From: a virus
DNA: 64,000 nucleotides
IMG/VR virus record: IMGVR_UViG_3300024259_000010
Location: 171,834 to 235,833 of that record
Reading direction: 5' to 3' (one strand)
Shown here: positions 1 to 64,000 of the stretch, piece by piece
Layout: each line of letters opens with the position of its first letter
Numbering within the stretch: position 1 is the first letter of the stretch
Program-made: the position numbers and the translations under genes
The notes under the pieces: model-generated
Told to the model about the DNA's origin: nothing
Database searches by the model: none
What the model saw: only the letters and a program-made list of their open reading frames with translations

Positions 1-1
1 A

Positions 2-2116
2 CCTATTACTCATAATGAGCATAATGGTATTCAAGGTGGTGATGATGTCAATAAAGAATATTATCATATAACTGAAGCTCAAGAAGCTGCCATTGGCGGA
101 AGTATTGCTAAAACAGCCTTAATAACTGTAGCATCTGCTGTTGACTTGAATGACATGCCCGTGTCTGAAGATCAACAAGCTGCTATTAATAATGCTGTTG
201 TAGGTATGTATGATCATATAGGTGGTTATAATGGTACTACTAATGTTCCTTCATTGGATGATCGTAATGATCCAGGTACTCCTATTATAGCAGATATTCT
301 TAAAGGACATACTTATACTGTTGAAGTAGAAGGTACGTTCTTTGGTGAATCAGTTGAAGTCGGTGATCACATTATTTCAAATCAAGATGATCCATCTGAA
401 TTATCACATTGGTCTAGAGTTAATAAGAACATTAGTTTTGGTTCAACCCAAGGAACAGCTTGTGAAGGTAATGATGGTCGTTTACCATCTGTTAATGAAA
501 AAGCTGCTATGAAAGGTACTGAAGTAGGTGATCCTCCTTCAGCTACAAATGAATTCATTACTAATGATGATGCTCGATTATCTGATGATCGTGATCCTAA
601 TACCCATGCTGGTAATCATATATCCGGTGGAGAAGATCCAATACGTGAAGCTACTAATGGGCAGAATGGATTAGCAACAGCTTCTCATATTCAAAAGATA
701 GAAGCTAGTTATTCTGTTAAGCATTCACATGTTAATAAGGTTAACCTTGATACTATTGATCAGAATATGGCTAAAGCGGATTCTCCTGAGTTTGCAGGGG
801 CTACTATCGGTGGTGTTAACTTCAATGATACTCTTGCATTAATGCATAATCCAACAGGGTTTGACCGTATGAATGTTGCATCATATGGAACACTTACATT
901 AAACGGTGGTACCACTAGAACAGTTACGCATGGTCTTAATGGTCAGGATATTGAATACTATAGACATGGTGTTAAAATATCTAAAACTGAAGCTCAGGTA
1001 ACTACACAATTCCCTAATACCGAAGGACTATGGTTTATCTATTATAATGAAACTGATACATTAGTGATAACACAGACTCCTTGGAATGTTGCGGCTGATC
1101 ATCATGTGTTTGTAGCTATCCTATATTGGGATGCTGTAAATGAAGTAGGTGTTCTTGGTGAAGAGCGTCATGGACTGATGGACCCCTATACTCATGATAT
1201 TATGCATCATGGAATTGGTTCATTGCACCGTGGTGGATTTGATCCAACCTTTACAATAGGTAATGGTAGTGCAGATGCACATTGTGAGATCCAAGGATTC
1301 ACAGCCGGTTCATTCTCAGATGAAGATATTATCAATGTCAACGATGAACAGACTACATATGAAGTATGGTGGAAAGAGGGATCAGAGACCGCTCCAGTAT
1401 GGAGATGGGAAACTGCTTCAGCTGCTGCTGTAAGTATGGCTGGCTCTAGACCATATTGGAATCAGTTAACGGGTGGTACATGGCAACGTACTGAGATGAC
1501 TGATAATGATTATATGTGTATGCATCCTATTGCACTTAATCGTTATGGTGTTACTAATAAAGTAATTCTCATTATGGGTGAAAATCTATACGAGACTGCT
1601 GCTGAAGCACGTGTTGCTGCACCTGGTGAATTAAATACGATTAGATTCGGTAGTTTGCCTTCACCTGAAACAATGCCAATTGGTACTTATATTGTTCATG
1701 CTAGAAATAAAAATAATAATGTTTATAACGCAGCTATTGTATTAACGGATGATGGTAGAGAGTTTATCGATTACCGTGGACGTAATTCAGTCGGTGATGA
1801 TAGTGGTAATTCTGGTACATTATCTAAAACTGTTGTTCCTGGAACAACGTATACGTTGATACCAACTGACAATGGTAAGATAATTGAATTCACTAGTGCT
1901 ACTGCTGTTACCTTAACAGTCCCAGTTGATTTATCTTCTACATTTAATTGTACAATACTTCAGTCTGGTGCTGGACAGATAACTATTGTTGATGATGGAA
2001 CTTCTACTGTTAACAATGCAGATAACTTCTTTACTACTGAAAAGCCATATGTGTTTGTTTCACTATTGCATCTAGGTAGTAATAACTTCGTCATTGACGG
2101 GAGGTTAATACCATGA
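2..2116 (+). CDS. Tail fibre protein, 5' end outside window
   Basis: The reading frame is open from base 2 through the ATG at 146, so this is the 3' part of a longer gene (704 codons visible) and the ATG at 146 is internal. The start of the visible part has a His/Gly-rich fibre motif (HNGIQGG followed by YYHIT) that is common in phage tail fibres. A related HAGNHISGGEDPI segment follows at about residue 155-170 counted from the ATG at 146. The C-terminal 100 residues (a TYTLIPTDNGKIIEF type start, then QSGAGQITIVDDG) resemble the beta-rich ends of phage fibres. The stop overlaps the next start (ATGA), so translation is probably coupled to the LamG protein. Fibre identity is from repeat style; the receptor is unknown. 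Confidence 0.75.
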   Translation, partial: PITHNEHNGIQGGDDVNKEYYHITEAQEAAIGGSIAKTALITVASAVDLNDMPVSEDQQAAINNAVVGMYDHIGGYNGTTNVPSLDDRNDPGTPIIADILKGHTYTVEVEGTFFGESVEVGDHIISNQDDPSELSHWSRVNKNISFGSTQGTACEGNDGRLPSVNEKAAMKGTEVGDPPSATNEFITNDDARLSDDRDPNTHAGNHISGGEDPIREATNGQNGLATASHIQKIEASYSVKHSHVNKVNLDTIDQNMAKADSPEFAGATIGGVNFNDTLALMHNPTGFDRMNVASYGTLTLNGGTTRTVTHGLNGQDIEYYRHGVKISKTEAQVTTQFPNTEGLWFIYYNETDTLVITQTPWNVAADHHVFVAILYWDAVNEVGVLGEERHGLMDPYTHDIMHHGIGSLHRGGFDPTFTIGNGSADAHCEIQGFTAGSFSDEDIINVNDEQTTYEVWWKEGSETAPVWRWETASAAAVSMAGSRPYWNQLTGGTWQRTEMTDNDYMCMHPIALNRYGVTNKVILIMGENLYETAAEARVAAPGELNTIRFGSLPSPETMPIGTYIVHARNKNNNVYNAAIVLTDDGREFIDYRGRNSVGDDSGNSGTLSKTVVPGTTYTLIPTDNGKIIEFTSATAVTLTVPVDLSSTFNCTILQSGAGQITIVDDGTSTVNNADNFFTTEKPYVFVSLLHLGSNNFVIDGRLIP

Positions 2117-4164
2117 GATTAGGAAACTTACCTATAGCGAGTACCAAGACAACACTTAAGACTGGATTAGTTGGATGGTGGTTAATGGATAAGATCGTAG
2201 GTGGTAAGGTTCAGGACCTTAGTGGTAATGGCCACGATGCCACCGTTGTAGGTGATGTTGAAGACGGGCATAGAGGGTTACATGGAGGCTCCCTCTATTT
2301 CCCCGGAACCAACGATCGCTTAGTAGTAGCACATACTGCAAAACTTGCAATAACAGGAAGTATTACAATATCCTATTGGGTAAATATAGATAAGGGTGAA
2401 ACTGGTGATCAGATGGTACTATCTAAAAGTGCTGGTTTTGAACCAGGTGGATACCAATCATATATGAATGGTGGTCTTGAAGGTTATGGTATGCGATTTG
2501 GTCGCGGTAATGATCTTCCTGATCCTGATGATAGTAGTGAACGTAGGAATTGTGATCTATTAAATCATACTGGAGTATGGGCCAACTATTCAGTATCATG
2601 TACTTCAGTAGGGGATGTTCATACATTAAGATTCTTTATCAATGGGGTATTCTCCAATGAAGATGTGTTTACTGAACCGGTTATTGACAGGGGTAATGAT
2701 CTATGGATAGGTGAATCCCCAGGCGGTAGTCGTGATTTTAATGGACACTTAGCTGACTTACGTATATGGAATCGAGCATTGACTGATACTGAAATGGAAA
2801 TTGTATATAACGATATTAACTATAATATTAGACCTGCTTTGAAACTTAAGCTTAATGATGTTGATGAAACAAACAGGCTTCTTGATAATGCTTACCGTAG
2901 TAGTGAAGTTTTGATTAACTCTACTGAACCGGAAGATATGGTGGGGCATCCTGGTATATTCGGTAATGACTTATGTTTTAAATTTGATAACAATGATGAC
3001 TTTTTAAGCATAATTCCATCTACTACAATATTTGATTGTTTACTTGGTGATTTCACATTCTTAGGGTGGTTTAATACAACGGCTGGTTCTGTTACTAATG
3101 AAGTTCTGATAGCACAGGCTAAAGATGATGGTGATATTACTCCAGCACCTATATCTATAGAAGTGAATACTAATGATGTATTAACAATGAGATTCGGTGA
3201 TGGTATTGATTCTACTACTTCAACAGGGACTTCTCTTGTGACTCGTGGTAGATGGGAACATATAGCAGTTGTAGTATCAGGAACGTCAGTATATTTTTAT
3301 ATTAATACTGTTCTCGATGCTAGTGGTGCTATAACTAATACTAAAACTAGAGCATTTGGTGAGCAAGAACTGCGTATAGGTATAAGACAACTTGCTAGAG
3401 ACTTCGGTGGATTTATGGATCATCTTGAACTACATCCTAGTGCATGGTCACAAGATAGTATTCAAGAAGATTATAATGAAACTGATTCACTTGGATCATA
3501 TGGTGATCTGGAATGTTGGTATAAGTTAAATGAAGAGTCTGGAACAGTTGCAGAAGATTATTCAAAGAACCACAATAACTTAAATATATCAAGTGGTGTA
3601 ACTATTAATCAACCTGGTCAAATATATAAATCATATGAAATGGATGGATCGGTTAATTCTGTAGTTCAAGCAACTGGTCTTTCTGGATTACCAGCTATTG
3701 GTACTGGGGATTATACAATATCTCTGTGGATGAAAATAAATGGTACCCCGGCTGATAGTACTCAATCATTACTTGCATTTGGTGGGTTTTCAAATGGACT
3801 AGTGTTGCGATATATTGTAAGTGGTGAAGGCACAACTGGTTACTTTAGTATGTCTGAAAACACTAGAGGTGAAAATAGTCCAAGTAGAGCAGGTCTTAAT
3901 GATAATGTATGGCATCATGTATGTGTTATAAGATACAATGGGCTTATATCTTATCATATAGATAATGTATTAGAAGGTACGGATGAGTCCGATGATGGTT
4001 CTGGTGACACTAATGACATTACTGTCGCCCCTACACTTATTGAACTTGGTAGAAATGGTGCTGGTAATCAGGAACTTGATGGTTGGATAGATGATGTACG
4101 TTTCTATTCTAAAGCATTAACTAATTACCAGATTCAACAACTGTCAGAAATGAGCGAACCTTAA
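2113..4164 (+). CDS. Virion protein with three LamG (concanavalin-like) modules
   Basis: This 683-aa protein contains three similar modules at roughly residues 15-215, 240-450 and 465-683. Each opens with a line like GWWLMDKIVGGKVQDLSGNG or LECWYKLNEESGTVAEDYSK and contains a W-sandwich region such as VWHHVCVIRYNG and a DVRFYSKALT or DLRIWNRALTD ending. That pattern is typical of LamG/Concanavalin A-like lectin domains, which bind glycans. Placed directly after a tail fibre gene with a 4-base overlap, it is most likely a fibre-associated adhesin that touches the host surface. No signal peptide or membrane segment is seen. An enzymatic role is not supported. Confidence 0.75.
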   Translation: MRLGNLPIASTKTTLKTGLVGWWLMDKIVGGKVQDLSGNGHDATVVGDVEDGHRGLHGGSLYFPGTNDRLVVAHTAKLAITGSITISYWVNIDKGETGDQMVLSKSAGFEPGGYQSYMNGGLEGYGMRFGRGNDLPDPDDSSERRNCDLLNHTGVWANYSVSCTSVGDVHTLRFFINGVFSNEDVFTEPVIDRGNDLWIGESPGGSRDFNGHLADLRIWNRALTDTEMEIVYNDINYNIRPALKLKLNDVDETNRLLDNAYRSSEVLINSTEPEDMVGHPGIFGNDLCFKFDNNDDFLSIIPSTTIFDCLLGDFTFLGWFNTTAGSVTNEVLIAQAKDDGDITPAPISIEVNTNDVLTMRFGDGIDSTTSTGTSLVTRGRWEHIAVVVSGTSVYFYINTVLDASGAITNTKTRAFGEQELRIGIRQLARDFGGFMDHLELHPSAWSQDSIQEDYNETDSLGSYGDLECWYKLNEESGTVAEDYSKNHNNLNISSGVTINQPGQIYKSYEMDGSVNSVVQATGLSGLPAIGTGDYTISLWMKINGTPADSTQSLLAFGGFSNGLVLRYIVSGEGTTGYFSMSENTRGENSPSRAGLNDNVWHHVCVIRYNGLISYHIDNVLEGTDESDDGSGDTNDITVAPTLIELGRNGAGNQELDGWIDDVRFYSKALTNYQIQQLSEMSEP

Positions 4165-4177
4165 TATTAAATAATAT

Positions 4178-4209
4178 CATAGATCTACAGCCTAGGCTGT
4201 AGATCTATG
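4178..4209. terminator. Perfect 16+16 inverted repeat after the fibre operon
   Basis: A perfect 32-bp palindrome lies 13 bases after the LamG gene stop. It would form a strong hairpin but has no T-run after it, so it may be a transcript end protector or a processing signal rather than a classical intrinsic terminator. Confidence 0.5.
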
Positions 4210-4279
4210 GTGTATTACCGTTTATTGAAAATCATATTATGTCGATATAAAAACTTACAAAATTTATGGGGGTAAATTT

Positions 4280-4492
4280 ATGAGTAAAGATAATGGTGAA
4301 AGAGCAATAGCTGAGGCACGTATTATATGCTCATGGATAGATAGTCATATGAATCAATTTGCTAACTGTCCACAAAGTGATTTTATAAAAGAGAAAATTA
4401 AAAAAGATTTAGAGTGTATTAAACGGAGTTGTACACAGTCAACATACAAATGGTACGCACATGTATATAAAGCTATATTGGATGTAGAATAA
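4280..4492 (+). CDS. Small hypothetical protein, 70 aa
   Basis: The frame begins at an ATG with a GGGGGT ribosome binding site 6 bases upstream. The product is charged, soluble and rich in Lys and Cys (three Cys), and has no recognisable domain. It sits alone between the fibre operon hairpin and the large fibre-like gene. Confidence 0.6.
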   Translation: MSKDNGERAIAEARIICSWIDSHMNQFANCPQSDFIKEKIKKDLECIKRSCTQSTYKWYAHVYKAILDVE

Positions 4493-4548
4493 TTTATCTA
4501 ATATATAGTATACTAAGAATTTATAAATAAGAAAAGGAAAGGGACATT

Positions 4549-7500
4549 ATGAGGAAGTATTTAAATAAAGCCTTACTGACATCTATTATGTTTATTAGCA
4601 TGATGAGCAGTAATGGTTATGGGCAAACACCATATACAGATGGTATGCCTATTACAGATATTGCAAATAAACAACCTATGAGTATTATATCTGGTAAGAT
4701 TAATTATGGTTGGGATCAACTATATAACTTATCTCAAGGACAAGGAGCATCCGGTCTAAGAATCGATGCATTGGAAGCTCAAACAAATTACTGGAACTCG
4801 GTGTCTAATAATGTGACACAGAATTATGAAGCTGCTGATACATTATTAGATAATTCTAAACTTAATATCACTAATGGTGTATTTGTTACATCACTGAGTT
4901 CTACTGATGGTAGTGAGGTAGTTAGTTTATCCCCAAGTGAGGTATCTGTATTTAACGGAACTAGTGGAAGTAAACTAACAGACTTAGATATATCTATTAC
5001 TGATGGTAGTGATAGAGCATCATTGACTCCAGGTACTCTCGCTTTAGATAATTTATTTATATTACAAACAACTTCTAGTAAATTAGAAGTAAGTAAAAAT
5101 GATCCAAACTATACCACACAGATTAATGGTGATGTGCAGATTAGTAAAGGTGATGCTTCTCTAGATTCATTAACAATGGGATATTGGACTATCAATAATT
5201 GGTATGACATTATAGGACCAATACCGCTGCAATATACTATTGAAAGAGGTATATGGGCAGGTCAAGTATTATATTGGACAGCTACTACTCAGGGGAGACC
5301 AACCTATAATAATAATGATGTAACATTATACTGGGATGGGGAAAAGTGGAGACTGACCGACAATGGAGCGATTTATTATGTATGTACTTCCAACACACAA
5401 CATCCACCATGGGACCATGAATGGAATGCAGTACCATCAGGTTTAACATATAATCCTACAACAAGTCCTTTACTCACACGGCAATTAAACTCTAAACAGG
5501 AGATGATGAATGTTGTAGACAGTAAAGTAGATATGTTAAATGGTACTGCTACTAATCTAACTGTCGATACATTATTAACAGCAGACGATGTTATTATAAC
5601 TGAAAGTGCTCTTATTGACGGTGTAGATATAAAAGATTATGCAGTGTATATTGAAGATGATCCTGAGAACTGGGCGAAGTTAACAAGTGAAAAACTACGA
5701 ATAGATTCAGTTATTGAAGAATGGGAACTTCCAACTGAAACCAATCGGATGGATCTGACATCAAGTGGTATTGGGATAGATGATTATACGAATGATAAAC
5801 ATGCTTCTTTTAACCCAAGTGCGGTAACCTTTGGTACGACTACTGATTCCGCTACTTTATCAGCATCCCACCTAGCATTGGGACACAATGATACTTCTGT
5901 AGAATCAGATGGTACTGATGTAATGATAGGTAATACATACATAGATACTATAATCAAAGCTAATAGTTTGGTTGATATACAAGCAAGTGTTGATATCATG
6001 GATGATCTTACTGTAGACGACCGATCATACTTCTATGGTACTGTAAATTTCAAAGATACTGTATGGTTAACCGATGGTGATAATGGTGGTCAAGTATGGA
6101 TGCAAGATACTAGAGTTACTCTGGTCGATGTTGCATTTACTACATCCGATGGATTATGTACGTTCGTTGTTCCTGATCATGGGTTAAATAATAACAATAA
6201 TACAGATGTAGCTATATTAGCTAGTAATCAAAATGATCTACCAATTGGTGTTCAATACGTTATTGATGTCTTGGATAACAATACGTTTACAGTTCCTGCT
6301 GGTGCTGGTGCTGATGGATTAGGTGGTACTGCTGATATAAATGAAGATGGTAAAACAGCATATGTATATAATTCATGGACTGACAGACATAGTTTTAACA
6401 GCCCTGTAACATTCGACGTAAATCATCAGGTGACTATGGAAGGACCTGTTGTTATTGCTGAAGCAACACTCGATGATCTCTATGTAAAAGGTAGTACTTA
6501 TCTCAATTCCGATAGAGGTACTGGTAATGTAATATTACGAGGCCAAAGTGTTGTGTTAGATAATCAAGCATTTACTTCTGGAATGGGTGATGATATCCTA
6601 GTTGCAAAAACAGACCATGGATTAATTAGTGGTGACAATGTCAATGTTACATTGTCAAGTAATACTGGAGATCTACCAAATGGTGCATATGGTGTGTATG
6701 TACTCAATGACAATATGTTTATGGTAGACTCTGGTGGTGTTATCAATGGTGAAGGTGGTACAGCAACTTTCACTGAACAAGATTCAACTCCATATCAATA
6801 TGTTAATGCCTATGATAAACATTACTTTTATAGTGAAGTGGATTTTTCAGAACCAGTTACTATTAGTGAAGTGGATTTTTCAGAACCAGTTACTATTAGT
6901 GAAGGGACACTTGGCAATATTACATTAAGTGATGATATAGATGCTGCTGAATATAATATTGAAAATGTTGATGATATGGATGTCACTACGGTTTCAGTAG
7001 ATGGCTATACTGTTGCAGATATCGATTCATTTGATTTACTATTAGGTAATTCTTCTTTGGGGACTAAGATTGATTCAAATAGCTCTGGTATTGAAATGGA
7101 TCATAATGTTAAAATGAATTTCCAACTTAATGTGGCAGGTAAATCAACATTTAATTATCTCAATGGATATAATGATTTCAAAATTAGAAACTATACTTCG
7201 GATGAAGTAGATGCACCATTCACATCTGTTGTAGGTAATACAGTAACATTTAATTATTATCACGGTTTGCAGAATGGTGATCAAATTCGTATTCAGAATT
7301 CATCTGCTGAAAATGAACTACCAAATGGATACTACAACATATCTCGAATAGATAGTAGTACCTTTACCGTTGATGCTGGCCAGCCTGGTACTGGAGCAGC
7401 TGGTACTGCAGATGTAGCAGAAGAAAGTAAAGATGTACTTTTCTACGATGTAGGTGATGATGAATTCACATTCAATAGTCCCGTATCATTTGGATATGGT

Positions 7501-8118
7501 CATCAGGTAACTATAGATGGACCTATTGATATAAATGACGGTCTTACATTAGGTGGTGATATAGATGCTGCTGTATATGATATTAATAATGTTGGTGAGT
7601 TACAAGCTACATCTTTAGAAGCTTCAGATTCCACTGGTTATTTACTTACGTCTGTAGTTGGAGGCGAGGGTGATATACGTTGGGTACCAGGAACAGTAGG
7701 AGGTCTTGCAACAATTGACTTCCGTATTGAACCTAATAACAATGATGATGGTAATTATAGATTCGGCTTGTCTTCTGGTAGCACAGGGGCTAATTCCATT
7801 GAGATATTCTCACCAAATAGTGCAATTAAAAATACTAGATTATCTTGTGGTAATATCACATATATTAATGGTAATACAGACTTAAATAGAGCAGCTCAAA
7901 CTGTTGTCATAGGAGCCACTTCTGGTACTGACAATACTGATACTCTATTGGAAGTAAAGTCAACACCTGATTTACCGGGTTGTTTCTTATTACCACGAAT
8001 GAGCACAGCTGATCGCGATACATATATAAGTTCACCAACTGCAGGACATATGATATTTAATACAACAACCACAAAAGCTGAAGTGTACGATGGTTCTACA
8101 TGGCAAGCTTGTTGGTAA
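4549..8118 (+). CDS. Large repetitive fibre-like protein with signal peptide
   Basis: The 1189-aa product begins with an apparent Sec signal: basic residues (MRKYLNK), a hydrophobic stretch to about residue 20, and a possible cleavage near residue 25 (NGYGQ). Three related modules occur at about residues 524-634, 664-770 and 884-994. Each holds a DLPNGxYxVxxLDxxTF-like line, a Gly/Ala loop, and a block ending in FNSPVTF...HQVTMEGP. A perfect 33-bp tandem duplication lies between modules. The last 60 residues (LPRMSTADRD, then GHMIFNTTTTKAEVYDG) match a C-terminal motif common in phage fibres and bacterial surface proteins. A fibre or surface protein is likely. A cleavable signal on a fibre is unusual, because virion proteins assemble in the cytoplasm. 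RBS AAAGGGA precedes the start. Confidence 0.7.
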   Translation: MRKYLNKALLTSIMFISMMSSNGYGQTPYTDGMPITDIANKQPMSIISGKINYGWDQLYNLSQGQGASGLRIDALEAQTNYWNSVSNNVTQNYEAADTLLDNSKLNITNGVFVTSLSSTDGSEVVSLSPSEVSVFNGTSGSKLTDLDISITDGSDRASLTPGTLALDNLFILQTTSSKLEVSKNDPNYTTQINGDVQISKGDASLDSLTMGYWTINNWYDIIGPIPLQYTIERGIWAGQVLYWTATTQGRPTYNNNDVTLYWDGEKWRLTDNGAIYYVCTSNTQHPPWDHEWNAVPSGLTYNPTTSPLLTRQLNSKQEMMNVVDSKVDMLNGTATNLTVDTLLTADDVIITESALIDGVDIKDYAVYIEDDPENWAKLTSEKLRIDSVIEEWELPTETNRMDLTSSGIGIDDYTNDKHASFNPSAVTFGTTTDSATLSASHLALGHNDTSVESDGTDVMIGNTYIDTIIKANSLVDIQASVDIMDDLTVDDRSYFYGTVNFKDTVWLTDGDNGGQVWMQDTRVTLVDVAFTTSDGLCTFVVPDHGLNNNNNTDVAILASNQNDLPIGVQYVIDVLDNNTFTVPAGAGADGLGGTADINEDGKTAYVYNSWTDRHSFNSPVTFDVNHQVTMEGPVVIAEATLDDLYVKGSTYLNSDRGTGNVILRGQSVVLDNQAFTSGMGDDILVAKTDHGLISGDNVNVTLSSNTGDLPNGAYGVYVLNDNMFMVDSGGVINGEGGTATFTEQDSTPYQYVNAYDKHYFYSEVDFSEPVTISEVDFSEPVTISEGTLGNITLSDDIDAAEYNIENVDDMDVTTVSVDGYTVADIDSFDLLLGNSSLGTKIDSNSSGIEMDHNVKMNFQLNVAGKSTFNYLNGYNDFKIRNYTSDEVDAPFTSVVGNTVTFNYYHGLQNGDQIRIQNSSAENELPNGYYNISRIDSSTFTVDAGQPGTGAAGTADVAEESKDVLFYDVGDDEFTFNSPVSFGYGHQVTIDGPIDINDGLTLGGDIDAAVYDINNVGELQATSLEASDSTGYLLTSVVGGEGDIRWVPGTVGGLATIDFRIEPNNNDDGNYRFGLSSGSTGANSIEIFSPNSAIKNTRLSCGNITYINGNTDLNRAAQTVVIGATSGTDNTDTLLEVKSTPDLPGCFLLPRMSTADRDTYISSPTAGHMIFNTTTTKAEVYDGSTWQACW
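6832..6897 (+). repeat. Two perfect 33-bp tandem copies inside the fibre-like gene
   Basis: The unit encodes SEVDFSEPVTI twice in a row and is followed by the start of a third copy (AGTGAAG). The copies are identical at DNA level and keep the frame, so the duplication is recent. Confidence 0.95.
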
Positions 8119-8169
8119 CACATAACTTAAATAAACAAATTGTTAAACTAGAAAGAAAAGGAATAGAAA

Positions 8170-8574
8170 ATGAAGAAATTAATTATTATTGGATTGATGG
8201 CACTTATCGGCGGTGGATTATTTGGAGATGTTTACCCAGCTCCTACTAACACTACATTCACATTAACCGTAACTGCTTTTGATGTCCGTAAGACTGAAGC
8301 TAATGTAGATGGCTCATGGGATATCATTACTGATGTTGTATTGGATAAAGAATTATCTAATGCTGATGAAGAAGGTTCTAATGAATCTGTTAAGGTCCGC
8401 ACTATCCGTGCTGATGTTACAGTATTTGCAGAAGAGATTGCTACAGCTGCTGGTATTGACATTGAAGTCGAAGGATGGGAAGCATTGTTAACCACAAAGC
8501 CATATGCTGAAGTTCGAGTAGCTGTCATTACTGCCGCTCAGATGAAAGTCATTGCTCTTGTAATGGCTCCCTAG
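8170..8574 (+). CDS. Small exported protein, 134 aa
   Basis: The N-terminus MKKLIIIGLMALIGGGLFG has a basic start and a hydrophobic Gly-rich core, a good Sec signal peptide with likely cleavage near residue 19-20. The mature part is small, acidic and beta-prone (TLTVTAFDVRKTE, VRTIRADVTVFAEEI). It follows another signal-bearing gene by 51 bases and has an AAAGGAA ribosome binding site. The function is unknown; a periplasmic or surface accessory protein is possible. Confidence 0.65.
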   Translation: MKKLIIIGLMALIGGGLFGDVYPAPTNTTFTLTVTAFDVRKTEANVDGSWDIITDVVLDKELSNADEEGSNESVKVRTIRADVTVFAEEIATAAGIDIEVEGWEALLTTKPYAEVRVAVITAAQMKVIALVMAP

Positions 8575-8585
8575 TGTGAACTAAA

Positions 8586-8984
8586 ATGATAAAAAAGTAT
8601 TACAAATGGACATTGGAAGATGGTGATGTCACTATTATAATACCTGATAAATATAAATTACCAGACTTCGAGAATGAATGGGTCACGATCAAGGATAATG
8701 TGATGACTATTCGAAATGGTTATTCATGGGATGGATGTAGTCCTAAAAGAATACTATTTGGAAAACTCATTGTAGGAACTTGGGATGGACCCATTGATCC
8801 GGGGACTGGTAAACAAGTAGCTTATATACCTAGCTTAGTACATGATATATTATGTCAATTTGAAATTGGTACTCGTAAGAGAGCTGATCGTATATTTAGA
8901 TATTTACTAGATCTTGTGGATTTTAAATTCAAAAGATTGTATTATAGGGCTGTAAGAATATTTGGATTCTTTGTATCATTTTAA
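8586..8984 (+). CDS. DUF1353-like protein, 132 aa
   Basis: The middle contains NGYSWDGCSPK and later IPSLVHDILCQFEIGTRKRAD, matching the layout of DUF1353: a turn with WDGxS, then a conserved VHD helix and a helix with RxxAD. DUF1353 proteins are common in tailed phages, often near fibres or lysis genes, and have no settled function. The start is 11 bases after the preceding stop and has no strong ribosome binding site, so translation may be coupled. Confidence 0.6.
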   Translation: MIKKYYKWTLEDGDVTIIIPDKYKLPDFENEWVTIKDNVMTIRNGYSWDGCSPKRILFGKLIVGTWDGPIDPGTGKQVAYIPSLVHDILCQFEIGTRKRADRIFRYLLDLVDFKFKRLYYRAVRIFGFFVSF

Positions 8985-8991
8985 TATTACA

Positions 8992-9027
8992 AAAGACACG
9001 TAGTGGTTAATTTCACTACGTGTCTTT
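8992..9027 (+). terminator. Intrinsic terminator after DUF1353-like gene
   Basis: A perfect 14-bp stem with an 8-base loop is followed by a T-rich run and lies 7 bases after the stop codon. The rest of the gap to the reductase (about 190 bases) shows no gene, promoter motif or convincing riboswitch fold. Confidence 0.85.
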
Positions 9028-9228
9028 ATTTCCTTTTTATTTGGATTCAGTACGGATATCTTGAATGTGATTAAATGGTGATTCCAAGAGTAGAAAAAGT
9101 AATAATAACAGGGCTAAATTTTGAAGTAGATCATGTAATCCGATTTAGATACATATTAGTATTGTTTATAAAATACTGAAGGTAGTTATGGTATGAGTTG
9201 GAAAATAGATTGAAGGGAAATGGAATAT

Positions 9229-11475
9229 ATGAATACTCTTAATATTGAAAATAAAATTATCAAACGTGATGGATCTGTTGTGGAATACGATGGTTCTAAA
9301 ATCACAAAAGCTGTTTTAAAAGCAATCGAAAATGTTTCACAGGAGAATGTAGAAACTAATTACAAATTAGCTGAAGAGATCTCAGCTGCAGTAGAGAATG
9401 TTATTAAATGGAAGTTTGTTTCCATTGATGATAATATTGAAAATATCAACATTGAAGAAATTCAGAATATTGTAGAACAACAGATGATGTCTATGGGACA
9501 CTTTGATATTGGACGTTCGTTCATTGTACATCGTGAAGAACAGAAGCAAAAGCGTAATACACGACTACGCCCCGACATTACAGCTATTGAGGACTATGTA
9601 TTTACTAGTAAGTATGCGCGTTATATCCCAGAGCTTAATCGTCGTGAAACATTTGAAGAAACATGTACTCGTGTAAAAGATATGTTCATCAAACAATATC
9701 CTAATATTGAAGATGATATTGAATGGGCATTTGAACGTGTGCTTGATAAACAATGCCTACCTTCTATGCGTGCTATGCAATTTGGTGGTGTTCCAGTAGA
9801 ACGTCATAATGCAAGATTGTACAACTGTAGTTTCTCATTATGTGATAGAGTTGATTTCTTTAAAGAATCTATGTACTTATTACTATGTGGAGTTGGTGTT
9901 GGATTTAGTGTTGAGTTTGAACATGTTGAAAAGATTCCTAAGCTTGCACAGTCACTTGATAAACATGATGTTAAACATCATATCATTGCTGATAGTATTG
10001 AAGGTTGGGCTGATGCAATTAGTGAACTTGTCGACAGTTATATCAAAGGAACATATGTTGAATTCTCATATGCTGAGATTCGTCCATTCGGAGCTGCTAT
10101 CTCATCTGGTGGAAGAGCACCCGGTCATGTTGCATTAAAGAACTCTATTGAAAAATGTCGATTAGTTCTTGATGGTGCATTAGGTCGTCAGTTGAAACCT
10201 ATTGAATGTTATGACATGATTATGCATAGTGCCGATGCTGTACTAGCTGGTGGTGTGAGACGTAGTGCTTGTATTTGTTTGTTCTCCCAAGATGATGGTG
10301 AGATGATCAATGCTAAACGTGATAATTGGTTTGAAACTAATCCACAACGTGCTCGTTCTAATAACTCTGTTAAGCTCATCCGTAAAGATGTAACTAAAGC
10401 ACAGTTCATGCGTGTGTTCCAGAAGCAGAAAGAATGGGGTGAACCTGGATTCTTCTTTGCTAACGATCTTAATCATGGAACTAACCCTTGTTGTGAAATT
10501 GGACTCGATCCTACATTGGAAACAGAAGATGGATTAGTTACTGGTTGGCAGTTCTGTAACCTGACTGAGATCAATGGTAGTAAGTTAGTTAACGTAGATG
10601 CTTTTAGAGAAGCAGTTACAGCAGCTACTATTATTGGAACATGTCAAGCAGGATTTACAAGCTTCCCATATCTAGGAAGTGTTACTGAAGATATTTGTAA
10701 ACGTGATGCTCTATTGGGTGTATCTATTACAGGTATGATGGAACATCCTGATGTAGCATTAGATCCTGATACTCAGAAGATGATGGCTTTGTATGCAGTT
10801 GGTGTAAATGATAAGATGTCTAAGAAGATTAATATCAATCAAGCTAAACGTATTACTTGTGTTAAACCAGCTGGGACTACATCATTAGTATTAGGAACAG
10901 CTTCTGGTATTCATCCTCGACATGCTCGTAGATACTTCAGACGTGTTCAAGCAAGTATTGCAGATCCTGTCTACAAACACTTCAAAGCAGCTAATCCACA
11001 TATGTGTGAAGCATCTGTTTATAGTGCTAATCAAACTGATGATGTTATTTCATTCTGTATTGAATCTAGCCCTGATGCGATCCTACGTAAAGATGTTTCT
11101 GCTCTTGATCTACTTGGTCATGTTTTGAACACTCAGAACAACTGGGTTAAGTATGGTAATACTGTCGATATGGATGGTCTAAATCATAACGTTTCCAACA
11201 CCGTTACAGTAGCTGAAGGCGATTGGGATAAAGTATCGGAATTCATCTGGAACAACCGTAGCGACTTTACAGGTGTTACAACACTAGCTGACTTTGGTGA
11301 CAAGATGTACCAACAAGCTCCACATGAAGAAGTCACTACAAATGGTGATGAGAAAACATGGGGCGATACTATCTCTAAATTCAATAAAGTGGACTACACT
11401 GAATTGAAAGAACAAGAGGATGTCACAACATTAAATAAAGAAATTGCATGTGCCGGTGGTAAGTGTGATATCTAA
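9229..11475 (+). CDS. nrdJ: Class II (adenosylcobalamin-dependent) ribonucleotide reductase
   Basis: This 748-aa enzyme reduces ribonucleotides to deoxyribonucleotides for phage DNA synthesis. Visible parts are an N-terminal ATP-cone (IKRDGSVVEYDGSKITKAV, about residues 5-95), a first redox cysteine region (ARLYNCSF, near 198), a glycyl-rich substrate loop (LCGVGVGFSVE), GGVRRSA, the active-site NPCCEIGLD (near 417) and VKPAGTTSLVLGTASGIHPRH. The C-terminal tail CAGGKC (C741, C746) is the usual re-reduction cysteine pair. No separate radical-generating small subunit lies nearby. The overall pattern fits monomeric NrdJ/RTPR enzymes, so cobalamin use is inferred. An ATG at 9220 in frame sits only 2 bases from the AAGGG ribosome binding site, so 9229 is preferred. 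Confidence 0.85.
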   Translation: MNTLNIENKIIKRDGSVVEYDGSKITKAVLKAIENVSQENVETNYKLAEEISAAVENVIKWKFVSIDDNIENINIEEIQNIVEQQMMSMGHFDIGRSFIVHREEQKQKRNTRLRPDITAIEDYVFTSKYARYIPELNRRETFEETCTRVKDMFIKQYPNIEDDIEWAFERVLDKQCLPSMRAMQFGGVPVERHNARLYNCSFSLCDRVDFFKESMYLLLCGVGVGFSVEFEHVEKIPKLAQSLDKHDVKHHIIADSIEGWADAISELVDSYIKGTYVEFSYAEIRPFGAAISSGGRAPGHVALKNSIEKCRLVLDGALGRQLKPIECYDMIMHSADAVLAGGVRRSACICLFSQDDGEMINAKRDNWFETNPQRARSNNSVKLIRKDVTKAQFMRVFQKQKEWGEPGFFFANDLNHGTNPCCEIGLDPTLETEDGLVTGWQFCNLTEINGSKLVNVDAFREAVTAATIIGTCQAGFTSFPYLGSVTEDICKRDALLGVSITGMMEHPDVALDPDTQKMMALYAVGVNDKMSKKININQAKRITCVKPAGTTSLVLGTASGIHPRHARRYFRRVQASIADPVYKHFKAANPHMCEASVYSANQTDDVISFCIESSPDAILRKDVSALDLLGHVLNTQNNWVKYGNTVDMDGLNHNVSNTVTVAEGDWDKVSEFIWNNRSDFTGVTTLADFGDKMYQQAPHEEVTTNGDEKTWGDTISKFNKVDYTELKEQEDVTTLNKEIACAGGKCDI

Positions 11476-11653
11476 GTTATATAACTTTATAACTAGACCA
11501 GATACCACATCATTATTTGGAAAAGTATTTCCATTGTGGTTATCCCTTATATGGGACATAGGGATTATGATATCTCTATTTCTTATATTTTGGGGTGGTA
11601 TGCTTGGTTTCGGAATAGTAGCTTTGAAATTTTTCCCAATCCTAGGAGGATAA
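11465..11653 (+). CDS. Probable small membrane protein
   Basis: An open frame overlaps the reductase end and stops 1 base before the next gene. A GTG at 11465 has GGTGG about 7 bases upstream; an earlier TTG at 11444 is possible. The product (62 aa from GTG) has two closely spaced hydrophobic stretches (LWLSLIWDIGIMISLFLIFW and GMLGFGIVALKFFPIL), fitting an inner-membrane protein. The frame fills an otherwise empty 180-base gap. Start and reality are uncertain. Confidence 0.45.
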   Translation: MISKLYNFITRPDTTSLFGKVFPLWLSLIWDIGIMISLFLIFWGGMLGFGIVALKFFPILGG

Positions 11654-11654
11654 T

Positions 11655-12125
11655 ATGAAAGAAAATATGTATAATAAAAAACAGATAGCTGATTTCTTAA
11701 AGAAGCAGTTCCCAAGTAGTACAACTAAGATTGTACTTGAAGATGATCTTTATGAGATCTTACCTAAGAAGTTTTTCAAATTAAGTTTAATGCAGAGAAT
11801 CCTAGGAGTGAAAGCTTGGGAGTATGCATTGGGTGGAGCAGATTGTGGTAAACGTGCTGTTAGATTATGCGCATACTACTTCTCTAAGTTCCATGATAAA
11901 GGTGGTGTTAAGTTTTTCCAAGAAGGATTAATGCCTGCACCGATTGTTGGTATTGTTAAGTACAAACGTGAACGTCAACAAGATTGGCATATCATTCTAG
12001 CTACAGTTCTTGTAGAAGATGGTAAAATGAAACTCATGTTTATAGAACGCAAAAAAGATCATTTATGGTATCCTACTCTTAGTGATACTGAGATGAGATC
12101 TATTAAATATTTCCATTCGTATTAA
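11655..12125 (+). CDS. Hypothetical protein, 156 aa
   Basis: A good TAGGAGG site sits a few bases before the ATG. The product is basic and soluble. A central line, WEYALGGADCGKRAVRLCAYYFSKFHDKGG, and an aromatic-rich C-terminal half (QDWHIILATVLVEDGKMKLMFIERKKDHLW) are visible. No family is recognised. It is the last gene of the reductase run. Confidence 0.65.
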   Translation: MKENMYNKKQIADFLKKQFPSSTTKIVLEDDLYEILPKKFFKLSLMQRILGVKAWEYALGGADCGKRAVRLCAYYFSKFHDKGGVKFFQEGLMPAPIVGIVKYKRERQQDWHIILATVLVEDGKMKLMFIERKKDHLWYPTLSDTEMRSIKYFHSY

Positions 12126-12192
12126 TTAATTTGTTATAGGTTTAATACATTATATAGATTTAATAGAATCGTATTAATAAGGAGAAAGTAAC

Positions 12193-12771
12193 ATGGAAGA
12201 ACCTGCAGTTGAAGAAGTACAGGAACTTAACGTAGAAGAAATTGTTGATAACGTATCACCTGTTGAAAATAAAGAAGAAGATGATGGAACAGGTTTCCCA
12301 TTGTTAGAAGATATGTCTTTTCTAGAATCAGGTGGTGTTGACAAAGATGGTAATCCAGTTGTTGACCAAGCGGCTCTACAAAAGCAGCTCGAAGAATCTA
12401 AACGTTCTACTCTATTGAAAATGGAACACATTGAACAAACGATCACTGATGTACCTAGACCATCATCATGGACTGAAGCACATAAGTATGCGGATATCAT
12501 TATACGAGTAATGGATATGAAGCAACAATATGGTGAAGGCCCAACTGGTGATCCATCAGCTGTAATTAAACTCATGCCTAAAGATATCGCCGATAGAGAT
12601 CTTAAGGAAGAGTATCAAAAAGTTGAAGCTAAAGAATCTGACCTCAGTTTTCGTGGTCGTGAGTTAATCAGTAAGTTGTATTTCATTTATGGTAAACGCA
12701 CATATGCTAATATTGTAAGATCTGCCGCTAACACAGCAAAGGTAAATCTAGTTAAAAAATGGTGGGAGTAG
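12193..12771 (+). CDS. Hypothetical protein paired with the UvsX-like gene, 192 aa
   Basis: The first 60 residues are very acidic (EEPAVEEVQELNVEEI). The remainder is helical and charged and ends in a basic tail with VKKWWE. The gene has an AAGGAGA site and stops one base before the UvsX-like recombinase start, so the two are almost certainly co-translated. A role as recombinase partner or DNA-loading factor is an inference from context only; no UvsY motif was recognised. Confidence 0.65.
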   Translation: MEEPAVEEVQELNVEEIVDNVSPVENKEEDDGTGFPLLEDMSFLESGGVDKDGNPVVDQAALQKQLEESKRSTLLKMEHIEQTITDVPRPSSWTEAHKYADIIIRVMDMKQQYGEGPTGDPSAVIKLMPKDIADRDLKEEYQKVEAKESDLSFRGRELISKLYFIYGKRTYANIVRSAANTAKVNLVKKWWE

Positions 12772-12772
12772 T

Positions 12773-14152
12773 ATGAGTAATAACGTATTCGAGTCACTAT
12801 ATGGAGATAGTCCTCCATTAACATTATTTAACACAGGTACATTGTTCGACCTTATGGCTGGAGCATATACTGTAGGCTCGGATGGTAAGTTTTATCTAAA
12901 TGGGGGTTTAGGTAATTTTATCACCGGTCTCCATGGAAGAGGTAATACTTTTAAAAGTACTCTTACTGATGCTCTTGTTATGGGTGTTCTTCGTAACTAT
13001 GATGATGTTCAATGCTTCTGTGTTGATACTGAACATAGTAAAGATAAAGCACGCATCATGTCCTTTGTTAATAGTGGTATATTTGAACCTACAGATGTAT
13101 CAGATAGATTCCATCTTAAAGCTGGTCCTGAATGGACTATCAATAAAGTATGGGATTTAGTTAAGCAAGTTTGTGAACTAAAGGCTAAGAATAAAAAAGC
13201 TCTTTATCAGAAAACTAACTTCCTAGATTATCATGGTAAACAGATGAATGTCTGGTCACCAACTATTATCTGGATCGATAGTTTCTCTCAACTTAAATCT
13301 GATGCAGAAGGTGATATCCTCGGATTGGATGCTGATGCTAAATCAAAGAAAGATGAGCGTGAAATAGAGAATAAGAAAAATAAGACTCTCTATATGGATG
13401 ATGGTAATAAGAAGACTATGTTGATGGCCGCATTAAATAAGATGTGTGCTGAGTATGGTATCATCATTACAACCACTGCTCATACTGGTGATAACTTTGC
13501 TATGGATGGTGCACCACCTTCTAAAGAGTTATTACATCAGAAACAAAAAGATAAGATCAAAGGAGTTGGATCTAAGTTCACAACATTGACACATGTTCTT
13601 ACTCAGGTACAATCCTGTAAGTTCTGTCAAGACAGTGCTAAGAAAGCTCTTTACTGTGATGGTGCAACTGCTGATCAAGATCTAAATGAATTAAGTGTTG
13701 TTATCAGTAGAAACAAAGTAGGTGCAAGTGGTATCTCTGTTCCATTCGTTGTATCCCAAGCACATGGATTGTTAAACGATGTTAGCAATCTTAACTTCTT
13801 GAGAACATATGGATATGAAGGTTTGACTGGCGGTGCTAGTAAACCTAACAATAGTTGTTCATGGTTGCCCGAAACTACCTTCACTCGAAACAATGTTAGA
13901 GAGAAGTTTAGAGGCGATTACCAACTATGTCGTGCAATGGAATTAGTTGCAAGATATAGATATATTCAATTATCATGGAATCTAAGTAAACTACCTATTG
14001 ATTTCACTCGACCACCCGAACAAGTATTCGACCTATTGACCAAGTCTTCAATGAAGATGGAAGATATTTTGAATACTACATCTAATTGGTCCTTTAAGAA
14101 ACGTGATCGTGAGTTCATGACTCTGTTCGACATTATTGGACAAATCAAATAA
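12773..14152 (+). CDS. uvsX: UvsX-like RecA family recombinase
   Basis: This 459-aa protein has a non-canonical Walker A, G55-R-G-N-T-F60-K61-S62, with Phe where RecA has Gly. T4 UvsX has the same FKS form. It is followed by a CFCVDTE strand (about 81-87), where UvsX has a LFYDSE line, and Walker B at IIWID (165-169). A small Cys cluster (SCKFCQDSAKKALYC, near 272-287) could bind metal. RecA proteins form filaments on single-stranded DNA and drive strand exchange, here probably for replication restart and recombination of the phage genome. A DnaB-type RecA core is a weaker alternative. The gene ends in a strong terminator. Confidence 0.75.
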   Translation: MSNNVFESLYGDSPPLTLFNTGTLFDLMAGAYTVGSDGKFYLNGGLGNFITGLHGRGNTFKSTLTDALVMGVLRNYDDVQCFCVDTEHSKDKARIMSFVNSGIFEPTDVSDRFHLKAGPEWTINKVWDLVKQVCELKAKNKKALYQKTNFLDYHGKQMNVWSPTIIWIDSFSQLKSDAEGDILGLDADAKSKKDEREIENKKNKTLYMDDGNKKTMLMAALNKMCAEYGIIITTTAHTGDNFAMDGAPPSKELLHQKQKDKIKGVGSKFTTLTHVLTQVQSCKFCQDSAKKALYCDGATADQDLNELSVVISRNKVGASGISVPFVVSQAHGLLNDVSNLNFLRTYGYEGLTGGASKPNNSCSWLPETTFTRNNVREKFRGDYQLCRAMELVARYRYIQLSWNLSKLPIDFTRPPEQVFDLLTKSSMKMEDILNTTSNWSFKKRDREFMTLFDIIGQIK

Positions 14153-14159
14153 ATTATAT

Positions 14160-14199
14160 CTACAGTACTACGGGAAACCGTAGTACTGTAGTTCTTTTT
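14160..14199 (+). terminator. Intrinsic terminator after uvsX-like gene
   Basis: A perfect 14-bp stem closes a GAAA loop, followed by TTCTTTTT. Confidence 0.95.
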
Positions 14200-14209
14200 A
14201 GTTCAGATA

Positions 14210-14217
14210 TATATTAC
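14210..14217 (+). promoter_or_regulatory. Early-type promoter TATATTAC
   Basis: The octamer is preceded by AGTTCAGATA and followed by the leader TTAACTAATTTAAATAAATA and an AAAGG site before the gene at 14260. It lies 11 bases after a terminator. Confidence 0.8.
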
Positions 14218-14259
14218 TTATTTAGATTAACTAATTTAAATAAATAAGAAAGGTATATT

Positions 14260-14718
14260 ATGAAAATTATTAAGAACATTGCGCGGTTGATTTTAATGGA
14301 TATGGCTATGTTATTGTTCAAGAACAATAGCGGATTCGTAGAAGCTATTCTAATGCAGTACTGTGGGGTTACAGAAGGAGCATGTTGTTTAGTAGGTTTC
14401 TTTGTCAAACAACATATCATATGTAATGTGAAAGACGAGCAGACGGCTCATGCATTTCTATTACATGAGGAAGGGCATAAGGATTTGATACTTCGAATCC
14501 GAATGCAGGTATTAAAAGGTAAAGCAGCACCTGGTATAGTGCTCGATTTAGAAGAAGAGATGATAGCCGATAACTATGCTACCAAGCGTGGATATGGTAA
14601 ACCCATATTAGATGCATTAAACAACCTATTAATGGGCAATACTGCTGACATTAGTGAAGGATGTATTGATCTTCTGACAACACGACGGAATAATATCTTA
14701 TCGCAATTGTTGGTATGA
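14260..14718 (+). CDS. Small HExxH protein, possible zinc metallopeptidase
   Basis: The 152-aa product has a hydrophobic N-terminal helix (residues 5-20), then the zinc-binding motif H69-E-E-G-H73 in a helix. An acidic helix with E98-E-E-M-I-A-D104 lies 25-30 residues later and could give the third zinc ligand, as in gluzincin-type or ImmA-like proteases. Only this short core is present, so the substrate cannot be guessed. Its own early-type promoter suggests action soon after infection, for example on a host protein. The peptidase call rests on motif spacing alone. Confidence 0.55.
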   Translation: MKIIKNIARLILMDMAMLLFKNNSGFVEAILMQYCGVTEGACCLVGFFVKQHIICNVKDEQTAHAFLLHEEGHKDLILRIRMQVLKGKAAPGIVLDLEEEMIADNYATKRGYGKPILDALNNLLMGNTADISEGCIDLLTTRRNNILSQLLV

Positions 14719-14739
14719 TATGACATTAATATGTGTAAC

Positions 14740-14772
14740 AAAAGAGAGAGAGTGTAAACTCTCTTTTTTTTC
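14740..14772 (+). terminator. Intrinsic terminator after HExxH gene
   Basis: A GAGAGAGT/ACTCTCTT stem with a GTAA loop is followed by a long T-run. Confidence 0.85.
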
Positions 14773-14785
14773 TTTTTATCAATTT

Positions 14786-14832
14786 TTGAAAAACCTATAC
14801 TTGCCATTATATGTATATAAATTTATAAAAGC
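14786..14832 (+). promoter_or_regulatory. Late-type promoter for the virion operon
   Basis: An upstream element TTGAAAAACCTATACTTGC is followed by TATGTATATAAATTTATAAA. The same upstream element occurs at 32344, and the TATGTATATAAATTTATAAA block recurs at 45949. TATG is, from memory, the core of phiKZ late promoters. Confidence 0.65.
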
Positions 14833-14845
14833 AAAAGGAGAGGCT

Positions 14846-16210
14846 ATGTTCGAAGTCATAAGCTCAGTCCCTGATATATTTAACACTGCTATCTATACTG
14901 TAGCTAGGCAGGCGTTTAATGAATTCACAGAACGTGCTGGTATTGCAGGATATTTTAAAAACAATATTAACTATAATTCACTTGGTACTAGTGTGTCAGG
15001 TTCTAATGATATTGGTGGTTTACCACTGATGCAACAGAATAGAGCAGATATTGCTATTCAATATAATTTTGGATTATTAGAACAACATTATGAAGTTGGT
15101 AAAACATCCGATGAGTATCAACAATCATTATCACATCTAAACCATGCTAATTACAAAGTTATTTTCACTGAACCACTTGATAGGATTTCAATTATTGAAT
15201 ACGATAGACCATTAACTATTACTCTCAGTTGTGTATTATTTCTAAATGATCTAGTTAGCGCTACAGATGTACAACAGCGTCTACAATCTATTTTCACTAA
15301 CGGTGTCATAACACATGATATCATGTACTCATATTTCTTACCGCCTAATGTTTATGTGAGATTATATGAACTGTATAAGTTTGCAGGAAATGATCCTCAG
15401 GATTTCATGGCACATATTGCTAAGTTCTCAGGTGATAGAATTATGAAGACTGTCAATAGACATGATAATTCAGATAGTGCATTATCTGTTAAGAAAACAA
15501 AGACAGGCATTGTATCTAGTATTGAACCTATACAGGGGACACCCACCCCAGTTGGTAATGAAAACTCTCCTGATATGTATGAGATGTCGTTATCAATAAA
15601 TACACAATTATCCATGTCTAATCTAATAGGTATTTCATATCCTATCGTTATAGATAATAAATTGGTACCAAGAGAATATATAACTTTAAAAGATACTCAT
15701 ATATTCACTCCACCTAATACTACACATCCATACTTCTCTGTAGATAAATATATTAATTTATTGAAAGATGAAATGACAGTACCAGAGAAACCAGTACACA
15801 TACCTTGGTATGATAAATGGACTCCACCTGTAATCAAGATAATGCATAAGTATAAACCTTTTTTTATCTCTGTTGTGCTTCTTGATAATATCGCTGATGA
15901 TAATGCTTTTACTGATATTGATTTAGATGGTGACTTAGGAGGTGTTACATTAATACCTAGTGTTGTCAATGCCATTAGAGATCAGGGTGATAGTAGTTTA
16001 TATCTAATTGAAAATATAAATATTAGTTTATATAGAAATGATATAATGGTAGAACCATCGACATTAGAATTTGTAAACGGCACCACACTTCGTATTCATA
16101 ATAGAAATACCAATGGTGTATATCGATTAGTAATATCAGCCACTGACGTTATTCTAGGTTCTCTTCGTGAGATTAGAATCATTAATGCTGACATTATTGC
16201 AAAAACGTAA
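14846..16210 (+). CDS. Virion structural protein, 455 aa
   Basis: The ATG at 14846 has AAAGGAG 6 bases upstream; the frame is open further 5' but that stretch covers a terminator and promoter. The product is mixed alpha/beta with a C-terminal beta-rich domain (DLGGVTLIPSVVNAI, LEFVNGTTLRIHNRNTNGVYRLVISA) like a small Ig-type fold. First gene of a five-gene run that ends in baseplate-like proteins, so a neck, tail or baseplate part is likely. The specific role is not recognised. Confidence 0.65.
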   Translation: MFEVISSVPDIFNTAIYTVARQAFNEFTERAGIAGYFKNNINYNSLGTSVSGSNDIGGLPLMQQNRADIAIQYNFGLLEQHYEVGKTSDEYQQSLSHLNHANYKVIFTEPLDRISIIEYDRPLTITLSCVLFLNDLVSATDVQQRLQSIFTNGVITHDIMYSYFLPPNVYVRLYELYKFAGNDPQDFMAHIAKFSGDRIMKTVNRHDNSDSALSVKKTKTGIVSSIEPIQGTPTPVGNENSPDMYEMSLSINTQLSMSNLIGISYPIVIDNKLVPREYITLKDTHIFTPPNTTHPYFSVDKYINLLKDEMTVPEKPVHIPWYDKWTPPVIKIMHKYKPFFISVVLLDNIADDNAFTDIDLDGDLGGVTLIPSVVNAIRDQGDSSLYLIENINISLYRNDIMVEPSTLEFVNGTTLRIHNRNTNGVYRLVISATDVILGSLREIRIINADIIAKT

Positions 16211-16228
16211 TTTAAGGGAGAATATACT

Positions 16229-17833
16229 ATGGGAATTCCAAGTATAAGCGGAGAGTCCGGTGCAGATCCTGTACCAGATATCCAAGAGAATGAAAAAGTA
16301 ATAGGGGTTGAGAAAGCAGCAGGTGATGCACTTGAGATCTTTCCACAACGCCCACAGATTTATAATACTCAGTCTAATAACACAACTCTTCATATGGATA
16401 CTGATGTTGAAATCATTAGTGCTATTAAAGGATATGTTGAAGGTACTCCAATCAAAGTTGATTACTATCATCAGATTCAAGGTAATGCCACTGACAATAG
16501 TAATGTCTCAATCATATCTTTTTTAGCAGATAGTGTTAACACATCATATCTACGTATTGTTAATATGGAGATACGTCTTAAAGAACCTATGACCTTTAAT
16601 TATAATACTGAGGTCAATACTTCTGAAGTTACAACAACTGCAGTTACATACCCTGGGTTTAATCCTAGAGCTGGTGACATGTTTGTATATTCAATTGATA
16701 ATGGTACTACTGGTTTATTCAAAGTCAATACTATTCCAGAACGACTAGCTATTTCCAATCAAACAGCTTACCAGTTCTCATGTATTCTTGTTCGTATTCT
16801 AGATACTAATGATTTAGAATCTATTATGGAACGTGTTAGAGAAACAGCATACTTTAATAAGAAAAGATTCTTATCTGAAAATACTGCTTTGTTGACACAT
16901 CAAGAAGTTGTGGATTTAGATTATATTAATAAATCTATTACTGAACTGATTGATCATTATGGAGCACACTTCTATAGTCCAACAGATAAATCTATCTGGA
17001 GACCTGATGCGAAGTATGATCCATACATGGTAGCATTTGTTCATAAGGCAATTGGTAGATATCTTGACAAACGGTACACGATGCAATTGTTTGAAGATGT
17101 TACTGATAAGATCGTATGGAGACAATCTCTTTATTATAAATTATTAGCACGTGATAATCTGAGTGATTTGCTAAATACAGCAAGTGTTCGAATGGTTGAA
17201 TACAGTGCGTATAGTAGTGTTATAAATGGATTGGTAAATAGAGATGCTATCGTATTAGATCCAGATGGTGATATTGACTATATGAATACAAATATTATTT
17301 CACTCGATAGTTCTACATATACAGACTTTGATAAAGTAGTATCATTGCTTTTACGTTATGGTGTTATAGCTTACGAGACTGTTAAATCTATGATAGTTAA
17401 TATCAGAAGTGAAGATCCTCTCACACAGTTCTACCAGATACCTATTCTTATTTATATAATGAAAATGATGAAGTCTGGTATTGAAACTGGTAAAGCGGTT
17501 AATTATACAATTGAGGATGTACCTGTATATGTTGATATTAATTTCACATCATTGACTTGGAAAGAAGCGAATCTTGAAAGTAGAGATGAGTGGGATACTG
17601 TCAGTGTTGTAGACGATACTGTACCAGAACCAGTATTGATTATTGAAACTAACGGTGCTTCTATTCTTGGTATAATCACTAATGATGGAACTGTATTATA
17701 TCCAAACAGTGCAGATATTATTATGGTTGGAACAATAGCCACCATTGATATGCACATTATTATGCAAGAGTATGCTATTACTGAAATAGAAGGGTTATGG
17801 AAAGTAGTAACAACTAATGCTATATTAGGTTAA
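16229..17833 (+). CDS. Virion structural protein, 534 aa
   Basis: An AAGGGAG site precedes the start, 18 bases after the previous stop. The N-terminal 40 residues are acidic and low-complexity. The centre has a helical section (SIMERVRETAYFNKKRFLSENTALLTHQEVVDLDYINKS split across residues 190-235), and the C-terminal 60 residues are beta-rich. It belongs to the late virion operon; the exact part is unknown. Confidence 0.65.
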   Translation: MGIPSISGESGADPVPDIQENEKVIGVEKAAGDALEIFPQRPQIYNTQSNNTTLHMDTDVEIISAIKGYVEGTPIKVDYYHQIQGNATDNSNVSIISFLADSVNTSYLRIVNMEIRLKEPMTFNYNTEVNTSEVTTTAVTYPGFNPRAGDMFVYSIDNGTTGLFKVNTIPERLAISNQTAYQFSCILVRILDTNDLESIMERVRETAYFNKKRFLSENTALLTHQEVVDLDYINKSITELIDHYGAHFYSPTDKSIWRPDAKYDPYMVAFVHKAIGRYLDKRYTMQLFEDVTDKIVWRQSLYYKLLARDNLSDLLNTASVRMVEYSAYSSVINGLVNRDAIVLDPDGDIDYMNTNIISLDSSTYTDFDKVVSLLLRYGVIAYETVKSMIVNIRSEDPLTQFYQIPILIYIMKMMKSGIETGKAVNYTIEDVPVYVDINFTSLTWKEANLESRDEWDTVSVVDDTVPEPVLIIETNGASILGIITNDGTVLYPNSADIIMVGTIATIDMHIIMQEYAITEIEGLWKVVTTNAILG

Positions 17834-17843
17834 GGAGGAACCC

Positions 17844-18296
17844 ATGCCAGTAAGACAAGTATATAGTGATCTATCTAAGATCATTAATCAAACAATGTGG
17901 ACTGTTCGTGTGGAAGATGGTAAGGATTTACATGTGCCTTATTACTATCGTAAATATCCAGAACGTGCTCCTTTTTATGATTCATGTAATGTGATGTCTA
18001 AGTCTAAACAAACTATCCACAACATGGTTATGATGGTTAGTGCTGACATCACATTTTCAATCCCTGATGAGCAGGATTATCTATCTATCTATAACTACTT
18101 AGAGGAATATACTAAGACACTTAAGAAATATACTGCTAGTGCCTTATCAACTAATCCTAATGTTAGATACTTAAAAAAATGTGAATTAGCATTAAAATTG
18201 TTTAAAGACACTCGTGATTGGAAAGCGAAGAAAGTCACTAATAGAAGCAAGTTTAATGAGCAAACTCAATTAGCAGATGTTCTAAGGAATATCTAG
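17844..18296 (+). CDS. Hypothetical virion or assembly protein, 150 aa
   Basis: A strong AAGGAGG site precedes the ATG. The product is basic and helical at its C-terminus (LKKCELALKLFKDTRDWKAKK). It lies in the middle of the baseplate-like operon, so a small tail or baseplate component is likely. Confidence 0.6.
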   Translation: MPVRQVYSDLSKIINQTMWTVRVEDGKDLHVPYYYRKYPERAPFYDSCNVMSKSKQTIHNMVMMVSADITFSIPDEQDYLSIYNYLEEYTKTLKKYTASALSTNPNVRYLKKCELALKLFKDTRDWKAKKVTNRSKFNEQTQLADVLRNI

Positions 18297-18308
18297 GAAG
18301 GTATATAA

Positions 18309-19631
18309 ATGCAGAGTCCTCTTTATATGTCGGAATCATTCCACACAGTAATAAAAGAAATAATGGAGTTTAAAGAATCGAATACTTTAACTGTGTCATG
18401 TTCTTTTATGCTGGAGAATGGTGAAACTATTGATTTTACTCCAGGAGTTATTTCACGATTTGAAGTTGAACAAAACTTTTATGGAGCTATTGCTGATACT
18501 GTTACTATTGATATAGCAATGACTACAGCTACATATATGAAGGTAGTTGAATTTAGGCAAAACATAATAGCTAAAATAGATATAGTACAATCTTCTCCGG
18601 CTGGTAAATCTAGAAAAGATTATTTCAAGTCATTAAGATATAATGCGATTCTACTTAACTATGAAGACCCTTCTTTCCATGCACCAATTAAATCATTGGA
18701 ACATGTTGAGTCCGAAGAATCATCTGAGTTTAAAACATTCACTGTAGAATTCGATCTGATACCAATGTCTATTTATAAAGTAAAGAAAAATAAGTTTAAC
18801 TTTATTTTAAATAAGGCTACGATGGAAGATACTATATTAATGATAGCTGACATATTAGGATTTAAAGAAATATATTTAGTACCACCTGATAACACAGTTG
18901 AATATTTGAATGTTGTAATACCACCTTTATTAGAAATGCAAGATATCTTTGATTTCTTACAGGACTCTGATGCATATGGTATTTACGACAATGGTGTAAG
19001 TTATTATATCTATAATGATATATTATATATTTACCCTATGTTTAACAACCTAACTAACACTCCTGGATTTAATGTTTATAGTGTTGGGGTAGGGTCATAT
19101 GCAGGTTCAACTAATTTCTTTAAACTTGATCCTAATGGTGATTTATATGTTATGAACAATAACAAATTAAACATATCAACACCATCGCAAGCTAATGTTG
19201 AAAATATTGGTACTTCAATGATTGTCAATACTCCACATAAACATATTGATGGATCTGGTAAGCTCACAGCAGATGGTTTATTCACTGTTGATCCAGAGTT
19301 TATCACAAGTGTGTCAATTGAGTCAGATCCCTCAGGAGTTATGGGTGAATCATTTACCCAGACTTATGAGACTACTGATAATCTAAATGCAATGCATACT
19401 GTCTTAAGTGGCAACCTATATAAAACAATTGGATTTATATGGCCGTTTGCATTACCATTTATGGTATTACCAACAAGTAATGTCAAGTTTGTTTATGAAG
19501 ACGGATCTCATATCCAGACTCTGGTAGGTTGGTGTACATATGCTAAATATAGTTTTGCCAAAACACAAAGTATTAATAAGGATACATTTGCTTGCAAAGC
19601 AGATATTGTATTAGGTTTATTAACTGATTAA
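18309..19631 (+). CDS. Putative baseplate hub protein, gp27/gpD-like
   Basis: The 440-aa product has a beta-rich N-terminal half with a line on derivative-like forces (VEFRQNIIAKIDIV). A central block follows, LEMQDIFDFLQDSDAYGIYD then NGVSYYIYNDILYIYP, that closely recalls the layout of gp27/gpD tail-hub proteins (a helix, GLYD-type turn, then paired strands). The C-terminal half is a second beta-rich domain. Hub proteins sit at the tail tip and hold the spike; a spike-like gene lies at 35276. Inference from pattern, not from alignment. Confidence 0.5.
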   Translation: MQSPLYMSESFHTVIKEIMEFKESNTLTVSCSFMLENGETIDFTPGVISRFEVEQNFYGAIADTVTIDIAMTTATYMKVVEFRQNIIAKIDIVQSSPAGKSRKDYFKSLRYNAILLNYEDPSFHAPIKSLEHVESEESSEFKTFTVEFDLIPMSIYKVKKNKFNFILNKATMEDTILMIADILGFKEIYLVPPDNTVEYLNVVIPPLLEMQDIFDFLQDSDAYGIYDNGVSYYIYNDILYIYPMFNNLTNTPGFNVYSVGVGSYAGSTNFFKLDPNGDLYVMNNNKLNISTPSQANVENIGTSMIVNTPHKHIDGSGKLTADGLFTVDPEFITSVSIESDPSGVMGESFTQTYETTDNLNAMHTVLSGNLYKTIGFIWPFALPFMVLPTSNVKFVYEDGSHIQTLVGWCTYAKYSFAKTQSINKDTFACKADIVLGLLTD

Positions 19632-19647
19632 ATTAGAAGGAATAATT

Positions 19648-20265
19648 ATGATGATATCAAAGGTAGGGATAACTCCCTACATGGATAAGAAGTCGCTAGA
19701 TAGAGTAATACAAACTGCACACGTAGAGGATGATAATGAAGTTGCATTCTTACCTGGGTTTTTGTATCCTCATGCTGGTAGGAATCACACAGACTTATTA
19801 TCAACTGGTATTATGGACAAGAAGAATCCTATGACATTATTAGGAGTATATGGATATGACCGTTATGGTAAAGATGTTCTCCTGAGTAAACTCAGGATTG
19901 GACGTTGGAGAAGAACTCCATATATTGTTAAGTATGTATTACTGGATTCTGCTACACAAAAGAAAACTGCTGTACTGTGGTCTAAGACTACAGGTTCAAT
20001 AGCATTATGTATTAATGATACAATACGAACTACTATGAACACTATTAATGCAGTGCTCGGTTGTGGGCAACCAGTTGACCAAGTTGTTGGTGTCCTTAAA
20101 GCAATCGTCCCAGGTAACTGGGAGATAAAACAATACAATGAATGTAATGTTATGGATATGATGGTTTCTAATGACAATGTATTTAAATGTGAAGACAATT
20201 TAATCGTTGGGAATAACATTCAATTACTGAACCATATATCGAAAATAGTACATAAATGTAAATAA
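19648..20265 (+). CDS. Hypothetical tail-associated protein, 205 aa
   Basis: The last gene of the late operon, with an AGAAGGAA site. The central part (DRYGKDVLLSKLRIGRWRRTPYIVKYVLLDS) is basic and beta-prone. No family is recognised. Operon position suggests a baseplate or tail-completion role. Confidence 0.6.
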   Translation: MMISKVGITPYMDKKSLDRVIQTAHVEDDNEVAFLPGFLYPHAGRNHTDLLSTGIMDKKNPMTLLGVYGYDRYGKDVLLSKLRIGRWRRTPYIVKYVLLDSATQKKTAVLWSKTTGSIALCINDTIRTTMNTINAVLGCGQPVDQVVGVLKAIVPGNWEIKQYNECNVMDMMVSNDNVFKCEDNLIVGNNIQLLNHISKIVHKCK

Positions 20266-20266
20266 T

Positions 20267-20302
20267 AAAAAGAGTATAGGTCTTGCGACCTATACTCTTT
20301 TT
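20267..20302. terminator. Bidirectional terminator between convergent genes
   Basis: A perfect 16-bp stem with a TTGC loop has an A-run on one side and a T-run on the other, serving the plus operon and possibly the minus gene ending at 20368. Confidence 0.9.
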
Positions 20303-20367
20303 ACATTTATTTTATAATTTGACACCACTATCTTATGTAGTAGTATTGTGATAGAAATATCATGATC

Positions 20368-21483
20368 CTATAGACAAAGGGTTTTTAACCGATTTATCTT
20401 ATTTATCAGTAGGTATACTTCCTTAGTCATGTGGGGACTTCTCATATGAAGCTTCCAGTTTTTCCTTGTAAGTATATCTAGATCAATAATGATTTTTTTA
20501 ATGTATTGTGTTTCTTGTTGTTTATCAAAAGTAATGATAAGCATTTGAACTATGATGTTTAATATCTTAGACATCTTTAAGAGATCAACACCTACATAAC
20601 GATTATTCTGTTGAGTACTATGATTGATATTCAAGATATCCATTAGTTCATATATAGACTTACCATTATAGAACTTGGTATTCATTATATCACCAACACG
20701 AATATTACCATTTTTTAATCTATCGAATAGTTCTTTTGTTTCTGTAGTAGAGTTGTTTAACTCTGACATATTCATCATACTGTCATATTTACTATAATCA
20801 GTATCATTGCCAGAAATAACATCTAATAGATAATTAGAAATCCACACATCCAATGCATCATCGTACAAATATGATAAAACATGTTTTAAAATGAAATCAT
20901 CTATAATCTTATTATCTATAGGAATATTATGTTCTCTTAGATAGACTAAGTATTTCATTAGTAGTGCAGATGAGTCAATACATATAAGACTATACTTAGG
21001 TTTGTCTTTCTTGTATACTATTTGTGAACTGTATCCTTGTGGCATGATATTCAATTCTCTGGAATCATTTACTACCAATCTAATTGGTTGCACATGTTTC
21101 CATTTATTCCAATCATCCAGAATATTTACTTCAGTTCCAATTATACCACTAGTTGGTACTACGTATTCAATTTTACTATTGGCAATAAAGGTATCAGATA
21201 AATGCTTTACTCCTGATTCAGTGGAATCAAATTTCCTACTAATCATAGCTGAAGCATTGCTTATATCTTGTGTGTATACTTTAAAGATATCATCGGTTAG
21301 ATATCGTGGCTCACTCATATATTGTAAGAGATATTTAATAAAGACTAATGACGGAGAGGTTTGTACCTGACTCATAACCATCTGTCGTTTATTCGAATCG
21401 ACTCGGCGTTTTGCTGTATCGATAAATTTGTTATATCTTATGATATGACGAGGGGTGCCGTTCATGTTTTGTAATAGAAACAT
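20368..21483 (-). CDS. Hypothetical protein, 371 aa
   Basis: A minus-strand gene with an AAAAGGA site about 8 bases before its ATG. The product is basic at the N-terminus (HIIRYNKFIDTAKRRVDSNKRQMV), largely helical, and ends in Lys/Arg-rich helices. It is the only minus-strand gene in the first 36 kb, divergent from the highly expressed gene at 21729. No family recognised. Confidence 0.65.
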   Translation of the reverse strand: MFLLQNMNGTPRHIIRYNKFIDTAKRRVDSNKRQMVMSQVQTSPSLVFIKYLLQYMSEPRYLTDDIFKVYTQDISNASAMISRKFDSTESGVKHLSDTFIANSKIEYVVPTSGIIGTEVNILDDWNKWKHVQPIRLVVNDSRELNIMPQGYSSQIVYKKDKPKYSLICIDSSALLMKYLVYLREHNIPIDNKIIDDFILKHVLSYLYDDALDVWISNYLLDVISGNDTDYSKYDSMMNMSELNNSTTETKELFDRLKNGNIRVGDIMNTKFYNGKSIYELMDILNINHSTQQNNRYVGVDLLKMSKILNIIVQMLIITFDKQQETQYIKKIIIDLDILTRKNWKLHMRSPHMTKEVYLLINKINRLKTLCL

Positions 21484-21593
21484 ATTCGCATCCTTTTGTT
21501 AAAAAATTATTTACATCATAGAATGATGTTAAAGTAAAGATTAAATATATGCAATAAGTAAATGATCGAAATGAATCATTAGATATTCAAACA

Positions 21594-21601
21594 TATATTA
21601 T
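21594..21601 (+). promoter_or_regulatory. Early-type promoter variant TATATTAT
   Basis: The octamer differs from TATATTAC at the last base. It shares the upstream AAACA flank with the sites at 24533, 36966 and 43162. It lies 135 bases before the gene at 21729, leaving a long leader. Confidence 0.55.
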
Positions 21602-21684
21602 ATTTTTGTAAGGATCTGATAAACTCTAGAATTATATAAATTGATCTCGGGTACCAATCTATATAAATGTGATTAGCAAGATTC

Positions 21685-21702
21685 TATTTGTTGCAACAAA
21701 TA
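21685..21702. promoter_or_regulatory. 18-bp perfect palindrome in the leader of the 21729 gene
   Basis: TATTTGTTGCAACAAATA is fully self-complementary and ends about 10 bases before the AAGGAG site. It could be an operator or an mRNA stem protecting the transcript. Confidence 0.6.
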
Positions 21703-21728
21703 AAAGTTAAAGAAGGAGAATAAGTAAT

Positions 21729-23315
21729 ATGACAATGAACATTGACGTTGATAAAGGTGACGAATCGTTCGCACCTGACGCAGAACAGAATCAAACTGGA
21801 GCTGGTACACAACAGGCTGCTCCGAAACAAACTCAAGGATTTGACGGTGCCCCAAGCATCTCTGATATGCTTGCTAAAATTGGTCGCCCATCAGAACTAG
21901 GTACTGAAGGCGTTAAGTACATTGAAACTCTGGCTGACATGCTGAAGAAGAACTTCGGTGAAGGTGTTGCTGTAGCTCATGTACCAAGCCGTATCTTGGA
22001 AGTATATCGTGTATCTACTAAGGATCATACGATCCTCCTTACATTCAGCGAAAGCTACAATGTACCTGTGGACACACTATGCCCTCCAACTGAACAGATC
22101 ATCGAAGCTGCTCAATACATCCGTGATTCCATTGGTGGAGTAATTCTTAATAACATCGTTGTGACCCCTGCGGATTACAAAGAAGTTGGTAAGATGTTCA
22201 CCCATATCACATCTGTATTGAAACTCTCTGGTGGTGAGCTTGGTCAGATTAACATTAACAGCTTCTCCAAAGGCCGTTTCTCAATCAGTACTAACATCAA
22301 TGATGTTCGTGAGAATATCAAGAAGTTCAATCCTAAGGCTCTCATGCCTCGTACGGATATTGGACTTGTGTTGTATCTGACTGAAGAAGTCGGTGCACCT
22401 CAGGGTTACGGTGGACAACCAGTTAAGCGTTCTACGCCTATCTTGGTAATCGGTGGTTATACATCGTTTGTCTCTACTGCTGGTACATCCAACTCATATG
22501 CTATTGGAAACAATGCACCTGGGTACTTGGCTGTTGTGAAAATGACTTCCATTGCTTCTCCTCTGATGAGCACTGAAATGATTTCACTGGCGATCCCATT
22601 AGCTACGGAAGAATTCATCCGTCGCAACGGATGGCTCAAACCTTATACTAAGTTCGGAAAGAAAGATCCGAATCTTGGTTCACTCATCCCTGATGAAAAG
22701 GGCAAGCCGTTTTTCATTGACAATATGACTACCCTGATGGACTTCGCTACGAAGAACATCGCGAAGCCATATCTTGCCATTGATGTAACTGACGGTTATG
22801 CACGAATCCCTGGGATTGAAGGATTGCGCTACGGAACAGATGCAGTACAGAAAGGTATTGCTAACTTCCTTGGAGTACCTGAAAGCCAGACTTCTGGTGA
22901 ACTCGTATACCAACGCTTCTGCGAATACATTGGTGAAATCACTGAGACTGGAACCGATACACGTGAAGTTGATTACATCAACCTGATCGCTGCTGGTGCT
23001 TCAGATCTCAACATGCTTCTTCGTTATCTGTACATCCCATCTGAGCCGCATAAGCGTGCTGAGTTGATTGCACGGAACTACGATATCAAAGCATTGTACA
23101 CTAATGCTACAATCGTTCTTAACGCTGACTATGTTGATAACCTGTCAACTGCAGTTGCTGCTAAGTTCCGCCCATTGTGGGAACAGAACGTTGTAGAAAA
23201 TAACATTGGAGTTCTTGGTACTGGAAACGGTAACAACTTCTCCTCCGGACCTGCGTTCGGAATTGGACCTGTTAGCGGTGGTTGGAATGGATTCACAATG
23301 AATCCGTTTGGTTAA
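21729..23315 (+). CDS. Abundant phage protein, candidate nucleus shell (chimallin, ChmA)
   Basis: The 528-aa product has an acidic, Gln/Gly-rich disordered N-terminus (about residues 1-40), two folded regions, and a Gly/Asn-rich linker leading to a short C-terminal tail ending GGWNGFTMNPFG. This order of N-terminal segment, two domains, flexible linker and C-terminal segment is the architecture known for chimallin, which self-assembles into the phage nucleus lattice. Codons are clearly richer in C- and G-ending forms than in neighbours, a sign of very high expression. It is monocistronic, under an early-like promoter, with a strong terminator. No prohead-protease site was noticed, which argues against the major capsid protein. 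Other abundant early proteins remain possible. Confidence 0.45.
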   Translation: MTMNIDVDKGDESFAPDAEQNQTGAGTQQAAPKQTQGFDGAPSISDMLAKIGRPSELGTEGVKYIETLADMLKKNFGEGVAVAHVPSRILEVYRVSTKDHTILLTFSESYNVPVDTLCPPTEQIIEAAQYIRDSIGGVILNNIVVTPADYKEVGKMFTHITSVLKLSGGELGQININSFSKGRFSISTNINDVRENIKKFNPKALMPRTDIGLVLYLTEEVGAPQGYGGQPVKRSTPILVIGGYTSFVSTAGTSNSYAIGNNAPGYLAVVKMTSIASPLMSTEMISLAIPLATEEFIRRNGWLKPYTKFGKKDPNLGSLIPDEKGKPFFIDNMTTLMDFATKNIAKPYLAIDVTDGYARIPGIEGLRYGTDAVQKGIANFLGVPESQTSGELVYQRFCEYIGEITETGTDTREVDYINLIAAGASDLNMLLRYLYIPSEPHKRAELIARNYDIKALYTNATIVLNADYVDNLSTAVAAKFRPLWEQNVVENNIGVLGTGNGNNFSSGPAFGIGPVSGGWNGFTMNPFG

Positions 23316-23350
23316 GCCGAACAGTTCTTCATCGATAAGATGATAAATTA

Positions 23351-23389
23351 AATAAGAGAGTACACGCAAGTGTACTCTCTTATTTTTTT
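23351..23389 (+). terminator. Intrinsic terminator after the abundant-protein gene
   Basis: A perfect 15-bp stem with a GCAA loop is followed by a T-run. Confidence 0.95.
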
Positions 23390-23418
23390 CTTTAATGTAG
23401 ATCAATCCTTTATGGATA

Positions 23419-23426
23419 TATATTAC
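23419..23426 (+). promoter_or_regulatory. Early-type promoter TATATTAC
   Basis: Preceded by TGTAGATCAATC and GGATA, followed by AGTTAAACCAATTTAATATA and an AAAGGA site before 23468. Confidence 0.85.
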
Positions 23427-23467
23427 TATAATAGTTAAACCAATTTAATATAATAAAGGATAAAAAA

Positions 23468-23722
23468 ATGATCACATTAACTACAGATAAAAGATTGTCA
23501 CGTAAAGAACGTATCAAGATTGAAGCTGAAAAACAGTTAACCAACAATGGTGTTGAGTCTACTGATGAATTCATCACGTACCTTGAAGGTGATATGGATT
23601 TAGAATCCCGTCTTCGTGTAGGTGAGGAGTTGACTAATGCTGTAAAAGAACAGCAGGGTCTAATTGCTACAGTTGCAATGGAAACAGTACAGAATATGTG
23701 TGCTACAGTTAGAAACATTTAG
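23468..23722 (+). CDS. Small early protein, 84 aa
   Basis: First gene of a four-gene early cluster. The product is charged and helical (SRKERIKIEAEKQL near residue 11-24, then an acidic segment EFITYLEGDMDLESRLR). No family recognised. Confidence 0.6.
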   Translation: MITLTTDKRLSRKERIKIEAEKQLTNNGVESTDEFITYLEGDMDLESRLRVGEELTNAVKEQQGLIATVAMETVQNMCATVRNI

Positions 23723-23737
23723 TAGGAGGATTACCCC

Positions 23738-23995
23738 ATGTTTAAAGGACATTTTGTTGAGACTAAAGAGAAGAAGCAAGAGTTGGGCACACTTATACCT
23801 AACTTCGATACTACGGTATCTACGAACGTTCCGCCATCATTGGCGAACTGTGCAGAGTTGATTCCAGACTTCATTGTTCCGGAACTTCCAGAAGGAATGA
23901 AAGACTGTGCTGAAAACATTCCAGATATATTCGATACTGATATCGATTGTATTGTAGCAGGTATTAATGAAGCAATTGAAGAAGCAAGCAAATAG
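23738..23995 (+). CDS. Small acidic early protein, 85 aa, with internal repeat
   Basis: A TAGGAGG site precedes the ATG. Two related segments occur, NCAELIPDFIVPELPEG and DCAENIPDIFDTDIDC, so the protein carries a short internal repeat built on CAExIPD. Strongly acidic overall. Function unknown; small acidic early proteins often bind host factors. Confidence 0.6.
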   Translation: MFKGHFVETKEKKQELGTLIPNFDTTVSTNVPPSLANCAELIPDFIVPELPEGMKDCAENIPDIFDTDIDCIVAGINEAIEEASK

Positions 23996-24005
23996 GAGAT
24001 TTAGG

Positions 24006-24317
24006 ATGAAGACCAAGATAGAAGCTAGAGTAGCAGTTGGTAAGACCGAGATCGTTGAATTTGATATCGGTATTTGTGTGTGTCCAAGTTTTAGTAAGAA
24101 ACCATTTTTAGTGGGACTGAAACCACTGTGGAATTTCCCAATGATCGAGTCAAACGATTCTGGTGAATTTCACATCTGTGGTGCGAACTGTGGAACGAAT
24201 AATAAAGAAGGTGTCCATGAGATGATCATGGATGGTGGGACATTTGATGATGAAGGATATTCATCTATTCGTTTGGCCACTGAAGAAGAAATTGAAAAAT
24301 ATAGAACAGAGGATTAA
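24006..24317 (+). CDS. Small early protein, 103 aa
   Basis: The ATG at 24006 follows AGGAGATTTAGG. Cys residues occur in GICVCPSF and HICGANCGTN, which could bind metal. The C-terminus is acidic. No family recognised. Confidence 0.6.
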   Translation: MKTKIEARVAVGKTEIVEFDIGICVCPSFSKKPFLVGLKPLWNFPMIESNDSGEFHICGANCGTNNKEGVHEMIMDGGTFDDEGYSSIRLATEEEIEKYRTED

Positions 24318-24320
24318 ATC

Positions 24321-24485
24321 ATGCCACATGTAAGCAAATTGAGAAAACCAAAAAAGGATCGTACGATCCCAATCTGTTTAGTAGTATTCGTATTTGGAAT
24401 TAGTGTACTTTGTTACATTAGTTCCAACTGTGATTGTAAAGCTTGTACTACACCTGATTCAACTCAGGCTTGTAAGTATCGGTAA
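24321..24485 (+). CDS. Very small membrane protein, 54 aa
   Basis: A 54-aa frame begins 3 bases after the previous stop and ends just before a UUCG terminator. It has a basic N-terminus (KLRKPKKDR), one membrane span (about residues 16-33) and a Cys-rich tail (five Cys after residue 30, including CDCKAC). Tight packing between stop and terminator supports it as real. Confidence 0.55.
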   Translation: MPHVSKLRKPKKDRTIPICLVVFVFGISVLCYISSNCDCKACTTPDSTQACKYR

Positions 24486-24488
24486 AGT

Positions 24489-24515
24489 AAAAAGAACCTT
24501 CGGGTTCTTTTTTTT
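24489..24515 (+). terminator. UUCG-loop intrinsic terminator
   Basis: AAAGAACC and GGTTCTTT flank a TTCG tetraloop with a T8 run. The same hairpin core is used at 42079. Confidence 0.95.
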
Positions 24516-24532
24516 CATTATACTTATAAACA

Positions 24533-24540
24533 TATATTAC
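24533..24540 (+). promoter_or_regulatory. Early-type promoter TATATTAC
   Basis: Carries the upstream flank TTCATTATACTTATAAACA, almost identical to that at 43162. It lies 18 bases after a terminator and 86 bases before the gene at 24626. Confidence 0.8.
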
Positions 24541-24625
24541 TTATAAGAGAGCATTAACACATTAAATTTTAATACAAATAAGACATGATATACACTAATA
24601 ATCATAATATTAAGGAGTAGAATAT

Positions 24626-25273
24626 ATGATAGTAAGACCACTTACATCAGTCACTTCATTACCAGATACATCTATGCTACTAGGAACAAGTGGTAGAGGT
24701 AATGTAGAAATACTGAATAAGATTAATAGCAGATGGGCTAACTCTGGAGTTATCTTCGGATCTTCTAATGATCCATTCGCTGATAGATTCCACGACTTTA
24801 AACGTGCCTTTGTAAATGTTGCACGAGACACTGCTGATCTTCTTAACAAAACTGCTTCATTCATTATGGATAGAAATGAGATTATACCAATCAGAACGGC
24901 TGATGATCTTATGTTTGTTCCATCTTGTATGCAGATACCAATTCTATCTTACCCACCTGTACGTGAATTATTCGATAATGATCTATTGCATGGTTGGGGT
25001 GTCGATAAGAAGATGTTACCAGAAGAAGATGAATATGGTCGTATGATAAACAATGGTTTCATTGGATCAGATCCTATCACTGGCGTGGTACCTGAAACAT
25101 ATGATTGGCATTGGAAATGTACCGACCCAGACTATTCTATAGATGAGCTAATGGAAATGGCAGAGTCTAGAGAATTCGTAGATACGTTTATATTAGCACA
25201 AACATCAGCCGATGGTGAACTACAAGATCCAACTGGAATGTTAGATGGTTTACTAATTGGACAATTGAGATAA
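24626..25273 (+). CDS. Hypothetical protein, 215 aa
   Basis: Has a TAAGGAG site and its own early-type promoter and terminator. The product is mixed and acidic at the C-terminus, with a Trp-rich central stretch (HGWGVDKK, TYDWHWKC). No family recognised. Confidence 0.65.
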   Translation: MIVRPLTSVTSLPDTSMLLGTSGRGNVEILNKINSRWANSGVIFGSSNDPFADRFHDFKRAFVNVARDTADLLNKTASFIMDRNEIIPIRTADDLMFVPSCMQIPILSYPPVRELFDNDLLHGWGVDKKMLPEEDEYGRMINNGFIGSDPITGVVPETYDWHWKCTDPDYSIDELMEMAESREFVDTFILAQTSADGELQDPTGMLDGLLIGQLR

Positions 25274-25290
25274 TTATCTTAAATTAATAG

Positions 25291-25333
25291 CAGGGTAATA
25301 TAATTCATTTTATATTACCTTGTTATTTTTTTT
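25291..25333 (+). terminator. Terminator whose stem contains TATATTAC
   Basis: Inverted arms around GGTAATATAA and TTATATTACC form an AT-rich hairpin followed by T8. The right arm reads as the early promoter octamer, so the sequence may have two uses. Confidence 0.75.
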
Positions 25334-25380
25334 ATAAAATATAGAATATTATTCTATGAACCATTTTGGAGAAATTAAAG

Positions 25381-25770
25381 ATGACCGATAGACCTATAAT
25401 CCCAACATTAGATGACGCGCATAATGATGTGTTAGCCGATGATATATCGGTAGTAGCTTACTTAGTAGCATTTTCTTTAATCAATCCTGGATTTACATCT
25501 GAACATCATGAGCACAAAATGGTATCATTCAGTTCTATATTAGCACAGTATCCTGAAAGCTTGGAAGATGTTATTGAAGTGTATGAAAAAGAAATGGATA
25601 CACTTATTACACAGAATACTACTGATGATAAATATACACTCTCATCTACATTAGTTGAGAATGAAAAAGATCCAACTGATGTAACAATTCAAATAAGAGT
25701 ATTTAATAGTTTAGGTATTAATATATTTGAGCAAAGTAAGATTCTTAAAGTTTTAAATAAGGATACGTAA
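25381..25770 (+). CDS. Hypothetical protein, 129 aa
   Basis: The ATG at 25381 has TTGGAG 10-15 bases upstream; an in-frame TTG at 25366 overlaps that site and is less likely. Acidic and helical. Its stop overlaps the next start (TAATG), so the two are coupled. No family recognised. Confidence 0.6.
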   Translation: MTDRPIIPTLDDAHNDVLADDISVVAYLVAFSLINPGFTSEHHEHKMVSFSSILAQYPESLEDVIEVYEKEMDTLITQNTTDDKYTLSSTLVENEKDPTDVTIQIRVFNSLGINIFEQSKILKVLNKDT

Positions 25771-26291
25771 TGAATAATGAAGAAATTGAAAATATAAAAG
25801 ACTTGGCTCATGCACTTGAGGCATCTATTGAAAAAAAGAATACATTAACTACTTTAGAATTTAAAGAATTTCATCCTTTGTTCAAAAATGATACTGATCA
25901 TAACACAGATGAATATAAAGCTCTTTGTTCTAAATGGGGATTCAGAATCTCATTGTATCATCCAGTCAATGTTGTAGTTCCTGGATCTAATGAAGTTGTT
26001 AAAACTCTACCAGCAATGTTTAATAAAGTAGAACTTATTAATAACGTTGGAAATGAAGGTGTAGTTATTAATAAGCTAACTCATGCGATGGCTACTAATC
26101 ATCCATTACGTACTGATGTGGAAGAATCTGTTGATCTATTTAAATTGTCTGTAAAGGCATCCCAAGATAGAGATGCATTAAATGAATCTGCCGCAGCATT
26201 CTCAGATCTTGCTAAAGAGTTTGAGATACCTGATCCAGACCAACAAGATGAAGGTACCAAGAAGATGGTTGAGGATCTTGAGTGGGAATAA
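25770..26291 (+). CDS. Hypothetical protein, 173 aa
   Basis: Coupled to both neighbours by overlaps. The product has charged helices at both ends and a middle beta-prone part (FRISLYHPVNVVVPGSNEVV). Its place directly before the SbcD-like gene suggests a link to DNA metabolism, but nothing in the sequence shows it. Confidence 0.6.
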   Translation: MNNEEIENIKDLAHALEASIEKKNTLTTLEFKEFHPLFKNDTDHNTDEYKALCSKWGFRISLYHPVNVVVPGSNEVVKTLPAMFNKVELINNVGNEGVVINKLTHAMATNHPLRTDVEESVDLFKLSVKASQDRDALNESAAAFSDLAKEFEIPDPDQQDEGTKKMVEDLEWE

Positions 26292-27400
26292 ATATAATCT
26301 CAATAAGTGATGTACATATTGGACTAAGTACATTACCACCAACATATATACCGGATAATTTACGAAAGTATTTATACCCGCATTTAAATGATGAATTAGA
26401 TATTCTATTTATTGTTGGTGATTTTTGGGAAACAATTTTAGACTTCAACGGTCTAGCTGGTTATGAAGCTAGTTGTGTCATTAGTGAGATAATCGAATTA
26501 TCCATTAGACATAATTTTATCATAAGAATATTACAAGGAACATATACTCATGATAGGAGACAGAATCAATTCTTCAAAACGAATAAGAAACTATTAGAAA
26601 CAGATTCTGATAGAGTAAAGGTTTTTGAAAAGATTGATATTGAAGTTATAGATAAGTATGGTATCTCAGTATTATACATACCTGATGATTTACCTACCAA
26701 GAATGTAATGGAAAACATTTTAGAAATTAAGAATACTAATAATATTGGAAAGTTTGATTTTATTCTTAATCATGGATACTTTAAGCATATATTACCTTTA
26801 GGCATACCACATGAACCTCCAAATACTTTGGACGCAGATGTTGTATCTGGTATGGTGAAGGCAACTGTACTGAATGGACATGTGCATACATCCTGTGTAT
26901 ATAAAAAGGTAATAAACAATGGTAGTTTTGACCGGCTACGACACAACGAGGAAGAATCCAAAGGTTTCTTTAAGTTGCATTATATCCCGGAATCAGAAAA
27001 ACTAACCTATGAGTTTATTGAAAATAAAGATGCTGTCATATTTAAAACAATTGGCTTAGCAAAATACAACGATGATATAGACACAGCGATCAATGTGGTT
27101 CGTGATAAAGTTGCTACTATATGTGATAATACGGATAGGAAAGTATTTATCCGTTTAGTTTCTGATTCTGACATAATACGTCAAGGTGTTACTAGGTATT
27201 TAGTAACACGTTTTAACAACGTTGTTGTTAGTTCAAAAAAACATACAAAGAAGAAGAACACCTATGAAGATGAAACAATATATGAAGTGGGTGAACTACC
27301 AAAAATAACTGAAGAGAATATATGTGACATGGTAGTAGCATTTACTAAAGATGAAAAAGTACCTTTATCTAAAGAATATGTTGAAAGTAAATTAAGATGA
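26282..27400 (+). CDS. SbcD/Mre11-like metallophosphoesterase
   Basis: The 372-aa product uses a GTG start overlapping the previous gene by 10 bases. Calcineurin-type metal motifs are in order: D10-x-H12 (SDVHIG), G46-D47 (VGDFWE), H90-D91 (GTYTHD), LNHGYF and NGHVHT. A later YKKVINNGSFDR line matches the family. The usual GNH(D/E) Asn is replaced by Thr here. The family works as the nuclease of SbcCD/Mre11-Rad50 on DNA ends and hairpins. No obvious SbcC ATPase lies in the window, so the partner is missing or elsewhere. Confidence 0.75.
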   Translation: MGINIISISDVHIGLSTLPPTYIPDNLRKYLYPHLNDELDILFIVGDFWETILDFNGLAGYEASCVISEIIELSIRHNFIIRILQGTYTHDRRQNQFFKTNKKLLETDSDRVKVFEKIDIEVIDKYGISVLYIPDDLPTKNVMENILEIKNTNNIGKFDFILNHGYFKHILPLGIPHEPPNTLDADVVSGMVKATVLNGHVHTSCVYKKVINNGSFDRLRHNEEESKGFFKLHYIPESEKLTYEFIENKDAVIFKTIGLAKYNDDIDTAINVVRDKVATICDNTDRKVFIRLVSDSDIIRQGVTRYLVTRFNNVVVSSKKHTKKKNTYEDETIYEVGELPKITEENICDMVVAFTKDEKVPLSKEYVESKLR

Positions 27401-28260
27401 ACGATATAACGTACGAACGAATGCCAACAGAAAACGCTAACAGTGTATATAGTGTAGGCACCGCCGTTGCGATAAATTCATTTGAACAAAGATACAGTGA
27501 GTATAAATATAATGTTATAGCTATTAATGTAGGAACTCTATTGCGTAATCATGCAACAAAAGATACCTCATTACACGATGTTATAACTATGTTTAATACA
27601 GAAATCTCTGTTATGTTAAATGAAGTTACTTCAATAATGAATAGCAATGGTGCATCGCCGAACTCTTATATACTACTATATGGAATTAATTATAACAGAT
27701 GTTTAAATGAAATACTAGTGAGACCCGAGACTCCAAGTAGGAAACTTATAAACGATGCTACTAATTACATCATTGATCGAAGCAAGGAACTATTTGGTCC
27801 TAAAGGTGAAGGCACCTTTAATGGGATTAAAGTTAAATTCGAATCAATGCAAACAGGTGAGCCGTCTATATATAAAAGACTGTATAACCTAATGTCAAAA
27901 CAAGGAATGCTTCTTAAAGTAATAATGATATCACATTATCCTATCGACTACCATGTTGCTAGATATGTTGATAAGTTTGTATTACTGGAAACACATACTG
28001 GTAAATGGAAATTAATTGATGAACTTAGCGAAAAGATATTCGGTAAGAAATTCATGGAACTCCCATTTATACCATCTACACATTTGTGTTTCGGTGACAA
28101 ACCATTAATAAGTATGAACATTACTTCCAAACAAAAAGATGATCTTTTAGGGACATCTCGAAAACAGGGTTGGAAATTAAAGTCGGCTAATTATATTAAA
28201 GATGAGATCAAACGTAAATATAATTTCCCATCGACTTTATTCCGACAGCTCGGAGATTGA
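27397..28260 (+). CDS. Hypothetical protein, 287 aa
   Basis: Its start overlaps the SbcD-like stop (ATGA), so it is translated with it. The product has an N-terminal half with a strand-rich core (YNVIAINVGTLL, SYILLYGINYNR) and a central KVIMISHYPIDYHVARYVDKFVLLE split across residues 190-215, which looks like an alpha/beta fold. No Walker motif. Function unknown. Confidence 0.6.
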   Translation: MNDITYERMPTENANSVYSVGTAVAINSFEQRYSEYKYNVIAINVGTLLRNHATKDTSLHDVITMFNTEISVMLNEVTSIMNSNGASPNSYILLYGINYNRCLNEILVRPETPSRKLINDATNYIIDRSKELFGPKGEGTFNGIKVKFESMQTGEPSIYKRLYNLMSKQGMLLKVIMISHYPIDYHVARYVDKFVLLETHTGKWKLIDELSEKIFGKKFMELPFIPSTHLCFGDKPLISMNITSKQKDDLLGTSRKQGWKLKSANYIKDEIKRKYNFPSTLFRQLGD

Positions 28261-28262
28261 GG

Positions 28263-28607
28263 ATGAAGAAACAAACATTCAAATGGAAATTGCCAAGATT
28301 TGGCAAGGCTAAAGAAACGAAGAAAGAACCACCTGTAAGAAGAATTATTTGTGCAGCCATAAAACTTAAATCTGGTAAGGTATTATGCGCACCTACATAT
28401 ACATGTAAAATAATGCAGAGTTCAATCTTTGACAACTGTAAGAACGGACAGAAACCGGCGTCAATAGTCCAACAGTATGGATTCATTGACCAACATGGTA
28501 AGTTCTATTCAAAGCGGGCAGCCGCAGACTTATGTAGAAAGAATGGTCTGGTGAAATTACCAGCAGATCAAATTAAATTAACATCGCATTATTTATATAA
28601 AGTGTAA
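28263..28607 (+). CDS. Conserved phage protein of unknown function, 114 aa
   Basis: The basic N-terminus (KWKLPRFGKAKETKK) is followed by RRIICAAIKLKSGKVLCA and later QQYGFIDQHGKFYSKRAAADLCRKNG. This pair, an ICAA-type strand then a GFIDQxGxF turn with a helix, is a pattern known from many tailed phages without a defined role. ATG at 28263 is preferred over the overlapping TTG at 28257. Confidence 0.6.
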   Translation: MKKQTFKWKLPRFGKAKETKKEPPVRRIICAAIKLKSGKVLCAPTYTCKIMQSSIFDNCKNGQKPASIVQQYGFIDQHGKFYSKRAAADLCRKNGLVKLPADQIKLTSHYLYKV

Positions 28608-28623
28608 AGAAAGAAAATGTATT

Positions 28624-29187
28624 ATGAGTGAAATGCTACAACAACTACAAAAAGAACTGAACATTCCTAGCTTTAGTTTTAAAGCAAAAGAAACTGGTGA
28701 ACAACTTGCAATGTCTGTATTTAACGGACGTGTACGTTTCTCAGTGTTCCCACCTAAAGGATCAAATGCCCGTGGTCTTATCTTCAATCAAGCTCTACAG
28801 CCTTCTGGGTTGATCTTGCTTAAAGAGATGTTAGCTGGTTATGATACCATGACTCCTGATTCCCGAAAGAACATCATGTTCATGGATTGGGATCAAGATG
28901 CAAAACAAGCTAAACCAAAAGCTTCACTTATCTTCGGACAAGATGAAAAGCAGAACTTTTACTTTGAGCTGCAGTTTAAGCACAATGATAATAATAAGGT
29001 TATTCGATTTGGCATCATGGCTGGTGTTATCGCACAACCTTCTTCTGAGTTCTCGTTTGCTGATAAATCAAAACTACAAGTTCGCACAATGATTGATTGG
29101 ATTGAGACAATTGTCCCAGTTGCAATCTGCCTAACAGGTAGTAAGTTCAAACCTGGTGGCGGTGGCAATAACGGCCAACGATACTAA
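28624..29187 (+). CDS. Possible single-strand DNA-binding type protein, 187 aa
   Basis: The product is beta-rich (AMSVFNGRVRFSVFPP, LIFGQDEKQNFYFELQF) and ends in a Gly/Asn-rich flexible tail (KFKPGGGGNNGQRY). Codons are somewhat more optimised than in neighbours. A beta-barrel with a disordered tail next to an SbcD-like gene would suit an SSB, but the usual acidic tail tip is absent, so this is a weak guess. Confidence 0.4.
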   Translation: MSEMLQQLQKELNIPSFSFKAKETGEQLAMSVFNGRVRFSVFPPKGSNARGLIFNQALQPSGLILLKEMLAGYDTMTPDSRKNIMFMDWDQDAKQAKPKASLIFGQDEKQNFYFELQFKHNDNNKVIRFGIMAGVIAQPSSEFSFADKSKLQVRTMIDWIETIVPVAICLTGSKFKPGGGGNNGQRY

Positions 29188-29205
29188 GTTATAATTAGTT
29201 GAATA

Positions 29206-29240
29206 GATACTAGAGTGGTCACCCACTCTAGTATCTTTTT
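29206..29240 (+). terminator. Intrinsic terminator
   Basis: A perfect 13-bp stem with a short loop ends in TTTTT, closing the unit that includes the SbcD-like gene. Confidence 0.95.
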
Positions 29241-29339
29241 CGATTATAATTTTAATTATATTTTTTTGGGTAATAGTATGATAACCCTCATGGGGATTTT
29301 TTATCACTTTTTTTAATATTTTCGATTAATAGACAAGCA

Positions 29340-29347
29340 TATATTAC
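29340..29347 (+). promoter_or_regulatory. Early-type promoter TATATTAC
   Basis: Preceded by GACAAGCA and 43 bases before the gene at 29390, which has an AAAGGG site. Confidence 0.75.
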
Positions 29348-29389
29348 ATATTTGTAAAAGAATTTTATTAAATTATAGAAAGGGTCAGA

Positions 29390-30961
29390 ATGCAATATAT
29401 TCACCAAGTGCGTCCAGATGGTAAAATAGATATGGCATTAGATTTAGGAAACATTAAGATACCTGAATTAGATGGAAAAGAATATCTATTACGATTTGTC
29501 ATTAAGACGTACACTAAAGTATGTAAAAACATTTCAAGTGGAACAGAAGAAAGTTCTTTCAATGCTATTAACAACTTCTTTGATTATATAATTGAAGATG
29601 ACAAAAAGATCATAGCTATTTATTTAGCAACAATGAATCATGTTATTCAAGAACATATGAAGAACGATTCTGCTGATAATATCATGGATCTATCCAAAGA
29701 ACTTGGGCAGATGGTATTGTCATTAAATAATATTATCTCACTGTATGATAAGTTAGTAGAGTTTGCATCTAAGAACGTCCCTATTAATTTGTTTAAAGAA
29801 GCTGGTGCTCGTCCGCAAGATACACCTCTTCATACTTATTATAAGGAAGACATTATTGAACTACTGGCATGTGTATTCATTTCAAAATTACTAGCTCCTA
29901 TATTTGGAACTATAATGAATTATGCTACTAAGTCTGGTATTGAATCACGTATCAAAGAATTACATTGTTTACCTATCGTATCACCACTATATGCAGAAGC
30001 ATGTCCACATGTTATTTATAAGCTGAAGAAATACATTGAACCTATTCTCAATAAAGAGTTTAAGGAAAATATGGATTCGATCAGTATTGGGTTTACTAAG
30101 AACTCAATTGAGAATCATGTGTTTGTGAACCTTATTGTACGGAACTTTATTAATCTCGATATTTATAGAGAGAATAGTAATCATATTACTGCTATCCGAG
30201 TTGGTATTAAGAAATCAATTGATACTCAACGTAGTAACATGAAGACTAATAAGATCATGTTCCGTGAAGACATATCAGCATTGCCTGATGATCAGAAAAG
30301 ATCTCAATTGGAGATCGATAGTGTTATCAGTAAAACAACAGCTGATGTACCTATTATCACTTCTGTATTCATCAACAAGACTGTAAATAGATTCTTAAAG
30401 GAGTATGATATTGAACATGGGATGTACGATGAATGTCTTAGACATAATTATGAATCTGGTGTTACGTATAATATCTTAAACTCTTTGATATTGGAAATCT
30501 TATTTAGCGGTGCATTGAGTGGTACTAAATCATTTAAGTATTTAACCATTCAAGATATAGCAAAATTGGTTACATGTTCACAGTTAATTTGTGCCTCTTT
30601 GAATTATTACGAACTCGCTAGCAGTATGACTGCATTGAGTTCATCTATGATTAAAGAACAAATGACTGATATGGATCAACAGATATTAGTTGGGTATCAA
30701 ACAAAACAACAATATCGTGCATACATTACTAAACTATTGGATTCATCATTAGGACCAGATATGCTAGTTAGCTTCTTTACCATAAGAGCTAAAAGTATCA
30801 TTACGTCAATTACGACGGATACTCATATCTTTAATAATAGTGAACTACTATGGCAACAACAGAAACATGACAATGTTAATGGTACAATAATTCAATTCAC
30901 AGATGGTTATATTCAAGAACTATGTGGATTATTAAACTTATTGTCAATTGAAGAATATTAA
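29390..30961 (+). CDS. Hypothetical protein, 523 aa
   Basis: Mostly helical, soluble and charged throughout, without signal or membrane segments. It heads a long plus-strand unit. No family recognised; a virion or assembly role is possible from the genes further down. Confidence 0.6.
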   Translation: MQYIHQVRPDGKIDMALDLGNIKIPELDGKEYLLRFVIKTYTKVCKNISSGTEESSFNAINNFFDYIIEDDKKIIAIYLATMNHVIQEHMKNDSADNIMDLSKELGQMVLSLNNIISLYDKLVEFASKNVPINLFKEAGARPQDTPLHTYYKEDIIELLACVFISKLLAPIFGTIMNYATKSGIESRIKELHCLPIVSPLYAEACPHVIYKLKKYIEPILNKEFKENMDSISIGFTKNSIENHVFVNLIVRNFINLDIYRENSNHITAIRVGIKKSIDTQRSNMKTNKIMFREDISALPDDQKRSQLEIDSVISKTTADVPIITSVFINKTVNRFLKEYDIEHGMYDECLRHNYESGVTYNILNSLILEILFSGALSGTKSFKYLTIQDIAKLVTCSQLICASLNYYELASSMTALSSSMIKEQMTDMDQQILVGYQTKQQYRAYITKLLDSSLGPDMLVSFFTIRAKSIITSITTDTHIFNNSELLWQQQKHDNVNGTIIQFTDGYIQELCGLLNLLSIEEY

Positions 30962-30967
30962 TCTATT

Positions 30968-30998
30968 GTACGTGTAGGCATAAAACACCTGCACGTAT
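30968..30998 (+). other. Hairpin between two large genes
   Basis: A 10-bp stem (TACGTGTAGG/CCTGCACGTA, one G-U) is followed by an A-run rather than a T-run, so it is not a standard terminator. It may attenuate or process the transcript. Confidence 0.45.
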
Positions 30999-31014
30999 AA
31001 AAAAAGGAATCTTA

Positions 31015-32301
31015 ATGATAATCGATATTATCGAAATGCCTTTCTTGGGTAAATCTTTACCTGAGTATGGTTCATTCATTCCTGTATCAATTCCACATCC
31101 GCAGAACTTAGATGATATTTATATGATCGGGTTCAAAACACATGCTAATATACACAAACATTATAAACGTTATAAAATTATTGAATCGTTAGGTGGTATG
31201 ATTCTAGAACATATTGTACTCGCTGCTCAAGAGCTAGATTTATTATCTGGTAAAAAGAGAAGTTATGGTTCAACTAGAATTAATTACACTAACGTATATG
31301 TAATAACAACACGTCAGCATATAGGTAACAAAATAACCACACATAGATATTTCAAACCATTGGAACATTTATTAATGGCACTTGGGTCGAATGCATCTGG
31401 GATTAAAACAATCCATCAGGTAGCTATATCGGCTTTACTTAATATGTCTGAACGTGTATACAAACTAGATGAACTAACTCATATTTTAAATGATTTTGTT
31501 TTTGAGAACGAAGGAGTCTTAACCCATTTAACAACACCGTCTGTAAATGATGTAGTTGATATAATGGCAAATATTCATAACATCTTTAATGATGTATTCC
31601 ATTACTCATGTAATACAAGTCTGACAGCTGAAAGTTTGTCAGAAGTCCATGAATATTTAAGAAACTCTTTAGACATACCACAGCGTCCTCCAGTAGGATC
31701 TATATGTGATTTGATCTTCAGAAGCAGATATTACAATATGGTAGAAGATGATCTAGTACCGTTTGTAGATAAGCATAACTTTGGAATGTACAGTAGTAAT
31801 GTACCTAGGACACCGCCGGTGTTAATTGAAGATGTCGATTTAATAAATCCTCATATTGATTCTAAGAACAACGATAGAATCGATGTACAATCTTTAATCG
31901 AAACACTGACTTCACTTGAACTGTGTGACTACACAGATCTATCAATTAATCTTGATTATAATGACACACCGCATCCAGATGTGAATATTCACTACACTGG
32001 TTCAGTGTTTAACCATTATTCAATCAACTCATGTAAGCAAAGCTACTTAGGGCTTGATATTGATATTGTACAATTGTATAAGGTTTTAATTAATCTATAT
32101 GGTATTGAAAAATTCCATATGCATAAACCAGACATCTCAGTCTGTAAAACTTTTTACGAAGATGTATATATTAAGTTTACTTCACACACTGCTAAAGATT
32201 TCATATGTTACTTTGATATGACTATCATGTCGGTTCTCTCTCCGATATTGATTGATGATGTATCAGAGGATTACATACGAAAGCAGTTTTTGAATTATTA
32301 A
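31015..32301 (+). CDS. Hypothetical protein, 428 aa
   Basis: An AAAAGGAA site precedes the ATG. Mixed alpha/beta, rich in His and Asp, no transmembrane segment. No family recognised. Sits between two unrecognised large genes. Confidence 0.6.
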   Translation: MIIDIIEMPFLGKSLPEYGSFIPVSIPHPQNLDDIYMIGFKTHANIHKHYKRYKIIESLGGMILEHIVLAAQELDLLSGKKRSYGSTRINYTNVYVITTRQHIGNKITTHRYFKPLEHLLMALGSNASGIKTIHQVAISALLNMSERVYKLDELTHILNDFVFENEGVLTHLTTPSVNDVVDIMANIHNIFNDVFHYSCNTSLTAESLSEVHEYLRNSLDIPQRPPVGSICDLIFRSRYYNMVEDDLVPFVDKHNFGMYSSNVPRTPPVLIEDVDLINPHIDSKNNDRIDVQSLIETLTSLELCDYTDLSINLDYNDTPHPDVNIHYTGSVFNHYSINSCKQSYLGLDIDIVQLYKVLINLYGIEKFHMHKPDISVCKTFYEDVYIKFTSHTAKDFICYFDMTIMSVLSPILIDDVSEDYIRKQFLNY

Positions 32302-32320
32302 ATCATAGTTAATATAAGTA

Positions 32321-32328
32321 TATATTAC
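32321..32328 (+). promoter_or_regulatory. Early-type promoter TATATTAC
   Basis: Follows TATAAG and lies just upstream of a late-type element (32344-32382), so the gene at 32398 may have two promoters. Confidence 0.7.
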
Positions 32329-32343
32329 ATTAATGTGAGCAAG

Positions 32344-32382
32344 TTGAAAAACCTCTACTCGCATTAATTTAAATTTATAAAA
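32344..32382 (+). promoter_or_regulatory. Late-type promoter element
   Basis: TTGAAAAACCTCTACTCGC then ATTAATTTAAATTTATAAA closely matches the element before the virion operon at 14786, but lacks an exact TATG. Confidence 0.5.
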
Positions 32383-32397
32383 GAAAGGGATTATAAA

Positions 32398-33921
32398 ATG
32401 CTTGATATGAATGGCTGTAATATGTTCAATGACGCGATTGGACCTAAAATTAAATTATTCATTTTTACACCAAGGCACCACAATGTATCTGTTATTAGAC
32501 CATATGTGTTTAACTTCACAGAAGATATGGCTGATACATTCCTACAAGGGAATGGTACAACTGATGCAATGATGCGAATGAATGGATTCAATAACAATAG
32601 CTTATGTGATGCAATTATGCCATCTACAAATGGTATTGTATTGAACACAAACGTATTAGATCAATATTATTCATTTGTTTTGATTATTGATGGGGCGGAG
32701 CCAGTAAGATCTATGATCTCATTTGGTGCTCCAAAACGTAGAACTGTTCTTACAGGTTACTTCTACGATGAACCTATCCTACAACATACATTACATTCAT
32801 CTACACCTATTGTGAATCCACAAGCAGTGATGGTGTTTACACATAATACATCAGTGATGTTAAATGCTGGAAACCAAGTTAATGGTAACAGTATCCAGAA
32901 CATTTCATTAACTGCTATGCATGATATCATTCCACAATCTACTGACGCATTAGTAGACCAAGCTCAAGTTGGACAAGGTGGATTGGCATTATGTGACATT
33001 GGTTCTATTACAAATGCATATAAACCAGATACATATAGTGAAGAATCTATATCAACAGGAATACCTCTCAATCTAGCTGGGTTCAAAGGTCAAGCTCCTA
33101 TGTTGCACAATCGTGTTAAGTCACCTAAGCAACAATTAGTTGATATTGCATCTAGTGTTGATCAGGCTGTAAGTATGGCTGGATCAGATCATAAGATCAT
33201 TGGTGGGTTTAATGGATCATTAGTTGGTAATGATTCTCACACTATATTTATGGATAGTTTGTATTCACATTTCCAAAGACCAGATGTTGCACAGATTCAA
33301 CAAGGTATTAATCCTTCTGAACCTGTACAAATTCAACAGTTGATCAATATGTACCCGAACACTGAAGTCATACCGTGTCAAGTTCCATTTGATGCGCAAT
33401 GTGATGTACGTGATCAACGTAGTATGAATATTCAAACTGTATTCTCGTCAATGGCAACTAAAGTTATTAATTCATCTGCAGAATCATTATTACTAGGAAC
33501 GTTATCATTTAGATATTCGTCTTGGAATAAAGCATCTGCTATGGACAGAGGTGGAGCTTGGCACATCATGGGTGCATCCTTAATTATGGGTGACGACGAT
33601 GTATCAGGAAGTATCTTGGATAACTCTATTCAGAAGTTTACAATGGAACTGGAAGCATCATTATTCCCAATCCTACTTAAAGCAGGTGGGGAATTTGATA
33701 TGCAAGTTAATTTTGATTCTACGGGTAATACCGCAGTTGATTTATACTTCATGGATTTTACATCCGATGATAAGAATCAATATTACATTGAGCACAATAG
33801 TCTAGGTGGTATTACATCCCCAGCTGTTGGTTCAAGTGATAATGCTAATCATAATAAAAATCAGTTTGACGCACTCGCTGCTAACCTGGTGAAAAAAGGT
33901 GTTGTTGAGGCACATATTTAA
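32398..33921 (+). CDS. Probable virion structural protein, 507 aa
   Basis: Has an AAAGGGA site. The product is Asn/Gln/Ser-rich and beta-prone with no membrane segment; the N-terminal part contains KLFIFTPRHHNVSVI and RSMISFGAPKRRTVLTG. It looks like a capsid, sheath or tail part, but no family was recognised. Confidence 0.55.
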   Translation: MLDMNGCNMFNDAIGPKIKLFIFTPRHHNVSVIRPYVFNFTEDMADTFLQGNGTTDAMMRMNGFNNNSLCDAIMPSTNGIVLNTNVLDQYYSFVLIIDGAEPVRSMISFGAPKRRTVLTGYFYDEPILQHTLHSSTPIVNPQAVMVFTHNTSVMLNAGNQVNGNSIQNISLTAMHDIIPQSTDALVDQAQVGQGGLALCDIGSITNAYKPDTYSEESISTGIPLNLAGFKGQAPMLHNRVKSPKQQLVDIASSVDQAVSMAGSDHKIIGGFNGSLVGNDSHTIFMDSLYSHFQRPDVAQIQQGINPSEPVQIQQLINMYPNTEVIPCQVPFDAQCDVRDQRSMNIQTVFSSMATKVINSSAESLLLGTLSFRYSSWNKASAMDRGGAWHIMGASLIMGDDDVSGSILDNSIQKFTMELEASLFPILLKAGGEFDMQVNFDSTGNTAVDLYFMDFTSDDKNQYYIEHNSLGGITSPAVGSSDNANHNKNQFDALAANLVKKGVVEAHI

Positions 33922-33938
33922 ATAAAGGAAATTATAAT

Positions 33939-35216
33939 ATGCCGCAGATAAAGAAAGATGTAACTGAATTCTTTAAGTTACTAATAGAAATAGGTGACTG
34001 TTTTTATGTTGATAAAGAGATGACAATTCGTACTAAATCGGATGATCATCCTGTATTGATTAAGATTAACGATAAACCACTTCCCATGATTGTATTTAAT
34101 GACAACATGATGGTGGGCAAACATACATTCTTCAATCCTTTGGTTGAGGTAATGGGACACAGTGCGGAACGTAATTGGTTTGAAGCATCACGGTCATTGA
34201 TATTTGGAGTCATGGTTAAGAACATGATGAAGAAGATTATCACAATGGCATTAGATGAAGAAGCTGAAGTTGATTACGATAAGTTGGATATGATTCGACC
34301 ATTTATTAAGAAGATCGATAAGAAGTTGATCAAGGAAATAGATAAGATTCAACCAGTACGTATGCTTCGTATTGTACCTTTTGATAATAAGCGAACTGCT
34401 CAAGCTCAGACTGATATCTTCGATAAGAAATATCAAGAGACCTTGTCATCAGTACGTAAAGGATCATGGGTTATCATTACGAGTATGTTCGAAAGCTTCT
34501 TAGGTACAGATGAGCCACATAAGTTATACCATCATAAAGGAACTATTATCGGTATTCAGAAAATGGATGCCTTCCTTAATGTAATGTTGAAATTAACCCA
34601 AGCACTTGATATTTATGCAGAGGTTATTTTGGAGAAAGATCTTCATACAGCTGAATTTGTTCAGCATATGAAACATATTGAAGAGTATCGTGAGAAATGC
34701 AAATATGCAGTAACTGCTACTATCCAATCGGATAAAGAAGCAGTGAAACCTGAACCTGTTAAAGCCCCATGGCAAACAGATCCAACTACGCAGTATGCAC
34801 AACCCACGCCACAATTCAATGCTCCTACAGCTGGTGTACAACAAGCGATTCCATATCCTGGAGGACCACAGCAGGTAATGCCGCAATATGGTGCTCCGGC
34901 TCAACCTATGTATGGACAACAACAACCACCTCAGCAAATGGCAGGACAACCCGTAGTAGGTAGTGTTCCAAATGCTGATCCGATGATGTTTGCAAGAATG
35001 GCTAAGATATTGGAATCAAATCCATATATGGATGCTAATCAACTTGCAAATAACAACGCACCAATGATGATGAATGGTCAGCATAACCCTGGTTTTACAA
35101 TGGGGGCGCAACAACAGATGCCAATGCCAAGCATGATTCATGAGGATACGAGCAGCAGTGCTATTCCAGCTCCAAGAGATGGAGGAGGAGGATTGCCGAC
35201 GCCGCATAATATCTAA
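33939..35216 (+). CDS. Hypothetical protein with Pro/Gln-rich tail, 425 aa
   Basis: The first 275 residues are helical and charged (LLIEIGDCFYVDKEM, FIKKIDKKLIKEIDK). From about residue 275 the chain becomes Pro/Gln/Gly/Met-rich low complexity (GGPQQVMPQYGAPAQPMYGQ). Such disordered tails are used as flexible linkers or scaffolds. The start is 17 bases after the preceding gene. Confidence 0.6.
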   Translation: MPQIKKDVTEFFKLLIEIGDCFYVDKEMTIRTKSDDHPVLIKINDKPLPMIVFNDNMMVGKHTFFNPLVEVMGHSAERNWFEASRSLIFGVMVKNMMKKIITMALDEEAEVDYDKLDMIRPFIKKIDKKLIKEIDKIQPVRMLRIVPFDNKRTAQAQTDIFDKKYQETLSSVRKGSWVIITSMFESFLGTDEPHKLYHHKGTIIGIQKMDAFLNVMLKLTQALDIYAEVILEKDLHTAEFVQHMKHIEEYREKCKYAVTATIQSDKEAVKPEPVKAPWQTDPTTQYAQPTPQFNAPTAGVQQAIPYPGGPQQVMPQYGAPAQPMYGQQQPPQQMAGQPVVGSVPNADPMMFARMAKILESNPYMDANQLANNNAPMMMNGQHNPGFTMGAQQQMPMPSMIHEDTSSSAIPAPRDGGGGLPTPHNI

Positions 35217-35221
35217 ACATA

Positions 35222-35264
35222 AAATATACATCACTGGGGAAACCCAATGATGTATATTTTTTTT
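35222..35264 (+). terminator. Terminator-like hairpin
   Basis: An 11-bp AT-rich outer stem and an inner GGG/CCC stem around GAAA end in T8. The next gene starts 12 bases later, so reading through or a weak local promoter is needed. Confidence 0.8.
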
Positions 35265-35275
35265 AAGGATTTAAA

Positions 35276-36109
35276 ATGAAAAGAACCGAGTATACAGGAA
35301 TTGCTTTAGATACACTTATGGATAATGATACAAAGGATCTACGAGTATGGATACCAGAACTATCACCATTCACACAAGAAGATCCGTCAGAAGAACTTAA
35401 CATAACTTCCAAGGCTACTAACTTAGCTAGTAATAATAAATACAAAGCTGATCTAACAGTCGTATCATTTGTAGTATGTGAGTACTATGGTAATACAAAA
35501 ATATCTAGGCCCAATGTACACGTCGGTGAACAAGTAAGAGTATTCATGTATGAGGAGAATAATGTCTATTTTTGGGATGTTATTGGTAGAGACGATGAAC
35601 TACGTACTGTAGAGTGGACTCGTTATATGATTTCAGATAAGCCAACTCAAATGGCACCATTGATCCCACATCTATCTTACTACGTTGAAATGGATACTCG
35701 AACTGGTCAGAGAAAAGCACATATACATCTCGGTCAAGGTACTGGTGAGAAAGTAGGATATGATCTTACATTCAATATGGAAGCTAGTACTGTAGAACTC
35801 CGAGATACAGTTGGAAACTTTGCGAATTTAGTAAGTTTACCAATGATGTGGAATATCTTTAATGCGGTAGGTGATCATGCCTTAATACATCCTAAACATA
35901 TACATGCTCAAATTAACTCAGGTGAATTTATTGATATGATCCCAGGTCTTGTAAATATTAATGCAGCACTTACTCATATGACAGGGGATGTTATTGCTGA
36001 GGGTAATATCACATCTATGGTTAATAACATCACACTATCATCACATAAACATCCTGGTACAGGAAGTGATTATGATGTTAACAAAGTTCCACCAATACCT
36101 GGAACATAA
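35276..36109 (+). CDS. Baseplate spike or gpV-like assembly protein
   Basis: The 277-aa product has an OB-type N-terminal part (HVGEQVRVFMYEENNVYFWDVI split around residue 80-100). Its C-terminal repeat segment is typical of phage spike proteins: NAALTHMTGDVIAEGNITSM, then HKHPGTGSDYDVNKVPPIPG. gpV-type proteins puncture the outer membrane at the tail tip, with His-rich (HxH) tip and triangular beta-helix repeats. A hub-like gene is at 18309. The match is by motif, not by alignment. Confidence 0.65.
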   Translation: MKRTEYTGIALDTLMDNDTKDLRVWIPELSPFTQEDPSEELNITSKATNLASNNKYKADLTVVSFVVCEYYGNTKISRPNVHVGEQVRVFMYEENNVYFWDVIGRDDELRTVEWTRYMISDKPTQMAPLIPHLSYYVEMDTRTGQRKAHIHLGQGTGEKVGYDLTFNMEASTVELRDTVGNFANLVSLPMMWNIFNAVGDHALIHPKHIHAQINSGEFIDMIPGLVNINAALTHMTGDVIAEGNITSMVNNITLSSHKHPGTGSDYDVNKVPPIPGT

Positions 36110-36119
36110 GGAAAAGAAT

Positions 36120-36530
36120 ATGGATCAAAACGTACTTAAAATAGAAACAAACGTCTTTCATCATGAGATCGTTAAAAAGATGTGTGATGATTGGATTGTA
36201 GTAGAAAAGAATTTGGCAAAAGAAGGGAAAGATATCCCCCACATACAAACGTGGAGGATACTTTCACAATTATCTATTTTTAATTTAGAAGGAATGGAAG
36301 AGTTCTTCAATACTATCCCAAATGAAGATCTTAAAATCTTAACGCGATTTACTGAACTATATGTGAATATTAAATATTCCATTGGTAGTTCAGCAGTTGA
36401 GAGAATGAGAAAAGAATTATATACAGTATTGAAAGAGTTTAGTGTTAAAGATAAACAACGTGTTATTAAACGTTTCCCGTTTATTGTTATAATACCTGTA
36501 CTAAACTCGATCTATCCTAATCATTTATAA
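36120..36530 (+). CDS. Hypothetical protein, 136 aa
   Basis: ATG at 36120 follows an AAGGAAA site, 10 bases after the spike-like gene. Helical and charged throughout, ends in a hydrophobic segment (FPFIVIIPVLNSIYPNHL). Its stop directly abuts the stop of the convergent minus-strand gene. Probably a tail or baseplate component from context. Confidence 0.55.
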   Translation: MDQNVLKIETNVFHHEIVKKMCDDWIVVEKNLAKEGKDIPHIQTWRILSQLSIFNLEGMEEFFNTIPNEDLKILTRFTELYVNIKYSIGSSAVERMRKELYTVLKEFSVKDKQRVIKRFPFIVIIPVLNSIYPNHL

Positions 36531-36881
36531 TTATTGAAATTCAGAATCGTAAGCAGAGAAGTTCTCCTTAAGGTTCTGAATATATTCTTGGGTAGGGATA
36601 TAGAACATGTTTGTATATTGTGGTATTGCTTTGGATAGCTTAAGATTATTAATAAGCATAATGATCCATGCATCCTCTGGAAAGATATCATACTTAGCAA
36701 ACAAGTCTCTATATCTATGACGATATTTATTGAGATCATTTACATTGATTTCTTTCTTTATACTTACATTTAGAATAGCTTGTATATGGTCAGTTATAAA
36801 CTGCACCCATTTTAAATTCCCAGATGTATGGGTAATGTCAAATGCATCTAGTTCTTTTGTTAATGTATATGGTAGTGTCAT
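36531..36881 (-). CDS. Possible gp53-like baseplate wedge protein, 116 aa
   Basis: A minus-strand gene with an AAGGG site. It holds a tyrosine-rich N-terminus (DITHTSGNLKWVQFI) and a central line FAKYDIFPEDAWIIMLINNL that recalls the T4 gp53 layout. A baseplate part is a modest guess. It sits next to the spike-like gene but on the opposite strand, unlike a normal operon. Confidence 0.4.
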   Translation of the reverse strand: MTLPYTLTKELDAFDITHTSGNLKWVQFITDHIQAILNVSIKKEINVNDLNKYRHRYRDLFAKYDIFPEDAWIIMLINNLKLSKAIPQYTNMFYIPTQEYIQNLKENFSAYDSEFQ

Positions 36882-36965
36882 TTAATACCCCTTGTTAAAA
36901 TTTATTAATACATATAATGTGTATTTCAAATAATTTTGGATAACTTTTCATTTAACTTATAAACA

Positions 36966-36973
36966 TATATTAC
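36966..36973 (+). promoter_or_regulatory. Early-type promoter TATATTAC
   Basis: Carries the TTATAAACA upstream flank and lies 50 bases before the RNA polymerase gene pair, which has an AAAAGGAG site. Confidence 0.85.
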
Positions 36974-37022
36974 ATATATGTTAAGGATTTTTAATTATAA
37001 CTAGAAAAAGGAGTACAACTTT

Positions 37023-39104
37023 ATGGATGATAATGTAATAGCAGATCCACGATCTATTGCTGATACAAATATTAAACCAGAGGTGATTGGTCTTGAGAAT
37101 CTTCTTAGTCCACTCTGTCAGTTCAACTCATCACAACGTGCAGATATGTTTAGTTCAAATATTTCACAAGCGTTAGTGGTAGATGGATGCGAACCACCAA
37201 GATTAGGATCTGGATTCGAACAGATGATTGGAGATTATTACTTCGATCCAACGCGTCGTAAATCAGAAGCTCAGTTAATTGATGTGATACCAAAATTCGA
37301 AATAGGATTTAGTAGTTCTCATATTTCAGAGTGTCCTAGTAAGACTGTAATACTTTTAACACCAGAAGGTATTGATTGTATTGAGATTAAGAATCATGAA
37401 CAATTATATTCAGGGTTTGGTTACAAGAACAAAATATCACCAGATGCAATTTATCTTAATACGGATGAAGGATCTTTTATTCCTAAAGATATGAAATTTG
37501 CAGAACCACCTAATCACATTGAAGGCGTACATTGTTTAGGCGTTAATGCTCAAGTAGCATATATGGCTATCCCACATGTTGTTCAGGATGCAATTGTTAT
37601 TGGTGAAAGTTATGCTAAAAAGAATGGTCACTTAGGTGTCCATACTGTTAAAGTCTCATTAGATGAAAATGATATTCCAATCAATCTCTATGGAACTGAA
37701 ATAGATCCTAAGATATTTCCAGACATTGGCCAGCAGGTTAATGAAGAAGGTATCTTAATGGCTATCCGAGAAAGCTCGGCATCGTCATTTGCAGATCTTA
37801 CAGAAGCAGCACTTAACCATGTTCAGTTTACAACTGATAAGATTATTAAAGCACCAGCAGGTGCCACTGTTATGGATGTCAAAGTATTCAGCTCAGCTAT
37901 TGCATATAGAAAGCTTGCTGATAATCCTGGTATGATGTCTCAGGTTATTAAATACCAATCACATTATTACAATTACTATAAGCGTATTATCGATTGTTAT
38001 AACAAGATTAAAAATGATGGGCATAAATTAACTCCACGTTTCAATGATCTAGTAACACGAGCAATGTGTTTGAAGAAACCAGCAAACTCAAAAGAGAAAC
38101 TACCACTGATTGATAAACGTGTACCTGTAGGACATTTCGTATTAGAAATTACTTATGGTTATACACGCAATGTATCAAATGGTTTTAAATTTGCTGGACG
38201 TTCTGGTAACAAAGGTGTTATCTCAATTATCTGGCCTGATGAACATATGCCAGTTGATGAACAAGGTATTAGAGCTGATATGATTGTCTCTCCTGAGTCA
38301 GTTGTAAACAGATTGAATCCATCACAGTTATATGAACAGTTCTATAATAGAATGGGTGACTTAATGGCACAGCGAGTTCGTAATGATGAATTCGGTTCCA
38401 TGACAAATACATACAATACTGTCATAAGTTTTCTTAAGGATATTCGTCAAGAGTATGCGAGAGAGATAGATGAGCTATGTGATACTCCAGCAAAGAAGCA
38501 GGCATTAATCGATGATATCAAAGAAGATGGTTTTTATCTGATTATACCCCCATTCTGTAAGGATGTTACATTGTTAAATTGTAAGAATCTAGCGGCTAAG
38601 TACAACTATGTTGAATCACCTGTAACTTACTCGTATCGACAACAAGACGGTACATTGAAAACTGTTACAACTAAGTTTGATCATTGCATTGGATCTATCT
38701 ATATGTACATACTTGGTAAGATACCACAGATGCAGGCTTCTGCATTAGAGATATCGTACATTAATCAATTCGGGTTACCGATTAAAGCAAAGTCAAAGGA
38801 ACTGAAACTACAACATCTGTATACAGCTACACCATTACGTTTTGGTGAAGATGAAGTCAGTATGTTTATTATGGATCTACCTCCTGAAAACATTGCAAGA
38901 TTCTTGGGTATACGTGCTACATGCACATCAGCCACAGAAAAGATGAATCGTGAATTGTTAACGGTCAAACGACCATCTGCTATTAAGCACATTAAGATGT
39001 CTACTAGAGAGATCGTGAAGAATAGTGTTGTGAGTAAGATCTTTAATCATTACATGGGTGTTATAGGATTCGATACAAGCGAAACCTCATCTGGTCGTAA
39101 ATAA
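37023..39104 (+). CDS. RNA polymerase beta subunit, C-terminal part
   Basis: The 693-aa protein contains FAGRSGNKGVISIIWPDEHM (about residues 390-410), followed by a VDEQGIRADMIVSPESVVNR line. These match the beta-subunit segment GRxGNKGVI...MPxxExGxxxDxxxxPxxxxSRM that holds the conserved catalytic-site lysine. Only the C-terminal half of beta is present; the N-terminal half is a separate protein, as in phiKZ-like phages. It is followed at once by the beta' C-part gene, the same arrangement I recall for the phiKZ non-virion polymerase genes gp71-73/gp74. It probably transcribes phage genes after infection starts. Confidence 0.85.
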   Translation: MDDNVIADPRSIADTNIKPEVIGLENLLSPLCQFNSSQRADMFSSNISQALVVDGCEPPRLGSGFEQMIGDYYFDPTRRKSEAQLIDVIPKFEIGFSSSHISECPSKTVILLTPEGIDCIEIKNHEQLYSGFGYKNKISPDAIYLNTDEGSFIPKDMKFAEPPNHIEGVHCLGVNAQVAYMAIPHVVQDAIVIGESYAKKNGHLGVHTVKVSLDENDIPINLYGTEIDPKIFPDIGQQVNEEGILMAIRESSASSFADLTEAALNHVQFTTDKIIKAPAGATVMDVKVFSSAIAYRKLADNPGMMSQVIKYQSHYYNYYKRIIDCYNKIKNDGHKLTPRFNDLVTRAMCLKKPANSKEKLPLIDKRVPVGHFVLEITYGYTRNVSNGFKFAGRSGNKGVISIIWPDEHMPVDEQGIRADMIVSPESVVNRLNPSQLYEQFYNRMGDLMAQRVRNDEFGSMTNTYNTVISFLKDIRQEYAREIDELCDTPAKKQALIDDIKEDGFYLIIPPFCKDVTLLNCKNLAAKYNYVESPVTYSYRQQDGTLKTVTTKFDHCIGSIYMYILGKIPQMQASALEISYINQFGLPIKAKSKELKLQHLYTATPLRFGEDEVSMFIMDLPPENIARFLGIRATCTSATEKMNRELLTVKRPSAIKHIKMSTREIVKNSVVSKIFNHYMGVIGFDTSETSSGRK

Positions 39105-39122
39105 CATTAAGTAAAGGAACAT

Positions 39123-41003
39123 ATGAATAGACAAATAATAACAACTGCTATGTTATCCAATATGGAATACTTAGTGGAAAATGTTAGCAAGCCTAATGTT
39201 ATGATTGACCTACAGTTGGATGATGGTAATAAAATAAAACTATCATCTACTAATGCTATACTACATGGTATTTTATGGATACCTTATTATAGACTAGGTC
39301 GTAATATAACTATTAATGAAATATACCCAATCAAGAACGTGACACCAGAAACGGTCAGTGAAGTACAAACTATTCAATATAGGCATTTGATGGAAGAAGT
39401 CGATATGCCTTACATGGACATTGTGAAGTTATTATGGGATACTGTGATAACCTTATATAAATTCGTTCATGCAAACTTGGGTGAGTACTCCAGATCTATT
39501 AGTTTAATGTCACTAATTCATGTAACTGATAACCCAGCTGTTAAGAAGATTATTGAAACTGACATACCGAGTGAACTTGGTACTAAGGTGGCAGAGATTC
39601 GATTCAATGAGTTATCTAAAGAATTACTTGATGTACTTGAAGACCCTAAAGCAATACCTAATAATCCCATGTTACCATTCATGGATTCAGGTGTGTTTAA
39701 TCGTAATCAGCTACCACAGTTAATGATGGCATATGGAGCACGGTCAGATCTAGATGATCAGATGCAGAAACATGTCATTAATGAATCATCACTGAGTGGA
39801 TTGAAAACAGTCAAAGATTATGCGACAGAAGCATTGAGTGCTAAGAAAACATCATTCTACTTGAAAGATGTTATTAGCAAGACTCAGTACTTTGCTCGTG
39901 TACTTCGATTGAATAATATGCAATTCAGAAAGAAGTATAAAGGTGATTGTGGTAGTACATATGTGGCTCCAATAACAATAGCTACAGGTACTGGTAAGAA
40001 CTTTGTTGATAAAGTGGTGTTCCACCATGGTAAGAAAGTAATCATAACTAAGAATAACTATAAAGAACTAGAGGGACATCGTGTTGAAATGATATCACCT
40101 CTTGGTTGTAAATATCATGATGGTATTTGTGAAAGATGTGCAGGGCGTGCTACAACTAAGCCTTGGGCATTTATGCCAGATATTCATCTAGGTAATTATT
40201 CTAAGTCGAAGCTATGTGCTAAAATATCGCAGAAGGTATTGAGTGCAAAGCATCTTATCAAAACAACTTCAATTGAACCTAAGTTATTTGATTGTGCAAA
40301 ACGATATCTATGTAAGAAATCTGGCAGTACGAATATTATATTCTGTAAAACTGTTAATAGAAGTCTTAAGAATATCGCAGTCGTAGTTCCATATGAAAGT
40401 ATGAAACATATCGGTGATTTGCATTATGGTCAAACTGCTGAGAGCTTTAGTCTGTTGGAACAGATTGCATTTAAGAATACTGCAACTGAACAAATGGATG
40501 AGATTAAGCTTGGTGAACCACAGTTCATGCTGCACTTCTCAGAAGAAATGTTAGAACATATCAAAACTGTATATCCAGATATCGAATTGGTAGATGGTAA
40601 TTATGAGATTCCTATGAAAGGATTTAAAGCAAGTGATCCGTTCATTTCTTATGTCGTAATTAATGATGATATGGTAGCATTCTCTGATCGTGTGAAGAAC
40701 ATGATTAGTAACAACATGGCAAGTTATAATTCAGCATCATCTGCATTGATTGATCTGGCTAATATCATCTATACTAAGACAAACCTAAATATATTCTTTA
40801 TTGAATTAGTAGTTAAGTCTTTGATGAGTAGACCTATCACATGTGATACAGATGTAGACTTCTCGAAATTACGTGAAGGAATCATTGACTCAAGTGTTGC
40901 ATCTAAATTAGCACATGAAGATATTCGTAGATACTTACAACAAGCATCTACTTGTGTCGTTCCAAAAGGTGATAGTCCTATTGACATCTTCTTTGGGTTC
41001 TAA
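39123..41003 (+). CDS. RNA polymerase beta' subunit, C-terminal part
   Basis: The 626-aa product has a zinc-cluster-like line, GCKYHDGICERCAGR (about residues 328-343), followed by HLGNYSKSKLCAKISQKVLS, matching the beta' segment GxCxxCYGR...G...AAQSIGEP. Before it lies a trigger-loop-like stretch (KTSFYLKDVISKTQYFARVL). Its gene follows the beta C-part by 18 bases with a TAAAGGAA site, so the pair is one operon. The partner N-terminal parts lie on the minus strand at 50097 and 54445, or elsewhere. Confidence 0.85.
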   Translation: MNRQIITTAMLSNMEYLVENVSKPNVMIDLQLDDGNKIKLSSTNAILHGILWIPYYRLGRNITINEIYPIKNVTPETVSEVQTIQYRHLMEEVDMPYMDIVKLLWDTVITLYKFVHANLGEYSRSISLMSLIHVTDNPAVKKIIETDIPSELGTKVAEIRFNELSKELLDVLEDPKAIPNNPMLPFMDSGVFNRNQLPQLMMAYGARSDLDDQMQKHVINESSLSGLKTVKDYATEALSAKKTSFYLKDVISKTQYFARVLRLNNMQFRKKYKGDCGSTYVAPITIATGTGKNFVDKVVFHHGKKVIITKNNYKELEGHRVEMISPLGCKYHDGICERCAGRATTKPWAFMPDIHLGNYSKSKLCAKISQKVLSAKHLIKTTSIEPKLFDCAKRYLCKKSGSTNIIFCKTVNRSLKNIAVVVPYESMKHIGDLHYGQTAESFSLLEQIAFKNTATEQMDEIKLGEPQFMLHFSEEMLEHIKTVYPDIELVDGNYEIPMKGFKASDPFISYVVINDDMVAFSDRVKNMISNNMASYNSASSALIDLANIIYTKTNLNIFFIELVVKSLMSRPITCDTDVDFSKLREGIIDSSVASKLAHEDIRRYLQQASTCVVPKGDSPIDIFFGF

Positions 41004-41015
41004 AATATAAATTAG

Positions 41016-41055
41016 TATATAGCTAGGTCGTAATGACCTAGCTATATATTTTTTT
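41016..41055 (+). terminator. Intrinsic terminator after polymerase pair
   Basis: A perfect 13-bp stem with a GTAAT loop is followed by a long T-run. Confidence 0.95.
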
Positions 41056-41077
41056 GTAGTTCATATGTATATGGATA

Positions 41078-41085
41078 TATATTAC
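41078..41085 (+). promoter_or_regulatory. Early-type promoter TATATTAC
   Basis: Upstream TGTAGTTCAT and downstream ATAAACTAATTTAAATAAA with AAAGGAAA match the conserved early leader. Confidence 0.9.
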
Positions 41086-41122
41086 TCTTATGTATAAACT
41101 AATTTAAATAAAAGGAAATATA

Positions 41123-41632
41123 ATGAGATATCCAACAAATAAAAATAATGAGTTTAAAATACATCTCAAAGAACTTGGGTTTAAGTCATATAAAGATGTG
41201 GCATTAGCTGCAGGGACTACAGCACCATTGATCAAGGCTATTCTATCCATCGGTCCAAGTGATAGATTTGTGTTGAACCGAGCAGCACATGCATTAGCCA
41301 CGGTTGGTGTAGACATTAGCATCCTGGGTTATGAATCTCCTGAGAAATTGGAAGATATAGATGGGCTTATGTTTGATGCACCACAAAGCGATTACAACTT
41401 CTTCGATTCTATCTACGACAATGAACGTAGAGAAGTAGTCTTGGAAATGCTTGCAACTCTGACAGAGCGGAAGGCCGCGATCCTATATGACATATATTTT
41501 GAAGGTTCTACTTTTACCAGTATAGCCAGCAAGTACGGTGTCACAAAAAACAGGATAAAGCAAATCCACGACAGAGCTTTAAGGGCTATGCGGCACATAA
41601 CACGTGCAAGAATGTTACAGCAAGTTTATTAA
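41123..41632 (+). CDS. Sigma-70 region 4-like transcription factor with XRE-like N-terminus
   Basis: The 169-aa product has an N-terminal helix-turn-helix of XRE style (YKDVALAAGTTAPLIKAILS, residues 23-42) and a C-terminal block from about residue 100. That block reads EMLATLTERKAAILYDIYF then SIASKYGVTKNRIKQIHDRA, ending LRAMRHITR. The last part closely follows sigma-70 region 4 (FGVTxERIRQIEAKALRKLRH), which binds the -35 element and the beta flap. No region 2 or 3 is seen. It lies directly behind the polymerase pair with its own early promoter, so it may adapt host or phage RNA polymerase. Confidence 0.7.
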   Translation: MRYPTNKNNEFKIHLKELGFKSYKDVALAAGTTAPLIKAILSIGPSDRFVLNRAAHALATVGVDISILGYESPEKLEDIDGLMFDAPQSDYNFFDSIYDNERREVVLEMLATLTERKAAILYDIYFEGSTFTSIASKYGVTKNRIKQIHDRALRAMRHITRARMLQQVY

Positions 41633-41645
41633 AAAGGAGAATAGA

Positions 41646-42062
41646 ATGAAGATTGTAAAAGACTCACATATGGATCACGGTCTGTGTGATGAAATAATTG
41701 CGGAGATCACGGAAAAGTTTGCAGACAAGGATGGTTTCTTTATTGAAACATTCGAAGCTGTATCAGGAGAAGCACCCTGTGGGCTCTACGGGCCTATTGT
41801 TGGTGATGCCCCGGTTGATGAGAGGGATGTGTATTATACCAAACGCGGGGATCGTGAATATGATTCACGTATGGTTAAACTCCCTATGCGTATGACCAAT
41901 ACAATTACAGTTATTGCAGGTCCTCATGAGGATGATGCATGTGTATTGTATACAGCGTATGCTGGACCTCAGGCTCCAATGGAACCAGGTGATCCGAAAC
42001 AGAATGCTGCTGAGGTTGAAGACAATAAAGTCTTCTGGGCTAAGCACGCACTCTGTGAATAA
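41646..42062 (+). CDS. Conserved protein of unknown function, 138 aa
   Basis: ATG at 41646 follows AAAGGAG. The chain has FFIETFEAVSGEAPCGLYGP, VYYTKRGDREYDSRMVKLP, TITVIAGPHEDDACVLYTAY and PMEPGD, ending FWAKHALCE. I recognise this order (CGLYGP, SRMV..P, ITVIAG, LYTAYxGPxAP.EPGD, FWxxHAL) as a small family seen in bacteria and phages, without a known function. Base composition is noticeably less AT-rich than in neighbours, hinting at transfer. A UUCG terminator follows. Confidence 0.6.
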   Translation: MKIVKDSHMDHGLCDEIIAEITEKFADKDGFFIETFEAVSGEAPCGLYGPIVGDAPVDERDVYYTKRGDREYDSRMVKLPMRMTNTITVIAGPHEDDACVLYTAYAGPQAPMEPGDPKQNAAEVEDNKVFWAKHALCE

Positions 42063-42078
42063 TAACCCTTAACTAAAG

Positions 42079-42103
42079 AAAGAACCTTCGGGTTCTTTTT
42101 TTT
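42079..42103 (+). terminator. UUCG-loop intrinsic terminator
   Basis: Same core as at 24489: AGAACC, TTCG, GGTTCT and T8. Confidence 0.95.
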
Positions 42104-42125
42104 GAAGTTCAATATATTTCAGGTA

Positions 42126-42133
42126 TATATTAC
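42126..42133 (+). promoter_or_regulatory. Early-type promoter TATATTAC before the tRNA-like element
   Basis: The octamer ends 5 bases before the 5' end of a tRNA-like sequence. The usual leader is absent, so transcription may begin at or next to the tRNA-like 5' end. Confidence 0.8.
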
Positions 42134-42138
42134 TTATA

Positions 42139-42209
42139 TGATAAGTAGCTCAGCAGGTCAGAGCATTCGGATCTCCGAAAGGTTACGGGTTCGAGTCCCG
42201 TCAATATCA
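42139..42209 (+). tRNA. Degenerate tRNA-like element with a 4-base anticodon loop
   Basis: The order is D-stem GCTC/GAGC with loop AGCAGGTCA, anticodon-position stem TTCGG/CCGAA, variable AGGTT, and a perfect T-arm ACGGG-TTCGAGT-CCCGT. The anticodon loop is only ATCT, 3 bases too short, so there is no normal anticodon. The acceptor pairs only partly (TGATA with TATCA, then mismatches), and no CCA is encoded. It may be a decayed tRNA, a tRNA mimic or an RNA processing signal. It is flanked by two TATATTAC promoters. Confidence 0.5.
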
Positions 42210-42245
42210 AACTACATTTTTTTGTATATCATTTATATTCAAGTA

Positions 42246-42253
42246 TATATTAC
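42246..42253 (+). promoter_or_regulatory. Early-type promoter TATATTAC
   Basis: Followed by AGATAAACTATTTTAAATAA and an AAAGGAG site before 42294. Upstream TGTATATCATT matches the common flank. Confidence 0.9.
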
Positions 42254-42293
42254 TTCAATAGATAAACTATTTTAAATAAAAAGGAGAAAAATT

Positions 42294-43097
42294 ATGGAAA
42301 ATGAAATTAAGATTGCAAATACCAATGTTGTGATAAATGATGATCATGTCCTGGTTGATATGAAAGATGGTACAAAATTGGTAGTGCCAAACACTATGTT
42401 GAATGAGAAGTTTCTATCATTAGAAACATTGACCGTAGTACCACACTTGTTTACTGCATCTAATGATTTTATTTTAGATGAAATCAATAATGACCCGAAG
42501 GCTGTCATATTTGCATGTAGAGATTTTATGCTAGACGACCTCATGGAAAGTGGTACGTTACCTACAATTATTGAAGTCAAGGAAGATGACGCAATTGTGG
42601 AAGCATTTAATGGTGTATTGAATCAGACTTTACCAGATTGGTGGAAATCAGATCATGATGATCATGGTCAATATCTTTCCGACACTGATGAGGTAAAGGA
42701 TTCTCTCACCGAGTACAATGGAACCGGGTTCGGATTATATGTTACATCATACATTGATGGATGTTGGAGATTCCGATTAAAACAGAATCATATTGAAAAA
42801 GATATATCTATTGCTCCAGATATTGAAGAACTTAGGACACTAGTTATAAGTGTTGCTAAGTTATTCGATATTGAGCTTGGTAATGTGTTTTCATGTGATG
42901 ATCCAAATCTAGTGGCATACGCTACTGCATACCTTAAGAGTTATATACCTATGGTGTATAAAGATAAGAATGTATTTGGTGGTGTTATGTGGGCATTGTT
43001 AAATCTCGATGCTTATGAAGTACAAACTGCATACCAACATATTGAATGTGATGGAGGAATGCCATTTAATGTATTGGCGTTTGATACTGATTATTAA
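42294..43097 (+). CDS. Hypothetical early protein, 267 aa
   Basis: The product is acidic, mixed alpha/beta, with Trp in TLPDWWKSDHDDHGQYLSD and WRFRLKQNHIEKDI. No family recognised. It is the only gene between its early promoter and a strong terminator. Confidence 0.65.
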   Translation: MENEIKIANTNVVINDDHVLVDMKDGTKLVVPNTMLNEKFLSLETLTVVPHLFTASNDFILDEINNDPKAVIFACRDFMLDDLMESGTLPTIIEVKEDDAIVEAFNGVLNQTLPDWWKSDHDDHGQYLSDTDEVKDSLTEYNGTGFGLYVTSYIDGCWRFRLKQNHIEKDISIAPDIEELRTLVISVAKLFDIELGNVFSCDDPNLVAYATAYLKSYIPMVYKDKNVFGGVMWALLNLDAYEVQTAYQHIECDGGMPFNVLAFDTDY

Positions 43098-43107
43098 TCG
43101 ATCAGGT

Positions 43108-43144
43108 AAAAGACCCCCTCTTAAATGAGGGGTTTCTTTTTTTT
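43108..43144 (+). terminator. Intrinsic terminator
   Basis: CCCCTC and GAGGGG flank TTAAAT and lead into TTTCT8. Nearly the same hairpin is found at 45887. Confidence 0.95.
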
Positions 43145-43161
43145 CATTATACTTATAAACA

Positions 43162-43169
43162 TATATTAT
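43162..43169 (+). promoter_or_regulatory. Early-type promoter variant TATATTAT
   Basis: Upstream TTCATTATACTTATAAACA is almost identical to the 24533 promoter; only the last base of the octamer differs. Confidence 0.65.
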
Positions 43170-43205
43170 TTACATAGTAATATCAATTTAACAAAAGGTG
43201 CAACT

Positions 43206-43700
43206 ATGAACAAAGAAGGATTATATGTTGTAATAAAAAGGTCTCAGAATAATAGTTTATATTTAAATTTATTTGAGTATGGAGAACCTTATTTTAATTT
43301 TACAATAAAGCCCGGTAGAGTTAATACTAGTATAATATTTAACATGTGTGATATTATCCCATATTCACATGATACTGATGCTATGATGTTTTTAACAGCT
43401 ATAGGTATGATGTACCATATAGCTAAAGAGTATACACATATCCTTATGGGATTAATAAACTATGAATCTAAAGATACTATATTATTTGGAATAGATGACT
43501 CAATTAAAACAGTGGCATTTAAATCTAATGATAGTTTTATTGATTCATTAATTATGTCTAATCTAATAGAAGACTATGTTCCAATATATCTAATAGGTAA
43601 TCATAAAGGGAATACGATATTTTATGAAAGCGGTATGCAATGTATATTTGAATCATATATCTATTCGGATAATCTACAAATATTTAATAATGTAAGATGA
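43206..43700 (+). CDS. Hypothetical protein, 164 aa
   Basis: ATG at 43206 follows AAAGGTG; the open frame 5' of it covers the promoter. Low-complexity, Ile/Asn-rich with several hydrophobic stretches (IIFNMCDIIPY, AMMFLTAIGMMYHIA) but no clear membrane span. Function unknown. Confidence 0.6.
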   Translation: MNKEGLYVVIKRSQNNSLYLNLFEYGEPYFNFTIKPGRVNTSIIFNMCDIIPYSHDTDAMMFLTAIGMMYHIAKEYTHILMGLINYESKDTILFGIDDSIKTVAFKSNDSFIDSLIMSNLIEDYVPIYLIGNHKGNTIFYESGMQCIFESYIYSDNLQIFNNVR

Positions 43701-43778
43701 TTATTATATGAATAAAAATAAATAATCTGCAGGGTTTCTTGTGGAGAACTAGACAACCCTAACCTACAGGATTTTAAA

Positions 43779-45272
43779 ATGTCAACGAATGATAAATTAA
43801 TGATGATCGTAGAACCTACATGTATTCGATTACCTTATGGTAAATTAGATACATCTTGTAGATTCTATGCTAGACGAATATTGGAGGATTTCTGTAAAAA
43901 GAAATTGACTTCATTTGAATATGTGAAACGAGTTAATCGTTTTGTAAAAGATAAAGAGTACTTTAAACATGATGAGGTAGGAATGGTAATGCGAATACCA
44001 TCTGCCTTCATACATCAGTTGGAACAATTCTTAAGTGAACACTTTGTAATGTATCAGAAAGAGTTGGTCCGTACAATAGGCGACCGTGGTTTAACATGTG
44101 AACTCAATCCAGAGTTTACACCAAGGCCGATACAGAAGAAACCTATTGAATACTTATGTGATAAATCCACTAGCAAACGTGGTCTTGAATTACAGACAGG
44201 TAAAGGCAAGACATTTATTGCAACCCAGGTCATTAAACAACTTAATGAACCTACTATTATTGTGGTAGGAGGATTGATCCAACAGTGGTACCTTGAAGTA
44301 AAGAAGTTCCTAAAGATACCTGACAATAAAGTCTATGTAATTCAGGGTATTGGATCTATTAAAAAGTTATTTGATAATCCTAAACTTCAACCAGAAATTT
44401 TTATTTGCTCTGTAGGAACTATGCGTCCTTGGATCAAACAGAAAGAGAAGTATAAGCAATTCCCTACCTTCCAAGAATTTGTTGAGAAGTATGGGATAGG
44501 AACAAAGATTGTTGATGAGGCCCATTTATGTTTCCACGCATCTTGTATGATGGATCTATCAGGTGCTATCAACAACAACATTTATTTAACAGCTACCTTT
44601 GAATCAGCTAATCAATCAGTAAGACGTATCTTCACAACGTACTTCCCTAATCATATGATCTATGATGAAGTTGCTTATGATAAATACGCACATTCTACAT
44701 TCTATTTATATAACGGTTCTGTTCACGAAAGACGATGTCTTACCCATAAAGGTTATAGTCATCCTAAGTTTGAGGAACAGCTGTTACGTAATCCTAGATT
44801 GTTAATGGATTGGTTATGTCGTATTATTGAACCCTTGGCTAATATACATTACTTTAATAAAGGTGATAAGCTTAAGGGTAAGAAACTCATGATACTTTGT
44901 GCAAGAGCAGATATGGTCCATATGGTTGCACAGTTCTTTCATGATAGACATCCTGAGTATATAACATTATCTAAACTAGCGGATGATGATGAAGATGTAT
45001 ATGTTAAGGCTGACATTATCGTATCAACTGTTAAAGGATCTGGTACAGGTCGAGACATTAAGAACTTAGCTGTATTGATCAACACAATATCATTTAAAGC
45101 TATCACTACATCTAAGCAGGTCATTGGTCGTCTTAGAAAACTAGATGATGGTACACAAGTGGATTATGTTGATATGGTTGATATGAATATGTCAAGTCAT
45201 GTACGACACTTTAAAGACAGGTCTACTATTGTTAAAGATTGTAGTCTACAATATAAAGAATATAGATTATAA
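43779..45272 (+). CDS. SF2 helicase, UvsW-like
   Basis: The 497-aa product has helicase motifs in order: RPIQ near 116 (Q-like), Walker A LQTGKGKT (138-145), KIVDEAHL with DEAH (246-249), YLTATF (269-274), a motif IV region ILCARADMV, VSTVKGSGTGRDIKNLAVLI in two halves, and QVIGRLRK (motif VI). T4 UvsW-type proteins of this size reshape recombination intermediates and R-loops. Pairs functionally with the UvsX-like gene at 12773. Upstream is a non-promoter hairpin region (43730-43770). Confidence 0.8.
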   Translation: MSTNDKLMMIVEPTCIRLPYGKLDTSCRFYARRILEDFCKKKLTSFEYVKRVNRFVKDKEYFKHDEVGMVMRIPSAFIHQLEQFLSEHFVMYQKELVRTIGDRGLTCELNPEFTPRPIQKKPIEYLCDKSTSKRGLELQTGKGKTFIATQVIKQLNEPTIIVVGGLIQQWYLEVKKFLKIPDNKVYVIQGIGSIKKLFDNPKLQPEIFICSVGTMRPWIKQKEKYKQFPTFQEFVEKYGIGTKIVDEAHLCFHASCMMDLSGAINNNIYLTATFESANQSVRRIFTTYFPNHMIYDEVAYDKYAHSTFYLYNGSVHERRCLTHKGYSHPKFEEQLLRNPRLLMDWLCRIIEPLANIHYFNKGDKLKGKKLMILCARADMVHMVAQFFHDRHPEYITLSKLADDDEDVYVKADIIVSTVKGSGTGRDIKNLAVLINTISFKAITTSKQVIGRLRKLDDGTQVDYVDMVDMNMSSHVRHFKDRSTIVKDCSLQYKEYRL

Positions 45273-45276
45273 ATCG

Positions 45277-45313
45277 AATAACATCTACCTTTCGGGGTAG
45301 ATGTTATTTTTTT
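45277..45313 (+). terminator. Intrinsic terminator after helicase gene
   Basis: A 13-bp stem around TTTCGG leads into a T-run. Confidence 0.95.
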
Positions 45314-45335
45314 GTAGTTCATTGTTTTATAGATA

Positions 45336-45343
45336 TATATTAC
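45336..45343 (+). promoter_or_regulatory. Early-type promoter TATATTAC
   Basis: Upstream TGTAGTTCATTG and downstream AGTTAAACTGATTTAAATAA with AGAGGAG match the common leader. Confidence 0.9.
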
Positions 45344-45384
45344 ATTAATAGTTAAACTGATTTAAATAAATAGAGGAGTATGAC

Positions 45385-45654
45385 ATGAAGACTATAAACA
45401 AATATCCAAATAGACCACTCCGTCCACGGAGTCGCCCAGTTATCGGCATACCAACTATCCATACAGCTGGATATAGAGAACCGATCGTGGATACTGAAGA
45501 GATTGAAGTTGAGACAGTTATTAAATCTCAGAAAAAAGCCGAGGATCATAAATCTATAAATGATTTGATAAATAGAGTACCGCAACTCGCGGAGATTTAT
45601 AAAGATCATCCAGATTTTCAAGATAATAAAACTATACAGTTGTTAAATAAATAA
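45385..45654 (+). CDS. Small early protein, 89 aa
   Basis: Basic, Pro/Arg-rich N-terminus (KYPNRPLRPRSRPVIGIP) followed by an acidic and helical tail. No family recognised. Confidence 0.6.
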   Translation: MKTINKYPNRPLRPRSRPVIGIPTIHTAGYREPIVDTEEIEVETVIKSQKKAEDHKSINDLINRVPQLAEIYKDHPDFQDNKTIQLLNK

Positions 45655-45666
45655 AGGATAAATATT

Positions 45667-45870
45667 ATGAATATCGTTTTGAATGCCATGAGAGCAAATA
45701 TCATACTACTACGTTTCATGTTTGTATGTAAAAATAGGTTCGCTATGTTAACTGAGATGATTAGTTATAAATATGACATGAGCATATTGAATATCAAGAT
45801 GTATTACTATAAATCTGTATCTTACATGTGTAATGTTAAACTTAACATACTCAATAGATTACATGATTGA
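45667..45870 (+). CDS. Small early protein, 67 aa
   Basis: An AAAGGAT site precedes the ATG. Rich in Met, Ile and Tyr with a hydrophobic stretch (ANIILLRFMFVCKNRFAML). It ends just before a terminator. Function unknown. Confidence 0.5.
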   Translation: MNIVLNAMRANIILLRFMFVCKNRFAMLTEMISYKYDMSILNIKMYYYKSVSYMCNVKLNILNRLHD

Positions 45871-45886
45871 TAGTAGTATTGAAAAT

Positions 45887-45920
45887 CAATCCCCTCTTAA
45901 ATGAGGGGGTTTCTTTTTTT
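45887..45920 (+). terminator. Intrinsic terminator
   Basis: CCCCTC, TTAAAT and GAGGGG followed by a T-run; near-copy of the 43108 hairpin. Confidence 0.95.
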
Positions 45921-45948
45921 ATTTACGAATCATGCTTATTCATCATGA

Positions 45949-45970
45949 TATGTATATAAATTTATAAACA
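45949..45970 (+). promoter_or_regulatory. Late-type promoter TATGTATATAAATTTATAAA
   Basis: The same 20-base block as before the virion operon at 14846, here 17 bases before the gene at 45987, which has an AAAGGA site. Confidence 0.7.
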
Positions 45971-45986
45971 AAGTAAAGGACGTATT

Positions 45987-47540
45987 ATGCAGATCGCAAT
46001 TAATACAAATTATCATTTTGAATTTGATGATAGATTTTCTATTTTAAATAGTATCTATTTTGTCGAAAGAGTTTTGACTTATAATGATCTTGTCAATGAA
46101 GAGATCGATCTCTTTGAAGGATTATATGCTTTAATTGGTATGTCACAACCTACATATGAAAGTGAACTATCACGATATATTAACGATGTGTTCTATAAGC
46201 TTAGAGATTCGAATACTCATAAAGTACTATGGGTTCCAGAATCTATTATTCTAGGCTATCCTAATCCTAACGTATTTGAATACTCTAAAGTTCAACTACT
46301 TACTAACCTAGGAACATTTGATGACCCAGATACTTTACTAGCAATACAGAATATCATTGCAGATACTATTAAAGCTAACCTTGGATCTGGTCATGTGAAA
46401 TATCTACAGTTAGGAGTGGAACCGCCAACTACGATAACTTATGATGGTGATGACTATGCATTACAAACAGATCTGTTATTTAATGGTAAGCATTTTTGGA
46501 TAGTCGCTACAGATACTAATAAAAGTATTAGATGGGATATTGCTTCTAACAGATGGTTAGTTTTAAATAACGGTTTGTTACCAGCTAATCCAATTGTTAT
46601 AGCTAATACTCCAGATGCAGATGGCGATACGCATATCCCACGTAAGGATGTTGGTTGGACTAATAGTGAAACAATAGCTTATACTACTAACACTGTTGGA
46701 CCACTGGATAACTTGAAAATGTATAAGACTATTGAAGTAGTCACTACAGATATTCCTGATGTAGGAGATCCGTTCTACAAAGATCCAGTACATAAGAGTG
46801 TTGAAGATCCATCTGGTATATCCAAGAGTGGTAATTGGTACAATAAGCTTATTTCTGATAATGCAGGTGGATTTATTAGAGCAATTGGAACTGCATTAAC
46901 TGATAATAATTTAAAGGCTATTCATATTGCAGCTACAGAAGATCCTATACCTGATCCACTTTTAGCTGGAGAATTATCTAGTATAATATTCACACAAGAT
47001 ATTACTAAGGTTCTAACATTTGCTAATACAACTGGCGCTACTGATTACACTGTGTCTTATAATACTTCAGAGTTGCGTTGGGAAGTGAAAGATGATGTAA
47101 ATGTTGGTAATGATAAAATATTTATTAGTGATACAAAGCTTGGACCATATATAGATAGTGTCACACCAGATAGTGGTGAGGTCATTTCATTTGTAGATGC
47201 ATCCGATACTTCCGATGTTATATATTGGACTAAGTCTACTGATATTAGAAACCCAGTTGGTACTTATGTCTCACCTGGTAATGTCTTTGATCCAATCTGT
47301 GTATATGAAGTACACTCTATAGAACAAGTAGAACCACTGACTACCGTTTCAGTTTATGGGACGGAATGGATGACTCAAGATCAGTATGTAGAATATGCTT
47401 CTAGAAGAAGTAGAAATACTGAAGTATGGCTTAATCCAGCAATCGTTGATTATTTTACCAAATATACAGATGTTTCAAGGGAACTAGTTATTGCTAATGG
47501 TAGAATAGAAGCTTTAGAAGATAAACTATTTAATCCCTAA
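45987..47540 (+). CDS. Probable virion structural protein, 517 aa
   Basis: Late-type promoter. Beta-prone, with repeats of Asp/Thr/Ser turns (TYDGDDYALQTDLLFNGKH, VEDPSGISKSGNWYNKLIS) and a helical start. Probably a tail or fibre-related part. No family recognised. Confidence 0.6.
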   Translation: MQIAINTNYHFEFDDRFSILNSIYFVERVLTYNDLVNEEIDLFEGLYALIGMSQPTYESELSRYINDVFYKLRDSNTHKVLWVPESIILGYPNPNVFEYSKVQLLTNLGTFDDPDTLLAIQNIIADTIKANLGSGHVKYLQLGVEPPTTITYDGDDYALQTDLLFNGKHFWIVATDTNKSIRWDIASNRWLVLNNGLLPANPIVIANTPDADGDTHIPRKDVGWTNSETIAYTTNTVGPLDNLKMYKTIEVVTTDIPDVGDPFYKDPVHKSVEDPSGISKSGNWYNKLISDNAGGFIRAIGTALTDNNLKAIHIAATEDPIPDPLLAGELSSIIFTQDITKVLTFANTTGATDYTVSYNTSELRWEVKDDVNVGNDKIFISDTKLGPYIDSVTPDSGEVISFVDASDTSDVIYWTKSTDIRNPVGTYVSPGNVFDPICVYEVHSIEQVEPLTTVSVYGTEWMTQDQYVEYASRRSRNTEVWLNPAIVDYFTKYTDVSRELVIANGRIEALEDKLFNP

Positions 47541-47546
47541 TATACC

Positions 47547-48935
47547 ATGAAAAAAACTAACAATAATTCAAATGAGACGCTCTCGTCTATGGAACACATT
47601 GTTGATAACCTTATGGCTGGTGGACGCAACACCACAGATACTATCTTAAAATCTGGAACATGTAGTGAAAAAATAGAATTAGATTTATCTGGAACAAATC
47701 CGAATAATAAAATCACAAATGAAATACATCATGTATCTAAAGATACAAACTCTAATATTATTAGACCTATGGCAGGATCTTTTTTTGGTAACACTCTATT
47801 AATAAACTACAGTGGTAGATTATTAGAAGAAGGTGTTGATTATATTTTAGGATGTGGTCAATGCAATATACTACCAGTTAAAGATTCAATCAATCCAATA
47901 TATGATTATATTTATTTATTGGAAGAACACTATAGATCTTTAGTATTATCATACCAAGCAGTAGGTGGAAACACCTCGCATGTTGATAGTGTGCGATGTA
48001 ATTGTAAAGCTAAGAATAAAAATGCTAGAGTATCTATGATTGAAAAACAATTATTAGGTCATGTAACTCTACCTATTCGAGGTGAAACTACTTCATCGCA
48101 GTGGTTCAACATTGCTGAGTTCGGCCTAGATAGTCAGATCTGTGGTAATTTTAATTTAAACATATACTCACCTATCTACGGATGGGGTTATCATATAGCT
48201 ATAGCAATTAATATATTGAGCTATAATAAAATGAGTGTTGTTGTCATAAATGAAAACCCTAAGCATAATGTATTCAATATTGATAACTATAAGTCTTTTA
48301 AGCATATTAATAATAACCTAGTTAAACTACGGTTAGTATGGAATGGTAAATATGAAGACGGTAAATATAATGAATATAGTGGATGCGTATTACAACTAGG
48401 ATATAGTAATGGTGAATTTGAGACTGATAATATCAATGTAGAATTATCTTCATTTACAAATAAGCTATCATTATTACCAGTCTGTTATGACACTACTCCT
48501 TTAACGTATTGTGATAAAGTCATTTTGCCTACAGGTGATGTATGGAATTATAAACAGGAAGATTCACATCATGTATATAGTACATTATGTGGTAAATCTG
48601 GATATGATATGTGGATAGGTGATTACTCTTTAAATGACATACCAAAGATGTCTACTAATCTAGATACTTCATTAGCTGATAGTAATAGAATAAAATTAGA
48701 AATGGTATCTAAAGTATATGTAGTCATGTACGATAGAGAAGGTAATCATTATAAGAGTCATTCAAATGATCATTTTGGTATTGATATTTTATGTGGTGAA
48801 ATTAATATACCTGGTGATATAACAGTAATATATATAATTACTAATAGTAATGGTAAGCTTGCATTAGCCGTATCTGTTGATGGCGATACATCGGATGATA
48901 GATACACATTAAAGAAAATATCTTTAAAATTTTAA
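47547..48935 (+). CDS. Probable virion structural protein, 462 aa
   Basis: Starts 6 bases after the previous stop without a good ribosome binding site, so it is probably coupled. Beta-rich, Asn/Asp/Tyr-rich, with MAGSFFGNTLLINYSG and CNCKAKNKN lines. Function unknown; a virion role is inferred from the operon. Confidence 0.6.
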   Translation: MKKTNNNSNETLSSMEHIVDNLMAGGRNTTDTILKSGTCSEKIELDLSGTNPNNKITNEIHHVSKDTNSNIIRPMAGSFFGNTLLINYSGRLLEEGVDYILGCGQCNILPVKDSINPIYDYIYLLEEHYRSLVLSYQAVGGNTSHVDSVRCNCKAKNKNARVSMIEKQLLGHVTLPIRGETTSSQWFNIAEFGLDSQICGNFNLNIYSPIYGWGYHIAIAINILSYNKMSVVVINENPKHNVFNIDNYKSFKHINNNLVKLRLVWNGKYEDGKYNEYSGCVLQLGYSNGEFETDNINVELSSFTNKLSLLPVCYDTTPLTYCDKVILPTGDVWNYKQEDSHHVYSTLCGKSGYDMWIGDYSLNDIPKMSTNLDTSLADSNRIKLEMVSKVYVVMYDREGNHYKSHSNDHFGIDILCGEINIPGDITVIYIITNSNGKLALAVSVDGDTSDDRYTLKKISLKF

Positions 48936-48945
48936 AGGAAATCAC

Positions 48946-49716
48946 ATGGATAAATTAATAAAAGAGATTGAAGTATATAATAACATTATTGATCTACTTG
49001 ATACTGTTGAATCACAAGGATGGTGTCCACAATTAGAATGTTTATTTGGAGAAGAACTTAAGAACCAAGGTATAGATCTATCATCTAACACTAGTGTTGT
49101 ATTAGGACTGGAAGAATTAACTGTTAAATTAAGCTCTGGTATTTATAAAACCATAAAAAAGAAAATGGTTGGTAATGGTAATAAATATGCTTATATCAAT
49201 GATGTGTTAAATGCACGTGGTACATTTACAATAGATTCAAGACCTACTATCGTAGCACCTGGAGAAGGTATATGGTCTAACTTAAGAGACATAGCAAACG
49301 CTACTACTATAGCAGCTGGATGTGTTGAAGCATTGTTAAAGGATAATAATATAGCCAATGATGCATACGTTAAGAAGGCCATGGATAAGTATAATCAAAA
49401 GGCTGTTTTTAAATTACTCTTTGTTAAAACTGAAAATTACTCCACTATGGAAAAACGTACCAATGCTACACCAGCGTCTCTGTTAAAACACTGCGCTGAA
49501 GTTTTGAAAATAGCTAACGTATTGATTAATCCAATTAGAAAATTAGATCAGAAAACAAATGGGTTTACTACAATTGAAGTAACTGGTGATAAGAAAGAGA
49601 TTAAGAAAATCAATAGGGCTATTAGTACTTATATCTGGAGAACAGTTATGGTACATGCTCTTATTATTGAACAAGCTCATTTTATTTGTAAACTTCGATT
49701 GAACTATAGTGAATAA
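48946..49716 (+). CDS. Inner-head-type protein, paralogue group, 256 aa
   Basis: The N-terminal block (IIDLLDTVESQGW then PQLECLFGEELKNQGIDLSS, residues 14-47) closely matches those of the genes at 52268 and 53492. Related phiKZ inner-body proteins are cut by a prohead protease after short x-E motifs; here a GLE occurs at 54-56, weaker than in the paralogues. The rest is helical and Lys-rich. Part of the late operon. Confidence 0.55.
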   Translation: MDKLIKEIEVYNNIIDLLDTVESQGWCPQLECLFGEELKNQGIDLSSNTSVVLGLEELTVKLSSGIYKTIKKKMVGNGNKYAYINDVLNARGTFTIDSRPTIVAPGEGIWSNLRDIANATTIAAGCVEALLKDNNIANDAYVKKAMDKYNQKAVFKLLFVKTENYSTMEKRTNATPASLLKHCAEVLKIANVLINPIRKLDQKTNGFTTIEVTGDKKEIKKINRAISTYIWRTVMVHALIIEQAHFICKLRLNYSE

Positions 49717-49718
49717 CT

Positions 49719-50051
49719 ATGAGAAATGTAGCATTAGAATGTATTGTAGAATCTAAGAGTAAACATACTTGTATATTTTCTATAAGGAATTGGTTTATTG
49801 TTGAACGACGTTGTGATATGATTGATATAGAACATGTAGGTGATGATATTAATAAACCTAATATATTCACTATTTATGTAGAGGATATTAAAGGGGATTT
49901 CTTATCGGTAAAAAAATGTGTTTATAAAGATTGTAGGTTTATACTTTCACAAAATTCTTCTGATAAATTAACAACTAAAATCATAAATAAATCTACAGAT
50001 GAAATCTATTACAATGAAGCGGTCAAGCATGTATGCTGTCCGGAATGTTAA
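49719..50051 (+). CDS. Hypothetical protein with Cys-rich end, 110 aa
   Basis: Starts 2 bases after the preceding gene with no clear ribosome binding site. The centre has KKCVYKDCRF and the C-terminus ends HVCCPEC, which could form a zinc site. Function unknown. Confidence 0.55.
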   Translation: MRNVALECIVESKSKHTCIFSIRNWFIVERRCDMIDIEHVGDDINKPNIFTIYVEDIKGDFLSVKKCVYKDCRFILSQNSSDKLTTKIINKSTDEIYYNEAVKHVCCPEC

Positions 50052-50096
50052 ATATATAAGTGTATGCACGTAATGTGCATACACTTATATATATTT
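50051..50096. terminator. Bidirectional terminator between convergent units
   Basis: A long perfect stem around GTAAT has AT-rich ends; T-rich on the plus side. It separates the plus operon end from the minus beta' gene end. Confidence 0.9.
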
Positions 50097-51746
50097 TTAT
50101 TTATCAAGATCACGTGTTAAGTTGTACATTGTCAATACAGCCATATCTGTATCCATCTTAATGATAGGCACACCTGTAGTATTCAATATAGATTCAGCAC
50201 TTTCAATATATTTTTTAACTTCTTGATTGGCTTCTTCAGATATCACACCAAGACATGAGATAGTATCACCATCATGGTCAGCTGTCAAGGGTTTTAATTG
50301 TGAAGGATGTAATGCCACACTACCAATATCCTCAGATCTATATATTGGAAATCTAGATAACTCTTTTTGCACCATTGGATTAGCAGCAAAGGTTACCATG
50401 ACTTCTTCAAATCTAGCAGTAGTTGCAATATGAACTCTAGCAGGGAAGATACTATCAGGACCAGCTACAGGGAAGCGAGTTATAGTAGCATGTTTTTCAC
50501 CTAAGTAAATAGCAGCCATATAATACATTTCAAAATATGTAAGCGGTCTGATTTTAGTTTTATCAATTTCTTTAATCTGATTAGATGAAACTAGTAATTC
50601 TAAATCACCAATACCTCTAAATAAGAATACTCTATCACCTTCTCTATATGTAAGATATAGATAGTACTGTTTACCATCATCCGCATAACAAGAAACGTAA
50701 TCATGCTTAATAGTATTATCTTGGAATGAATGCATCCCATCAATAACTTTATCGGATTGTGTAAATTTATTCTTTTCAGATAAAGGGATAGTGTGGTAAT
50801 TAAGATTATATGTTTTAGGATCGATCAAACTAGCTTGCAATGAATCTCTACTAAAAATATTATTAAAGAACATCGTCTTTAAGTTATAAACCACTAAAGG
50901 TCTGAACATATGTATAACTTGGAATAACGGTATTAACACCTCACTAGATTTTAGCAGTGCTCCAGACGTTGCTGAGACAGCAGTTGTGTCAGCAGCAGAG
51001 ATGACATTTCTAGTACCCAAGGCAATCCCTCTGGAACCATATTTCTCTTGTAGGAAACCAGTCTTACCATCTAAGATGTTTAAGATAAAATCAAATAATT
51101 CATTACACTTAGATTGAAGTGCAACCATTACTGGATCAAAGATCTTACTATCACCATATGTGACTTTAAGAGTTCTAGCCAAACTTAGAATAGACATATA
51201 TACTTTATTGATATCACCTATCTCATCACGACCACCAATAGTTTTAATATCTCTTAGTCCAGCCGGTATGACAATCTGCTTATCAATAAACATTTTATCT
51301 TTATTCTGTAATAGTAATTTAATACTGGTATCTTTTCTAACAGCACCTGTTAACTTTGGTTCTAGTTTAGCAACATGTTCAACAAAGAAACTGAATCCAG
51401 TATCAGCTTCTTCATGTTCCATATCTACTAATTCAAAATCTTTTGTCTTTTCATTAAAGACAGCATATTCGTTACCAAACATAATATCTTTATATACTGA
51501 TTTAATCTTGAGAAGTGTATTGTAGATCCTAGGATGTAGAATCTTAGTATTTAGAGAAATGTATCCACGATTACTAATACGTTCTGAGGATGCCATCTCA
51601 CCAAAGATTGATTCAGAGAATAATCCATTCTCATCAAATGTACCAGTCGACGGGTTCTTAATGAAAGAAGATGTTACTTCAAGTAAATCTTTCTTCTCAA
51701 CAAACTCATCAACATTCATTATGTGGATTTTTAATGGATCACTCAT
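50097..51746 (-). CDS. RNA polymerase beta' subunit, N-terminal part
   Basis: The 549-aa product contains LHPSQLKPLTADHDGDTISC near residue 490, matching the catalytic beta' motif (NADFDGD), with all three magnesium-binding Asp kept and Phe replaced by His. Only the N-terminal half of beta' is present. In phiKZ-like phages this half belongs to either the virion or the non-virion polymerase; which one is not settled here. Its start overlaps the small zinc-like gene upstream by 8 bases, so they are coupled. Confidence 0.85.
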   Translation of the reverse strand: MSDPLKIHIMNVDEFVEKKDLLEVTSSFIKNPSTGTFDENGLFSESIFGEMASSERISNRGYISLNTKILHPRIYNTLLKIKSVYKDIMFGNEYAVFNEKTKDFELVDMEHEEADTGFSFFVEHVAKLEPKLTGAVRKDTSIKLLLQNKDKMFIDKQIVIPAGLRDIKTIGGRDEIGDINKVYMSILSLARTLKVTYGDSKIFDPVMVALQSKCNELFDFILNILDGKTGFLQEKYGSRGIALGTRNVISAADTTAVSATSGALLKSSEVLIPLFQVIHMFRPLVVYNLKTMFFNNIFSRDSLQASLIDPKTYNLNYHTIPLSEKNKFTQSDKVIDGMHSFQDNTIKHDYVSCYADDGKQYYLYLTYREGDRVFLFRGIGDLELLVSSNQIKEIDKTKIRPLTYFEMYYMAAIYLGEKHATITRFPVAGPDSIFPARVHIATTARFEEVMVTFAANPMVQKELSRFPIYRSEDIGSVALHPSQLKPLTADHDGDTISCLGVISEEANQEVKKYIESAESILNTTGVPIIKMDTDMAVLTMYNLTRDLDK

Positions 51747-52074
51747 CAGTAATTTCTTCCGCTTTATTAAATTTAATAATATCTACTTTTCTCAAGTAGG
51801 GTAAGAAAATCTTATTAAAACGTTTAGGTGAACCATTCTTATTAATAACTCGTACTAAACATGTACTACAAACAGTGACAGTATCATGTAAAGATGGTAT
51901 TGTATTTTCATCTCCAAGAGTATGTGCTCTAACATTCTCACTATTGCATTTGTCATTACACATCACACATGTATGATTGTCACGTCTAGTTACCTTTTCA
52001 AATACTTTTGCACCATAATCAACAATATCAGCTATTTGCTGATTTAGCACATCAAACATAGTTGGCTTACTCAT
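51739..52074 (-). CDS. HNH-like or treble-clef zinc protein, 111 aa
   Basis: A TTRRDNHTCVMCNDKC run (C36, C39, C43), a His (H51) and a CSTC pair (C69, C72) follow the spacing of HNH endonuclease zinc cores (RDxxxCxxC ... AH ... CxxC). The last His of HNH is absent (CSTCLVRV), so nuclease activity is doubtful. It is translationally coupled to the polymerase beta' N-part, with AAGGAG before its own ATG. A role as polymerase accessory is an inference. Confidence 0.6.
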   Translation of the reverse strand: MSKPTMFDVLNQQIADIVDYGAKVFEKVTRRDNHTCVMCNDKCNSENVRAHTLGDENTIPSLHDTVTVCSTCLVRVINKNGSPKRFNKIFLPYLRKVDIIKFNKAEEITDE

Positions 52075-52207
52075 AAAAATCTCCTTGTATTATTTTCTAT
52101 TCATAAAATGTTCTTTGTTTATAATTATTTACCTATAATAGCATTAGATTAGACTATATAAATTTAATAAAAATATAAAATCAAGACTACTATTGTATGT
52201 ATATTAA

Positions 52208-52238
52208 CACACACACACATAATATATATATATATAAA
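52208..52238 (+). repeat. Simple (CA)n and (TA)n tracts
   Basis: A short CA repeat followed by a long TA repeat lies between two divergent transcripts, just upstream of the gene at 52268. The easily melted region may aid promoter opening; a TATG at 52196 sits before it. Confidence 0.8.
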
Positions 52239-52267
52239 TGATATATAACCTTAATTAAGGAATGAAT

Positions 52268-53221
52268 ATGAAATTAGGACTAGAATCATTAACGCATGTG
52301 GACCAAAAGAGTTCTATCTCTATGGCGGCTTTTTACAGAGCTGAAGTAGATATGCTTGAATCTTATATTGGGATTGAGTCTATGGTAGGCCAATTGGATA
52401 ACACTATTGAAACCAGAGAGAACATCAGTCACATCAAAGCGACTGTTGAAGCTCATGGTATTGACAACGGATTAATCGCATTGTTCGGCAATGAACTTAG
52501 TGGCATTGCTCCTACGTTCAAGTCTAAAGATGCCAAAGGTGTAACTGTTGCACTCGAAGGTGTTCTTAAAGACGCTGGTACTGCTGTTATTGACTGGATC
52601 AAAAAGATCTGGGCTAAAATTAAAGAATTCTTTGCTAAGACCTTCAGTGCGACTGGACTCGCTCTTAAGATCTATGAAAAAGAACTTGATCGTGTACAGA
52701 AACTTGGTGGCGGTGCTGCTTATAAAGGTAGCTTGAAATCTGAAAAGAAAGTACCTTATTACTACAAGCCTGAAACGATGTCGATTCGCCTGAAAATGGC
52801 TGCGAAATCATTTGAGCTTGCCGAAAAGATTGAAAATGAAATCGGTAGTGGTAAATGGGCTGGAAATGCTTCCTATGAAACTATCAACACTTATGTTGAG
52901 CAGTTTGCTAAAGAAGGTAAAGATGACAAACAGCCTGACTTTGTTACCACAGTTGTTGGTACTACTACTCAAGCATTCGCTGGGTATCGTAAAAACTTAA
53001 CTGAGTACAAAGCTGTTATTAACAAATACAAAGCTCTTCCAGGTAAGATCCGCAGTCACAAGATTTCCAAATTGGAAGTTACTGAAGGCGCGATTGGCGA
53101 TCCTAAGAAAATGTCGTCAGCGGCATCTAAATGTATTAGCTCCGGTATGCGCTATATCGTTCGTGACCTTCATGGGTCCATTTCGGTCTTGCGTAACATC
53201 GGTCCTGCTAAAAAGAAATAA
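52268..53221 (+). CDS. Inner-head-type protein with predicted prohead cleavage site
   Basis: Start at 52268, not 52262, because the AAGGA site lies 6 bases before it and the paralogue starts in the same way (MKLGLE here, MKIGIE there). The N-terminal 97 residues hold a conserved ISHIKATVEAHGIDNGLIAL then LFGNELSG, ending in VALE|G at residue 97, a site matching the S/A-x-E preference of phiKZ prohead protease. The remainder is basic and helical with amphipathic stretches. Codons are clearly optimised, as expected for an abundant virion protein. Likely packaged in the head and cut during maturation. Confidence 0.6.
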   Translation: MKLGLESLTHVDQKSSISMAAFYRAEVDMLESYIGIESMVGQLDNTIETRENISHIKATVEAHGIDNGLIALFGNELSGIAPTFKSKDAKGVTVALEGVLKDAGTAVIDWIKKIWAKIKEFFAKTFSATGLALKIYEKELDRVQKLGGGAAYKGSLKSEKKVPYYYKPETMSIRLKMAAKSFELAEKIENEIGSGKWAGNASYETINTYVEQFAKEGKDDKQPDFVTTVVGTTTQAFAGYRKNLTEYKAVINKYKALPGKIRSHKISKLEVTEGAIGDPKKMSSAASKCISSGMRYIVRDLHGSISVLRNIGPAKKK

Positions 53222-53251
53222 TATTTTTAAAAATAAATATTAAAGAAATAA

Positions 53252-53368
53252 GATAATAGGTATACTCGCAAGACATCTAAGATCCTCTCTGGAGTTGCTA
53301 AAGATCTTATGTCCGGTCTTAAATGGGATCTCCAGGTTTGGAGAAACGTTAAGTCTGACGCTAAATAA
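53252..53368 (+). pseudogene. 3'-end remnant of an inner-head paralogue fused to a half terminator
   Basis: The first 22 bases copy the left arm and loop of the hairpin at 54403 (one mismatch). They join directly to a coding fragment with no start codon: frame TSKILSGVAKDLMSGLKWDL then QVWRNVKSDAK and a stop. That matches the C-terminus of the 52268 protein (SK..SG......DL.....V.RN...AK). It looks like a recombination or deletion scar of a lost paralogue. Confidence 0.7.
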
Positions 53369-53400
53369 GATTATATTTTTTATATAATTTTATAAACGAA

Positions 53401-53441
53401 ACACAAGTGGTTACCTTAGGGTAACTGCTTGTGTTTTTGTT
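53401..53441 (+). terminator. Terminator-like hairpin after the remnant
   Basis: An imperfect stem (CACAAG/CTTGTG with an inner GTTACC/GGGTAAC) around TTA ends in TTTTTG. Confidence 0.75.
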
Positions 53442-53491
53442 TAATCATTGTATACTAATATAAATTTATTAAAATAGAATAGGATACTGAT

Positions 53492-54388
53492 ATGAAAATT
53501 GGAATTGAACAACATATTGAACAACATAAAGATATAGATATTTCGGAATCAATGGAACAATTCGGTGAAGGATTGATTGCACTTGAAAAACAATCTGATA
53601 CTATTAATCGTGTTAATGACTTATGTGATGTACTTGCAGTAGAAGGTTACAATCCTACTATTGAACATTTATTCGGTCAAGAATTACGTGACAATGGTGT
53701 TGATACATCTATGCCTGTTAATAAAATTATTGAACATCTCACCGGTTGTAAAGTTGCAACTGAAGGCATAATGCGTCAGTCAGTATTGCTGATATTGTTT
53801 GGTGGGACAGGTTTCATGATTGCATTGATTACATTACTTGAACACATACTACATACTAGTGAAGTAAAACAAGTTCTAGCAAAACCATCACTATTGTTAA
53901 CCCCAGAAGATATTACCAAAGTTGGACATAAACGCATACCTGGTATATCATTTGATTATGTTAAGAAATATTTCACTCCTGCAATTGCAGTATTGAATAT
54001 GTCTCTCGATGCAGTCTCTACTGGTAAGTTAGATATGGTTAAGTTTAAAGTATTGAGTAAGCAATTAGATATTACATTATTCCAGAAGAATCCTAAACTC
54101 TGGAACTTTTCATTTAAACCAACCCGTCTTGCACAAAAAGGTTGGGGTAATGCTAACAATATTAACTTACTACATAAATTACTATCGGGTAATATCAATA
54201 AACTCTATGGTAACTTAAAGCGTGCTAAAAAAGCTGGTAAGAATGTATACCACGAAGGCATGTCACCTGAAGACACAGCATTGGTTAAGCAGACAGTGAA
54301 ACAAGCTGTAGCTGTTGTACAACAGAGCTATAATATCTACTCTAAGATATTATTCCGTCGTACTACTATCATTAAGAACAACAGTTAA
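53492..54388 (+). CDS. Inner-head-type protein with hydrophobic segment, 298 aa
   Basis: The N-terminal 91 residues share with the 48946 and 52268 proteins an IN(R)VNDLCDVLAVEGYNP, IEHLFGQELRDNGVD block. A V-A-T-E|G site occurs at residue 91, matching S/A-x-E prohead cleavage. Immediately after follows a hydrophobic stretch (LLILFGGTGFMIALITLLEHIL, about 98-118), which is unusual for an inner-head protein. The tail is basic. Start follows an ATAGGA site. Confidence 0.6.
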   Translation: MKIGIEQHIEQHKDIDISESMEQFGEGLIALEKQSDTINRVNDLCDVLAVEGYNPTIEHLFGQELRDNGVDTSMPVNKIIEHLTGCKVATEGIMRQSVLLILFGGTGFMIALITLLEHILHTSEVKQVLAKPSLLLTPEDITKVGHKRIPGISFDYVKKYFTPAIAVLNMSLDAVSTGKLDMVKFKVLSKQLDITLFQKNPKLWNFSFKPTRLAQKGWGNANNINLLHKLLSGNINKLYGNLKRAKKAGKNVYHEGMSPEDTALVKQTVKQAVAVVQQSYNIYSKILFRRTTIIKNNS

Positions 54389-54402
54389 TTCTAAAAGAAT
54401 AA

Positions 54403-54442
54403 GATAACAGGTATACTCGCAAGAGTATACCTGTTATCCTTT
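54403..54442. terminator. Bidirectional terminator, GCAA loop
   Basis: A perfect 16-bp stem with a GCAA loop separates the plus gene ending at 54388 from the minus gene ending at 54445. Its left arm is repeated at 53252. Confidence 0.95.
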
Positions 54443-54444
54443 AT

Positions 54445-57400
54445 TTAATTAAAGTACATATCAACAGCGTTATCTTCAACGCCTTTTAATATGTTTTCAA
54501 ATGCACCACTGAACAATGGACTTAACACCATTCGATTATTAATAGCCATCGCACTCATCATAGCATCTACTACAACAGTACCATCTTCAGATGTGGATTC
54601 TTTTTCCATAACTGTAGAAATAATACTTTTCAACGCTCCATCATAAACTAGCTTATCACCAGCAATCATAGATAGATCTTGTTGTATGTAGAACTTGAGC
54701 ATGATAGTTTCTTCATCTAATAGTTGTCCATCAATCTTATCATTAGTTATTGAACCAGGTTTATTGAACTCATAAGAATTTTTAGAATTACTAGCATGTG
54801 TATGTCTAGCTTTATTAACTCTATTAATACTATTAATGAACTTACGTACACTATCATTCATCTCACTAATTTCACTCTTATAGAACGCTTCTATCTTAAC
54901 GATAGTACCACTATATTTAGCTTTAGGAGTTGACTTGTTTAATGCAGAGATAATATCCAACATGTCCTTATCTTTATATTCCATACTAGAGATATCACTC
55001 TCATCGAAGATCATGATTGGATCAATAGACTTTACAAATGTTCCAGGCTTAGCTACTTTATGAATAACAGTGTTACGCTTAATAGAAAGCTTTCTAACTT
55101 GGACTGGATTGAAACTAAGTTTCTTAGCCAGATCTTCAGAGATAACACTACCGTCTTCATTTTGTCCAGCACCTTCTAAGAATGCTACATTAGCAAACAC
55201 ACCAATGCTTAAGTCGATAGCTCCATCATTAACATCCTTGATAAAGAAGTCGCTATTGTAAACCAACACATCACCCTTTTTAAATATACTTCCAGGAGAA
55301 GTATTAAGAGCCATGTTCTGTGTTACATAGAAACCACCTCCACCATTCTTAGAAAATTCTTGTCTGAATGAAACGGTATACAGACCAGCTTTCTTGTATT
55401 GGACAGTTAATGTTTCAGTATCAAGATTTACATCTAATACTTTGCCATCATCGGTAGCTATATAAGCAAACGGAGGTTGTGATCGTTGAGCAACTACTCG
55501 CTCATAACCAGTTCTCAGTCTAGCCATATCTTTATGTTGAGTTGGAACATATTGTGAAATCTGCATAGATACAAAGTTCATACGTTTACCATCGTCAAAA
55601 TCCAAACCAGGTAATAACATAGAAACAGGTGATAAGATTTCAGCAGGAGTTAAGTCCTCATGTTTCTTATTAACTGTCATACCACGAACGTTTACCACAT
55701 TTGAATCAACTGATAATGTACCGTCAATACCAATACCACCACTAGCTACAGATGCTTCACTTAGAATACCAACACTGTCATCAGCATAACGTCTATCTGC
55801 AATAGTCATTGATTCACCAGTACGTCCACCATCTCCAATATGAGAGAATCTGTGCTTAGCACCAATGTCACCAATAGGATTAAGAATATCAATATTTGTC
55901 AATAATGGATCAGTAGAGATTGCACCATAGATTTCAAATTCACTAATACTAAATTTATGAATACCACCTTTTGGTTTATTCTTATAGTTAGATAATGCAC
56001 GTGTTAGTTGTTTATACACAACAGCATTAAATTGTTCATACGATCGGTATCTGAAGTTAGTAGAGGAAGAAGCTTCCTTACAGTCATCAGTTGTCAATAG
56101 TACTACAGCTCTAATAAGAAGATCTCTAAGATTAGTAGGTTCACCCATTTGTTTCAATACATCTTCTGTGATTGGATCAACAAACAGATCAAACATATCA
56201 TCAATACCTTTAAGATAATTGATAGATAGTTTCTTAGATTGAATAAGATCAAAATAAGTATCCTTAACATCCATATCTTTAAATTCAATCTCACGATGTT
56301 TGATATCATTAAGACCGGAGAACATGAGCCGTCCGAAGGTTGTCATGTTTCTAAGTCTAAGAGTACCATCTTTAAATTTAACAGTTATGTCAGATAGAGG
56401 AACAGGTCCTTTAATATTCCCATCAACGAATTCATACTTAACATGTAAGTAGTCCAACATTTCAGTTAATCCATATTTATAACACAGTACAAAGATGACT
56501 GGTAATTTAATATTTAAGATATGGAAATTGACCCATTCTTTGAATGGTGGGAAAGGAGCATCTACATACTGTTTTAATAGATCCAGTACAGTTGTACTGA
56601 AAGTATCTTTATCATTAGTATAAACAGTCACAACCCCTGTAAAATTAACGAAAGTTTTCTTCTTTTCCGTTAAACCGAAGTAAACACCATATTTAGCTTC
56701 AAGCTTTCTAACGGCCTTCTGCTCTTCTTCAGACATTCCATCTAATCGCTCTTCTAATTTATAAGTCCAATTAAACTTTTTATGTTTGATTCCATTGAAC
56801 ACACTTGCGATTGCTGTGTAGTCATATGGGAGTTTAACATCCTTATAATTATTACGACCGATATCTAGTGTTACTTGATCTCCAGCTTTCACTAACATCT
56901 TTTTAACATAGATAGGTAATGTGTTAGAAAAGGATTCGTTTCTCTGAACAATAGTTTTATTGAAGTTAGAACTTAATGATACACGAGTAGGACTTACTTT
57001 ACATATCGGAGTATTGATACGCTGTAGGTTCATTCTCTTATGTGAACCATTGATAAAGCAATTACCGCTTTCATCTACTTTAGGTAAAGTAAACTTAACA
57101 GTATGTTGTCTACCATTCTCATCTTTAAATACAGATGTGTAAGTGATCTTACGTGTAAGTGAATCACTGGTGTCTTCTTCTTTAATATCCTGAAGATACA
57201 TTCCACCTTTTCTAAGACTCACTAGATTACTAACCATATCCTTCTTATAAGTCTTCTCCATATATTCATTAGAGAATTTAGCAACACTGGAAACAGTGAT
57301 AGACTTATCAGGAAGATCTTTAGTTACTTGTTCAGCAACCTCATTCTTCTTTAGGTTCTTATCTACTTTCTCAACTAAGATCTTTTCTACTGGTTTATTA

Positions 57401-58593
57401 TCTACAACAACCTCTTTATATTTAGTTGTGATTTCTTTAGTATACTTTTTCTTAGCTTCAGTTTTAGTAGTATCTTCAGCAAGCTTTTCATCAATAGCTT
57501 TATCTTGCTCGATTATCTTTTCTTTAGCATGTTTAACTTCTTCTTCAGGTTTAACAGTTTCTCTGAATTCAGTTGCATTATGTTTATCTTTTTTGATAAC
57601 AGATATTTCAGGTTCTTTCTTAACAACAATTTCTTTAGCTTCAACTGGATTCCCAGTTTCTTCAGGAACAAGTTCTTTAGCATGTTCTTTTTCAAGAACC
57701 TTTACTTGTGCTGGAGTTAATGCTAGATGATTTAATTGGAACAAGAATTGTAAAGCAACTGCAGGAGTACGTGTATACATATCTTTCAATGTAGCTAAGT
57801 TATAAATAATAAACTTACCATTATTTTGAAACACAATATTCATGTTGCTTAACATGTTCTCAGGAACCTGTTCAAATAAACTCTCTGTAGGATGCTCATG
57901 CATAAATCCTAATAGATGCATTACTGCTAAGTAATACGTAGAGTCTTGATGTTTAATAGTAACACGAGAATATTCTTTAAATGTTCTTAAGAAGTCCGGT
58001 TTAGATAATTTCATTTCACTAGTATTGAATACTACAAAATGTTGAGACTCAGGAAGTGTAATAGCATGGTTCATTACAGATGCAAGACCAAGATCAAACA
58101 CACGTCTATGTCTTAGGATACCTGTGACAATAGATCTGTAAATAGGATCATGACAAATCACATTCTGGAACATGTTAGAATTTGTAAACTCATTAAGATC
58201 GTTCTTTAAAAAGAATCTAGATAAGTTAGTATTTCTAAACTCTCTGATCTTTTGATCCACTCCTGCTAATACCTGTCGCATAGCAGTAAGGTTAGGTTGA
58301 ACAGCATCATTCTTATTAGGGTATCTGCGTACGAAGAATAAGTTTAGTTTCTTCTTTCCGAGATAATGCGTATAATGTTTCATGTTTGGTGTTGGGGTAG
58401 CGGTCTTGCCGTAGTTCCCATCAATACCAAAGTTAGTGTGTAACACTGAGCCAACTGGTAATTCTTTAAGATCTTTTAAATCATGTATCTTAGAAAAATC
58501 ACCTGGCCGCCGAACAACATAAGATCTGTAAAACATTGGATATGTGATCATCTCTTCTGAGATGTCTATATTACCCATATTGATATCGGTCAT
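54445..58593 (-). CDS. RNA polymerase beta subunit, N-terminal and middle part
   Basis: The 1382-aa product contains DDGKRMNFVSMQISQYVPT and RLRTGYERVVAQRS near residue 1000, matching the beta fork segment (DDANRALMGANMQRQAVP ... GMERAVA). A Lys/Glu-rich low-complexity insert covers about residues 285-430. The C-terminal half of beta is the separate gene at 37023 or a second copy elsewhere. The length is like the large virion polymerase subunit (phiKZ gp178), from memory. Start at 58593 is chosen because an in-frame ATG at 58608 overlaps the AAAGG site. A TATG-containing late-type element lies just upstream on the minus strand. Confidence 0.85.
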   Translation of the reverse strand: MTDINMGNIDISEEMITYPMFYRSYVVRRPGDFSKIHDLKDLKELPVGSVLHTNFGIDGNYGKTATPTPNMKHYTHYLGKKKLNLFFVRRYPNKNDAVQPNLTAMRQVLAGVDQKIREFRNTNLSRFFLKNDLNEFTNSNMFQNVICHDPIYRSIVTGILRHRRVFDLGLASVMNHAITLPESQHFVVFNTSEMKLSKPDFLRTFKEYSRVTIKHQDSTYYLAVMHLLGFMHEHPTESLFEQVPENMLSNMNIVFQNNGKFIIYNLATLKDMYTRTPAVALQFLFQLNHLALTPAQVKVLEKEHAKELVPEETGNPVEAKEIVVKKEPEISVIKKDKHNATEFRETVKPEEEVKHAKEKIIEQDKAIDEKLAEDTTKTEAKKKYTKEITTKYKEVVVDNKPVEKILVEKVDKNLKKNEVAEQVTKDLPDKSITVSSVAKFSNEYMEKTYKKDMVSNLVSLRKGGMYLQDIKEEDTSDSLTRKITYTSVFKDENGRQHTVKFTLPKVDESGNCFINGSHKRMNLQRINTPICKVSPTRVSLSSNFNKTIVQRNESFSNTLPIYVKKMLVKAGDQVTLDIGRNNYKDVKLPYDYTAIASVFNGIKHKKFNWTYKLEERLDGMSEEEQKAVRKLEAKYGVYFGLTEKKKTFVNFTGVVTVYTNDKDTFSTTVLDLLKQYVDAPFPPFKEWVNFHILNIKLPVIFVLCYKYGLTEMLDYLHVKYEFVDGNIKGPVPLSDITVKFKDGTLRLRNMTTFGRLMFSGLNDIKHREIEFKDMDVKDTYFDLIQSKKLSINYLKGIDDMFDLFVDPITEDVLKQMGEPTNLRDLLIRAVVLLTTDDCKEASSSTNFRYRSYEQFNAVVYKQLTRALSNYKNKPKGGIHKFSISEFEIYGAISTDPLLTNIDILNPIGDIGAKHRFSHIGDGGRTGESMTIADRRYADDSVGILSEASVASGGIGIDGTLSVDSNVVNVRGMTVNKKHEDLTPAEILSPVSMLLPGLDFDDGKRMNFVSMQISQYVPTQHKDMARLRTGYERVVAQRSQPPFAYIATDDGKVLDVNLDTETLTVQYKKAGLYTVSFRQEFSKNGGGGFYVTQNMALNTSPGSIFKKGDVLVYNSDFFIKDVNDGAIDLSIGVFANVAFLEGAGQNEDGSVISEDLAKKLSFNPVQVRKLSIKRNTVIHKVAKPGTFVKSIDPIMIFDESDISSMEYKDKDMLDIISALNKSTPKAKYSGTIVKIEAFYKSEISEMNDSVRKFINSINRVNKARHTHASNSKNSYEFNKPGSITNDKIDGQLLDEETIMLKFYIQQDLSMIAGDKLVYDGALKSIISTVMEKESTSEDGTVVVDAMMSAMAINNRMVLSPLFSGAFENILKGVEDNAVDMYFN

Positions 58594-58617
58594 CGTTATA
58601 CCTTTCATTTATATTTT

Positions 58618-58633
58618 ATTTTATACATACAAT
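58618..58633 (-). promoter_or_regulatory. Late-type promoter for the beta N-part gene
   Basis: On the minus strand the sequence reads ATTGTATGTATAAAAT, sharing TATGTATA with the promoters at 14786 and 45949. It ends 25 bases before the start codon. Confidence 0.55.
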
Positions 58634-58683
58634 GGATGATTGTTGTTTTTATATATATCGTAGTTCAATCTCATACAGATATA

Positions 58684-58691
58684 TATATTAC
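58684..58691 (+). promoter_or_regulatory. Early-type promoter TATATTAC
   Basis: Upstream CGTAGTTCAATC and downstream AGTTAAACTGATTTAAATAA with AAAGGAG match the common leader. Confidence 0.9.
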
Positions 58692-58733
58692 ATGTATAGT
58701 TAAACTGATTTAAATAAATAAAGGAGAGATGAA

Positions 58734-59030
58734 ATGGATATCTTGAATATTGTTAAAGCTGGTGAAATCATGGTTGGGACTGATGCATCTGGTGGTGGAC
58801 CAGAGGATTACCCAATGCACGCTACCTCGCGAGGGTGGTTAATATTAGACCACAAGGAAGGTAAGCTGTTGCTGGGTGGAGATCCCATGACACATCTGTT
58901 AGCGGGTTGTGGTACACCAAGCACCCAGTGGGTGGATTTTGATGGTGAACTGACAGATGAATCTCGCCAAGCAATTGGTGCAACTCGTCAATTCCTCTAT
59001 GGTGATGAGGAAGATGAGGATTATTACTAA
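58734..59030 (+). CDS. Small early protein, 98 aa
   Basis: AAAGGAG precedes the ATG. Gly-rich, ends acidic (YGDEEDEDYY). Less AT-rich than its surroundings, like the gene at 41646. No family recognised. Confidence 0.6.
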   Translation: MDILNIVKAGEIMVGTDASGGGPEDYPMHATSRGWLILDHKEGKLLLGGDPMTHLLAGCGTPSTQWVDFDGELTDESRQAIGATRQFLYGDEEDEDYY

Positions 59031-59063
59031 AAGGTAATGGGGGTTTAACCAGCCCCTAGAAAT

Positions 59064-59089
59064 AAAAAGAACTTCGTTGTTCTTTTTTG
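59064..59089 (+). terminator. UUCG-type intrinsic terminator
   Basis: AAAAGAAC and GTTCTTTT flank TTCGTT, with a T-run. Confidence 0.9.
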
Positions 59090-59110
59090 TATATCAATCT
59101 GATATAGGTA

Positions 59111-59118
59111 TATATTAC
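59111..59118 (+). promoter_or_regulatory. Early-type promoter TATATTAC
   Basis: Preceded by TGTATATCAATC, followed by AGATGAACTAATTTTAAAAT and an AAAGGAG site before 59158. Confidence 0.9.
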
Positions 59119-59157
59119 TTATATAGATGAACTAATTTTAAAATAAAGGAGATTATT

Positions 59158-59397
59158 ATGTTGGAAACATTAACTATACCGTGGGAACTGCACGCTGCCA
59201 TATGTGAACTTACAGCATACACTGGTACAAGGGATAGGTTTATGGCTGCAGTATCTAAAGCCATAACATATGAACGTGGTTTTATGGATTACTATGATGT
59301 GGAAGGTGGTACTTCTCTACTGTTCCACAATGGTAGTATACTTGTATCAGAAGAAGATGGAGAGTTTAAAACAGTTAAGAAATTAAAAGGGGAATAA
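59158..59397 (+). CDS. Small early protein, 79 aa
   Basis: AAAGGAG precedes the ATG. Mixed, soluble, with a possible small alpha/beta fold (FMAAVSKAITYERGFMDYYDV). First of a two-gene early unit. No family recognised. Confidence 0.6.
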   Translation: MLETLTIPWELHAAICELTAYTGTRDRFMAAVSKAITYERGFMDYYDVEGGTSLLFHNGSILVSEEDGEFKTVKKLKGE

Positions 59398-59399
59398 TT

Positions 59400-59693
59400 A
59401 TGCAAACGTTTATGGAAGCATTGCAGGACTACGGTACTGATCGTGGTATGTCAGAAGGCCAAGCTGATGAGGTGGCTAAAATGGTTCAGGAAGAAACCCA
59501 TCAGGGATATCGACTGAATGAAACTGTTGACAATTACCCTAAGGTAATGTTGAATATTGCTTGTATGACATTCGACACATGTGCTGTAAAGTACATTGAA
59601 GAACATTGTCCTCTTGCATGGTTCAAGCTAATGTTTACCGCTGAGGGAAGAGCGCTGATGGAAAAGGAATACGAAGCTTCATTTCGTGCTTAA
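59400..59693 (+). CDS. Small early protein, 97 aa
   Basis: Follows 2 bases after the preceding stop with an AAAGGGG site. Helical and acidic, with three Cys in the centre (IACMTFDTCAVKYIEEHC). No family recognised. Confidence 0.6.
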   Translation: MQTFMEALQDYGTDRGMSEGQADEVAKMVQEETHQGYRLNETVDNYPKVMLNIACMTFDTCAVKYIEEHCPLAWFKLMFTAEGRALMEKEYEASFRA

Positions 59694-59702
59694 CTGAAAG
59701 TA

Positions 59703-59742
59703 AAATAAACACACTCCAATTAAGGAGTGTGTTTATTTTTTT
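59703..59742. terminator. Bidirectional terminator
   Basis: A 15-bp stem around AATTAA with a T-run separates plus early genes from the convergent minus tail gene ending at 59744. Confidence 0.95.
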
Positions 59743-59743
59743 A

Positions 59744-61606
59744 TTACGTATTAGGTGTCTTCCAAAGACCAGGTAACATTTGAACAGCTGCTCTAACTGT
59801 GGAGTCCTGGGCTACTTTACTATTCCAGTATCTCATGTTAAAGTTAGTCTGTCTATTGATCATCATCAGTGCTTTTCTACGACGGTTAAACATTTTAAAC
59901 TTATTAGTCATATCAGCAATTTCCATACCAGCCAATGTTGATAAGTACATCTTCATACTATCATTACCATTCAAGAGTTTTCTAGCATCCGCGTCAACTA
60001 GACTAAGGAACATAGCAGGGCTCATATCCTTAATACTAATACTAACGTCAACAGCTGTAGGAAGCTTATCATAAGTCCATCCATGCTCAGGAAGTCCACG
60101 CTTAATAGTCATGCTTTCAATGATACCAGTAGGTATACTAAACATACCACGACAATAAGCTTGGCATAAGAAAGGTGATGTATATGTATTCTTACCAATA
60201 CCAACTGGGAACGCACCTGCCATTAACATAGCTAGTGGAACATAGATGGAACTGTAGATAGTTAATGGATCACCATATCTAGCTCTAAGTTGAATATCAA
60301 ATGAGTAACTCTTAGAGAAGGAACTTGATTGCCAGACATCTGGTATATCAAAGAACCCACTACCTTGAGTAGCAAGTGAAATAGCTCCTTCCATAGAAGC
60401 GACTTTACCCAACCCTGTTGCAATACCTTCAATAGCTCCTTTGACACCTGTGGCAATCTTGGCCATAGCACTGTCTCCGAAGTTACCTCTAGCAAATGTA
60501 AACTGTTTCTCTTTAGCTTCAGATACTTTACCATTTAATTTACCAGCAATCTCAGGAGCACCAGTTGAGTTAGATAATGACTCAGCAACATCTGTACCTC
60601 GTTCAATTCTAAACCCAACATATTGATATCTCTTAAATACTTGATGAGTAAACTTTGTGAATGTATCAGCAGCATAACTTCCAACTGTTTGAATAGCATC
60701 TAAGAAAAGATAAGTAGAGATATTAGATCTATCAGGTCTTTCCCAACGTTCCCGTTTGGATAGGATAAATAAAATATCAGGACCACTCTTTAAGATCTCA
60801 GGTGCCTGACTCTGAATATGAGCAACTTCACCAGGTGTGAATGTTAAATCATCACCAGGAAACTCATCAACAGGATCTTGTGCATCAGGACCATTAATAG
60901 ATAATCCCATATTAACAGTTAAGTGAGATAAGATAGTAGTAACAGATTTATAATAGAGATCCATTTTCGGGACCATCTCATAATACTTATTAATCTTAAT
61001 TTCTGTTAATGCATTCTTAATTGAAACAATACCTTTGTATAAACCTATAAGTGGTAGCAGTGGAAGTTTTACAGCTAGTACGACAGCAGATGCTGTTAAG
61101 TATCCTAATTTATAACCAGCTGATCTCTCATCACCCATCATAATAGCCGATAGTTTTGTATCCCCTGCTTCTTTATAGAATTCATCTAATTTGGCAAACT
61201 TTGGTACACCAAAACTTAACCATAGAATATGTTGGGCTTCTTGGTATGTTTCTTTATACACACGACCTAACCCTCTATTGGGAGCTACCTCATCACCAGG
61301 CCAAATAATATCATCATCAATATTAAATTGCCATAATGGATTTAGAGCATCATTGCCTCCAATAGAAGTATCAGTCTTTCCAAACCTTCCCTGCATGTTA
61401 GCAGAACGTTCTTCTGATAATGTACGTGTATAGTTAACTCTACCGGTTTCAGATAATCCGCCTTCCTCTACAGCCGAGTCTACATCTTCACCAGACTCCC
61501 ACCAAGATTGTTTTGCAATATCGACAAATGGTTCACCGATGGACCACCCCCCAAAGGGGGCTTTGATCCAATCACCATTGTCTCGTAGTTCATTATTGAG
61601 ACTCAT
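59744..61606 (-). CDS. Tail or baseplate-associated virion protein, 620 aa
   Basis: The product has one hydrophobic stretch (LGYLTASAVVLAVKLPLLPL, about residues 168-187). Its C-terminal section, SFDIQLRARYGDPLTIYSSI then YVPLAMLMAGAFPVGIGKN and GTGIIESMTIKRG-like lines, is followed by VDVSISIKDMSPAMFLSLVD. I recognise this as a conserved segment of structural proteins in large myophages, though without a specific role. The gene starts 2 bases after the preceding minus gene, whose last codons contain its AGGAG site. Confidence 0.6.
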   Translation of the reverse strand: MSLNNELRDNGDWIKAPFGGWSIGEPFVDIAKQSWWESGEDVDSAVEEGGLSETGRVNYTRTLSEERSANMQGRFGKTDTSIGGNDALNPLWQFNIDDDIIWPGDEVAPNRGLGRVYKETYQEAQHILWLSFGVPKFAKLDEFYKEAGDTKLSAIMMGDERSAGYKLGYLTASAVVLAVKLPLLPLIGLYKGIVSIKNALTEIKINKYYEMVPKMDLYYKSVTTILSHLTVNMGLSINGPDAQDPVDEFPGDDLTFTPGEVAHIQSQAPEILKSGPDILFILSKRERWERPDRSNISTYLFLDAIQTVGSYAADTFTKFTHQVFKRYQYVGFRIERGTDVAESLSNSTGAPEIAGKLNGKVSEAKEKQFTFARGNFGDSAMAKIATGVKGAIEGIATGLGKVASMEGAISLATQGSGFFDIPDVWQSSSFSKSYSFDIQLRARYGDPLTIYSSIYVPLAMLMAGAFPVGIGKNTYTSPFLCQAYCRGMFSIPTGIIESMTIKRGLPEHGWTYDKLPTAVDVSISIKDMSPAMFLSLVDADARKLLNGNDSMKMYLSTLAGMEIADMTNKFKMFNRRRKALMMINRQTNFNMRYWNSKVAQDSTVRAAVQMLPGLWKTPNT

Positions 61607-61608
61607 AA

Positions 61609-63999
61609 TTATCTTCTCCTAGACTTTGATAGATCTATAGTAGGAACACGTTGTGGTGCAGCCTGCTCTACTTTAATAGGTCTATTGCCAGCTATACTAG
61701 CAGCTTCAACGGTAGTCTGTTGCATCTCATTAAATCCTTTTCCAAGGGAGATATTGACATCCTCTAACTTACCAGTATTTTCAGAAACTTTACCCATGTG
61801 ATTATTCATGGTTTCCATTTCACCAGCTATCTTCTCAAGTGATTCCAATTGCTGAGGTCCTGTATCATTTTGTTTCTTCGACTTAACGTCTTCAACTTTC
61901 TTATCTTTGATAGTGCCTGCCAACTTCTTCATCACACCGGCTTTCTTATCACCTTGAAGGTCGCGCATAGATACTTTACCAGACTTAAGGATTCCACTAG
62001 ATGGTTCACCCTTATTCTTATTAAAGTAATCTCTGACTGATACACCTTTGTTAGCAATTTTGAATTCCGTTAATGATTGTTGCTTAGAACCTTTTGGCAC
62101 TTGCTTAATCATACCAGCGCGTTTAGGCCCAGTTACACCACCAGCTTCTCTACGATCAGCATTGTCAACATCTTTAAGTATTTGAGAATAAAGGTCTGAA
62201 GTTGGTTCAAATGCTTTGAATGGATCATCCCATCTTTTAGGAAATTCATTAGCCATATAGAAGTCATCCTGTTGACTCTTATATAATTTATCAATTTTAC
62301 CATCCAATTTATCAAAACCAGGCATACCTTTCTTAGCAGTAACACGCTTCTCTAAAGCTTCGATCATTGGCTTGAGTTCTATATCTGTATATAATGGGAA
62401 TTCATATTCTTCATCATTATCAGTTATGCCCCAACCCATTTTACGAGGACCTTTAGCCTTACCATCATCACCAACTTCTCCAGTTTTTTTACCAGATCCA
62501 CCAGCTCGTGTAAGAGGTTTACCTTTACCTTTAACTTTCTTAGATTTATCAGCTACAGTTACAGAAGGATCACCAAGACCTCTCTCACCACTTAGAGCAC
62601 CATAAAGTTTCTTACCAACTTTAATACCACCTTTAGCCATAATACCAGGCACCGTAGCACCAGCTATTTTACCAGCAGTAGTTTTACCAGCTGCTTTAGC
62701 AGTAGCTCGTATTGCTCTTTCCTGGAGATTACCTAGATCAGACTTACGATACTTCTCAAGACCCGCTTTACCTTTATTTAACATTTTCCCCATAAAGGAC
62801 TTGTCGAACTTATCTCTTGCGGCTTTCTTAGAGGCAGCTATCTTATCTTTGATCCCAGCTTTAACATCAGCAATCTTATCCGTAACTTTACCATGTATGT
62901 TTTTAACACCACGAACACCTTTCATAATAAGAGAGTTGTCCCACATGCTTTTAGCTTTGGCTTTAATTGCATCTTTAGTATCAGATATCTTACCAACGAT
63001 CTTATCTCTAGTATCACCAATTTTATCTTTAACAGCATTGACCTTATCGGATATGCCAGTTTTAATATCATTGTATTTACCAGTGATTTTATCTCGAACA
63101 CCAGTTATCTTATCTTTAATACCTTGCTTAATATCACTATACTTATCTTTAACAGCATCGATTCCACCAGTGATCTTATCCTTGATGTTACCATATTTAT
63201 CTTTGACAGCATTAATACCACCAATTACTTTCTGCCCAAGTTTAGTTTTCTTAGCACGATTAAAAATAGCTTTACCAGTTTCCCGAACAGCTTCACGTTG
63301 TAGTTTACCTAAGTCAGAGTTTTTCCATTTAGTATATTTGCCTTTGATGCCTCTAGCGGCCATGCCAGCTAATCCACCACCTTTGACAAACTCACCTACT
63401 TTAGATTTACCTAATTTAGAATTTGCAAGTTTCCTAGCACCCATTCCAATTAATCCACCGCCTTTGATAAACTTACCAATTTTTCCACGGTTTCTAATTG
63501 CAGCACCAATGACTCCACCTTTAGCAGCGAACATAGCAGCTTTCTTAAGCTTACTACCTTTACCACCAACTTTACCAGTTAATGTATCAGCTTCTTCCTT
63601 CTTGGCTCCACCATTTTTGACAACGTCATTGGCTTCTTTCCATTCAGGGCTTTCAGTATCAACCATAGTGTCATCATCATCAATACCATTTGGATCTGGG
63701 ATATACTTACCACCCAGTTCTTTATACTTAGCATGTATAGCATCGTTCTCATCAGCTCTACTATCCACTTTATCCATACCAGCTTTAATCTTATCGAGCT
63801 TAGCTTTCGCTTGGTCCCAACGTTCATTTCTGATATGTAGTTCAGCGGACATAAATGCAAAACTAATTTGTCCTGATAATTTACCTGGACCAATTCGAAC
63901 ACTAGAGTATTTACCCTGGCCTTCACGTTTACGATTTTGTAGTTCCTCGAATAATGCTTTAACAGATTCTTCATCAGCAGGGCCACTAGCTTTAGGAAA
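61609..63999 (-). CDS. Large virion protein with KDKITG-type repeats, start outside window
   Basis: The minus frame stays open past the ATG at 63852 to the window edge, so that ATG is internal; at least 797 codons are seen. About residues 205-350 counted from that ATG form amphipathic repeats (AVKDKYGNIKDKITGG, GIDAVKDKYSDIKQG, VRDKITGKYNDIKTG) with a period near 11 residues, as in apolipoprotein or LEA-type helices. Before them lie Gly-rich helices (KFIKGGGLIGMGARKL), after them a disordered Lys/Gly region, and at the end a possible binding tail (PTIDLSKSRRR). This fits a tape measure or inner tail protein. Located beside the polymerase beta gene block, as phiKZ gp181 is by memory. Confidence 0.6.
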   Translation of the reverse strand, partial: FPKASGPADEESVKALFEELQNRKREGQGKYSSVRIGPGKLSGQISFAFMSAELHIRNERWDQAKAKLDKIKAGMDKVDSRADENDAIHAKYKELGGKYIPDPNGIDDDDTMVDTESPEWKEANDVVKNGGAKKEEADTLTGKVGGKGSKLKKAAMFAAKGGVIGAAIRNRGKIGKFIKGGGLIGMGARKLANSKLGKSKVGEFVKGGGLAGMAARGIKGKYTKWKNSDLGKLQREAVRETGKAIFNRAKKTKLGQKVIGGINAVKDKYGNIKDKITGGIDAVKDKYSDIKQGIKDKITGVRDKITGKYNDIKTGISDKVNAVKDKIGDTRDKIVGKISDTKDAIKAKAKSMWDNSLIMKGVRGVKNIHGKVTDKIADVKAGIKDKIAASKKAARDKFDKSFMGKMLNKGKAGLEKYRKSDLGNLQERAIRATAKAAGKTTAGKIAGATVPGIMAKGGIKVGKKLYGALSGERGLGDPSVTVADKSKKVKGKGKPLTRAGGSGKKTGEVGDDGKAKGPRKMGWGITDNDEEYEFPLYTDIELKPMIEALEKRVTAKKGMPGFDKLDGKIDKLYKSQQDDFYMANEFPKRWDDPFKAFEPTSDLYSQILKDVDNADRREAGGVTGPKRAGMIKQVPKGSKQQSLTEFKIANKGVSVRDYFNKNKGEPSSGILKSGKVSMRDLQGDKKAGVMKKLAGTIKDKKVEDVKSKKQNDTGPQQLESLEKIAGEMETMNNHMGKVSENTGKLEDVNISLGKGFNEMQQTTVEAASIAGNRPIKVEQAAPQRVPTIDLSKSRRR

Positions 64000-64000
64000 G

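Follow-up and report, generated by a model that had tools for sequence, protein, structure and literature searches.

Introduction

According to published surveys, phiKZ-related phages have no homologue of the cellular promoter-specificity subunit (PMC5312081), and group 1 jumbo phages have no σ factor (PMC7824862). The σ-like subunits phiKZ gp68 and AR9 gp226 are built into the phage RNA polymerase (RNAP) and have no reported sequence similarity to σ; the C-terminal domain of phiKZ gp68 occupies the region-4 site (PMC8287921; PMC7618050). Single phage-encoded σ helix-turn-helix (HTH) domains are known elsewhere, as stand-alone Sigma70_r4 proteins and as the minimal one-HTH σ factor of group 2 jumbo phages, which encode no polymerase and rely on that of the host (PMC7824862). 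T4 gp33, AsiA, and Xp10 P7 are phage proteins that act at the host RNAP β flap or at region 4 (PMC7892883; PMC2988021), and gp33 is structurally unrelated to σ region 4 (PMC7892883). Contact with the β flap has been located in and near H1, H2, and H5 (PMC2988021). Plasmid repressors of the KorA/TrfB type contain an HTH that is related to region 4.

Here, we describe a 169-aa protein encoded by an intact open reading frame (ORF) with an ATG start at positions 41123-41632 (+ strand) of a 64,000-base window, which comprises bases 171834-235833 of a 235,833-base IMG/VR virus record. The protein combines an HTH-like N-terminal half with a σ70 region 4, as judged from the ORF call, Pfam, phmmer, RpoD_Cterm, and AlphaFold2. 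It resembles RpoD/SigA and FliA/WhiG in sequence through region 4.1, the HTH, and the H5 tail, but differs from these σ factors in having no regions 1-3, another N-terminal domain, and K/N at the positions of R584/E585. With the stand-alone and group 2 proteins it shares a single σ HTH domain; unlike group 2 phages, its source phage encodes two multisubunit polymerases. Its likeness to phiKZ gp68 and AR9 gp226 lies in a region-4-like position in polymerase biology, but those subunits are much larger, and the source phage has a separate gp68-type gene. A strategy in common with T4 gp33, AsiA, and Xp10 P7 would be action at the host flap or at region 4; in contrast to gp33, the protein has the region-4 sequence itself. 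Its match to KorA/TrfB lies just above the cut-off and is much weaker than that to σ region 4, and the N-terminal half differs.

The C-Terminal Half of the Protein

Residues 110-158 matched the Pfam model Sigma70_r4 (PF04545) with an E-value of 3.2e-13 and a score of 49.4 bits, where the cut-off is 24.1 (51.7 bits for the source phage in a whole-record search). A PHROG sigma factor family matched at E=6.9e-12, residues 95-167 were aligned to the final portion of the NCBIfam model RpoD_Cterm (positions 159-235 of 238), and phmmer searches of the PDB returned chains of RpoD, SigA, SigF, and FliA with E-values down to 4e-6. The region 4 is specific rather than a generic HTH; with the C-terminal H5 tail it spans 41405-41623 (+ strand, residues 95-167). 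The first-pass annotation had read the segment as σ region 4-like and had named generic HTH matches alone as the outcome that would speak against this; the matches obtained are specifically to σ region 4 and run through H5. Its further claim that regions 1-3 are absent also held, as the σ models align at their C-terminal ends only and residues 1-91 match no σ family; a profile search of these residues found no region 2, the part of a complete σ70 factor responsible for core binding and −10 recognition.

When the protein was aligned with 24 RpoD-type sequences taken from viral contigs, all 25 rows were identical in 13 columns (L113, R116, T130, V140, T141, R144, I145, Q147, I148, A152, R154, H158, and L165). 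These columns are found in region 4.1, in the HTH, and in the H5 tail, whereas many of the remaining RpoD residues differ. In structures of σ70 with the −35 element, R584 and E585 of the E. coli protein read bases; their equivalents here are K142 and N143, while Q147 is the retained equivalent of E. coli Q589. The recognition helix is assigned to residues 142-156 (41546-41590, + strand) from the AlphaFold2 helix and the alignment with RpoD. Relative to RpoD region 4, one loop lacks four residues, as it does in two FliA/WhiG-like sequences. The same segment also scored barely above the cut-off of the Pfam model KORA (KorA/TrfB repressor, PF16509; 27.9 versus 26.7 bits), which we take as overlap of related HTH folds. 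To judge by its sequence, the C-terminal half is a genuine σ70 region 4, well beyond chance.

AlphaFold2 placed helices of this half at residues 100-110, 115-125, 131-138, 142-156, and 159-168, with pLDDT of 79-88 in residues 111-150 and lower values at the ends; the alignment supplied to it consisted of σ sequences, so the region-4 model is partly circular and serves as a consistency check only. The PDB structures matched by the model were σ factors, all at significance weaker than E=0.001. A single-sequence prediction of the protein was poor (pLDDT 43).

The N-Terminal Half

Residues 7-68 (41141-41326, + strand) appear to form an HTH-like helical domain, perhaps of XRE type. Low-confidence AlphaFold2 helices were found at residues 7-17, 23-29, 34-43, 48-60, and 65-68, a layout that would fit an XRE-like domain. 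When the N-terminal half was compared by hhalign with an XRE alignment built from PDB and phage sequences, it scored 20.65, above the maxima of shuffled sequences (16.5, n=200) and of slices of real proteins from the window (18.3, n=173). Against the identical alignment, the score of the region-4 half was 19.9, and because this is nearly as high, we limit the label to HTH-like. Pfam, including its XRE (HTH_3) model, gave no match in residues 1-70, and no XRE model matched the N-terminal half. Thus, of the XRE-like N-terminal domain proposed initially, the HTH-like helical half stood and the XRE label did not: the predicted domain is HTH-like at most, and its membership of the XRE family is weakly supported.

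The Source Phage and Its Polymerase Genes

In a tree of nvRNAP β subunits from 21 phages, the source phage is grouped with AR9, PALS_2, and phiR1-37 with support of 100/100, as the deepest member of the group; another β tree placed it with AR9 and PALS_2 (support 98/97). PBS1, PALS_2, and phiR1-37 have served as examples of phages that encode multisubunit RNAPs and lack chimallin (PMC10299810). A profile of the nuclear shell protein (phrog_4795), which may miss divergent shells, gave no match in the source record, itself possibly incomplete, and matched 20 of 24 related records, the misses being AR9, PALS_2, and two SPN3US-type phages. By the nvRNAP β tree, the source phage groups with the shell-less branch of polymerase phages, and no shell protein was detected in it, although the gene order around gp68-β-β′ and the early promoter are phiKZ-like. 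The record also contains a tmRNA at record positions 52880-53309 (Rfam, 100 bits; tag GTKVINFPSARALAA) and genes for tRNA-Leu, tRNA-Met, and tRNA-Arg.

The C-terminal subunits of nvRNAP β (gp71-73 type; 37023-39104, + strand; phrog_3295, E=1.3e-134) and β′ (gp74 type; 39123-41003, + strand; phrog_3015, E=2.2e-68, and synteny) are encoded directly upstream of the region-4 gene, just as the first-pass annotation had placed it; β′-N (gp55 type) lies at about record position 166,800. On the − strand lie a further RNAP subunit gene, probably that of the virion RNAP, at 50097-51746 (phrog_2986) and the gene for the virion RNAP large subunit, of gp178 type, at 54445-58608 (phrog_3148; a JM-2012 homologue is annotated as similar to phiKZ ORF178).

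A gp68-type promoter-recognition subunit of nvRNAP is encoded at 29390-30961 (+ strand; phrog_3209, E=4.7e-18). This family also includes PhiPA3 gp62 (1.7e-183), whose annotation likens it to phiKZ gp068. The 169-aa protein itself does not match phrog_3209, and since a gp68-type subunit is present, nvRNAP does not require it for specificity. The idea that it replaces a missing specificity subunit was accordingly rejected, and the earlier argument that a phage with its own polymerases needs no classical σ is strengthened.

In most related phages inspected, a helicase gene, found here at 43779-45272 (+ strand; profile match and gene order), lies directly 3′ of β′. An annotated helicase immediately follows β′ in PhiPA3, LucasX, AH06, Psa21, and Proteus phage 10; the corresponding gene of FLC9 is similar in size but unannotated, and the order in AR9 differs. 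In the source phage, four genes (starting at 41123, 41646, 42294, and 43125/43209) stand between β′ and the helicase. Shewanella phage SXP01 has other genes in this gap, one of which (12771-13955 of the SXP01 stretch) codes for a protein of 394 aa whose XRE domain is HigA-like.

The Transcription Unit

A strong intrinsic terminator (41014-41050, + strand; 17-pair stem followed by a T-run; fold z=-8.1) separates β′ from the region-4 gene, and an early promoter follows at 41060-41085 (+ strand). The promoter, TTCA-N13-ATATATTAC, exactly matches a genome-wide motif that occurs in the window, with up to one mismatch, seven times versus 0.53 expected by chance, which bears out the early promoter predicted for the gene. 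Because of this terminator and promoter, the ORF begins its own transcription unit, probably together with the gene at 41646-42062 (+ strand; phrog_23674), which starts 13 bases past the region-4 stop codon; no recognised terminator lies between the two. Weak, nearly full-length relatives of the second gene were found only in jumbo phages CBB, GAP32, XbC2, and Kaldavass. The GC content of the region-4 gene (0.40) and of its partner (0.44) is above that of the flanking β′ gene (0.34) and of most listed genes; for large phage genes, GC3 has a mean of 0.26 (sd 0.06, max 0.44), a range that includes the 0.36 of the region-4 gene. Further downstream, a tRNA match (42140-42209; Rfam, 43 bits, missed by ARAGORN) starts about 7 bases past an early promoter motif at 42108-42133.

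Early promoters of the source phage are bipartite: a conserved element lies about 13-18 bases upstream of the TATATTAC core, and a position that resembles TG follows some 13-14 bases downstream (a stricter downstream pattern gave 0 matches). The TATATTAC core is common to the source phage, PhiPA3, and Goslar. The same bipartite layout is seen in PhiPA3 and Goslar as well as in SXP01 and ZPAH34, the latter two with a GATATTAT core. A special upstream element due to the 169-aa protein was considered and rejected, the layout being identical in these four phages; because they have it with no region-4 domain above the cut-off, the element gives no support as a region-4 target. Promoters of the early class are transcribed by the virion polymerase (PMC7598289).

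Search for Relatives

Whole-record searches found Sigma70_r4 above the cut-off in 0 of 25 other polymerase-encoding phage genomes, and no relative of the 169-aa protein was found in 24 other polymerase phage records. No relative of the whole protein was found in phages, plasmids, viral contigs, or genome contigs, the contig scans being searches with short exact peptide patterns that detect only close relatives, in collections that may not show records close to the window. The N-terminal half alone had no phage relative. Close kin of the source phage were likewise not found through β′ or the virion RNAP subunit in viral contigs, or through β in genome contigs. As far as sequence tells, the 169-aa protein is a domain-level exception to the published surveys, on a deep branch of shell-less polymerase phages. 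What is new is a stand-alone σ region 4 in a class of phages for which these surveys report none; stand-alone region-4 proteins as such are already known elsewhere.

Discussion

The reading that we tentatively prefer, short of an even chance, is that the protein is an early regulator whose region 4 would act on the host RNAP β flap, on −35 DNA, or on both. The first-pass annotation had suggested that a region 4 alone could block or redirect host RNAP or guide the phage polymerase, which is plausible. The protein would be made from its early promoter, together with the second polymerase of the phage. Its region 4, with the preserved H5 tail, would dock on the β-flap site used by host σ and/or occupy −35 DNA, where it would read the bases in an altered way; host transcription would be weakened or biased, while the phage would run on its own two polymerases. 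Flap binding, the host polymerase as target, and the direction of the effect are what we infer. Action on the host polymerase is favoured over the alternatives because of the gp68-type subunit, the early promoter, and the H5 tail. In addition, host polymerase and phage DNA may be together in the cytoplasm, given the place of the phage among shell-less phages and the negative search for a shell protein. Counted against this reading are the stand-alone region-4 proteins of other phages, the region-4-like domains present in some DNA-only regulators, the missing four-residue RpoD loop, and the partial circularity of the region-4 model. A more speculative and doubtful version is that a phage of the shell-less branch, with two multisubunit polymerases of its own, took over σ region 4 to serve as an early weapon or switch: as a mimic, it would occupy the host β flap and shut off or redirect host promoter recognition while having the fold of the part that it displaces.

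The protein could instead be a two-HTH repressor or activator that binds phage (or host) promoters with no RNAP contact, its region 4 being used only to read DNA, in the manner of KorA-like regulators. The KORA match above the cut-off on the region-4 segment, the HTH-like N-terminal half, the retained HTH residues, and the unrelated HigA-like XRE protein in the corresponding gap of SXP01 are consistent with such a role, but σ region 4 is by far the better match (49 versus 28 bits), and an RpoD-type tail (RH..R...L), unneeded for DNA reading, is preserved after the HTH; we regard this as possible and the less probable of the two. An accessory or alternative specificity factor of a phage polymerase, which would direct nvRNAP to middle promoters, for example, or help the virion polymerase at early promoters, is unlikely. 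The gene does adjoin the nvRNAP genes, and the nvRNAP of phiKZ does not work on middle promoters in vitro, an alternative form having been proposed (PMC7598289). However, the region-4 site on nvRNAP is probably taken, because a gp68-type subunit is present and phiKZ gp68 holds that site; 25 related polymerase phages have no such domain above the cut-off; other phages, too, have the upstream element of the early promoters; and the protein, itself made from an early promoter, would be absent at first transcription unless packaged. Least probable, and in our view improbable, is that the gene is recently acquired cargo, not selected for any part in phage transcription and placed beside the polymerase genes incidentally. 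The failure to find a full-protein relative, the GC-richness of the gene and its partner, and relatives of the partner in unrelated jumbo phages would agree with recent acquisition, but the ORF is intact, has a well-formed early promoter and a terminator, and is unexceptional in GC3.

If the 169-aa protein binds host RNAP, as under the preferred reading, it would show how a phage that can do without host transcription nonetheless deals with the host enzyme. Binding to a phage RNAP would instead make it a separate specificity factor for a family of enzymes that have so far been described with built-in ones.

What the first reader, a model, noticed from the sequence alone, without database searches (positions are those of the whole stretch)
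42126..42253. tRNA-like element with a 4-base anticodon loop between two early promoters
D-arm, variable loop and T-arm are textbook tRNA. The anticodon loop is ATCT (4 bases) on a perfect TTCGG/CCGAA stem, and the acceptor pairs only in part. Losing exactly the anticodon while keeping the elbow could leave a mimic for tRNA-binding enzymes, a primer-like element or a cut site for RNase P. It could also be simple decay. A TATATTAC promoter ends 5 bases before it, so it may be made on its own early in infection.
Basis: partly seen in the sequence, partly recalled or inferred. Interest (0 to 1): 0.75.

Follow-up and report, generated by a model that had tools for sequence, protein, structure and literature searches.

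The report
Phage tRNA gene missing its anticodon
A jumbo phage carries a tRNA-shaped gene, placed exactly at the start point of one of its early promoters, whose anticodon loop has shrunk so that it can no longer read codons; this copy looks partly decayed, but a survey of other phages turned up dozens of anticodon-less tRNA-like RNAs whose fold is clearly maintained.

Summary
RF00005 hits 42140-42209 at 43.1 bits; D-arm, T-arm and anticodon stem are perfect, the anticodon loop is 4 nt (AUCU), and the acceptor is 4+1 pairs with one nucleotide missing. It resembles tRNA-Met and cannot decode. New here: the 42 forward-strand sites of the phage's early-promoter motif (ATATATTAC-N6-purine) put the predicted start at G42140, nucleotide 1 of the element, and a T7 tract follows, so an ~84-nt leaderless early RNA is predicted.

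No near relative exists (best ~30% aa), so conservation of the short loop cannot be tested at this locus.

A survey of IMG/VR found a real virus class: 32 distinct elements with no anticodon arm (29 with 7/7 acceptor pairs, strong covariation), and six with the window's architecture (5-bp stem, tetraloop). Comparable elements in bacterial genomes are mostly broken relics or scaffold gaps. The window copy fails two marks of that class: paired acceptor and C48 (it has U48).

Best reading: a tRNA gene under an early promoter that has lost its anticodon and is probably decaying (0.6); a working non-decoding mimic remains possible (0.3). The mimic idea is supported for the class, not for this copy.

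The parts
42079..42103 (+). intrinsic terminator of the upstream gene (AAAGAACC-TTCG-GGTTCTTT + T8)
   Evidence: sequence; the reverse strand of the same hairpin is listed by the scan
42105..42133 (+). early (virion-RNAP-type) promoter, GAAGTTCA...ATATATTAC
   Evidence: same motif as 41 other forward-strand sites in the genome, 42 forward versus 2 reverse; AR9/phiKZ early promoters start 6 nt downstream of the AT-rich element (PMC5312081)
42140..42140 (+). predicted transcription start, G+1 = nucleotide 1 of the tRNA-like element
   Evidence: ATATATTAC-N6-R; all 13 forward ATATATTAC sites of the window have a purine at +1, 11 of 13 preceded by T; inferred, not measured
42140..42209 (+). tRNA-like element, tRNA-Met-like, non-decoding
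   Evidence: RF00005 43.1 bits; best annotated matches are phage tRNA-Met
42140..42145 (+). acceptor 5' strand GATAAG (one nucleotide short)
   Evidence: a perfect partner of the 3' strand would be GATATTG
42148..42164 (+). D-arm, GCTC-AGCAGGTCA-GAGC, intact
42166..42179 (+). anticodon arm reduced to a 5-bp stem with a 4-nt loop, TTCGG-ATCT-CCGAA
42180..42184 (+). variable loop AGGTT, with U at position 48 instead of C
42185..42201 (+). T-arm, ACGGG-TTCGAGT-CCCGT, intact
42202..42212 (+). acceptor 3' strand CAATATC, discriminator A, then AAC instead of CCA
   Evidence: sequence; the three canonical tRNAs of the genome encode CCA
42217..42223 (+). T7 tract, possible end of the short RNA; also the upstream part of the next promoter
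   Evidence: sequence; many other early promoters of the genome are preceded by a T tract
42225..42260 (+). second early promoter (TATATTAC 42246-42253), predicted +1 A42260, for the 267-aa gene at 42294-43097

Best explanation
This is a phage tRNA gene, of tRNA-Met type, placed so that early transcription by the phage's injected RNA polymerase would begin at tRNA nucleotide 1 and end at the T7 tract about 84 nt later. It has lost three nucleotides of the anticodon loop, one nucleotide of the acceptor stem and the C48 of the core, so it can no longer decode and is very unlikely to be charged. Most likely it is a decaying early tRNA gene that is still transcribed. Shown: the tRNA ancestry, the short loop, the damage, and the register of the promoter motif. 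Inferred: that it is transcribed, the start and end points, and that the damage is neutral decay.
For: tRNA ancestry: RF00005 43.1 bits; similarity to phage tRNA-Met genes with the TTCGG/CCGAA stem. Loss of decoding: 4-nt loop. Damage outside the anticodon: acceptor 2/7 pairs in the normal register, 5 with one gap; none of 77 viral short-arm elements falls as low as 2, whereas 28% of 57 N-free bacterial-genome elements do. U48: C48 in 73 of 77 viral short-arm elements and U48 in none, but C in only 12 and U in 17 of 39 relics with broken acceptors. The centroid fold leaves the acceptor open. A second tRNA relic (T-arm with CCA) lies just after tRNA-Leu in the same genome. Placement: +1 at nucleotide 1; ordinary phage tRNAs with a promoter element placed so close occur too, so this placement fits a former working tRNA gene.
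Against: Three of four stems and all D- and T-loop contact bases are intact; only a few changes separate it from a perfect tRNA and none hits the D-arm, T-arm or anticodon stem, which is somewhat uneven for random decay (my own rough estimate, not a formal test). The four outer acceptor pairs are still formed. Six other viral elements share the exact 5-bp plus tetraloop form, and such elements can be under selection.
Confidence: 0.6

Rival explanations
1. A working non-decoding tRNA mimic: a member of a phage class that keeps the tRNA body and drops the anticodon loop or arm. Made very early, it would occupy or mislead an enzyme that grips tRNA by its body, such as a host tRNA-cutting defence nuclease, which would then find no anticodon loop to cut.
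For: Class: 32 distinct viral elements without an anticodon arm, 29 with 7/7 acceptor pairs; covariation 0.76 and 0.85 versus 0.18 and 0.17 in shuffles, 0 of 500 as high, 98-99% of cells paired. Two viral contigs sharing a ~97% identical block keep the same GCAA-tetraloop arm while acceptor and T-stem differ by paired changes. The window element has the same 5-bp + 4-nt + 5-nt layout as six of them and its own early promoter. Phage tRNAs that evade tRNA-cutting defences are established (PMC10264068, PMC11555353), and a defence protein, OLD, is reported to cut off the anticodon arm of tRNAs (title cited in PMC13096335; paper not readable here).
Against: The window copy lacks two features of the class, a paired acceptor and C48. 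No relative shows it conserved. No expression or binding data. The decoy function is untested for any member.
Confidence: 0.3
2. An RNA-processing mark (t-element or mascRNA type): a tRNA-shaped structure that RNase P or RNase Z cuts to shape neighbouring transcripts.
For: RNase P and RNase Z need the acceptor and T-arm, not the anticodon (established knowledge). In one armless family (L173, L246, L252, L257, L294) the element lies about 30 nt upstream of a ribosome-binding site and start codon.
Against: In the window the RNA would start at nucleotide 1, so there is no 5' leader for RNase P; the acceptor is weak; a terminator precedes it and a new promoter follows it.
Confidence: 0.05
3. A Y-RNA-like (YrlA) partner of a Ro60/Rsr protein.
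For: A weak YrlA match, 17.4 bits, over the T-arm. Some jumbo phages encode TROVE proteins (PMC7824862).
Against: 17.4 bits against a cut-off of 69; no TROVE protein in this genome.
Confidence: 0.01
4. Sequencing or assembly error in an intact tRNA gene.
For: A single metagenomic record without relatives; short-gap tRNAs in bacterial assemblies are often scaffold gaps written NN.
Against: No N here; the changes are at three separate places (acceptor, loop, position 48), not one homopolymer slip.
Confidence: 0.04

Closest known systems
Phage-encoded tRNA-Met (e.g. Enterococcus phage EF24C and Listeria-type tRNA with anticodon arm TTCGG-N7-CCGAA)
   Same: D-arm, T-arm and anticodon stem; 77% identity over 63 nt
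   Different: 4-nt instead of 7-nt loop, broken acceptor, U48, no CCA
tRNA pseudogenes and fragments in prokaryotic genomes (PMC9897764)
   Same: partial tRNA not able to decode; damage also outside the anticodon
   Different: those fragments mostly lack whole arms through integration events; here all arms remain and an early promoter abuts it
Anticodon-armless and tetraloop tRNA-like elements of viral contigs found here (L190, L202, L207, L209, L215, L157 and others)
   Same: same 5-bp stem, tetraloop and 5-nt variable loop as six of them; D- and T-arms kept
   Different: those have paired acceptors and C48; the window copy has neither
Phage tRNAs with mutated anticodon loops that evade anticodon nucleases (PMC10264068)
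   Same: change is centred on the anticodon loop
   Different: those are tRNAs that still replace host tRNAs in translation; this one cannot decode
tmRNA (the same phage encodes one, L013)
   Same: tRNA elbow without a usable anticodon
   Different: no messenger part, no Ala identity pair G3-U70

Membership tests
Functional tRNA | cloverleaf recognised by the tRNA covariance model | tested here: met
   43.1 bits, cut-off 29
Functional tRNA | 7-nt anticodon loop | tested here: not met
   4-nt loop ATCT; ARAGORN finds no gene
Functional tRNA | 7-bp acceptor stem | tested here: not met
   4+1 pairs, one nucleotide missing
Functional tRNA | 3' CCA, encoded or added | tested here: inconclusive
   not encoded here; encoded in the phage's three tRNAs but not in its tmRNA; no phage CCA-adding enzyme found; host unknown
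Viral anticodon-less tRNA-like class (defined here) | D- and T-arms kept, anticodon loop or arm lost | tested here: met
Viral anticodon-less tRNA-like class (defined here) | acceptor stem with 6-7 pairs (64 of 77 members) | tested here: not met
   2/7 ungapped, 5 with one gap
Viral anticodon-less tRNA-like class (defined here) | C48 (73 of 77 members) | tested here: not met
   U48
Viral anticodon-less tRNA-like class (defined here) | conserved or covarying in relatives | not testable with these tools
   no relative carries the element
phiKZ-type early transcription unit | AT-rich TATATTAC motif with start 6 nt downstream | tested here: met
   no transcript measured
Y RNA (YrlA) | YrlA model score above cut-off | tested here: not met
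   17.4 of 69 bits
Y RNA (YrlA) | Ro60/Rsr (TROVE) partner | tested here: not met
   no PF05731 in the phage record; host unknown
t-element / mascRNA-like processing signal | cleaved by RNase P or RNase Z | not testable with these tools
   needs RNA ends

The most novel reading that the evidence does not exclude
Phages carry a class of non-decoding tRNA-like RNAs that keep the acceptor, D-arm and T-arm under selection for pairing but have replaced the anticodon loop by a tetraloop or removed the whole arm, perhaps as uncuttable decoys for tRNA-cutting defences; the window element is a working, very early, leaderless member of it. The class itself is well supported here (about 0.8); that this copy works is the weak step.
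Probability: 0.3. Interest if true: 0.8.

Novelty: new variant of a known kind. Interest (0 to 1): 0.5.

Why it matters
By itself the element is a small curiosity: an early-promoter tRNA gene that lost its anticodon. It matters because following it up exposed many phage tRNA-like RNAs without an anticodon whose acceptor and T-stems covary strongly. They score above the Rfam tRNA cut-off in about half of the loci checked, and where ARAGORN calls them it mostly gives 'tRNA-???', so they are easily passed over as odd tRNAs or pseudogenes. If they work, they would be a testable answer to what phage tRNAs do beyond decoding, with decoys against anticodon-cutting defences as the obvious hypothesis. 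In one pair of contigs the acceptor stem differs sharply inside an otherwise ~97% identical block while pairing is kept, which would suit an arms race.

Tried and rejected
A 22-base D-arm scan gave one unrelated GC-rich tRNA-Met. BLAST of the element against E. coli genomes gave nothing, and against plasmids only tRNA-like matches. YrlA/Ro60 rejected. No CCA-adding enzyme or Rnl2-type RNA ligase in the phage. A scan for tRNAs right behind TATATTAY in viral contigs gave ordinary tRNAs, many behind sigma70-like promoters, so a start at nucleotide 1 is not by itself proof of a special role. The gap-13 group (L172, L180, L226, L228, L237, L287) was set apart: no acceptor pairing, but a conserved CATAC-GAAA-GTATG hairpin follows it. 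Some partial hits in bacterial genomes turned out to be scaffold gaps (NN). Literature searches found no description of anticodon-armless phage tRNA-like RNAs; subscription papers are not held.

Full report
WHERE IT LIES. The window is bases 171834-235833 of a 235,833-base IMG/VR record. It encodes split multisubunit RNA polymerases of the phiKZ type, but its closest relatives in the phage and viral collections share only about 25-30% amino-acid identity in the RNA polymerase beta subunit. The element sits between the beta-prime/sigma-like block and a helicase. In the seven relatives inspected no tRNA lies in this region; in the six with the phiKZ-like order the helicase follows the polymerase genes directly.

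THE OBSERVATION. RF00005 matches 42140-42209 end to end at 43.1 bits. D-arm, anticodon stem and T-arm are perfect. The anticodon loop is ATCT, 4 nt. The acceptor has four outer pairs, a 1x2 mismatch and one inner pair; a perfect partner of the 3' strand CAATATC would be GATATTG, while GATAAG is present. Position 48 is U. ARAGORN reports nothing. The genome has three canonical tRNAs, Met-CAT, Arg-TCT and Leu-TAA, all with encoded CCA, and a tmRNA. The element's closest matches are tRNA-Met genes with the anticodon arm TTCGG-N7-CCGAA, so the simplest history is a tRNA-Met-like gene with three loop nucleotides and one acceptor nucleotide lost.

THE PROMOTER. The genome has 42 forward and 2 reverse copies of ATATATTAC-N6-R. 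In the window all 13 forward ATATATTAC sites have a purine at the seventh base after the motif, 11 of 13 preceded by T. The published early promoters of AR9, and those of phiKZ and phiR1-37, have the start site 6 nt downstream of the same kind of element (PMC5312081). Applied here, +1 is G42140, the first nucleotide of the tRNA-like element. T7 at 42217-42223 follows and a second early promoter then serves the next gene. Thus a leaderless RNA of about 84 nt is predicted. This is inferred; no transcript was measured. Ordinary phage tRNAs with a similar AT-rich element placed so that transcription would start close to tRNA nucleotide 1 were found in other phages, so the placement tells that this is, or was, an expressed tRNA gene, not that it has a new role.

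IS THE SHORT LOOP PART OF SOMETHING LARGER? The tRNA search of 28 related jumbo-phage records showed partial tRNAs in arrays with a missing anticodon arm. I therefore scanned viral contigs for AGCTCAGNNGGNNAGAGC-gap-GGTTCGANNCC with short gaps (normal gap 26) and bacterial genomes with the same motif. Viral elements pile up at gap 11-13 (no anticodon arm) and again at 23-25. Of 32 distinct viral elements with gap 11-12, 29 have all seven acceptor pairs and all have the three outer T-stem pairs, neither of which the search pattern fixes; shuffled partners give 3.4-3.8 pairs on average. Representative sets show covariation scores of 0.76 and 0.85 against 0.18 and 0.17 in shuffles, none of 500 as high, and all slid controls far lower. 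C48, also not fixed by the pattern, is present in 73 of 77 viral elements with gap up to 23. In bacterial genomes the gap-14-22 elements average 3.9-4.4 acceptor pairs (shuffled about 3.0-3.1), and most of those with good pairing carry NN scaffold gaps. Some viral cases come from contigs whose IMG numbering looks like that of isolate genomes (L179, L276, L291; my reading of the identifiers), and Faecalibacterium phage FP_oengus has an unannotated short-loop one, so metagenome misassembly is not a general explanation.

TETRALOOP MEMBERS. Six viral gap-23 elements have exactly the window's layout, 5-bp stem, 4-nt loop and 5-nt variable loop, with loops TTTT, CTTG, CGTG, GCAA (twice) and ATTG. 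L209 and L215 come from two contigs that share a block of about 1.1 kb at roughly 97% identity, with an identical neighbouring tRNA-Asp (72/72). The tetraloop arm between them is identical, yet the acceptor and T-stem differ at most of the 15 of 74 changed positions, largely in paired changes. That is selection on structure after loss of the anticodon, or replacement by a related copy.

HOW THE WINDOW COPY COMPARES. It shares the layout but fails the two features that separate maintained viral elements from relics: acceptor pairing (2/7 ungapped, 5 with one gap; no viral element up to gap 23 falls as low as 2, 28% of N-free bacterial-genome elements do) and C48 (U48 in none of 77 viral short-arm elements, in 17 of 39 broken-acceptor relics). 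A second tRNA relic follows tRNA-Leu in the same genome. I therefore judge decay more likely than function, about 2:1, while noting that three stems and all elbow bases are intact.

MECHANISM. Most likely: an early tRNA gene that can no longer decode, still transcribed, with no remaining role. Main rival: a non-decoding mimic. What the class keeps (acceptor, D- and T-arm, elbow) is what tRNA-body-binding enzymes grip, and what it drops is what anticodon nucleases cut. Phages are known to answer tRNA-cutting defences with their own tRNAs (PMC10264068, PMC11555353), and OLD is reported to amputate the anticodon arm (title cited in PMC13096335; not read). The decoy idea is an inference.

LIMITS. 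The survey pattern fixes the D-arm and the T-loop, so it is biased to elements that keep those; acceptor pairing, the outer T-stem and C48 are the unbiased tests. Host, expression and function are unknown.

Noticed in passing
L190:3741-3799, L202 around 4046-4103, L207:4430-4488 and about 30 further viral loci: tRNA-like elements with paired acceptor, D-arm and T-arm but no anticodon arm; strong covariation.
   Followed up: partly
L209:1521-1594 and L215:4688-4761: Syntenic tetraloop tRNA-like elements in a ~97% identical block: identical GCAA-tetraloop arm, diverged but still paired acceptor and T-stems, CCA encoded.
   Followed up: partly
L172, L180, L226, L228, L237, L287: A separate conserved family: D-arm, short linker, T-arm, then a CATAC-GAAA-GTATG hairpin with paired changes and AGGTGTGTAGGG; no acceptor stem. 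Possibly a distinct structured RNA.
   Followed up: no
L173, L246, L252, L257, L294: Armless tRNA-like elements of one family about 30 nt upstream of a strong ribosome-binding site (AGGAGGGATG), as if in a 5' leader.
   Followed up: no
L013:1135-1563 (record bases 52880-53308, outside the window): The phage encodes a tmRNA (tag GTKVINFPSARALAA) with the Ala identity pair G3-U70 and no encoded CCA.
   Followed up: no
L111, just after tRNA-Leu (from about base 216): tRNA relic: T-arm with CCA and a hairpin CGACT-ATTGC-AGTCG, no D-arm.
   Followed up: no
L112 and L113 (jumbo-phage tRNA arrays): Several tRNAs with missing or enlarged anticodon arms next to canonical ones.
   Followed up: no
L321 (Lysobacter) and L330 (Pseudomonas nitroreducens): Tandem short-loop tRNA-like elements in bacterial contigs, called tRNA-??? 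by ARAGORN; L340 (Oscillospiraceae) has three short-gap motif copies 93 bases apart.
   Followed up: no
window 41123-41632: A sigma-factor-like protein (PHROG 351, E=7e-12) just upstream, unusual beside a phiKZ-type polymerase.
   Followed up: no
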